Below are positions 1 through 25,878 of a DNA stretch of 25,878 bases, in pieces. This DNA is from a virus, in IMG/VR virus record IMGVR_UViG_3300038701_001771, positions 1 to 25,878 of that record. One strand, written 5' to 3'. Every line of letters begins with the position of its first letter. Within the stretch, counting starts at the first letter, position 1. Both the position numbers and the translations under genes were made by a program. The notes beneath the pieces were generated by a model. That model was not told the DNA's origin and searched no databases. It saw nothing but the letters and a program-made list of their open reading frames with translations.

Positions 1-2
1 CG

Positions 3-203
3 ATGCGGCTGATATTCCCATTGATGACAACGACGTTGATTGCGTCTTGCTCCAGCTTGCCGGTGGAAACTGCGGGGATCTGTGAGGCCTCAGAGGCCGA
101 CAGAGCGGCCCATGCAGCGGCCTTGCTAGATGACGGCGGCCCCAGATCAAAGCGAACCGGGGCCGTGCTGTTGAGCGGGTTGCAGGGGGCGTGTGGGGGT
201 TAG
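3..203 (+). CDS. Small lipoprotein, possible outer spanin
   Basis: 66-residue protein. The N-terminus is a short hydrophobic signal (residues 3-15) ending in a lipobox, I-A-S-C, so Cys16 would be lipid-modified and the mature protein anchored in a membrane facing the periplasm. The remaining 50 residues are polar and contain two further cysteines (Cys27, Cys64). Size and signal type fit phage Rz1-like outer spanins, which link inner and outer membranes during lysis, but it lacks the proline-rich body of lambda Rz1. It is the last rightward gene before a convergent leftward operon, where a lysis cassette would end if the phage map is circular. Its presumed inner-spanin and endolysin partners lie outside the window. 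It could also be an unrelated lipoprotein. Confidence 0.55.
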   Translation: MRLIFPLMTTTLIASCSSLPVETAGICEASEADRAAHAAALLDDGGPRSKRTGAVLLSGLQGACGG

Positions 204-204
204 G

Positions 205-281
205 TGGCCTGCGCGGAAGGATTCGAACCCTCAACCAACGGTGTAGAAGACCGATGCTCTATCCAGTTGAGCTACGCGCAG
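205..281 (-). tRNA. tRNA-Arg (anticodon TCT), CCA encoded
   Basis: Read on the minus strand it folds as a full cloverleaf. The acceptor stem CTGCGCG/CGCGCAG is perfect (7 bp). The D stem is GCTC/GAGC with the GG pair in its loop. The anticodon loop CTTCTAC gives anticodon TCT, and the T-arm carries TTCGAAT. The discriminator is G and is followed directly by CCA (205-207). One T-T mismatch closes the base of the anticodon stem. The gene sits 10 bases downstream of the 44-residue membrane gene, in the same direction, at the end of the leftward early operon. It is therefore probably phage-borne. tRNA-Arg(TCT) genes are also common integration targets, so it may overlap the attachment site. Confidence 0.9.
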
Positions 282-291
282 AAATAAAGGC

Positions 292-426
292 CTAACCCAG
301 CCAGAAGAGCGCCAGGATGGTGCCGATTATCCCGGTGGTCACACCAGCGCCATACCGCTTTGACCCTCCCCAGCCAATGGCGAAGCCCGCAAGAAACGCG
401 GGCAGGATCCACAGCCAATCTATCAT
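292..426 (-). CDS. 44-residue two-helix membrane protein
   Basis: Very short gene with an AGGAGA ribosome site about six bases before the ATG. The product has two hydrophobic stretches (about residues 4-19 and 27-43) separated by a short glycine/lysine/arginine loop around residues 20-26, so it should be a hairpin in the inner membrane. It lies between the integrase and the tRNA, all leftward, and is probably transcribed with them. Size and topology would fit a small holin or a superinfection-exclusion peptide, but nothing in the sequence decides this. I do not recognise a family. Reality is supported by the ribosome site, the clean topology and the fit in the operon. Confidence 0.6.
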   Translation of the reverse strand: MIDWLWILPAFLAGFAIGWGGSKRYGAGVTTGIIGTILALFWLG

Positions 427-508
427 CTCATTCTCCTATTTTGGTTTCCCGTATTGCGCGCAACCCATTGGCGGGTAATGCGCGGTTTTGGCGGGGTTTC
501 CTGCGTAA

Positions 509-533
509 GCGCTTGAAATCACTCAACAAGCGC
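509..533. repeat. Inverted repeat between integrase and membrane gene
   Basis: GCGCTTG (509-515) and CAAGCGC (527-533) are perfect 7-base inverted copies around an 11-base AT-richer loop, just past the integrase stop. There is no following T-run on either strand, so this is not a clear terminator. A near-repeat, GTATTGCGCG/GTAATGCGCG, lies further along at 451-483. Such paired sites next to int could be integrase core or arm sites, which is inference only. Confidence 0.35.
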
Positions 534-554
534 AGACCTCTCAGGTGCACCACA

Positions 555-1613
555 TCACCTGTTTTCTCGTTTGAATTCAGTCACTTGAGAAAAAGTTTCC
601 CCGTTTTGATGTGCCTGTTTCCCCGAAATCAGTGCCCGTTTGTTCACTCCCCTGGTGTACTCGGACACCTCTTGCAGGGTCTCGTGGCCGGTCCATGCCC
701 CAATTTCATGCGGGGTCCACAGCGCCTCAGCCAAGGCAATAGCGCGCGATTTGCGCAGTCCGTGGGCAGTCCGATCGGACAGGCCCGCGTCACGCGCCGC
801 GCGGCTGACAAGCTGCGACAGCGATTTGACGGTCCGAGGCTTCCCGTGCGTTGACAGGATAAACATCATCTCCGGTGATGCCGCCCCAAGAAATAGCCTA
901 CGGTCCTTCTCAAGCTCTGCTTGCATCGCAATCGTGATCGGCACAGTGGCAATCCCCCCGGTCTTGGCCTGCACAAATTGCAATTGACCTCCGGAAACCT
1001 GCCGCCACCCGATAGTGGCGGCATCCACGCATCGCGCGGCAGTCCAGAATATCACCTCAAAGGCTTGTCTTTCGCCTGTTCCCATGACCCAACGTTTGCG
1101 GAATGCCGCGATGTCAGACTTTGACCAAGGCGCGTGGGGCACGGGTTTCGTCTTTGCGATTGTTGCGAACTTGGCGGGGTTATCGTGTCGCCAAGTCTCG
1201 CTCACTGCGAAGTCCAGAAGGCCGCGCCAGATTGTCCGGACGGATCGTCTGGCACCCGGTGACAGCTTGGCCAGTGCCTTGTTTATGTGCATCGTCTGCA
1301 ACTCAGTGACCGGGGCTTTGCCGTATTTCTGTCGGATCTCATCGAGCCTTCTGCGCCACACCGCCTGTGTGGTGGTCTTTCTGCGAGCGAAATCCTCAGA
1401 GGCCAGCCAAAGCTGTATCAGCGACGCTAGGGTTCCGTCCTTTGCTACTGGGGTGTCAGCAGCCAAATAGGCGCGAAGGAACTCAGGGTCGTTCTCAGGC
1501 AAGTCAGGCAGGCGCACATGCTTGCCGCGCACAATGCGATAGACGTAGACCCGGCCTTTGACCGTTTTTCGCTTGATGCCCTTCAATCGGACACCCCGAA
1601 TATGTCGTCGCAT
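555..1613 (-). CDS. int: Tyrosine recombinase / phage integrase
   Basis: 352 residues. Catalyses site-specific integration and, with a directionality factor, excision of the phage. All catalytic residues of the tyrosine-recombinase family are visible: Arg194 (TAARC), Lys217 (AKTGG), His284 and Arg287 (HGLRK), His310 (TGHE) and the nucleophile Tyr319 (SEYTRG). Residues about 58-150 form the core-binding SAM-like domain, and residues 1-40 are basic and may be an arm-type DNA-binding segment. It belongs to the leftward early operon, as lambda int does, and its start lies inside the preceding gene (31-base overlap), which suggests translational coupling. The C-terminal end points towards the tRNA-Arg gene, a plausible attachment target. 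Confidence 0.95.
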   Translation of the reverse strand: MRRHIRGVRLKGIKRKTVKGRVYVYRIVRGKHVRLPDLPENDPEFLRAYLAADTPVAKDGTLASLIQLWLASEDFARRKTTTQAVWRRRLDEIRQKYGKAPVTELQTMHINKALAKLSPGARRSVRTIWRGLLDFAVSETWRHDNPAKFATIAKTKPVPHAPWSKSDIAAFRKRWVMGTGERQAFEVIFWTAARCVDAATIGWRQVSGGQLQFVQAKTGGIATVPITIAMQAELEKDRRLFLGAASPEMMFILSTHGKPRTVKSLSQLVSRAARDAGLSDRTAHGLRKSRAIALAEALWTPHEIGAWTGHETLQEVSEYTRGVNKRALISGKQAHQNGETFSQVTEFKRENR

Positions 1614-1765
1614 GTCACCTCCTTGTCAGCGGCCCTGTCCGGCTCACTGAATAGGATACGCACCACACCGCCGCTTTGCACCTCAACAGCCGTGAAGGGT
1701 CTGCCGGATGCGATTGCGGCGCTTATTGCGGTCTCGACAAGTGCTGCTGTGGTGCGGCGGGTCAT
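1583..1765 (-). CDS. Small protein upstream of integrase, function unknown
   Basis: 60 residues with a GGGAG ribosome site. A predicted amphipathic helix (residues 5-20) is followed by a short strand-like V-E-V...V-R-I-L segment (27-39) and an acidic tail. Small proteins of this layout often precede integrases in alphaproteobacterial mobile elements, as I remember them. A role as recombination directionality factor would fit by position, but there is no clear helix-turn-helix. It shares an ATGA junction with the upstream membrane gene and overlaps the integrase start by 31 bases, so all three are likely translated in sequence from one message. Confidence 0.6.
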   Translation of the reverse strand: MTRRTTAALVETAISAAIASGRPFTAVEVQSGGVVRILFSEPDRAADKEVTCDDIFGVSD

Positions 1766-2028
1766 TTTTCTCCCGCCTCAATCTTGTCCAGCTCTGCGCG
1801 TATCTCGTCGGCGGTTTTGTGGTCCCCGACTATAATGACCAGAGACCCCAGCGACAGCGCCGCATAGAATACGAACCCGGCCCGCTGCATTGCAGCGCTA
1901 TCGGCAAGTAGGCCAGGGGCAAACACAATCGCCGCGCACACTGTATTAGTGGCGATTTTGGCCGCGATGCGCTCAAGTCTGCTGCCGGTGCTGTCCACAA
2001 GGATGAAGGCTTTTGTTTTGTCTGTCAT
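1762..2028 (-). CDS. Small inner-membrane protein
   Basis: 88 residues. There is a polar N-terminus (1-24), two hydrophobic segments (about 27-43 and 50-68), and a charged C-terminal helix (70-88) rich in Glu and Lys. The predicted topology is two helices with both ends in the cytoplasm. The ATG overlaps the stop of the 25-codon frame before it (ATGA), and its own stop overlaps the next start in the same way. A GAGAGG ribosome site precedes it. No family recognised. Small membrane proteins in leftward early operons often affect superinfection, but that is only an analogy. Confidence 0.65.
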   Translation of the reverse strand: MTDKTKAFILVDSTGSRLERIAAKIATNTVCAAIVFAPGLLADSAAMQRAGFVFYAALSLGSLVIIVGDHKTADEIRAELDKIEAGEK

Positions 2029-2102
2029 CTCTTACCTCTCAATAACATCCTGACCAGCGCCATCAGCGCGCCGGTGCGCGGGTATGTGCGGGCCTTGGTC
2101 AT
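2025..2102 (-). CDS. Possible 25-residue peptide
   Basis: Short frame filling the gap between two membrane-protein genes. It ends in an ATGA overlap with the next gene, which fits the stop-start pattern of this operon. The product is very basic (several Arg and Lys) with a short hydrophobic patch (residues 12-20). No strong ribosome site is visible before the ATG. The frame stays open further upstream, through the neighbouring gene, but that extension reads as Arg/Trp/Ser-rich out-of-frame sequence. This may be only a coupling frame. Confidence 0.3.
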   Translation of the reverse strand: MTKARTYPRTGALMALVRMLLRGKR

Positions 2103-2118
2103 GGGGCGCCCTCGACCA

Positions 2119-2304
2119 TCACCCCAGCCCCCAGCAGATACCCAGCACCAAGAACAGCGACACCGCAGCATAGGCGACAAGGCGCGACCACGGCGCCCCC
2201 GCCATAGCGACGGGCTTGTCTTGGCTGTAGTCATCGACGGCCACGCGGACCCCGTATGTGTGCTCGGCAATCTCGCGGGCACCGGATTTGTCGTCTAGGG
2301 TCAT
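2119..2304 (-). CDS. Small membrane-anchored protein
   Basis: 61 residues. The first 40 are polar, with an acidic central stretch. One strong transmembrane segment (about 41-60) ends the protein, so it looks tail-anchored or a simple bitopic protein. The ATG overlaps the stop of the upstream gene (ATGA at 2301-2304), which decides the start. It is one of three small membrane proteins in this operon. No family recognised. Confidence 0.6.
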   Translation of the reverse strand: MTLDDKSGAREIAEHTYGVRVAVDDYSQDKPVAMAGAPWSRLVAYAAVSLFLVLGICWGLG

Positions 2305-2648
2305 ATCATAGCCTCCATATCAGAGCGGATTGCGGCGATTGCGTCGGCGCGTGAAAAGTCATTACCCGCAATCATCATCAGCAAATTCAATTCAGCGATA
2401 AGCCTAATCCGCTGCTGTCCAACCACGCGGAACGACTCCCCCTGAATGACAAGATGCATGGGATAATCAGGCTGATAGCCCGCCGGGAAGTGCTCCCAAA
2501 AGCATTTGGCAGTCATCGGGGCATAGCCCGAAATTGCGTGTCGGGCCGCTTCAAAAGGCACGTCGCTTTGACTCCAAAGCAGGCGCATTGCGGGACTTGT
2601 GGCGTTCGGCACCGGGTTGTATCCGGTGCCGAAATGGGCAAGGAACAC
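2301..2648 (-). CDS. Hypothetical protein, start uncertain
   Basis: The frame is open from an ATG at 2924, but its upstream part overlaps the 66-residue gene at 2687-2887 in another frame and reads as Arg/Ser/Thr-rich noise. The protein-like part begins near a GTG at 2648, giving 115 residues. It includes aromatic segments (around residues 60-75) and a helical C-terminus rich in Leu, Ile and Met (80-115). The stop overlaps the next ATG. I see no catalytic motif and do not recognise the family. No good ribosome site precedes 2648. The ATG at 2924 does overlap the stop of the previous gene, so the longer form cannot be excluded. Confidence 0.5.
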   Translation of the reverse strand: MFLAHFGTGYNPVPNATSPAMRLLWSQSDVPFEAARHAISGYAPMTAKCFWEHFPAGYQPDYPMHLVIQGESFRVVGQQRIRLIAELNLLMMIAGNDFSRADAIAAIRSDMEAMI

Positions 2649-2686
2649 AGGGGGCGCAAAGCGCCGCGCCCACCTGTGCCAAGCCT

Positions 2687-2887
2687 CTACTGGCCTGTAA
2701 TACGCAGGGGTTTTGTCCCTTCTCCAGGTGCGAGAAGCCTGGCCGCGCTCAATTCGTGGGCGAGTGTAGCATTCACTTGTCGTGCCAAGTTCGCGGCGGC
2801 CTGACAGTTTGCTACTGTCTCCGTTCCATCGGCAAGCCCCTGCATTCTCTCTAGCAAGAATGCGCGCAGGTCTGATGTATTTTTCAT
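2687..2887 (-). CDS. Small helical early phage protein
   Basis: 66 residues with a very good ribosome site (AGGAG, seven bases from the ATG). The sequence is almost entirely helical: an N-terminal MKNTSDLRAFLLERM-like helix, then a second helix with a NLARQVN motif (about 33-39). This resembles a widespread family of small phage early proteins that begin with a D-L-R-x-x-L helix and carry a (N/E)xAxQV motif. Their function is unknown to me. It lies in the leftward early operon between a DUF6197-like gene and a gene of unknown function. Confidence 0.65.
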   Translation of the reverse strand: MKNTSDLRAFLLERMQGLADGTETVANCQAAANLARQVNATLAHELSAARLLAPGEGTKPLRITGQ

Positions 2888-2920
2888 GGGTGTCTCCTGT
2901 TTTGATTGATTGGTCGAATT

Positions 2921-3241
2921 TCATGCCTCACCCTCCACGGACGCTATCGCCCGGTCGAATAGCGCCAGTATGTCGGCGTGGGTGGTGGAGGGGGCGTCGT
3001 TGAATGAAGTGACTGTGCGCCCGCCGGGCCGCAGTGCGCTCATCAATGCAGCCCGAGCGTCGTGAATATGCGGCGCGCTCCATCGCGGGTTCGGCCCCAC
3101 TTCGCAAAGAGCAAGCGCCCCAAGCGCACAGCAGCATCCGGAAGACCGGTCGTTGTCCTTGAAATAGTTCCCGTCCTTGTTCCAGTTCTTCGGATCGGAC
3201 AGGTGCTCACGGGCCTTTTGCAGCGTCTCAAGCGGGGTCAT
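2921..3241 (-). CDS. DUF6197-like protein
   Basis: 106 residues from the ATG that overlaps the upstream stop (ATGA, 3238-3241). A longer reading adds only five residues. The order of motifs matches the DUF6197 family as I know it: an N-terminal helix MTPLETLQKAREHLSD, a Trp-containing loop, a cysteine cluster followed by ALGAL (about 36-44), then a W/F-N-D motif (SFNDAP, about 84-89) and a C-terminal helix ILALFDRAI. The family is common in phages and actinobacteria and has no established role. The Cys-Cys-Cys run at about 36-38 could bind a metal, which is untested. Confidence 0.65.
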   Translation of the reverse strand: MTPLETLQKAREHLSDPKNWNKDGNYFKDNDRSSGCCCALGALALCEVGPNPRWSAPHIHDARAALMSALRPGGRTVTSFNDAPSTTHADILALFDRAIASVEGEA

Positions 3242-3630
3242 TCGAACACCTCGCACTTCAGGAACTCCAGCGCCTTGCGGACCTCACTTTCATTGCCGTT
3301 GACGCCAATCATCAGCAACTTTGGCTCGTGCTGGATCTGTGGGAAGGGCGGGGCGATAGGGACCGGGCGAGGCTCGTAGGTAGGCTCAGGGACTGGCTCA
3401 GTCTTGCGCTGCGCCTTGAGCCATGAGCGCGCCTTTTTCTCGTACCGGTGACTGGGGTCGTGTGCGCGCGCCGACCATTGCGATATGGTCGCGGATGATT
3501 GGACGCCAAGAGCCTCGCCCATCATCTTTTGTGAGCGAAAAATTGTCATCATCTCGGCTATGCCGGTGAAGCCCTCAGTTTTCAGGGCGTCGTAGGCCTC
3601 GGGGTGTTTCTCTGCGATTGTCGGCTTCAT
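3238..3630 (-). CDS. Putative helix-turn-helix DNA-binding protein
   Basis: 130 residues. Residues about 20-70 fit a Cro/CI-type helix-turn-helix: a segment with K-M-M-G-E-A-L-G-V followed by S-A-T-I-S-Q-W-S, then a helix with R-Y-E-K-K-A-R. A proline-rich linker (80-98) joins a short C-terminal domain (100-130) with a strand and an acidic helix. A GAAGGA ribosome site lies upstream, and the ATG overlaps the preceding stop. It probably regulates early transcription or replication, but no operator can be assigned. Confidence in the fold is moderate because the helix-turn-helix match is by eye. Confidence 0.6.
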   Translation of the reverse strand: MKPTIAEKHPEAYDALKTEGFTGIAEMMTIFRSQKMMGEALGVQSSATISQWSARAHDPSHRYEKKARSWLKAQRKTEPVPEPTYEPRPVPIAPPFPQIQHEPKLLMIGVNGNESEVRKALEFLKCEVFE

Positions 3631-3797
3631 GTCATATCCTTCACATGTGCCAACGCAGCCATGGCGCGGCGTCTGGTTGCTGTTTCGCGGGTGGTGGTCT
3701 TGATCTGTTCAAGGTGCTGGCGGGCGATTGCCAGCTGCTGGTCGCGTTCCAGGACTTGGCGGCGCAGCTGGACGTATTTCTGGGTTTCCGGCGTCAT
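3627..3797 (-). CDS. 56-residue coiled-coil-like protein
   Basis: Short gene with ATGA overlaps at both ends (start on the stop of the upstream gene at 3794-3797, stop on the ATG of the downstream gene at 3627-3630). The product is one long charged helix rich in Gln, Arg, Glu and Leu with heptad-like spacing (about residues 5-45), suggesting a small coiled coil. No family recognised. Both overlaps and the codon pattern support it as a real gene. Confidence 0.6.
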   Translation of the reverse strand: MTPETQKYVQLRRQVLERDQQLAIARQHLEQIKTTTRETATRRRAMAALAHVKDMT

Positions 3798-4135
3798 TGT
3801 TCTTCAAGCCCCGCGTCATTGCGCATGTCCTTCACGACCTCCATTGCAACGTGACTCAGTTCATCAAGCCAAAATCGCTGTTCGTCTTCGTCATCGCGGG
3901 ACATCGGCGACAGGCTGCGTGATGCGGCGACGTATTCGTTGAAAATCTTGAGGATGTACGTCTCCCCGGCATCGCACAGCAGGCGTGAAACGATGGTTCG
4001 GACAAGGCGTTGCTTGGCCAGTGCCTGCGACAGCCCCATGTCAGGGGTGGTGACGTGTTCCGCGATCAGGGCGTCAATGTCGCTGATGACTTTGCTGACG
4101 ATCTGGCCTTCGGTGGGCGGTGCGTGGTCGAGCAT
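3794..4135 (-). CDS. Hypothetical helical acidic protein
   Basis: 113 residues from the ATG at 4135, which shares one base with the upstream stop (TAATG). The frame is open 24 codons further upstream, but that part lies inside the upstream gene. The product is mostly helical. It has a central segment with two positively charged helices (about 45-70) and an acidic D-D-E-D-E-Q stretch (about 90-96), then a C-terminal helix. No motif or family recognised. Confidence 0.6.
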   Translation of the reverse strand: MLDHAPPTEGQIVSKVISDIDALIAEHVTTPDMGLSQALAKQRLVRTIVSRLLCDAGETYILKIFNEYVAASRSLSPMSRDDEDEQRFWLDELSHVAMEVVKDMRNDAGLEEQ

Positions 4136-4848
4136 TACGATGCCTCTCGAATGAGTTTGAGGATGGTGGCCTTTTGCCGCTGGCGGGAGGCAATATAGGC
4201 CGCCCATGCTGCCGACGCTGCCTCGCTGACATCAGTGCCACCGTTATAGACGGCAGCGCGGGCAGCATGGGCGGCGGCGTCGGCGGCGTCTGCGGCGTCT
4301 GCGGCGTCGGCAGTCGCGGCGGCTTCGGCGGAATGGAATATGGCTTCGCTGGCGTCACGGGCGGTTTCGCCAGGACCGACGGCACGGAGGGCATTTTCGG
4401 CAGCATCGGCGGTTCCGACGGCGTCCGGCCAATCCCGCCCGGAAGCAAGCAGGCCCATCCCTGCAATCACGTCATCCACGGCGCGCTGCGCGTCGTCGAT
4501 AAGCCCCTTTAGTTCACGCAATTCGCTGGCGAGAAACGCCCAGACAACCCGCGTCAAGTCTTTGCCATCGCGACCGACAGCATCGCCGATCTTCGCGAAA
4601 AAGTCTTTGGCGTCAGCTTCGCGAAGCGCTTCGAAAATAGTTTCGCAGACTTTCACCAGCATCAGCGGCAGGCCGTATTTTTCGCCCAGAATCTTTGCGT
4701 CGCTTGAGTGCGCGAGGCATCCGATAAAGCAGCCTCTCCCGCCGACGGCGTTTTTCGCGCCACGCCAGTAGCTTCCCTGAACCACGGCATCAGCGGCGAT
4801 GTGGCGGGCTATCTCGGACTTGAGTAGGTCAGTGTTCCTGGTGAGCAT
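4135..4848 (-). CDS. Hypothetical early phage protein with Ala-rich repeat
   Basis: 237 residues. This is the first gene of the leftward operon, with a GGGAG ribosome site and a promoter 27 bases upstream. The ATG at 4848 is chosen because it follows that site. The N-terminal 100 residues show a pattern I recall from phage proteins of alphaproteobacteria: HIAAD, then QGSYW, a G-C-F-I-G-C pair of cysteines, H-S, and a YGLP...L...CETIFEAL segment. The function is unknown. Residues about 160-220 are dominated by A-A-D repeats that should form a long helix. They are encoded by 9-bp DNA repeats. As the first gene after PL it may act on host functions, which is inference. Confidence 0.6.
   Translation of the reverse strand: MLTRNTDLLKSEIARHIAADAVVQGSYWRGAKNAVGGRGCFIGCLAHSSDAKILGEKYGLPLMLVKVCETIFEALREADAKDFFAKIGDAVGRDGKDLTRVVWAFLASELRELKGLIDDAQRAVDDVIAGMGLLASGRDWPDAVGTADAAENALRAVGPGETARDASEAIFHSAEAAATADAADAADAADAAAHAARAAVYNGGTDVSEAASAAWAAYIASRQRQKATILKLIREAS
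4273..4308. repeat. Tandem 9-bp repeats inside coding sequence
   Basis: Four consecutive units of (G/T)GCGGCGTC at 4273-4281, 4282-4290, 4291-4299 and 4300-4308. On the minus strand they encode repeated Asp-Ala-Ala. Being a multiple of three, unit gain or loss would keep the frame, so the helix length may vary between related phages. Confidence 0.7.
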
Positions 4849-4874
4849 GTGTGGTCTCCCGTTTGCTTGGGGAG

Positions 4875-4903
4875 AAAGTACAGGGGACAATTATCCCTGT
4901 CAA
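4875..4903 (-). promoter_or_regulatory. Leftward early promoter (PL)
   Basis: On the minus strand a perfect -35 TTGACA (4898-4903) is followed by a 17-base spacer and a -10 TACTTT (4875-4880). Transcription should start near 4868, about 20 bases before the ATG at 4848. The spacer is filled by a palindromic operator, so repressor binding would block polymerase directly. Confidence 0.8.
4884..4897. promoter_or_regulatory. Repressor operator OL1
   Basis: GGGACAATTATCCC, a near-perfect 14-base palindrome (one mismatched pair), lying entirely in the PL spacer. Similar sites occur at 4913-4926, 6245-6258 and, degenerate, 6221-6234, and nowhere else that I noticed. The repressor at 5858-6184 or the Cro-like protein is the likely ligand. 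Confidence 0.75.
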
Positions 4904-4912
4904 TAAAAAAGA

Positions 4913-4926
4913 GGGACAAAAATCCC
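4913..4926. promoter_or_regulatory. Repressor operator OL2
   Basis: GGGACAAAAATCCC, with the same outer half-sites (GGGA/TCCC) as OL1 and an A-rich centre. Its start is 29 bases from that of OL1, just upstream of the PL -35 box. Two repressor dimers could contact each other on adjacent sites. Confidence 0.65.
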
Positions 4927-4967
4927 CTTTGCGCTATCCTGAAGTCATGACACGCATAGGTAGAATC

Positions 4968-4989
4968 AAAAAACCCCGCCGAAGCGGGG
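4968..4989 (-). terminator. Intrinsic terminator with TTCG loop
   Basis: On the minus strand CCCCGC-TTCG-GCGGGG is followed immediately by six T residues. This is a textbook rho-independent terminator with a very stable tetraloop. It ends leftward transcription from the two coiled-coil genes (5596 to 5035) before it can enter PL, so those genes form a separate unit inside the immunity region. Confidence 0.85.
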
Positions 4990-5034
4990 CAGGTCAGATG
5001 GCTTGCTTTTGGGGAGTGCTAGGGGATTGGTTCG

Positions 5035-5367
5035 CTAGGGTGTCCCAGTGGGAAACGCCCGGAGAAACAGTGTAGCTAGACCGACAATAGCGCCAACGAT
5101 CACTATTAGCCTGGTGGTCATCCAGTCCTTGGTCGGCATGTCATCCAGCTTGCCGCGAATTTCAGCAACGCCCGTCTCGACGCCGCGAAGTCGCGCATCA
5201 AGACTTTCAACGCCTTTTTCGACGTTTGCCACTTTGGCTTCGAGTGCTGCAACTCTTTGCTCCATGCCTCCACCAGTAGGGGGTTGCCCGCCTTTTTTCA
5301 ACTGCTCCATCTCTTGAAGCAGTTGCTCTTCGGTTCGGCCCCGACCGGTAATGTCCTCAATAGCCAT
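5035..5367 (-). CDS. Coiled-coil protein with C-terminal membrane anchor
   Basis: 110 residues. A charged N-terminus is followed by a coiled coil with clear heptads (about 35-75, V..LE.KV..VEK.V..LD.R) and one transmembrane helix (about 84-103). The layout resembles XhlA/haemolysin-type phage proteins and other tail-anchored coiled coils, some of which act with holins. It overlaps the upstream gene by 11 bases and is followed by the terminator at 4968-4989. Its place between repressor and PL, the classical position of genes expressed in lysogens, would suit an exclusion or lysogenic-conversion role. The nearby LexA box would instead suit SOS-controlled expression. Neither is shown. Confidence 0.7.
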   Translation of the reverse strand: MAIEDITGRGRTEEQLLQEMEQLKKGGQPPTGGGMEQRVAALEAKVANVEKGVESLDARLRGVETGVAEIRGKLDDMPTKDWMTTRLIVIVGAIVGLATLFLRAFPTGTP

Positions 5368-5596
5368 GGGGTTTCACGCCAATTTTTCTAGATGTGCTAC
5401 GCATGTTGGCGATCTTATCAAAGGTCTCCTTTACGATTTCGAAGTCAGCTTCAGATTTTTCAGTGTCGCGCTGAGCGCCAAACGCGCTGTGGGACTTCAA
5501 AGCAAACTGCATCGCGTACCAAACCCCGTCTCGCAAAATCTGGGCTTCCTGCTCTAGCGCGTCCACCCGCGCCCGTAAGTCGTCAATTTCGCTCAT
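5357..5596 (-). CDS. Small helical protein of the immunity region
   Basis: 79 residues from the ATG at 5596, preceded by a purine-rich AGGGGGCG. The first 30 residues form a coiled-coil-like helix (I-D-D-L-R-A-R-V-D-A-L-E). A middle region with W-Y-A-M-Q-F follows, then a basic tail. It probably pairs with the downstream coiled-coil membrane protein, given the 11-base overlap and shared heptad style. It lies about 95 bases from a LexA-type box and could be SOS-controlled. No family recognised. Confidence 0.6.
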   Translation of the reverse strand: MSEIDDLRARVDALEQEAQILRDGVWYAMQFALKSHSAFGAQRDTEKSEADFEIVKETFDKIANMRSTSRKIGVKPHGY

Positions 5597-5689
5597 GGAT
5601 CTACGCCCCCTGATTCCACCCAACATCCCCGCGCGGGCACCTGACCTAGCGAGATAAGGCCCTGCGCCCCACCACCCCTAGCGGTTGAT

Positions 5690-5704
5690 GTTCTCTTAAT
5701 GTTC
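5690..5704. promoter_or_regulatory. Candidate LexA (SOS) box, alphaproteobacterial type
   Basis: GTTCTCTTAATGTTC is an exact GTTC-N7-GTTC direct repeat, the form bound by LexA in Rhodobacter, Sinorhizobium and relatives. The wider sequence repeats ATGTTCTC twice. It lies in a 224-base gap (5597-5820) between a leftward gene pair and a rightward ORF. On the plus strand a -35-like TTGATG (5685-5690) touches it, but the matching -10 (TAGGTA at 5708-5713) is poor. The direction of the controlled promoter is therefore not settled. Confidence 0.55.
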
Positions 5705-5820
5705 TCGTAGGTAAGAACTGCCAGTGAGGAACCGTGCTCGGCTACGCGCCTTGAGCCACTCACGAAACCCTTCCGCTGCTGTCGCGGACATTGTACTGTT
5801 TTGTGCTGCCTGGAGGGGTC

Positions 5821-6030
5821 ATGGACGTTTTGAAAACGCTTGCCAATGAATTGCATTCTATTCTTGATTTGCCGGAAGGGGCTGAGCGCGAAAACCGCGT
5901 GCGGCAGCTAGCAACAACTCCCGCTCTTGCGGCGCTAGTCGGCTGTATAGATCAAGGATCTCGTCCCGCTTCTGGTGAGTGTCATCACCAAGAAACTCAT
6001 CAAGGCTCATCCCAAAAAAGTTTGCAATGA
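5821..6030 (+). CDS. Small ORF antisense to the repressor, possible antirepressor
   Basis: 69 codons with a strong ribosome site (GGAGGGG, 5812-5818) at usable spacing. The first 45 residues look like a normal helical protein (D-V-L-K-T-L-A-N-E-L, then E-R-E-N-R-V-R-Q-L). The last 20 are rich in His, Gln and Ser and look non-native. From 5858 on it runs antisense to the repressor gene, so transcription here would also produce antisense RNA to the repressor message. It lies 117 bases downstream of the LexA-type box. Overlap with a confident gene lowers the probability that it is coding, but the ribosome site is hard to explain otherwise. Confidence 0.35.
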   Translation: MDVLKTLANELHSILDLPEGAERENRVRQLATTPALAALVGCIDQGSRPASGECHHQETHQGSSQKSLQ

Positions 6031-6184
6031 GCACTGCATCATCGACATTGGTCGATTGGCTTTTGCCCTGCTTCAGCTTTTTTAGCTGCTCATAGGACAC
6101 GCCAGTGGAGTTTGCGACGGCGCGTAGGGATGTCTGCGTGCGGTCACAGGCATCCAACAGTGCCTGCCTGAACATTTTCCTCAT
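5858..6184 (-). CDS. XRE-family repressor (CI-like, no protease domain)
   Basis: 108 residues. An XRE helix-turn-helix occupies about residues 14-66: T-S-L-R-A-V-A-N-S-T-G-V-S-Y-E-Q-L-K-K-L-K is the paired-helix motif, followed by A-N-F-F-G-M-S-L-D-E-F-L. The C-terminus (70-108) is a single helical extension, with no room for the S24 peptidase domain that makes lambda CI RecA-sensitive. It is divergent from the Cro-like gene and flanked by GGGACAATNATCCC operators, as expected for the lysogeny repressor. The ATG at 6184 lacks a ribosome site but lies about seven bases after a -10-like TATTCT, suggesting a leaderless message as for lambda cI. Longer upstream readings would run across both operators and are rejected. 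Confidence 0.85.
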   Translation of the reverse strand: MRKMFRQALLDACDRTQTSLRAVANSTGVSYEQLKKLKQGKSQSTNVDDAVLIANFFGMSLDEFLGDDTHQKRDEILDLYSRLAPQERELLLAAARGFRAQPLPANQE

Positions 6185-6190
6185 GGCGCA

Positions 6191-6217
6191 AGAATAGTCG
6201 GGTCGGCGACTCTGCAA
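6191..6217 (-). promoter_or_regulatory. Possible repressor maintenance promoter (PRM)
   Basis: On the minus strand a TTGCAG -35 (6212-6217) and TATTCT -10 (6191-6196) are separated by 15 bases, shorter than ideal, so activation may be needed. The degenerate operator at 6221-6234 abuts the -35 and could hold an activating repressor dimer. The predicted start falls on or near the ATG at 6184. Confidence 0.45.
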
Positions 6218-6220
6218 AAG

Positions 6221-6234
6221 GCGACGATTGTCCC
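6221..6234. promoter_or_regulatory. Degenerate operator OR2
   Basis: GCGACGATTGTCCC keeps one full half-site (TTGTCCC, the complement of GGGACAA) and a weak second half. Its start lies 24 bases from that of OR1, between PRM and PR, where a second lambda-like operator would be expected. Confidence 0.45.
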
Positions 6235-6264
6235 TTGACTGATGGGGACAATAATCCCTATACA
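6235..6264 (+). promoter_or_regulatory. Rightward early promoter (PR)
   Basis: TTGACT (6235-6240), an 18-base spacer and TATACA (6259-6264). The spacer contains operator OR1. The predicted transcription start, about six bases past the -10, falls on the ATG at 6270, so the cro-like message is probably leaderless. Confidence 0.75.
6245..6258. promoter_or_regulatory. Repressor operator OR1
   Basis: GGGACAATAATCCC differs from OL1 by one base. It sits between the -35 and -10 boxes of PR exactly as OL1 sits in PL, which links both promoters to one repressor. Confidence 0.75.
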
Positions 6265-6269
6265 TGGGC

Positions 6270-6485
6270 ATGACCCATGATGACCTGATCGCCGATATTG
6301 AGCGCTTTGCGCAGACCAAAAACATCGCGCCAGCGACGGTCACGAGCCGCGCAGTCGCAAACAGTAGGCTGTATGCACGCCTGAAGGACGGCGGCTCCTG
6401 TACAATCACAGTCGCCGCGCGTGTGCGTCAATTTATTGAACAAAATTCGTCTCCGTCATCCGCCCCTCTCTCGGAGGCTTCTTGA
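6270..6485 (+). CDS. Cro-like regulator
   Basis: 71 residues. A helical N-terminal domain (D-D-L-I-A-D-I-E-R-F) and a helix-turn-helix-like segment (A-P-A-T-V-T-S-R-A-V-A-N-S-R-L-Y-A-R-L) are followed by a third helix (V-A-A-R-V-R-Q-F-I) and a Ser/Pro tail. This layout matches small Cro-type proteins of alphaproteobacterial prophages. It is the first gene after PR and divergent from the repressor, so it probably binds the same operators and turns down repressor synthesis. The ATG at 6270 is chosen over 6264 because 6264 lies in the -10 box and 6270 fits the transcription start. The stop overlaps a following ATG (TGATG). Confidence 0.75.
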   Translation: MTHDDLIADIERFAQTKNIAPATVTSRAVANSRLYARLKDGGSCTITVAARVRQFIEQNSSPSSAPLSEAS

Positions 6486-6709
6486 TGCTCGGTGATCTCT
6501 TGCCTGCTGAAAACGTGGGAGCGGTTGCAAAGGTTAACAAGACCGTGAACGCAGATTCCACGGAAACCACCACTCACGGAACACACACCCTTCCCAGCTT
6601 CGGGGCGTCCTCCCTGTTGGCCCCGCACGCGCCGCTTTTATCTGCTCGGCGGCGCGCAACTCCCCCGCAGCGCTTCGGCCTGCGGGGGCTTTTTGGGGGC
6701 GTGAGATGA
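6485..6709 (+). CDS. Possible leader frame before rusA
   Basis: 74-codon frame whose ATG overlaps the cro stop and whose stop overlaps the rusA start. The first 30 residues could be protein-like (L-L-P-A-E-N-V-G-A-V). The rest is Ser/Pro/Arg/Leu-rich and is simply the translation of a GC-rich hairpin and the terminator at 6662-6694. Ribosomes translating this frame would disturb that terminator, so it may matter as a coupling or attenuation frame rather than for its product. Confidence 0.35.
   Translation: MLGDLLPAENVGAVAKVNKTVNADSTETTTHGTHTLPSFGASSLLAPHAPLLSARRRATPPQRFGLRGLFGGVR
6662..6694 (+). terminator. Intrinsic terminator between cro and rusA
   Basis: A perfect 9-bp stem, CCCCCGCAG (6662-6670) with CTGCGGGGG (6680-6688), around a CGCTTCGGC loop, followed by C-TTTTT. 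It stands in front of the replication genes, like lambda tR1, so those genes need read-through or antitermination. A second GC-rich hairpin lies just upstream (about 6629-6657). Confidence 0.8.
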
Positions 6710-7101
6710 TCACCCTGACAATTCCCGGCAAGCCCTTTGCCAAGCAACGCCCTCGCGCCACACGCCAGGGCCGGGTCTACACGCCTAAGGAGACGGTCGC
6801 GTTTGAAAGCGTTGTTCGCGACATCGCGGCACTGCGCTTCGCAGAGCCAATCACTGGCCCCGTGCGCGTGGACATCATCGCCACGTTCAAGCCTGCGGCA
6901 TCATGGTCCCAGAAGAAAAAGCGCGAGGCCATGGGCAAGCCGCATATCCAGCGGCCCGATGCGGACAACATCCAGAAGGCGATTTTGGATGGTCTGAACC
7001 GCATCGCCTTTGTCGATGACGGGCAGGTCTACGACTGCCGCGTCACAAAGCACTGGGGGCCGGAACCCCGCACAATCGTGCACATAGAGGAAATGCTCTA
7101 A
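6706..7101 (+). CDS. rusA: RusA-family Holliday-junction resolvase
   Basis: 131 residues, the usual RusA length. RusA dimers cut four-way DNA junctions symmetrically, and phages use them in recombination and to clear branched DNA before packaging. Visible are the N-terminal G-K-P...K-Q-R-P-R start (about 8-17) and the catalytic core R-P-D-A-D-N-I-Q-K-A-I-L-D-G-L (83-97) with Asp85 and Asp87. A third acidic site, F-V-D-D-G-Q-V (102-108), has Asp104/105. A lysine run (70-73) matches the DNA-contacting basic loop. It is the first gene after the terminator and ends in a TAATG overlap with the next gene. Confidence 0.93.
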   Translation: MITLTIPGKPFAKQRPRATRQGRVYTPKETVAFESVVRDIAALRFAEPITGPVRVDIIATFKPAASWSQKKKREAMGKPHIQRPDADNIQKAILDGLNRIAFVDDGQVYDCRVTKHWGPEPRTIVHIEEML

Positions 7102-7379
7102 TGTTTGCCATTGCATTGCAGCCCGCGCCACCCGTGGCGGCGGACTACATCCCCGACTGGTTTAAGGACACTTACGTCAAGCTGCCGAGCGATGCGAAGC
7201 TGTCGCATGACTTCGCCTACCACATGATCGGCGAAATGCAGAACCCCAAGAAATTCGAGACAGTCCGCAAGCACTTGGTCGCCAAGTGGGAATTCCTGCG
7301 GCTGCTGGCCCACGAGCACCCGGACGTCTTTGACGAGGTCCTGACAGCATTCGGCGAACGTTATTACGAAATCGCCTGA
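7101..7379 (+). CDS. Hypothetical early protein
   Basis: 92 residues, starting one base inside the rusA stop (TAATG), so translation is coupled. A disordered proline-rich start is followed by an aromatic segment (Y-I-P-D-W-F-K, 16-22). The remainder is helical with conserved-looking F-A-Y-H-M-I and W-E-F-L-R-L-L-A-H-E segments. No family recognised. It is followed by a 52-base gap with a small CCCGG/CCGGG hairpin. Confidence 0.65.
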   Translation: MFAIALQPAPPVAADYIPDWFKDTYVKLPSDAKLSHDFAYHMIGEMQNPKKFETVRKHLVAKWEFLRLLAHEHPDVFDEVLTAFGERYYEIA

Positions 7380-7431
7380 TCCGACCCGGCGGCACCGGGA
7401 ACAACATCACAACAGCATCAACGGAGACACT

Positions 7432-8127
7432 ATGTTTAGTATTCCAACGAACACCGGCGGCGAGTCCGGGCCCTTCTTTTGCTACAAGCAGCGCGCCGGT
7501 CAAGGCATGGCCGACGGGTCCTGGTACATGCGCAAGAAAGACGGCGACGACTGGTACTATGAAGACATGACGGACCGCTTCAAGGGCGGCATCGTCTCGG
7601 ACATCTTCGCCACCCATGACGGGCAGCTAGGCGGATCGCTCAAGCTGGGCTTCGTCAAGTTCATGGAAGGCCAAGCACCCGAGCGCCATTGGTTTGCATC
7701 ACCGCTTGTCGCAGAACAGCGCCGGTCCGAGGCAAAGAACGCAGGCGGCGGGTTTGAGTGGCAAAATGCCGTGTCTTTCCGCGTGGCAGTCGGCGGCGGC
7801 GAAAGCGCGCTTTTCGACGTCACTGGCTGGGGTGGCTACAAGGGCGTCATGTCGATGATTGAGGCCATGAACGCAGGCTTCGCAGGCAATATCGGCAAGT
7901 GCCCCGTGGTTCAGTACACCGGGTTCCGCACCGAGGGGACCGGCACAAAGCGCATGCACGTCCCCGAGTTCACAATCGCCCAGTGGGTGGACCGCCCTGC
8001 GTGCCTGACGCCTGAAACCCCGAAGATCGCACAAGCGGCACCGGAGGCGACACAGCCAGCCCCCCAGCCTGTGCCAACACCAGCGCCGCAAACATCAAGC
8101 GCCGTTCCCCAAGAAGCAGCGTTTTGA
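7432..8127 (+). CDS. Hypothetical early protein, possible ssDNA-binding role
   Basis: 231 residues with a GGAG ribosome site. Residues 1-195 form a mixed beta-rich domain with many Trp, Tyr and Gly (W-Y-M-R-K-K-D-G-D-D-W-Y-Y, 31-43; L-G-G-S-L-K-L-G-F-V-K-F; F-D-V-T-G-W-G-G-Y). Residues 196-231 are a proline/alanine/glutamine-rich tail ending in E-A-A-F. A globular domain with a disordered tail between a resolvase and a primase-helicase recalls phage single-strand-binding proteins, but the tail lacks the acidic tip of true SSB. The function is therefore not established. It overlaps the next ATG (TGATG). Confidence 0.6.
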   Translation: MFSIPTNTGGESGPFFCYKQRAGQGMADGSWYMRKKDGDDWYYEDMTDRFKGGIVSDIFATHDGQLGGSLKLGFVKFMEGQAPERHWFASPLVAEQRRSEAKNAGGGFEWQNAVSFRVAVGGGESALFDVTGWGGYKGVMSMIEAMNAGFAGNIGKCPVVQYTGFRTEGTGTKRMHVPEFTIAQWVDRPACLTPETPKIAQAAPEATQPAPQPVPTPAPQTSSAVPQEAAF

Positions 8128-8459
8128 TGGACATCTACATGGACCCAAGAAACAGCGACCACGTCGAAAATGTTCGCGACTTCTTGGCAATCAAGAAGCG
8201 GTTTGAGTGGATGGAATTCTACCAACCGCAGCCAGAAAAAGCCCCGTGGCACGTTCAGGTGCGAATTGACTGCGCCACGGGGGAGCCGATCTGGCTCAAT
8301 TTCTGGCCCCACAAGGGCAAGGCTCAGAGGCACGGTTGTAGCGTCGTCATCGGATACGATGCAACGCGCGCGATGATCTCGCAGGCAATCGAAGACAGCG
8401 CCGATGAGGCTGAGGTTTTCGAAGAATACCAAGCCTTGCAGGCGCAAGAGCACGCCTAA
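8127..8459 (+). CDS. Hypothetical early protein
   Basis: 110 residues from the ATG that overlaps the upstream stop (TGATG). It has a helical N-terminus (V-E-N-V-R-D-F-L), then a strand-rich middle (W-H-V-Q-V-R-I-D...P-I-W-L-N-F-W-P-H-K-G-K-A-Q), then an acidic C-terminal helix (E-D-S-A-D-E-A-E-V-F-E-E). Such a compact alpha-beta layout occurs in many small phage proteins, and I do not recognise this one. It is probably co-translated with the upstream 231-residue protein and may act with it. Confidence 0.65.
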   Translation: MDIYMDPRNSDHVENVRDFLAIKKRFEWMEFYQPQPEKAPWHVQVRIDCATGEPIWLNFWPHKGKAQRHGCSVVIGYDATRAMISQAIEDSADEAEVFEEYQALQAQEHA

Positions 8460-8462
8460 CCA

Positions 8463-8492
8463 GCGCGCCGGGTTCCTCATGACCCGGCGCGC
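8463..8492. other. Strong GC-rich hairpin before the primase-helicase gene
   Basis: GCGCGCCGGGT (8463-8473) and ACCCGGCGCGC (8482-8492) are perfect 11-base inverted copies with an 8-base loop. No T-run follows, so it is not a normal intrinsic terminator. It could protect or attenuate the mRNA, or reduce the amount of the large replication protein relative to upstream products. Confidence 0.6.
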
Positions 8493-8522
8493 CCCGGTCC
8501 CTATCAGCAAAACAGGCGCGGC

Positions 8523-10505
8523 ATGAACTTGGCAGAACTTCCCAATACTGACGACATCCGCGCCGACCTGGAATACATGACGGCCCGCTGGGGTGATATA
8601 CCCGGCGGTGCCGCTTTTGAAGTCCGCGCATTCAAAGAGCACACGCAGCCCCACACAGCCCGCTTCTCCCCGGACAGGATTGACGAAGCCGTGGACTGGA
8701 TCCGCAACATGAACGATCTAGGGCGCAATCTCTACGTTGTGCGCAATCCGATCAGACCCGATGTTGTCGGCAGTGCCTCAGACACAGACATTATCGCCGC
8801 GTTTTTTCTATGGGCTGACTGCGATGATATGCACAGCGCCGAAAACATCCGCAAATTCACCGGCCCCAAGTTTTCCGCGTCAGTCGTCACCGGCAAAGTC
8901 CCTGAAACACGCGTTCACGTCTACTGGCAGCTGACAGAGCCAATGACGGACATGCAGGAATGGACCCGCATCCAGCAGGGCATCGCCGCACATTTCAATT
9001 CAGACAAATCCGTCGTCAACCCGTCACGCATCATGCGTATCGCGGGCACCGTGGCCTACCCGGCCAAGCACAAGCAAGAGCGCGGATACGTCGAGGAACT
9101 GACCACATTCCGCAACAGCTACGACGATGCCCGCGAACCGGTATCGATCGATCAAATGCAGCGGGTATTCGCGTCAGCAGCGCCACAGCCAGCACCGCAG
9201 AGCGGCATGTTTGCGCTGGCGACCGGTGATAGCTACGGGCCAGCGCTGGACGCCCAGAAATCGCTAAGCAACGCCCTACAGGGCGAAGGCTGGAACAAGC
9301 ACGTTAACGAACTGGTCTGGCGGTTTGCAGGCCTAGGGGCCAGTGATGAAGAAATCCTGACGCTTGCGCCAGGGCTGACCTTGCCAGGGTATACAGTCGA
9401 CCAGACGCGGGCCGAAATGGCCACGATGCTGAAGTATCCGCGCGAACAGGGTATTCAGCCAAAGGAACAAGACCGGCACGCAGCGCCCACAGCATCGCCC
9501 CAACTGATTGCAGACTTCCGCATCAAGTCCTCTGCGGACTTCCTGTCCGACCTGGCCCCGCTGGAATACCTGATTGAGGGCATCCTGCCAAGCGGTGTTG
9601 TCTACAGCCTGACGGGGTATCCAGGGCATGGAAAGACAACGCTGGCCATTCAGGTCGGGCTGGCCGTGGCGCTTGGTGAGGACTTCGCAGGCCGCGAGAC
9701 AGAGGCCGGTGACGTGCTCTTTCTGGCGGGGGAAAACCCCTACAACCTCAAATGGCAATACGCGGCTGCGCTGGCGGCGCGCGACATAGGCCCCCCAGAG
9801 CGGATGCACTTTGTCGAGGGGCATTTCTCGATTGCCGCGATGATTGAGACGCTCAAGGCGAAAATGCTGGAACTGCCGAACCTGAAGCTGGTCATCATCG
9901 ACAGCCTGCAAGCCTTCTTTGAGGGCGACGATGACAACGCAAATATCAGGATGGTCGAGGCCGCACGCCAGTTCCGTGAAGTCGGCAATATCGGGTCACG
10001 CCCCGCAGTCGCTGTCATCGCTCACCCCGCAGGGAAAGAGCCGCGCAAAGACAATCTCGTCCCACGCGGGGGCGGCGCATTCCTGGCTGAGATCGACGGC
10101 AACCTGACTGTGTGGGGCCATGGCGAGGACATGCAGACACTGCACCACAGCCCCAAGTTTCGGGGCGCTGGGTTCGAGCCAATAGACTTCGTCATGGGTA
10201 CCCATGAATTCGCCCACCTGACCGACAGTAAGGGTAAGCCGCTGCGCCTCAAGGTCAGCAGACAGGCCCTTCAAATCGAACAGATGACACGCGCGGACAG
10301 GCACGAAACGCGCCTCAAGGACATGCTTGAAGTCATCGCAGGCAACAGCCGCGCCACGTTGCGCGAGATCGAACAGAAGGCCGGTATCTCGAAATCAGCG
10401 GCAGGCCGTCTGATCAAGGAGGCCGTCGAAGAGAAGCTAATCAGCCGTCACGCCAAGGGCTGGCGGATCACGCAAGGCGGGGAGGACTATCTAAATGACG
10501 AATGA
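8523..10505 (+). CDS. Primase-helicase replication protein (RepB-type primase + RecA-like helicase)
   Basis: 660 residues and the core replication enzyme of the phage. Residues about 1-215 resemble the RepB-like/archaeal-eukaryotic primase fold: F-F-L-W-A-D-C-D-D (94-102) gives the metal-binding Asp99/Asp101 pair, followed by R-V-H-V-Y-W (130-135) and S-R-I-M-R-I-A-G-T (168-176). Residues about 340-560 form a RecA-like (AAA_25/RepA type) hexameric helicase: Walker A G-Y-P-G-H-G-K-T (365-372), Walker B L-V-I-I-D (456-460) with S-L-Q-A-F-F following. Residues about 600-650 are a winged helix (L-R-E-I-E-Q-K-A-G-I-S-K-S-A-A-G-R-L-I) that could bind the adjacent TGGGACA repeats. It probably binds the origin, unwinds DNA and primes synthesis. 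Confidence 0.88.
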   Translation: MNLAELPNTDDIRADLEYMTARWGDIPGGAAFEVRAFKEHTQPHTARFSPDRIDEAVDWIRNMNDLGRNLYVVRNPIRPDVVGSASDTDIIAAFFLWADCDDMHSAENIRKFTGPKFSASVVTGKVPETRVHVYWQLTEPMTDMQEWTRIQQGIAAHFNSDKSVVNPSRIMRIAGTVAYPAKHKQERGYVEELTTFRNSYDDAREPVSIDQMQRVFASAAPQPAPQSGMFALATGDSYGPALDAQKSLSNALQGEGWNKHVNELVWRFAGLGASDEEILTLAPGLTLPGYTVDQTRAEMATMLKYPREQGIQPKEQDRHAAPTASPQLIADFRIKSSADFLSDLAPLEYLIEGILPSGVVYSLTGYPGHGKTTLAIQVGLAVALGEDFAGRETEAGDVLFLAGENPYNLKWQYAAALAARDIGPPERMHFVEGHFSIAAMIETLKAKMLELPNLKLVIIDSLQAFFEGDDDNANIRMVEAARQFREVGNIGSRPAVAVIAHPAGKEPRKDNLVPRGGGAFLAEIDGNLTVWGHGEDMQTLHHSPKFRGAGFEPIDFVMGTHEFAHLTDSKGKPLRLKVSRQALQIEQMTRADRHETRLKDMLEVIAGNSRATLREIEQKAGISKSAAGRLIKEAVEEKLISRHAKGWRITQGGEDYLNDE

Positions 10506-10797
10506 GAACACAACAAGAACCTTTGTCCCAAAAGCCCTAAAATCGTTCTGGGACAAAATGGGACAAAATCGCCCTTTCTGGGACAGATTTAGTGGGACAA
10601 AACTGGGACAAGCTTGGGACAAGACTTCCGCAACCGCCTGTAAATCATGGCGAAAAGGCAATGTCCCAGTTTTGTCCCAGCTTGTCCCGCACACTTTTGT
10701 CCCAGAACCTTGTCCCAGGGGCGTTTCTTATAACGCCCTGACTGGGACAGTGGGACAGAATTGGGCCAGAGGCGGAGGTTTGCGCCATGCCGCCTAA
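10495..10797 (+). CDS. Frame running through the TGGGACA repeat array, coding status doubtful
   Basis: 100-codon frame whose ATG lies 11 bases inside the helicase gene and whose stop lies just after the next ATG. The reading consists largely of the repeat translated in changing frames: W-D-K/G-Q in the first half, V-P/S-Q/L-V-P in the second. The repeats contain no stop, so openness is weak evidence for coding. It may serve to carry ribosomes through the array to the next gene, or be non-coding origin DNA. Confidence 0.3.
   Translation: MTNENTTRTFVPKALKSFWDKMGQNRPFWDRFSGTKLGQAWDKTSATACKSWRKGNVPVLSQLVPHTFVPEPCPRGVSYNALTGTVGQNWARGGGLRHAA
10524..10757. repeat. Iteron-like array of 14 TGGGACA repeats, candidate replication origin
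   Basis: Eight forward copies of TGGGACA start at 10549, 10559, 10579, 10593, 10604, 10615, 10743 and 10751. Six reverse copies (TGTCCCA, one ending in G) start at 10524, 10662, 10673, 10683, 10698 and 10711. Many lie 10-11 bases apart, one helical turn, as expected for protein-binding iterons on one face of DNA. An 18-base perfect inverted repeat pairs 10593-10610 with 10662-10679. The array lies directly after the replication protein gene. An origin is the simplest reading. Confidence 0.75.
10711..10749. repeat. Compound hairpin inside the repeat array
   Basis: The outer arms TGTCCCAG (10711-10718) and CTGGGACA (10742-10749) enclose inner arms GGGCGTT and AACGCCC around a TCTTAT loop, with a three-base TGA bulge on one side. 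The AT-rich tip is the only such spot in the array and could be a melting or single-strand initiation site. Confidence 0.6.
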
Positions 10798-11377
10798 ACG
10801 CCCCCGTCGACAACGCAAGGGCGACCGCCTGCTGTACAGCGGCGCGGCCCGTGTGGATATTGAATGCGATTACGCAGTCGGGCCCCTGGACCGTGTCGCT
10901 CGCGAGATGGACGACAAGTGGGGCATTGATCAGCTACCCGAGTTGGTGGGCCCCGAGATGGCACGCAAATACGGCGCGGCCATCTCGGCGCTGAATGATG
11001 CGCTCGCCAACCAGGACCCCGCCGCAGCATCGGCCAATGCGAACAATTGCATTCGGGGTCTGCGGGCGATGGATGCAGAAGCAGAGCGACTTGGTCACCA
11101 GCCCGGCACTGGCGAGCATTACGAATTCGAATTGCCCGATTGCAAAATCGCCATCATGCGCGACGGCAAGGAATGGCCCACGCTCAGGGCGCGTCGGCCT
11201 GATCTGGTCATCTTCACTTTGAGGGAAGCGGCGCTGGCATTGGAAGCCCGCATGAAGACCGCGCCCATTGCCGAGGTCAAGGATCTGTTCCCCGGCGCTG
11301 AGGTCACGGCAATCACCCAGCGGCCCAAGAGCCAGCTGGAAAAAGAACTCGATGACGAAATCCCCGATTTTTTCTGA
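10787..11377 (+). CDS. Hypothetical early protein with SSB-like acidic tail
   Basis: 196 residues with a GGAGG ribosome site. The N-terminus is strongly basic (K-R-P-R-R-Q-R-K-G, 4-12) and may bind DNA. The middle (60-100) is alanine-rich helix, and residues 110-150 are a small alpha-beta region (F-E-L-P-D-C-K-I-A-I-M). The last nine residues, L-D-D-E-I-P-D-F-F, closely mimic the D-D-D-I-P-F tip of single-strand-binding protein, which docks replication and repair enzymes. It may therefore recruit or compete for SSB partners. It follows the repeat array, supporting a replication role. No family recognised. Confidence 0.65.
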   Translation: MPPKRPRRQRKGDRLLYSGAARVDIECDYAVGPLDRVAREMDDKWGIDQLPELVGPEMARKYGAAISALNDALANQDPAAASANANNCIRGLRAMDAEAERLGHQPGTGEHYEFELPDCKIAIMRDGKEWPTLRARRPDLVIFTLREAALALEARMKTAPIAEVKDLFPGAEVTAITQRPKSQLEKELDDEIPDFF

Positions 11378-11387
11378 AAGGCACGAC

Positions 11388-11708
11388 ATGAGAGACGAAA
11401 CAGACCTTTTGAAATTCGTAGAGACCGAGCGGGCGACCTATGAGATCTGCCGCCGCTTTGCCATATCGTCCTTCATGGTGCCCCGGCGCATGGAGGCTCT
11501 CGAAAAGGCAGGGCTGGTCAAACGCACAGTGCGGATGCGTAAAAGCAGCAAGCAGGCTCACTACGTCCGCACGGACAAGCCCTATGAGCCGCCCAGGACG
11601 TTGGAGGAGCGCAACGCCGAATTGGGGCGGGTGTCGGTCCGCAAGACGTTCTACGAGCAATTCAGGACGCGCCGCGCCATCGTGACCCTGCCGGGAGGTC
11701 TGGCATGA
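11388..11708 (+). CDS. Winged-helix DNA-binding protein
   Basis: 106 residues from the ATG with a GAAAGG ribosome site. Residues about 8-60 form a winged helix: helix (D-L-L-K-F-V-E), helix-turn-helix (A-T-Y-E-I-C-R-R-F-A-I-S-S-F-M-V-P-R-R-M-E-A-L) and a basic wing (L-V-K-R-T-V-R-M-R-K). A C-terminal segment, L-E-E-R-N-A-E-L-G-R-V...I-V-T-L-P-G, recurs in the protein at 11917-12231, so the two are likely paralogues. It overlaps the next start by four bases. It probably regulates transcription within the early operon. Confidence 0.7.
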   Translation: MRDETDLLKFVETERATYEICRRFAISSFMVPRRMEALEKAGLVKRTVRMRKSSKQAHYVRTDKPYEPPRTLEERNAELGRVSVRKTFYEQFRTRRAIVTLPGGLA

Positions 11709-11920
11709 CTGACCCCGTGAACCACCCCGAGCACTACACGCAGCACCCCAGCGGCGTCGAGTGCATCACCATCACCGAACACATGACTTTCAATCTCGGC
11801 AATGCGGTCAAATACGTTTGGCGCGCGGATCTGAAAGGCGACGCCATCGAGGACCTGAAAAAGGCCCGTTTCTACATCTGCCGCGAGATTGACAGGATCG
11901 GCCGGGAGGCGCGGAAATGA
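11705..11920 (+). CDS. DUF3310-family protein
   Basis: 71 residues. It matches the DUF3310 pattern common in phages: N-H-P-E-H-Y near the start (6-11), then E-C-I-x-I-x-E-H-M (19-27), F-N-L-G-N-A-V-K-Y-V-W-R (29-40), K-G-D-A-I-E-D-L-K-K-A-R-F-Y (44-57). The family is sometimes labelled nucleotide-kinase-like, but its activity is not settled. The start is fixed by an ATGA overlap, and its stop overlaps the next ATG too. It stands between two related winged-helix genes. Confidence 0.88.
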   Translation: MTDPVNHPEHYTQHPSGVECITITEHMTFNLGNAVKYVWRADLKGDAIEDLKKARFYICREIDRIGREARK

Positions 11921-12231
11921 ACACCGTCGAGATATTGGCCTTCCTGGCTGAACCCCGGTCACCCTCCGAGGTCGCGCAAGTGCTCGGCATTCGGTCCAAG
12001 GGCGTGCGGCATCGCTTGGCGCGTCTGATCGAAAGCGGCCATGTCGGCTGGACAGCCACAGCAGCAGGTAAGCGCCGCTATCACAGCACCGGCAAGCCGC
12101 ATGAAGACATGGAAACATGGCAGGAGCGCACAGCGCGCCTTGGGCGTCATCAGGTCGTAAAGAAAACCAGGATGCATGGCGGTCAGGGCTACCGCGTCAA
12201 CCGCATCACACTGCCGGGGATGCCGGTATGA
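11917..12231 (+). CDS. Winged-helix DNA-binding protein, paralogue of 11388-11708
   Basis: 104 residues. The N-terminal winged helix reads I-L-A-F-L, then P-S-E-V-A-Q-V-L-G-I-R-S-K-G-V-R-H-R-L-A-R-L (helix-turn-helix), then a wing with G-W-T-A-T-A-A-G-K-R-R-Y. The C-terminal half, W-Q-E-R-T-A-R-L-G-R...Y-R-V-N-R-I-T-L-P-G, parallels the earlier gene. Start and stop both overlap neighbours by four bases, so it is co-translated with DUF3310 and the methyltransferase. It could regulate either, or bind DNA jointly with its paralogue. Confidence 0.7.
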   Translation: MNTVEILAFLAEPRSPSEVAQVLGIRSKGVRHRLARLIESGHVGWTATAAGKRRYHSTGKPHEDMETWQERTARLGRHQVVKKTRMHGGQGYRVNRITLPGMPV

Positions 12232-13100
12232 CCGAAAAACTGCGTGTTCTGGATCTATTCAGCGGCATCGGCGGGTTCAGTCTGGGGCTTGAGCGGACCG
12301 GTGGCTTTGAAACCGTTGCATTCTGCGAAATCAAGGAATTCCCGCGCCGGGTGCTCGCGAAACATTGGCCGGAGGTGCCGTGCTATCATGACGTCAGAGA
12401 CCTTACAGCCGACACTTTGGGCCGAGACGGAATTGCCGTTGACGTCATCACCGGAGGTTTCCCTTGCCAGGATATCTCAGTCGCAGGGCGAGGCGCGGGA
12501 ATCGAGGACGGGACTCGCTCAGGCCTTTGGTCTGAAATCGTGCGACTTACTCGCGAGCTATCACCCCGCTACGTCATCGTGGAGAACGTCGCAAACCTGC
12601 TTAGTGGCCCAAGCGAACGGCGAGGGGGATGGTTTGGCCGAGTTCTCGGAGACCTGGCCTCGCTCGGGTACGATGCGGAATGGCATTGCATACCAGCTTC
12701 CGCCCTTGGCGCGTCGCACCGACGAGACAGGGTGTGGATTGTGGCACACCCCGCGACACAACGACGGGAAGAAGCGGGGGAGGGTGGGGCCAGACCCCCG
12801 AAATGGACTGGCGGGTCAGGCGAGACACCCGGCAATGTGGCCCACGCCGCAAAAGTCGGACAACAGGGGCAGGGGCTGCTTGCGGAATGGTGCGATCCAG
12901 AAGCGAATGGCGCGCGGAGAGCGGCTTATGCTTTCGCAGGTCGTGAGTTGGGAGAATGGGCGGCTGAACCCGCGCTGGGTCGAGTGGTTGATGGGTTTCC
13001 CGGTCGAGTGGACCAATGCAGCGCCCTCGGAAACGCAGTCGTCCCGCAAATCCCGCAACTGATCGGCCATGCCATTTTGGAAACGGAGGCAGCAGCATGA
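12228..13100 (+). CDS. DNA cytosine-C5 methyltransferase
   Basis: 290 residues. It transfers a methyl group from S-adenosylmethionine to cytosine C5. Motif I is D-L-F-S-G-I-G-G-F (9-17), motif IV G-G-F-P-C-Q-D-I-S (76-84) with catalytic Cys80, motif VI V-E-N-V, motif VIII R-R-D-R-V-W-I-V-A, and the C-terminal motif X A-L-G-N-A-V-V-P-Q-I. The region between VIII and X, where target recognition should lie, is short and Gly/Ala-rich. The start is fixed by an ATGA overlap. No restriction nuclease is nearby, so it is an orphan enzyme, likely protecting phage DNA from host restriction. A second long frame lies inside it. Confidence 0.95.
   Translation: MTEKLRVLDLFSGIGGFSLGLERTGGFETVAFCEIKEFPRRVLAKHWPEVPCYHDVRDLTADTLGRDGIAVDVITGGFPCQDISVAGRGAGIEDGTRSGLWSEIVRLTRELSPRYVIVENVANLLSGPSERRGGWFGRVLGDLASLGYDAEWHCIPASALGASHRRDRVWIVAHPATQRREEAGEGGARPPKWTGGSGETPGNVAHAAKVGQQGQGLLAEWCDPEANGARRAAYAFAGRELGEWAAEPALGRVVDGFPGRVDQCSALGNAVVPQIPQLIGHAILETEAAA
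12388..13062 (+). CDS. Long ORF nested in the methyltransferase gene (+1 frame)
   Basis: 224 codons on the same strand, entirely inside the methyltransferase gene. It has GGAGGT 11 bases before the ATG. The translation is ordered rather than random: S-W-R-T-S-Q (64-69), F-S-E-T-W-P-R-S-G-T-M-R-N-G (86-99), A-Y-Q-L-P-P-L (101-107), G-L-W-H-T-P...D (117-126), M-W-P-T-P...S-D (150-158) and G-R-L-N-P-R-W-V-E-W-L-M-G-F-P (191-205). From memory this motif series recurs in many annotated phage proteins, with variable numbers of W-P-T-P units. The last motif resembles methyltransferase motif IX. The function is unknown. It could be a true overlapping gene or a conserved by-product of the methyltransferase frame. 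Confidence 0.55.
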   Translation: MTSETLQPTLWAETELPLTSSPEVSLARISQSQGEARESRTGLAQAFGLKSCDLLASYHPATSSWRTSQTCLVAQANGEGDGLAEFSETWPRSGTMRNGIAYQLPPLARRTDETGCGLWHTPRHNDGKKRGRVGPDPRNGLAGQARHPAMWPTPQKSDNRGRGCLRNGAIQKRMARGERLMLSQVVSWENGRLNPRWVEWLMGFPVEWTNAAPSETQSSRKSRN

Positions 13101-13609
13101 CCCCCGACCAGCTAAAACAGATCGCCGATTGCGTGACGCTGATCCGCAACATGCGACACGGGGGCCAGCAAGACAGCGCAATACGCGGGGCGCTGCTGGT
13201 TGATGGCTGGGACGTCGTGGCAGTCAACGCGGCTTTCAAGGAGGTGGATGACCTGGATGAAACAATCCTCCCCGTTGCGGAGTTCAAGGGCCGCTGGGAC
13301 CCCCGAGACCCCGAGCCATGGGAGACGTTTCAAATCTGCCTGCTGGCGATTGGGGAGGGCGACTTCGTGATTGACCCGCCCGACGTGCACCAAGTGCTTG
13401 AGTTGAGCGGGTATCGGCTGGTGCTGGAGAAGATCGACAAGAGCGAGACCCCAGCCAGCGACCTATTCGCCAAAGAGCCACCGAACTGGGCGCGTGACAG
13501 CTTCAACGGCGGCTACGGAGAGCAATGCGGCGACTGCGGTGCATGGTGTGAGGTCGTCAGGCCCGGAAAGACGCAGTGTAGAAACCCTGATTGCGAAGTG
13601 GATGGGTGA
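13097..13609 (+). CDS. Hypothetical protein with C-terminal zinc ribbon
   Basis: 170 residues from the ATG that overlaps the methyltransferase stop. The N-terminal part (1-60) is helical (D-Q-L-K-Q-I-A-D-C-V-T-L-I-R-N-M-R). The middle (75-115) is strand-rich with D-P-P-D-V-H-Q-V-L-E-L. The C-terminus has cysteines at 144, 147, 151, 161 and 166 (C-G-D-C...C...C-R-N-P-D-C), a likely zinc ribbon. Zinc ribbons of this kind bind nucleic acid or stabilise small domains. Translation is probably coupled to the methyltransferase and to the next gene (TGATG). Family not recognised. Confidence 0.65.
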   Translation: MTPDQLKQIADCVTLIRNMRHGGQQDSAIRGALLVDGWDVVAVNAAFKEVDDLDETILPVAEFKGRWDPRDPEPWETFQICLLAIGEGDFVIDPPDVHQVLELSGYRLVLEKIDKSETPASDLFAKEPPNWARDSFNGGYGEQCGDCGAWCEVVRPGKTQCRNPDCEVDG

Positions 13610-13788
13610 TGGCGAGAGACTTAGGGGCAGAACGTGAGACTTATCTGAGAATGTGGCGGCAACAATCGTCCGCACAGCGTGAGTATACAATTCGACATTT
13701 CGAGGCTGTCCGCACGCAGTCCCCTGATGGATGTGATCGCGGGCGCAAAATCGAGGCGGCCATTTTCGATAGCGAGGGGGACGGGTGA
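13609..13788 (+). CDS. Small charged hypothetical protein
   Basis: 59 residues. The ATG shares a base with the upstream stop, and the stop overlaps the next ATG, both TGATG. The product is highly charged and helical (A-E-R-E-T-Y-L-R-M-W-R-Q-Q) with an acidic end. No motif recognised. Its identity as a gene rests on the tight overlaps on both sides. Confidence 0.55.
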   Translation: MARDLGAERETYLRMWRQQSSAQREYTIRHFEAVRTQSPDGCDRGRKIEAAIFDSEGDG

Positions 13789-14006
13789 TGCTGGGTGTTC
13801 ACGATGTATCGCAGGACAAGAAATACGCAGTCATGCTCGTATCTTTGCTGGTCCGTGCCGGAAGGAAATGGGACGCGGACCCGCTAATAAAGAAAAGGGT
13901 GGCGAGAGCGGAAGATTGGCTGCGGCGTTACGATGCCAAGCACCCTCGCCGAATGCTTCGGGACAGCGCCATTTTGTCCGACGGCAAGAGCGAGGCCAGC
14001 GATTGA
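13788..14006 (+). CDS. Small hypothetical protein
   Basis: 72 residues from an ATG in a TGATG overlap. A short polar start leads to a helix (Y-A-V-M-L-V-S-L-L-V-R-A-G) and then a basic helical segment (K-K-R-V-A-R-A-E-D-W-L-R-R-Y). It ends where a TTG starts the next gene (TTGA overlap). No family recognised. Confidence 0.55.
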   Translation: MLGVHDVSQDKKYAVMLVSLLVRAGRKWDADPLIKKRVARAEDWLRRYDAKHPRRMLRDSAILSDGKSEASD

Positions 14007-14518
14007 CCCCCACATACGCCCTAGCAGCCCGCACAGGCTCAGAGCGGGCCGTGCGCGACGATCTGGCGTTTCTTGGCGCGTGGACATGGCTTCCGGAAAG
14101 GTCGCGCCCTGTGACCCCTCCCAACGCGTCTACGCCCCAAGTCAGTCGGAAACCGATCTGGCCGGGATGGCTGTTTGCGCAGTTGGACGGCTGGCAATTT
14201 TACGAGTCCCGCAACATCCGCCACCTGTATCAGACCAAGCTACAACTCTACCCGGCAGAGGTGTCGCAGCTACTGGACCGCAAGGCCGAACTGGACGCCG
14301 AAAACGCGCGAGTGGAGGCCGAGATTGAGGCGGGCAGGCGGGTTGTGGATTACAAGCCCGGTGATGCGCTGATGATCGAGCGCGGGCCGTTCGCTGACCG
14401 CATGTCATCGTTTGCCAGTGTCGTCAGCAGGGCGCGCGGCTGGGGCTTGCGGGTTTATATCGACGGAATGGACGTGCCGGTCCATGTCTCAGCAGTAGAC
14501 GTGAGGGCAGCGGAATGA
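14003..14518 (+). CDS. NusG/RfaH-like transcription factor
   Basis: 171 residues, starting at TTG in a four-base TTGA overlap. Other starts would overlap two genes. Residues 1-80 resemble the NusG N-terminal domain: Y-A-L-A-A-R-T-G-S-E-R-A-V-R-D-D-L (5-21) and P-I-W-P-G-W-L-F-A-Q (51-60), which match the usual W/Y-x-L...G-x-E...L and P-x-x-P-G-Y-L-F patterns. Residues 86-112 add a charged helix not present in E. coli NusG. Residues 117-170 form a KOW domain with P-G-D-A-L-M-I-E-R-G-P-F-A-D (119-132). Such proteins bind RNA polymerase and reduce pausing or termination. Here it may favour late transcription. It is near the end of the early operon. Confidence 0.72.
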   Translation: MTPTYALAARTGSERAVRDDLAFLGAWTWLPERSRPVTPPNASTPQVSRKPIWPGWLFAQLDGWQFYESRNIRHLYQTKLQLYPAEVSQLLDRKAELDAENARVEAEIEAGRRVVDYKPGDALMIERGPFADRMSSFASVVSRARGWGLRVYIDGMDVPVHVSAVDVRAAE

Positions 14519-14531
14519 ATGGAGGTGAGTG

Positions 14532-14744
14532 ATGAGCTTGCGCAGCAAGGCATATGATACTTTTTGGGAAGCGCGTGAGCGCTTGGCGCGGGCGCTCGCG
14601 ACAGCAGCGCACAGGCTAGACCCGGATATTAGTGTGGACATTTACCGCCTTCAGGCATGTGAGGCCATATGCTGCGAACTCTGGCACAACCCGGACCTGA
14701 CCGGGCGAGACGTCAGGGGGAGCATCTATGCGGCGATGTATTGA
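14532..14744 (+). CDS. Small hypothetical protein
   Basis: 70 residues with a strong GGAGGTGA ribosome site. It is helical throughout. It contains D-T-F-W-E-A-R-E-R-L-A-R-A-L-A-T-A-A and, later, C-E-A-I-C-C-E-L-W with three cysteines. No family recognised. It is followed by about 170 bases without a clear gene (14745-14913). That gap holds several CCCCGG/CCGGGG and GCGTC/GACGC inverted copies that can fold, but no clear terminator or promoter. Confidence 0.6.
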   Translation: MSLRSKAYDTFWEARERLARALATAAHRLDPDISVDIYRLQACEAICCELWHNPDLTGRDVRGSIYAAMY

Positions 14745-14913
14745 TTCGCCCGACAAAATCAGCTAGATAGGTTGTCAAGGACTAAAGCGGTGGTTTTTGC
14801 CCCGGCCATAGCGTCGGGGGGCTACCGGGGTGACGCGATAAACAAAAAGAGGCGCACCCTTTGTACCGGCGTAAGGCAATAGCCTAGTGCCCGGCGCAAG
14901 GTGCGGGTTGGAT

Positions 14914-15591
14914 ATGGTCCACAGAGCACTCCGAAAGAAATCAACGACACTGGCGCGCAAGCGGGCAGAATGTCCCAAGCAAGGCGCTTATGTGGTAACG
15001 CTGAGCGGCACGCACATCCCAATACACCGCCCGGACCTGAAGCGGAAATACAAGAAAGCAGAGTACAGCGGTGACGATCCGCACATGATCGAGGCCCACA
15101 CCCGAAGGGATCTGCGTGCGAATTGGGGCCGTGAGACCTGCAAGGCGGCCAAGAAGCGCAATCACGGCAAGGCCCATTGCACAACGGCAAACTGGGTTCT
15201 CCTGAACGCTGACGCGCAGGAAGAATGCTGCATCTTTGTCCCCGAGTCCCTGCCTCACAGGGTCAAGAGGGTGAGATACAACTACAGCATGACAAGCGCC
15301 GCCCGTGCCATGCTGATCCACACACAGGGCCAGCCAGATGGGGAACGGGTGGTCGCGCACAAATGCGGGAACGGCCATCTTTCCTGCATAAACCCGGCCC
15401 ACCTGTACTGGGCAACACCAAAGGAAAACGCGAGAGACATGGTCTTGCACGACCCCGGCACAGGCGACATCGACCTGACGCAGGAGCAAGAGGCGGGCAT
15501 CAGGGCCGCGAAGGGGTTTGTCAACGTCATCGCCTGGGAATTCGGGGTTCCGGTTTCTCAGGTCATCGCGCTTCGGCGCAAAGCGGGGTAG
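14914..15591 (+). CDS. HNH endonuclease
   Basis: 225 residues from ATG 14914 (a GTG at 14887 is possible). The C-terminal half carries an HNH_3-type core: V-V-A-H-K-C (146-151), S-C-I-N-P-A-H-L (157-164) and E-N-A-R-D-M-V (171-177). Key residues are His149, Asn160, His163 and Asn172, plus Cys151 and Cys158 for metal. The N-terminal 100 residues are basic. Enzymes of this type nick or cut DNA and are often free-standing homing nucleases, while others assist packaging. It lies before the terminase genes but separated by three other units, and a folded 170-base gap precedes it, so it may be a mobile insertion. Confidence 0.8.
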   Translation: MVHRALRKKSTTLARKRAECPKQGAYVVTLSGTHIPIHRPDLKRKYKKAEYSGDDPHMIEAHTRRDLRANWGRETCKAAKKRNHGKAHCTTANWVLLNADAQEECCIFVPESLPHRVKRVRYNYSMTSAARAMLIHTQGQPDGERVVAHKCGNGHLSCINPAHLYWATPKENARDMVLHDPGTGDIDLTQEQEAGIRAAKGFVNVIAWEFGVPVSQVIALRRKAG

Positions 15592-15592
15592 G

Positions 15593-15808
15593 ATGCTAGG
15601 TCAGGACATTTTTGGGTGCTATCACCGCTCAAGGCTTGACGCCGAATTGAACGTCGCGAGCCGCGTTCATCGCAATATGGAACTGTCCCAAGCTCAATCG
15701 CAACTGCGTTACGACATGGGGCTACCCACACAGACCCCAAAGCCCACAAACTGCACCAATTGCGGCGCACCCCGTCGCGGCTGTGGTTGCGATTACTGCG
15801 GGGCGTAG
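15593..15808 (+). CDS. Small protein with C-terminal cysteine cluster
   Basis: 71 residues starting two bases after the HNH gene stop. The first 45 residues are helical. The tail has five cysteines (C-T-N-C-G-A-P...C-G-C-D-Y-C-G), a compact zinc-knuckle-like pattern. A role in nucleic-acid binding is plausible but unproven. Family not recognised. Confidence 0.55.
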   Translation: MLGQDIFGCYHRSRLDAELNVASRVHRNMELSQAQSQLRYDMGLPTQTPKPTNCTNCGAPRRGCGCDYCGA

Positions 15809-15812
15809 GGCG

Positions 15813-15965
15813 ATGAACAGAGAGCCAGACTTCATTTACGAAGACCACTGGGTTATCGACGCCCCCAACCTGTGGGACTGGGTGCAGCAAAACGCGTTGC
15901 ATATCGAATACTGCTCAAACGCGTGCATTCACAGAGTCTGTATGCCGTTGCCCGACGGGGCGTAG
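15813..15965 (+). CDS. 50-residue hypothetical protein
   Basis: Acidic, aromatic-rich small protein (several Trp, Tyr and Asp in the first 30 residues) with three cysteines (C-S-N-A-C...C) near the end. The ribosome site is weak. It is the last rightward gene before the convergent XRE operon. No family recognised, and coding status is moderately supported by position and composition. Confidence 0.45.
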   Translation: MNREPDFIYEDHWVIDAPNLWDWVQQNALHIEYCSNACIHRVCMPLPDGA

Positions 15966-15974
15966 GCCCACCAA

Positions 15975-16172
15975 TCACCCCGCAGGCCAACAATCAGACC
16001 TGCACCCCTTGAGATACAGGCCCACAAGGATCTTCACGGCGGCGCTAGGCTTCCTGGCCCCGCATTCCAGTTCCGACCAGCGCACGCGGCTACCGTAACC
16101 AACCACCTTGGCCATCTGCTCTTGCGATAGACCAAGGGACTTTCGGGCGGCTTTGAGGTCTTCGGGTGTCAT
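15975..16172 (-). CDS. XRE-family regulator
   Basis: 65 residues from ATG 16172 (a TTG at 16184 would add four and overlap the upstream gene). It is a clear single helix-turn-helix domain: D-L-K-A-A-R-K-S-L-G-L-S-Q-E-Q-M-A-K-V-V-G-Y followed by V-R-W-S-E-L-E-C-G and K-P-S-A-A-V-K-I-L-V. This is the minimal XRE fold typical of antitoxins and small phage regulators. It is second in a leftward operon whose promoter carries a direct repeat that it may bind. Being divergent from the packaging and head genes, it may also control them. Confidence 0.75.
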   Translation of the reverse strand: MTPEDLKAARKSLGLSQEQMAKVVGYGSRVRWSELECGARKPSAAVKILVGLYLKGCRSDCWPAG

Positions 16173-16176
16173 GTCC

Positions 16177-16479
16177 TCAGTCAAAGTCGATCACTTTCCA
16201 GACGGTTTCAAAAACCTGCCCGTTGTTGTTTTCGCAGGTCGCGTCGTCAAAGTCGAAACCGCTTAAAATCGCGTCGTATAGGCCGCTATGATAGAAACTC
16301 AGAGGTTCAAGACCGCTGTCGGCCTCGTGGACAGCACTGCAAAACACGGTGACATCGCAGCTTGTTTCGGAAATGTCTGTCTTGACGCTGTATCCTTCGG
16401 GCAGATCGATGGAAGCGGCGTTTGCGTTGATGATGGCAACAATGGATTGGGCGTGGGCCAGGGCTTCGGTGCGTGTCAT
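16177..16479 (-). CDS. Acidic hypothetical protein paired with XRE regulator
   Basis: 100 residues with AGGAG eight bases before the ATG. An N-terminal helix (residues 4-22) is followed by strand-like segments and an acidic C-terminus (F-D-F-D-D-A-T-C-E). It does not look like a known RelE, HigB or HipA toxin, lacking their basic catalytic residues, so a toxin-antitoxin pair is not supported. First gene of the leftward pair. Confidence 0.6.
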   Translation of the reverse strand: MTRTEALAHAQSIVAIINANAASIDLPEGYSVKTDISETSCDVTVFCSAVHEADSGLEPLSFYHSGLYDAILSGFDFDDATCENNNGQVFETVWKVIDFD

Positions 16480-16512
16480 CTGTCTGTCTCCTGTTAGCGT
16501 TTCGTTGCATCA

Positions 16513-16541
16513 TATGTACCGCATAGCGTAACACCCGTCAA
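16513..16541 (-). promoter_or_regulatory. Promoter of the XRE operon
   Basis: On the minus strand TTGACG (16536-16541) and TACATA (16513-16518) are separated by exactly 17 bases. One copy of the 13-base repeat lies in the spacer, so a protein bound there would block transcription. Confidence 0.6.
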
Positions 16542-16566
16542 CAACAAAATGAACGCATAGCGTAAC
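16520..16566. promoter_or_regulatory. Two 13-bp direct repeats, likely operator
   Basis: CGCATAGCGTAAC occurs at 16520-16532 and again at 16554-16566. Each contains the short palindrome CGC-ATA-GCG. The starts are 34 bases apart, a little over three helical turns. The pair lies between the XRE operon and the start of the rightward packaging genes, so it could control both. Confidence 0.65.
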
Positions 16567-16589
16567 TTTATCAAATCAGCGAGGACCCC

Positions 16590-16901
16590 ATGGGCACCGC
16601 AACATTCTCAATCAGCAAGTATGGCGTGGCCAACCCCAACGTGCGGGGCCGTCTGGTCACATCTGGAGCGCATACCACCACCACAAGCGCCACCAGCCTA
16701 ACAGATGGCGCTGCGGGCGCTGGATCTGCTGTCAGCGCCAGTCAGGGTGACGTCCTGACGATCCGAGTGGACGAGCCAGCCCGCATCAAATTCGGCGGAG
16801 AGACTGCGACCGCAACGGACGGACTGATCGTCTTCGCGGATGAAACTGCTGACCTGGAGGTGAGCGGGACCGGCGCAATCAGCATCGTGGATGTGGCGTA
16901 A
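16590..16901 (+). CDS. Small beta-rich protein, likely virion-associated
   Basis: 103 residues with a GAGGA ribosome site. It is Ser/Thr/Gly/Ala-rich with alternating strand pattern (S-I-S-K-Y-G-V, V-L-T-I-R-V-D, I-K-F-G-G, L-E-V-S-G-T-G-A-I-S-I-V-D-V-A). This suggests a small beta-sandwich of the kind seen in head-decoration or head-fibre proteins. I remember similar proteins next to terminase genes in phages of alphaproteobacteria, without assigned roles. It is the first gene of the late operon and ends in a TAATG overlap with the terS candidate. Confidence 0.65.
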   Translation: MGTATFSISKYGVANPNVRGRLVTSGAHTTTTSATSLTDGAAGAGSAVSASQGDVLTIRVDEPARIKFGGETATATDGLIVFADETADLEVSGTGAISIVDVA

Positions 16902-17158
16902 TGGCTAGGGGTCGCAAAGCCGGGTTCAAGATGACTGATGAGCATCGGCTTAAAATCGCAAATAGCAACATCCTCAACGCATTGGTCGAACATGTTGAGG
17001 GCGAACGAGAAATGACCAGCACGCAAGTCACTGCGGGCATTGCGCTTTTGAAGAAGGTCATGCCCGATCTCGCCGCGACAGACCACACGACCAACGGCAA
17101 AGAGATCAGCTTGCCGACTGAAATCGTTCTGAGAGGCCATGTCAAAAGCGACGATTGA
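16901..17158 (+). CDS. terS: Probable terminase small subunit
   Basis: 85 residues, directly before and overlapping the large terminase by 20 bases. It has a basic start (A-R-G-R-K-A-G-F-K) and then two helices: residues 11-35, and 38-55, T-S-T-Q-V-T-A-G-I-A-L-L-K-K-V-M-P-D-L. The motif 'ITxxQIxAAxxLLxKxxPDL', seen in many small TerS-like phage proteins, fits the second helix. It would recognise the packaging site and load the large subunit. It is shorter than classical TerS, so it may be a reduced form. Confidence 0.72.
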   Translation: MARGRKAGFKMTDEHRLKIANSNILNALVEHVEGEREMTSTQVTAGIALLKKVMPDLAATDHTTNGKEISLPTEIVLRGHVKSDD

Positions 17159-18431
17159 CCTGCCCGATAAGCTAGTGCCTGTGTTCGAGGGCCAAGCGCG
17201 TTACAGGGGGGCATTCGGCGGCAGGGGCAGCGGTAAAACCCGCAGCTTTGCGAAGATGACAGCGGTACACGGGTATCGTTGCGGCGCGGCTGGCATTGAG
17301 GGGCAAATCCTCTGTGGTCGTGAATACATGAACAGCCTTGACGAATCCTCGCTGGAAGAGATCAAGGCGGCTATCGCATCCGAGGATTGGCTGGCTGAGT
17401 ATTACGAGGTCGGCGACAAGTACATTCGCAGCAAGGATGGGCGTATCAAGTACACGTTCTCAGGCCTGCGGCACAACCTCGACAGCATCAAGTCAAAGGC
17501 CCGGATCCTGCTGGCTTGGGTGGACGAGGCAGAGGCGGTCAGCGAAACAGCCTGGACAAAGCTAATCCCGACGATCCGTGAAGAGGACAGCGAAATCTGG
17601 GTGACGTGGAACCCAGAGCGCGAAAAGAGCGCAACGCACCAGCGCTTCCGCAAACACGCGCCCGAGGGGGCTAAAATCGTTGAACTCAACTGGCGCGATA
17701 ACCCTTGGTTCCCCAAGGTGCTGGATGACGAACGCAAAGAGGATCTGGCCAAGCGCCCGGAGCAATATGACCACGTCTGGGAAGGTGGCTTTGTCACAGC
17801 CGTCGAGGGCGCATACTACGCCAAGCACATCCAAGTCGCACGGGCCGAGAAGCGCATAGGGCGTGTCCCGGCGGACCCGTTGATGACGTACCGCGCTATC
17901 TGGGACATCGGCGGCACTGGCGCAAAGTCGGATGCCTGCGCAATCTGGATCGCTCAATTCGTGGGCCGCGAGATCAGATGGCTCGATTATTACGAGGCAC
18001 AAGGCCAGCCGCTCGCAACACACGTCTCTTGGCTGCGTGATAACGGCTACGAAAAGGCGCTGTGCATCCTGCCCCACGACGGGGCGACCAACGACAAGGT
18101 GCATGACGTCTCATACGAGAGCGCATTGATCGACGCGGGCTTCGAAGTCGATGTTATCCCTAACCAGGGCAAAGGCGCGGCGATGATGCGGGTAGAGGCC
18201 GCGCGCAGGCTGTTCCCGGCAATGTGGTTCAACGAGCCAAGGGTAAAGCCGGGCTTGGATGCCATCGGCTGGTACCACGAAAAGCGCCATGATGAGCGCG
18301 ACATCGGGCTAGGCCCGGAGCACGACTGGTCTAGCCACGGGGCTGACGCCTTCGGGCTAGGTGCCGTCGTTTATGAAGCGCCGGTTGAGCGGAAGAAGCC
18401 AAAGCGGCAAAGGAATCCATGGGCAGCATGA
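17139..18431 (+). CDS. terL: Terminase large subunit (PBSX/Terminase_3 type)
   Basis: 430 residues. ATP-driven motor and nuclease that packages phage DNA into the prohead. ATPase domain: Walker A G-G-R-G-S-G-K-T (27-34), Walker B I-L-L-A-W-V-D-E-A-E (123-132) with catalytic Glu130, and coupling motif V-T-W-N-P (155-159). Nuclease domain (about 250-420, RNase H fold): Asp256 in W-D-I-G-G-T, Asp314 in P-H-D-G, Asp403 in S-H-G-A-D-A-F. Length and motifs fit family Terminase_3 with Terminase_3C. A GAGAGG ribosome site lies inside the terS candidate. It is followed at once by the portal gene, the normal order. Confidence 0.95.
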   Translation: MSKATIDLPDKLVPVFEGQARYRGAFGGRGSGKTRSFAKMTAVHGYRCGAAGIEGQILCGREYMNSLDESSLEEIKAAIASEDWLAEYYEVGDKYIRSKDGRIKYTFSGLRHNLDSIKSKARILLAWVDEAEAVSETAWTKLIPTIREEDSEIWVTWNPEREKSATHQRFRKHAPEGAKIVELNWRDNPWFPKVLDDERKEDLAKRPEQYDHVWEGGFVTAVEGAYYAKHIQVARAEKRIGRVPADPLMTYRAIWDIGGTGAKSDACAIWIAQFVGREIRWLDYYEAQGQPLATHVSWLRDNGYEKALCILPHDGATNDKVHDVSYESALIDAGFEVDVIPNQGKGAAMMRVEAARRLFPAMWFNEPRVKPGLDAIGWYHEKRHDERDIGLGPEHDWSSHGADAFGLGAVVYEAPVERKKPKRQRNPWAA

Positions 18432-20305
18432 GCGACTTTACCACACTCAAAAAGGCTGTGTTGGCTGACTGGCGCTCGCAATCCAAGTGGCGCAAGCAGG
18501 CCCGTGATGACTATGCGTTTGTCGCAGGTCATCAGTGGGACACAGAGACCAAGGAATCCATGGAGGCGCGAGGGCGTGCCCCCGTCGTGTTCAACCGTGT
18601 CGCGGTCATCATTTCCGCTGTGGCCGGATCAGAGATCAACAACCGCACCGAGGTTCGGTTTATCCCCCGCGAGATTGGCGATGCCAAGCCCAACGAGGTG
18701 TTGACGGCCGGCGCTGAATGGTTCCGAGACCAGGCGATGGCGGAGGATGAAGACAGCACCGCATTTGAGGACCTCCTTATCTGCGGCCTGGGCTTCACGG
18801 AGACTGGCCTGGACTGGGAAGAGGACGAAGAGGGCAAGCCGCAAAGCCCCCGCATCGATCCTCTAGAGATGTGCTGGGACATGCACGCACGCCGCAAGGG
18901 TCTGGATGACGCTAAGCGATTTGCCCGTGTCCGCAAGATGGCGACTGAGGACGCCAAGGAGCGCTTCCCCGGCAAGACAGCGGCAGAGATCGACTGCGCG
19001 TGGATCAATGGCGAGTCCAACGACATCCACATCAACAACCCCGATGACGATTACGACAATATGCTGGACGAGGAAGAGCCAGAAACCGTCACGGTCGTGC
19101 AGGTCCAATATCGCACCAAAGAGCGCGTGGTTGAATTCATCGGGCAGGACGGCACGCGACAGGAGGCAACGCCAGAGCGCTGGCAGGCCATATCCAAGAT
19201 GGGCATCGACCTGCCGCCAAGCCGCATCAAGATCAAGCAATCGTGGCGGCAAGCGTTTCTTGGCGGTAGCGAGATACTGGACAGCAACGAGCCAGACCCG
19301 GAGGCGTGCACTTTTGTCGCCATGACCGGCCACTGGGACACGCAAGAGCGCATGTTCTACGGGCTGCTGCGGTCGATGCGTGATCCGCAGAAATACGCCA
19401 ACAAGTGGCTTTCCCAGACGCTGCACATCATCAACAGCAACGCCAAGGGCGGCGTGATGTATGAGGCTAGCGCGGTTGATGACCCGAAAGACTTCGAGGA
19501 AAGCTGGGCGGCGGCAGACTCGGCGACAATGGTGCGCAAAGGCGCATTGGCCAGCGGCTCAATCCAGCCCAAGCCGTCCGTCCAAATGCCAGCAGCGTTG
19601 ATGAACCTGACAGAATTCGCGGTATCGGCTATTCGTGACGCATCAGGCGTCAACATGGAGCTTCTGGGCCTCAGAGACGAAAACCAGCCTGGCGTCCTTG
19701 AGTATCAGCGCAAGCAAGCGGCCATGACGACGCTGGCCAAGTTCTTCGACAGTCTGCGTTACTATCGCAAGCGACAAGGCGAGGTGATCTTCCACTTTCT
19801 GCGTGACCACATCGCCCCGACAGGGCGCTTGGTGCGGCTTCTCAAGGAAGGCCAAGAGCAATACGTGCGGTTCGCGCTGGATGACAACGCGCGCAAGTAT
19901 GACGTCGTCGTTGACGACGCGCCGTCCGCACCGAATGAAAAGGAAAAGTCGTGGTCTGTTGTCCAGGCCATGATGCCGATGCTGCAAACCGCAGGCCTCG
20001 GATTCGACGACTGGGCCAAGATCCTTGAATACAGCCCGTTGCCGTCGTCCTTTGTGGATATGGTCCGCGAAAAGGCTGAACAACAAAAGCGGCAGGCACA
20101 GCAGGATCCGATGCAGCAGATGCTGGCCCAATTGCAGATCGAAAAAGAGCGGTCTGAAATCGCTGAAAACCTATCCAACGCACAATTGGACAACGCGCGC
20201 ACGCAGCAAATCGCAACAGAGACGCAACTTGCGCCGATGAAAGTCGCGGCTGACCTCTACCAGCCGTTCACCGCCCCGCAAGGGCAACGGCCCCCGCCCC
20301 GATAG
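18419..20305 (+). CDS. Portal protein (P22-like)
   Basis: 628 residues. Forms the dodecameric ring at one vertex through which DNA enters and leaves. The start W-R-K-Q-A-R-D-D-Y-A-F-V-A-G-H-Q-W and the segment V-V-F-N-R-V...V-A-G-S-E-I-N-N-R-T match P22-type portals, which also have this length. The C-terminal 80 residues are Gln-rich helix (Q-Q-K-R-Q-A-Q-Q-D-P-M-Q-Q-M-L), resembling the barrel region. ATG 18419 has AAAGGA five bases upstream, so it is preferred over the ATGA-overlapping 18428. A podovirus-like virion is suggested. Confidence 0.9.
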   Translation: MGSMSDFTTLKKAVLADWRSQSKWRKQARDDYAFVAGHQWDTETKESMEARGRAPVVFNRVAVIISAVAGSEINNRTEVRFIPREIGDAKPNEVLTAGAEWFRDQAMAEDEDSTAFEDLLICGLGFTETGLDWEEDEEGKPQSPRIDPLEMCWDMHARRKGLDDAKRFARVRKMATEDAKERFPGKTAAEIDCAWINGESNDIHINNPDDDYDNMLDEEEPETVTVVQVQYRTKERVVEFIGQDGTRQEATPERWQAISKMGIDLPPSRIKIKQSWRQAFLGGSEILDSNEPDPEACTFVAMTGHWDTQERMFYGLLRSMRDPQKYANKWLSQTLHIINSNAKGGVMYEASAVDDPKDFEESWAAADSATMVRKGALASGSIQPKPSVQMPAALMNLTEFAVSAIRDASGVNMELLGLRDENQPGVLEYQRKQAAMTTLAKFFDSLRYYRKRQGEVIFHFLRDHIAPTGRLVRLLKEGQEQYVRFALDDNARKYDVVVDDAPSAPNEKEKSWSVVQAMMPMLQTAGLGFDDWAKILEYSPLPSSFVDMVREKAEQQKRQAQQDPMQQMLAQLQIEKERSEIAENLSNAQLDNARTQQIATETQLAPMKVAADLYQPFTAPQGQRPPPR

Positions 20306-20334
20306 TGCGGTAACGTTTAGCTGACGAGACAAGC

Positions 20335-21213
20335 ATGGAAGAACTAAGCACAGAAGACCAGGCCCTGATGGACCAGATGGAGGCAGCAGACGCCGCGCCA
20401 GAGCCGGATCCAACCGGAGTTGAACTGGAGCCGGAACAGAGCCAGGCCGAGCCAGAGGCAGACGGCGGCAAGCCCCCGCCGGGCATGGTGCCACATGGCG
20501 CACTGCACAAGGAGCGCTCAGAGCGCAAAGAGGCCGCAAGCCAGCTTAACGAGGAGCGGGCCACAACCGCCCGTCTGGAGCGGGAACTTGCGGAAATGCG
20601 GGCGCAGATGCAGGCCTTGCAAAGCCCCCCAAAGCCCGAAGAGGCCGCGCCGGAGTGGGTCGATCCGATCTACGACCCTGAGGGATACCGCAAATACCAA
20701 GAATATCACACCCAACAGACGCAACAGCGCTTCGATGAACTCGCCAACTTCCAACAGCAGACAATCCAGCAACAGCAGATGCAGGCCTATATCGCGCAAG
20801 TCGAGGCGGAATTCGTGGCAGAGCAGCCCGACTACATGCAGGCTGTTGACCATATGAGAAACGCGCGCGAGCAGCAGCTACAGGCGCAGGGCTACAGAGG
20901 CGACCAAATCAGTCAACAACTCGGCGCGGATCGCAACAGCATCTTGCAGGCGGCGCAGCTACTCGGCGTCTCACCAGCAAAATTAGCCTATCAGCGCGCC
21001 TTGGAAATGGGCTATCAGCCCGCGCCTGCCCCAGCAGAGGCAGAGGCAGAGCGCATCGCGGCGCTATCCAACGCGCAGCGCCAGACGCAAGGCATCGGCA
21101 CCGGCGGTTCCGCTCAAGCGGGCGGCATGACGGTTGAAGACCTTGCAAACCTTTCAGAGGCAGAGTTTGCAAAAATTCCGCAAGAGGAACGTGATCGCCT
21201 TATGGGCGGTTGA
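20335..21213 (+). CDS. Scaffolding-like protein
   Basis: 292 residues between portal and capsid, where scaffolds lie. It has an acidic, proline-rich disordered N-terminus (1-55), a coiled coil (about 60-100, E-R-S-E-R-K-E-A-A-S-Q-L-N-E-E-R), a Gln-rich helical centre (120-180) and a C-terminal Ala/Glu region. Low complexity and high charge are typical of scaffolds, which guide capsid assembly and then leave. There is no protease motif. The C-terminus (D-L-A-N-L-S-E-A-E-F-A-K-I-P) looks like a small helical hook that may contact the capsid protein. Confidence 0.75.
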   Translation: MEELSTEDQALMDQMEAADAAPEPDPTGVELEPEQSQAEPEADGGKPPPGMVPHGALHKERSERKEAASQLNEERATTARLERELAEMRAQMQALQSPPKPEEAAPEWVDPIYDPEGYRKYQEYHTQQTQQRFDELANFQQQTIQQQQMQAYIAQVEAEFVAEQPDYMQAVDHMRNAREQQLQAQGYRGDQISQQLGADRNSILQAAQLLGVSPAKLAYQRALEMGYQPAPAPAEAEAERIAALSNAQRQTQGIGTGGSAQAGGMTVEDLANLSEAEFAKIPQEERDRLMGG

Positions 21214-21323
21214 GTTCGGGTCTTGCCCGCCTAACGGGCCTTCGCCAGTCGGGGCGTCAAGCCGACATCGCGTGTCCAGCGTCATAGGGCGGCAATGAAA
21301 TCCCAGATAAACGGAGCCAGACA

Positions 21324-22436
21324 ATGGCTAAGACCGAATTCGGGGTCAACCATCCGCTTGCCGTCAAGCTGTGGTCCAAGACCCTTGCTCGTGAAGCGTA
21401 TCGCAAGACCTTCATTAGCAAATTCATCGGAAAGGGCGAAGACAGCCTGATCCAAGAGAAAACCGAGTTGAAAAAGTCTGCTGGTGACAAGATCACCTGC
21501 GGCCTGCGTCCCCAGCTTGAAGGCGACGGCGTCGAAGGTGACGCAACGCTTGAAGGCAACGAGGAGGCCCTGCGCTTCTTTGACGACAGCGTCGTCATCA
21601 ACCAGATGCGCCATGCGACCCGCTCGAAAGGCAAAATGTCCGAGCAGCGCGTGCCCTACAACCTGCGCAACGAGGGCAAAAACGGCCTGTCCGACTGGTT
21701 CGCACGTCGTAAAGACACTGTGTTTTTCAACCACATCTGCGGTAACACCGCCGAGACCCGTGGCCTTTACACAGGTCACAACACCGTCACAGCGCCAACG
21801 ACGAACCGCATCATCCGCGCAGGCAACCAGGCGAATGACGAAAGCCTGACGTCCAGTGACATCTTCACGCTTGACCTGATCGACATCGCGCGAGAGCGCG
21901 CCGAGACGGCCAGCATCAAAGCCAACACCGGCCCCCTGATCCGTCCGATTCGCATTGGCGGTGAGGACATGTACGTCATGTTCATTCACGACTATCAGGC
22001 CACGTCGCTGCGGACCAACACGGCAACAGGCCAGTGGGCGGACATCCAGAAGGCGGCAATGCAGGGCGGCGACGTCGCGGGCAACCCGATCTTCAAAGGG
22101 TCGCTTGGCGTCTACAACGGCGTCATTCTGCACAAGGCTTCGCGGGTTACTCAGGGCGTGCGCTCGGACACTGGTGTCAACTTCGCCAATTCCCGTCGCG
22201 CGGTTCTGTGTGGTGCGCAGGCGGCAACCATTGCCTACGGCTCGGAAAACGGCGCAGAGCGCTATTCCTGGCACGAGGAAATGTTTGACTACGGCAACCA
22301 GCTTGGCGTTTCCGGCGGCTGCATTTGGGGCATGAAAAAGACCAAGTTCACCCCGGCAGACGACAGCGCAACAAACGCCGAGGACTTCGGCACCATTGTT
22401 GTGTCCACCTACGCCACTCAGACCAACCCAAGCTAA
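21324..22436 (+). CDS. Major capsid protein (N4-gp56 family)
   Basis: 370 residues. It matches the N4-gp56/DUF4043 capsid family: N-terminal H-P-L-A-V-K-L-W-S-K-T-L-A-R-E-A, the segment L-I-Q-E-K-T-E-L-K-K-S-A-G-D-K-I-T, then A-T-L-E-G-N-E-E-A-L-R-F-F and R-S-K-G-K-M-S-E-Q-R. The C-terminal G-V-Y-N-G-V-I-L-H and F-A-N-S-R-R-A-V-L-C-G-A-Q-A motifs are also typical. An HK97-like fold is expected. It follows a 110-base gap with a short GCCCG/CGGGC hairpin (about 21225-21239), which lacks a T-run and is probably not a terminator. Confidence 0.92.
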   Translation: MAKTEFGVNHPLAVKLWSKTLAREAYRKTFISKFIGKGEDSLIQEKTELKKSAGDKITCGLRPQLEGDGVEGDATLEGNEEALRFFDDSVVINQMRHATRSKGKMSEQRVPYNLRNEGKNGLSDWFARRKDTVFFNHICGNTAETRGLYTGHNTVTAPTTNRIIRAGNQANDESLTSSDIFTLDLIDIARERAETASIKANTGPLIRPIRIGGEDMYVMFIHDYQATSLRTNTATGQWADIQKAAMQGGDVAGNPIFKGSLGVYNGVILHKASRVTQGVRSDTGVNFANSRRAVLCGAQAATIAYGSENGAERYSWHEEMFDYGNQLGVSGGCIWGMKKTKFTPADDSATNAEDFGTIVVSTYATQTNPS

Positions 22437-22448
22437 GGAGCAATCAAT

Positions 22449-22868
22449 ATGAATGCTGAAACTATGGGTCAGGGGTATCACACGAACCAGGTTCATTACC
22501 TGCGCCGTGCGGTTGCCTACACTGACGACGGCACGACCCTTTCGCTGGGTTGGGTGCCGAAAGGTGCGGCTATCATTCGCGGGGGCGTTGTCGTCTCCAC
22601 TGCGTTTGACAGCGGCACCAGCGACGTTCTGGATCTGGGCTTTCGTGAAGCCGGTGACGGGACCGCAGCGGATGCCGATGAATACGGGTCCGCGCTTGAT
22701 CTGACCACAGCGGGCGTAATCGCGGCTGATGACATGGCCACGGCGGCAGACGCGTATCTGCCCCAAGGCGCTGAAATCACCTGCGACTACACATCCGCAG
22801 GCACAGCCCCAACGGCTGGCGCTGGCGTGGTCTGGGTCGAATACCTCGTAGACAATGGAGCCGCCTGA
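22449..22868 (+). CDS. Probable head decoration protein
   Basis: 139 residues starting 12 bases after the capsid stop. A beta-rich sequence with alternating strands (L-S-L-G-W-V-P-K-G-A-A-I-I-R-G-G-V-V-V-S-T-A-F, 31-53; D-V-L-D-L-G-F) and a C-terminal V-V-W-V-E-Y-L-V. Proteins with this G-A-x-I-x-x-G-x-V-x-V-x-T-A-F-(N/D) pattern commonly follow capsid genes and I recall them as minor head or decoration proteins. It should bind the capsid surface. No enzyme motif seen. Confidence 0.7.
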   Translation: MNAETMGQGYHTNQVHYLRRAVAYTDDGTTLSLGWVPKGAAIIRGGVVVSTAFDSGTSDVLDLGFREAGDGTAADADEYGSALDLTTAGVIAADDMATAADAYLPQGAEITCDYTSAGTAPTAGAGVVWVEYLVDNGAA

Positions 22869-22870
22869 TC

Positions 22871-22939
22871 ATGGGTAAGCAAATGAATTCCAAGGCCCCG
22901 AAGGAAGTCGTCAAGAGCGGCAAAGGCAAGGGCAAGTGA
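22871..22939 (+). CDS. 22-residue lysine-rich peptide
   Basis: Tiny frame between decoration and head genes, starting two bases after the previous stop. It is extremely basic, with eight lysines in 22 residues and a K-G-K-G-K end. Its stop overlaps a GTG (GTGA) that opens the next frame, so it may work as a coupling peptide. A DNA- or capsid-binding role is possible. Only position and overlap support it. Confidence 0.4.
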   Translation: MGKQMNSKAPKEVVKSGKGKGK

Positions 22940-23109
22940 GACGCCGACAGCGTTTTGCGGAAAAGAAAGAGGCGGGCGTTATTCGCCCCCCTCAGCCTAC
23001 CTTGCGCGAAGAATACAAGCGGATCTTCGGCAAGCCCGCCCACGGGCGGATGAAACCCGAGACAATACAGGCGGCGATTGATGAGCACACTAGCGGAAAT
23101 CGCGCTTGA
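22936..23109 (+). CDS. Small head-region protein, GTG start
   Basis: 57 residues from a GTG in a four-base GTGA overlap. It has a basic N-terminus (R-R-R-Q-R). The C-terminal half, L-R-E-E-Y-K-R-I-F-G-K-P-A-H-G-R-M-K-P-E-T-I, closely follows a short motif, Y-x-x-(L/I)-F-G-K-x-x-H-x-x-M-K-x-E-T-(I/L), that I know from many phage head-gene clusters. This motif resembles a small SAP- or HeH-type helix-extended-loop-helix nucleic-acid-binding unit. It overlaps the next gene by 29 bases. Confidence 0.6.
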   Translation: MRRRQRFAEKKEAGVIRPPQPTLREEYKRIFGKPAHGRMKPETIQAAIDEHTSGNRA

Positions 23110-23836
23110 TTGCGCCAAGATGCTTGGCCGTGCCAACGCAGACGGATCGGCCATTCTTGACCTTGAAAGCGAGATCAAGGGCGAGATTGCGCGGACGGTA
23201 GAGGACTACAACCGCAAGCCGTGGCACCTGACCGAGGTGCTGGATCTTGGCTTGACGACAGTCGCGGACCAGACTTGGTATGCGCAGATCGATGAAACAG
23301 GGTCGCTTGGGGCAGAACTGGACGCGCAGACGGACAATGCAACGCAGTTTGTCAGGACCGCGACCAACCAGCTTGTTCTGGCTGAGGCTGTGGCCTTTCC
23401 GGTGGACGCGTCACGCATCCTGAAAATCGACTACATGCGCGACAACACCAACGCGATTTATCACGACATCACTCATATCGACTTTTCGCAATTCCAGCGG
23501 ATGCAGCGCGGCACAACGCTTGGCGGTCCCCCGATCTACTATACCCGATATGCCGAGCGGATCGGCCTTTATCCGACACCGAACGGTGTTTTTAACATCA
23601 CGATGAGCGCGACGGTAAAGCCTGCTGTGCCCGTAGCTGACACTGACAAAAGCGTTTGGTTCGACAAGGGGCGGGAACTGGTCACGGCAAGCGCATGTGG
23701 TCGGGTTTGCCTCAAATATCTTCGCGACCCAGACCGCGCGGCAGAGTTCGGCGCAATCGCTGGGCCGATTGAAAACAACATGCAGGCAGAGTTCGCACGC
23801 AAGCGCGCCACGGGCCGCTTGGTACCGCACGACTAG
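23081..23836 (+). CDS. Head-to-tail adaptor / tail accessory protein (P22 gp4-like by position)
   Basis: 251 residues from ATG 23081, preceded by GGCGG. The N-terminal 50 residues are helical (A-E-I-A-L-D-C-A-K-M-L-G-R, then I-K-G-E-I-A-R-T-V-E-D-Y-N-R-K-P-W). The middle is strand-rich, with a Y-Y-T-R-Y-A-E-R-I-G-L-Y-P-T-P segment (157-171) usual in such adaptors. The C-terminus is helical. Position after the head genes and the pattern suit a ring under the portal, like P22 gp4. The family assignment is by layout, so alternatives such as another tail-tube adaptor remain. Confidence 0.7.
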   Translation: MSTLAEIALDCAKMLGRANADGSAILDLESEIKGEIARTVEDYNRKPWHLTEVLDLGLTTVADQTWYAQIDETGSLGAELDAQTDNATQFVRTATNQLVLAEAVAFPVDASRILKIDYMRDNTNAIYHDITHIDFSQFQRMQRGTTLGGPPIYYTRYAERIGLYPTPNGVFNITMSATVKPAVPVADTDKSVWFDKGRELVTASACGRVCLKYLRDPDRAAEFGAIAGPIENNMQAEFARKRATGRLVPHD

Positions 23837-23845
23837 GAGAGACCC

Positions 23846-24091
23846 ATGCAAGGACTAAACGGCTTCCACAGTCCCTATCACATGATGCAGGGCAACCAAG
23901 CCATGTATCCGCAGCCTCACCCGATGCAGGGCGGTCAAATGATGCAGTCCCAGATGGCACCCCAGATGGCACCCCAGATGCAGCACCAGATGCCATCGTT
24001 CGGAATGGGCGGTCATCTGCAACAGCTTTACGACAGGCTACCCGGCAAGGCTGGGGGGTCCCTTGGCGGGCTGCTGGGAATGGCGAAATAG
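23846..24091 (+). CDS. Methionine/glutamine-rich small protein
   Basis: 81 residues with a GGAGAG ribosome site. The first 50 are a low-complexity run of Met, Gln, Pro and His, including a tandem A-P-Q-M repeat encoded by a direct DNA repeat (about 23956-23979). The last 25 are a small helical, glycine-rich domain (L-Q-Q-L-Y-D-R-L). Such small disordered proteins near tail genes can be virion-ejected or chaperone-like. No family is recognised. Confidence 0.55.
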   Translation: MQGLNGFHSPYHMMQGNQAMYPQPHPMQGGQMMQSQMAPQMAPQMQHQMPSFGMGGHLQQLYDRLPGKAGGSLGGLLGMAK

Positions 24092-24092
24092 T

Positions 24093-25556
24093 ATGCAAAC
24101 CGCCGAAATCCCCCTTGGCGAATGGTTGCCGGATGGCCCGACTTATCAAAAGCCGGGTCTTGAAGACGCGCTTAACGTTGTCCCGACGCCTGGGGGCTAT
24201 GGTCCGCTCGCAGGGTTGCAGGCAACGGGTGCGACGATAGACCGGGCCGTCAGAGGGGCTAGGCAGTTCTACACACCTGCGGGTAACAGCATTGTCGCCT
24301 GTGGCGCGGATGATGCCTTGTTCACTGTGCGCGGCGGTGTCGCTACCCGCACCAGCGGCTTGCCATCGATTGGCGAAAATGAGGCTTGGGACTTCTGTCA
24401 GTTCAACACGTTTGTGATTGCGACGGCGGCGAACAACCCCCCGCAGTATCTGGAAAACGTCACGTCCGATGACACGTTTGCAGCGCTTGGCGGTTCACCC
24501 CCCGAAGCCAGGCGCTGCGCCCGCGTCGGTGACTTTGTCATGTTTGGCAACATCACCGACGCGGCAAGTCGGATTCAGTGGTCCGCGATCAACGCCCCTG
24601 CGGATGACTGGACGCCATCCAGACTGACGCAGGCGGGCTTTCTAGACCTAGACCCAGCGCGCGGGCAGGTGCAGAAAATCGCGGGCGGGCGCTATGCCAT
24701 CGTGTTCCAGACGCGCGGCATCACACGGCTTGCGTATGTGGGGCCTCCGACAGTCTGGCAGGCTGAGACCATTTCAGAGGACCGTGGCGCTCTGGCCCCG
24801 TTTTCAACGGCTACAGTGGGCTATCTGACCTATTTCTTGGCTCAAGACGGTTTCTACGTGACCAACGGCACGACGATTGAGCCTATCGGTTCTCGTCGCA
24901 TCAACAAATGGTTTTTCGACAGCGTAGAGCCAACACGCGTTGCCGAGGTGCAGGCGGCGATTGATTGGCAGAATAAATGCGTGGTTTGGTCTTTCCCGAC
25001 ATCGGAGCGGGCCGACGCTGACACGCTGCTTTTCTATGCTTGGGAAGAAAACCGCTGGTCATATGCGAAGGTTTCCACGCAATGGATTGTGGGGGCACCT
25101 GTGGCGGGTCTGACGCTTGAGCAGGTCGATGCGCTTTACCCGGATCTAGACGCTATGCCGGTGTCGCTCGACAGCGCCCAATTCAAGGCCCGTGAGCGCG
25201 TTCTCGCGTGCTTCACAAGTGACGGCACCGACGTATCATATTCGCTATTCCTGAGCACGCCGATAGAGGCCGCTTGGGAAACGGGCGAGTTTCAACCAGC
25301 ACCGGGTCGGCGTGTGTTTGTGTCTGGGGTGACGCCTGTCCTTGATAGCGGGGATTGGGATCTGACTGCGACATTGCGACTTCGCGACACCCAGAACGCG
25401 CAGACGACATCCACAACGGTTGCCACTGGCTATGGCGGCTTTGCGCCGGTTCGGGGCGAGGGGAAGCACGTTGCTGTCAGGGTGACGAAACCCGCCGGGG
25501 AATGGTCGGGCGCGTCTGCCGTTCAAGTCCAGTACAGACCGGGGGGCACGCGATGA
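24093..25556 (+). CDS. Tail/packaged-DNA stabilisation protein (P22 gp10-like by position)
   Basis: 487 residues, starting two bases after the preceding stop. It is beta-rich throughout. The N-terminus, P-L-G-E-W-L-P-D...L-E-D-A-L-N-V-V-P-T-P-G-G-Y-G-P-L, is a hallmark of a common podovirus tail protein group whose members I know as stabilisation or tail-hub proteins. Later parts contain repeated strand pairs resembling propeller blades (residues 80-330), as in P22 gp10. It would seal the channel after packaging. The function is inferred from order and the N-terminal motif. Confidence 0.72.
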   Translation: MQTAEIPLGEWLPDGPTYQKPGLEDALNVVPTPGGYGPLAGLQATGATIDRAVRGARQFYTPAGNSIVACGADDALFTVRGGVATRTSGLPSIGENEAWDFCQFNTFVIATAANNPPQYLENVTSDDTFAALGGSPPEARRCARVGDFVMFGNITDAASRIQWSAINAPADDWTPSRLTQAGFLDLDPARGQVQKIAGGRYAIVFQTRGITRLAYVGPPTVWQAETISEDRGALAPFSTATVGYLTYFLAQDGFYVTNGTTIEPIGSRRINKWFFDSVEPTRVAEVQAAIDWQNKCVVWSFPTSERADADTLLFYAWEENRWSYAKVSTQWIVGAPVAGLTLEQVDALYPDLDAMPVSLDSAQFKARERVLACFTSDGTDVSYSLFLSTPIEAAWETGEFQPAPGRRVFVSGVTPVLDSGDWDLTATLRLRDTQNAQTTSTTVATGYGGFAPVRGEGKHVAVRVTKPAGEWSGASAVQVQYRPGGTR

Positions 25557-25878
25557 CACTTGGCTTTCAGGCAATCAGGACCGAGCAGGAACGCGCACCA
25601 GCGCTACGGGTTCCAAGGCCTATTCCGGTGACGCAAATCGGGGACACCGTGTCCACAGTCCTTGATGCGCGGGCGGACGCTGACTTTCAGATCGAGAGCC
25701 TGTTTCTGGCCAATATCACAGCCACGCTGGAGACCGTGACAATCTATTTTGTGCCTGCGGACACCGCGACGGCCACGACGCAAGCGGTTGTCAGAAACTT
25801 TGAGGTGCCAGCTAACAGCCGTGTGACGCTGTTCAGCCGAGACGAACCAGCAATGCTGGACCCGGGAATGGCCTTCCT
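25553..25878 (+). CDS. Tail or head-associated structural protein, truncated by window end
   Basis: Partial: 108 complete codons, no stop before the window ends. The ATG overlaps the upstream stop (ATGA). The visible part is beta-rich and Thr/Ala/Val-rich (F-Q-I-E-S-L-F-L-A-N-I-T, then T-V-T-I-Y-F-V-P, then V-P-A-N-S-R-V-T-L-F), an immunoglobulin-like strand pattern often seen in small tail proteins. No more precise role can be given. Confidence 0.6.
   Translation, partial: MTLGFQAIRTEQERAPALRVPRPIPVTQIGDTVSTVLDARADADFQIESLFLANITATLETVTIYFVPADTATATTQAVVRNFEVPANSRVTLFSRDEPAMLDPGMAF

Follow-up and report, generated by a model that had tools for sequence, protein, structure and literature searches.

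Multi-specific phage C5-cytosine methyltransferases (C5-MTases) of the SPR/phi3T type combine a single catalytic core with several recognition units that can be interchanged. M.EcoHK31I recognises the sequence YGGCCR and M.AquI CYCGRG, and the small-subunit ORF of M.EcoHK31I is said to lie in another frame within its large-subunit ORF. Both are natural two-polypeptide C5-MTases: in M.EcoHK31I, motifs I–VIII and X and a predicted recognition domain are located in the large subunit and motif IX in the small one, and M.AquI is divided into a catalytic part and a second one that holds the distal recognition region and motifs IX and X (PMC3404938). Since these natural splits have been described, the principle of a split enzyme is already known (PMC3404938). 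Methylase genes of actinophages can contain an out-of-frame HNH endonuclease, the ShiLan domain (PMC11855218). Apart from this unrelated insertion, a literature search for nested phage methylase genes yielded nothing relevant.

The window, that is, the whole 25.9-kb stretch of viral DNA analysed here, corresponds by gene content to a temperate tailed phage, with genes for an integrase, transcriptional regulators, a RusA-type resolvase, a primase/helicase-like protein, an HNH protein, a terminase, a portal and a major head protein. It contains a C5-MTase frame (alpha) and, nested in it, a second frame (beta; Table 1). No restriction nuclease partner was recognised among the scanned neighbours of alpha and beta, several of which are of unknown family, and the methyltransferase therefore looks like an orphan. 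Just 5' of it there are two small ORFs (11385–11708 and 11917–12231) that look winged-helix, have similar ends (TLPGG and TLPGM) and are possible tandem paralogues.

Table 1. Coordinates within the window of alpha, beta and their sequence elements
Feature	Position	Strand	Evidence or conservation
Alpha, catalytic subunit of a C5-cytosine methyltransferase (290 aa; motifs I–VIII and X, no in-frame motif IX)	12228–13100	+	Pfam DNA_methylase, 4e-41; Foldseek to M.HhaI
Alpha motif I (LDLFSGIGG)	12249–12275	+	
Candidate Shine-Dalgarno of beta (GGAGGT), within alpha codons P48-E49-V50	12371–12376	+	Sequence
Beta, nested frame +1 to alpha (224 aa), inferred target-recognition/motif IX subunit	12388–13062	+	PHROG 1008, 6.7e-27; stop depletion; codon constraint
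Alpha motif IV (GGFPCQ, catalytic Cys)	12453–12470	+	P79, C80 and Q81 invariant in 80 sequences
Beta motif SWRTSQ (beta residues 64–69)	12577–12594	+	W in 97/127 loci; encoded over alpha Val codon GTG
Alpha motif VI (ENV)	12582–12590	+	Same bases in +1 form part of beta SWRTSQ
Beta motif ETWPRSGTMRNG (beta residues 88–99)	12649–12684	+	W in 112/127 and P in 110/127 loci; alpha Ala codon GCC
Beta recognition cassette 1 (WHTP..., module M3)	12742–12837	+	11 loci, 11 neighbour types
Beta recognition cassette 2 (WPTP..., module M1)	12838–12960	+	25 loci, 16 neighbour types
Beta motif IX (LNPRWVEWLMGFPVEWT)	12964–13014	+	P195, M202, G203 and P205 invariant in 94 sequences
Alpha motif X (GNAVVP)	13029–13046	+	Largely without beta constraint

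A conserved gene nested in the methyltransferase frame

The initial annotation of the window had described a 675-base +1 ORF with GGAGGT upstream. Both are present, the ORF starting with an ATG at 12388, and so are all the motifs that it had named: SWRTSQ, ETWPRSGTMRNG, WHTP (beta residues 119–122), WPTP (151–154) and LNPRWVEWLMGFP (193–205). As it had also stated, the alpha frame over the LNPRWVEWLMGFP bases reads RVVDGFPGRVD.

Homologous loci were collected from viral sequences, 80 via beta and 80 via alpha (the latter not selected on beta), and from 80 bacterial contigs, and named records were added. Stop codons were counted against a null of synonymous shuffling that keeps the alpha protein and the alpha codon counts. 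For the window alone, the +1 core stayed open in 15% of the shuffles (p = 0.15), which is unremarkable, and the evidence therefore rests on the homologues. In every locus found via alpha, the +1 frame was open over at least 173 codons of the core. Between alpha columns 59 and 244, the 45 non-redundant viral loci of this group contained a single +1 stop, against about 131 expected; outside the overlap the same loci showed no depletion, neither at the N-terminus (63 stops, 66 expected) nor in the motif X region (68, 58 expected). When 115 loci were tested over the core, 22 stops were found in the +1 frame versus 275 expected, and 865 in the +2 frame versus 816. Frequent nested-frame stops in homologues, which would have refuted a nested gene, were thus not encountered.

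Synonymous positions of alpha behaved in the same way. Pairwise identity at fourfold-degenerate third bases was 33–37% outside the overlap, 57–67% over most of it and 95% over motif IX; it was 0.34 in the region 76–105, where beta is less constrained. The codon for V118, which precedes ENV and where beta requires TGG (Trp), was GTG in 85 of 86 cases, that for A144 was GCC in 100 of 101, and that for V253, under motif IX, was GTG in 101 of 102, versus mixed Val codons in columns 1–52 (GTG in 195 of 522). Motifs VI–VIII showed constraint on both frames. On the motif IX bases the beta frame was the better conserved (beta Met in 124/127 loci, alpha Asp in 43/127). Over the cassette stretch, identity between loci was 0.63 for beta and 0.33 for both the alpha frame and the unused third frame; these pairs were picked by beta similarity, which favours the beta value, and only the equality of alpha and the third frame is unbiased. 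In the cassette region, the alpha frame is a passenger.

An untranslated nested frame, open and conserved in appearance only through the alpha protein sequence and codon bias, would be compatible with the p value of the window itself and with the location of some +1 motifs over invariant alpha motifs. We nevertheless give this reading almost no credence: the shuffle that preserves both the alpha protein and its codon counts expects about 131 stops where one was seen, the free third positions of alpha are fixed at the places that matter to beta and vary in the rest of the gene, beta outdoes alpha in conservation at motif IX, and in the cassettes alpha is no more conserved than a frame that is not used. 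The fixed alpha codons, and a beta motif IX that is better conserved than the alpha residues encoded by those bases, also led us to reject the artefact of methyltransferase constraint that the initial annotation had kept among its possibilities. Its proposal that two conserved proteins share this DNA was borne out by stop depletion, third-base constraint and constant pairing of the frames. The criterion for dual coding, constraint on both frames over the overlap, was met, and the 12388–13062 frame is confirmed as a real conserved gene nested at +1 in the cytosine methyltransferase gene.

Pairing was followed with a beta profile in 398 evenly sampled genomes from a single bacterial phylum. The profile matched in 26 of them, and in all 19 loci fetched from this sample beta lay at +1 of an overlapping alpha. 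The same nesting was observed in phages of Lactobacillus, Paenibacillus, Mycobacterium, Microbacterium, Acinetobacter and Salmonella, in N15, in the BASEL phage Bas73, in a Leptospira plasmid and in an E. coli prophage; whenever the named phage and prophage cases were read in three frames, beta was nested with alpha. No standalone beta gene was found, all the betas examined being nested with an alpha. In E. coli K-12 dcm, which encodes a one-chain enzyme, the motifs share one frame and the +1 frame contains 14 stops. An uncultured Roseovarius chromosome carries the alpha/beta locus at least five times in one assembly (L175, L176 and L178–L180), which suggests a multi-copy mobile element or prophage.

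Division of motifs and cassettes between the frames

Alpha met the criteria for a C5-MTase in having motifs I, IV (PCQ), VI (ENV) and VIII and a Rossmann large domain, and its residues E119, N120 and V121 were invariant. Its match to Pfam PF00145 (DNA_methylase) comprised residues 6–177 only, and that to TIGR00675 likewise ended at about residue 177, covering motifs I–VIII only. The structure model of alpha contained a confident large domain (I–VIII) and the motif X helix, with residues 185–268 predicted to be disordered, and Foldseek matched it only to the large domain of M.HhaI (175 residues, 1.8 A). According to Pfam, TIGR00675 and the structure model, motif IX and a recognition domain are absent from the alpha frame. 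Nor does the large subunit contain a recognition domain as in the M.EcoHK31I type: the alpha stretch between VIII and X was conserved no better than a non-coding frame, and the cassettes lie in beta. The alpha segment GRVADGVP had been considered as purely beta-dictated; this was dropped, and the segment may also be a genuine alpha element, because in class 3 relatives (see below), L267 for example, a similar PRVATGIKERVNRL and motif IX follow in series.

The N-terminal part of beta contains SWRTSQ and ETWPRSGMMRNG, and between one and four W-P-T-P cassettes precede its motif IX. ETWPRSGTMRNG overlaps alpha residues 142–153, just 5' of motif VIII. Cassette modules were defined by strict clustering, since looser clustering had chained all of them into one group, and they recurred with changing neighbours, giving 68 architectures among 127 betas. 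Judged from sequence, this recurrence matches the behaviour of putative exchangeable recognition units; specificity itself is inferred. The hidden +1 partner of phage N15 gp58 (L340, 407–1402) has a GGYQGGRIRNGK cassette like M12 of distant viral contigs. In the Paenibacillus polymyxa plasmid pAP1 (L250, 2268–3758), the beta frame has two copies of motif IX, LNPTWVECLMGFP plus LNPAWVECLMGFP, a tandem duplication inside a 496-aa alpha ORF.

Like the beta of the window, 94 of 94 beta homologues matched the profile of PHROG 1008 ('DNA methyltransferase'). No Pfam or NCBIfam family for beta was found, and querying the PDB sequences with a profile of beta revealed no solved relative. The AlphaFold model of beta alone was poor (pLDDT 66.8) and matched nothing in PDB structure searches; since this model is weak, no fold is claimed for beta.

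Motifs IX and X were not tied to one frame. In class 1, the commonest, which includes the window, beta contains IX and alpha contains X. In class 2 (L203, L237, L241 and L252–L265), IX lies in the alpha frame with the cassettes still in +1, and because of this location alpha may depend less on beta. In class 3 (L266, L267, L268 and L282), both IX and X lie in beta; in L266, L267 and L282 beta holds the cassettes, IX and X, and alpha stops shortly past VIII or inside the cassette region (just past VIII in L266 and L282). Wherever the cassettes could be placed, they were in +1, except in frameshifted loci such as L192. These frame divisions, with the cassettes staying in +1, link beta to the small domain of the methyltransferase more strongly than the motif match does by itself.

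Several loci carry frameshifts in the overlap. In Mycobacterium phage Seabastian (L162, 1218–1977; also Llama, Ochi17 and others), a frameshift splits alpha and fuses the N-terminal part of beta in frame to the C-terminal part of alpha, so that the two annotated methylase genes do not correspond to the intact pair of proteins; the locus is intact in relatives such as Nitzel. In L192 (2720–3570) and L246 (2380–3160), indels swap the tails of both frames, reflecting either decay or sequencing error.

Beta might instead be a separate effector (an anti-restriction protein, a regulator or an inhibitor of alpha) sharing DNA with alpha by happenstance, as could be argued from the lack of a solved relative of beta and the frequency of anti-restriction genes in phages. 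It holds, however, the very motif IX that alpha is missing, class 3 betas carry motif X as well, and no beta examined was without an overlapping alpha, all of which makes this possibility highly improbable. The initial annotation had listed a partner subunit, a target-recognition protein and an anti-restriction protein as candidate functions. The first two, probably one and the same thing, are favoured, because motif IX and a folded small domain are both missing from alpha, and it is beta that provides motif IX, together with variable cassettes.

Inferred expression of beta and the proposed two-subunit enzyme

The GGAGGT in the window is located 11 nt 5' of the beta ATG, a long spacing. Of the 127 loci, 53 have a GGAGG, AGGAG or GAGGT match at the corresponding place, and the element is thus not universal. 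A +1 ATG was present within alpha columns 49–61 in 110 of 127 loci. Y53 of alpha, whose codon enables this ATG, was encoded by TAT in a ratio of 76:26, versus 203:384 elsewhere. The +1 frame of the window is open further 5' (from 12232 onward, with a GTG at 12244) and conservation begins only near the ATG. A promoter-like site was not found.

These observations bear on whether the C-terminal half of beta could be an extension of alpha, produced by programmed frameshifting as a fusion of alpha (I–VIII) with the beta cassettes and motif IX, and without internal initiation. The same-strand +1 layout and the tail-exchanging indels of L162, L192 and L246 are consistent with such a fusion. We consider it highly improbable, since beta conservation starts near the conserved +1 ATG and extends 5' of any useful shift site (columns 59–75, SWRTSQ), and a fusion has no need of the N-terminal motifs of beta. 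Internal initiation is thus favoured over frameshifting, on account of the conserved ATG, the TAT preference and the conservation directly downstream.

The analysis shows the anatomy of the locus, that both frames are conserved and under selection, that alpha and beta are constantly paired and that cassettes are reshuffled. Beyond this, we hold it very probable that the locus encodes a two-subunit C5-MTase in which beta, internally initiated, is the target-recognition/motif IX subunit. This reading follows from the absence of motif IX in alpha and its presence, with variable cassettes, in beta; translation, the dimer and activity are inferred. Alpha, in frame 0, would fold as the catalytic large domain (I–VIII) plus the motif X helix, with its VIII–X stretch as an unfolded bridge whose sequence would mostly follow the beta frame. 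Beta, presumed to start at the internal ATG and to be read in +1, would contribute two recognition cassettes and motif IX as a small domain gripping the DNA major groove, and its conserved N-terminal part would probably dock on alpha, forming the inferred heterodimer. The pair would methylate cytosines at sites that the cassettes select, if these are indeed the specificity elements, and its most likely role would be shielding phage DNA from host restriction. Cassette exchange among phages would then alter specificity and leave catalysis untouched. Against this two-subunit enzyme stand the absence of protein or activity data, a small-domain fold not shown for beta, the non-universal Shine-Dalgarno (53/127) with its long spacing in the window, the class 2 loci, whose alpha frame holds motif IX and may need less from beta, and the account of M.EcoHK31I, according to which the predicted recognition domain belongs to the large subunit (PMC3404938).

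Comparison with described methyltransferases

More broadly, we regard it as likely that a widespread lineage of phage and bacterial C5-MTases is obligately dual-coding, with catalysis in one frame, swappable cassettes and motif IX in +1, motifs IX and X able to switch frames, and only half of the enzyme annotated in most genomes. GenBank K1ind2 annotates both overlapping ORFs; the remaining named records that were read annotate the alpha frame alone, or fragments thereof, and no full-length beta, a cut Microcystis phage record being a partial exception. If true, many phage and prophage 'DNA cytosine methyltransferase' genes, among them N15 gp58 and those of BASEL phage Bas73 and E. coli prophages, represent half an enzyme as annotated. 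A recoded alpha cloned from annotation would then wreck beta and could pass for an inactive enzyme, and prediction of specificity would require the hidden beta frame. The family also constitutes a large natural data set on two proteins evolving on shared bases, with the active frame known per region.

The breadth of the lineage, dual coding shown by selection, cassettes in the alternate frame and the frame changes of motifs IX and X look new. For PHROG 1008, linked to beta by the profile match, and for ORF28 within ORF29 of GenBank K1ind2 and K1ind3, both frames being annotated in K1ind2, no account of function or of a conserved overlap was found in the literature examined. The locus shares swappable recognition units with the SPR/phi3T-type enzymes, but theirs are in one chain and one frame. 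The ShiLan insertion resembles beta as a second protein out of frame inside a phage methylase gene; it differs in being a mobile insertion with no part in the methylation reaction (PMC11855218).

The window meets the M.EcoHK31I criterion of a large subunit with I–VIII and X and of motif IX only in the small subunit. It differs in carrying its cassettes in beta, whereas the recognition domain of M.EcoHK31I is said to belong to the large subunit, and in having no recognised partner nuclease among its scanned neighbours, whereas M.EcoHK31I is part of a restriction-modification system. With respect to M.AquI, motif X of the window remains in alpha and beta is fully nested; L266 and L282, in contrast, are split in the manner of M.AquI. 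Class 1 thus resembles the division of M.EcoHK31I, and class 3 has that of M.AquI (PMC3404938).
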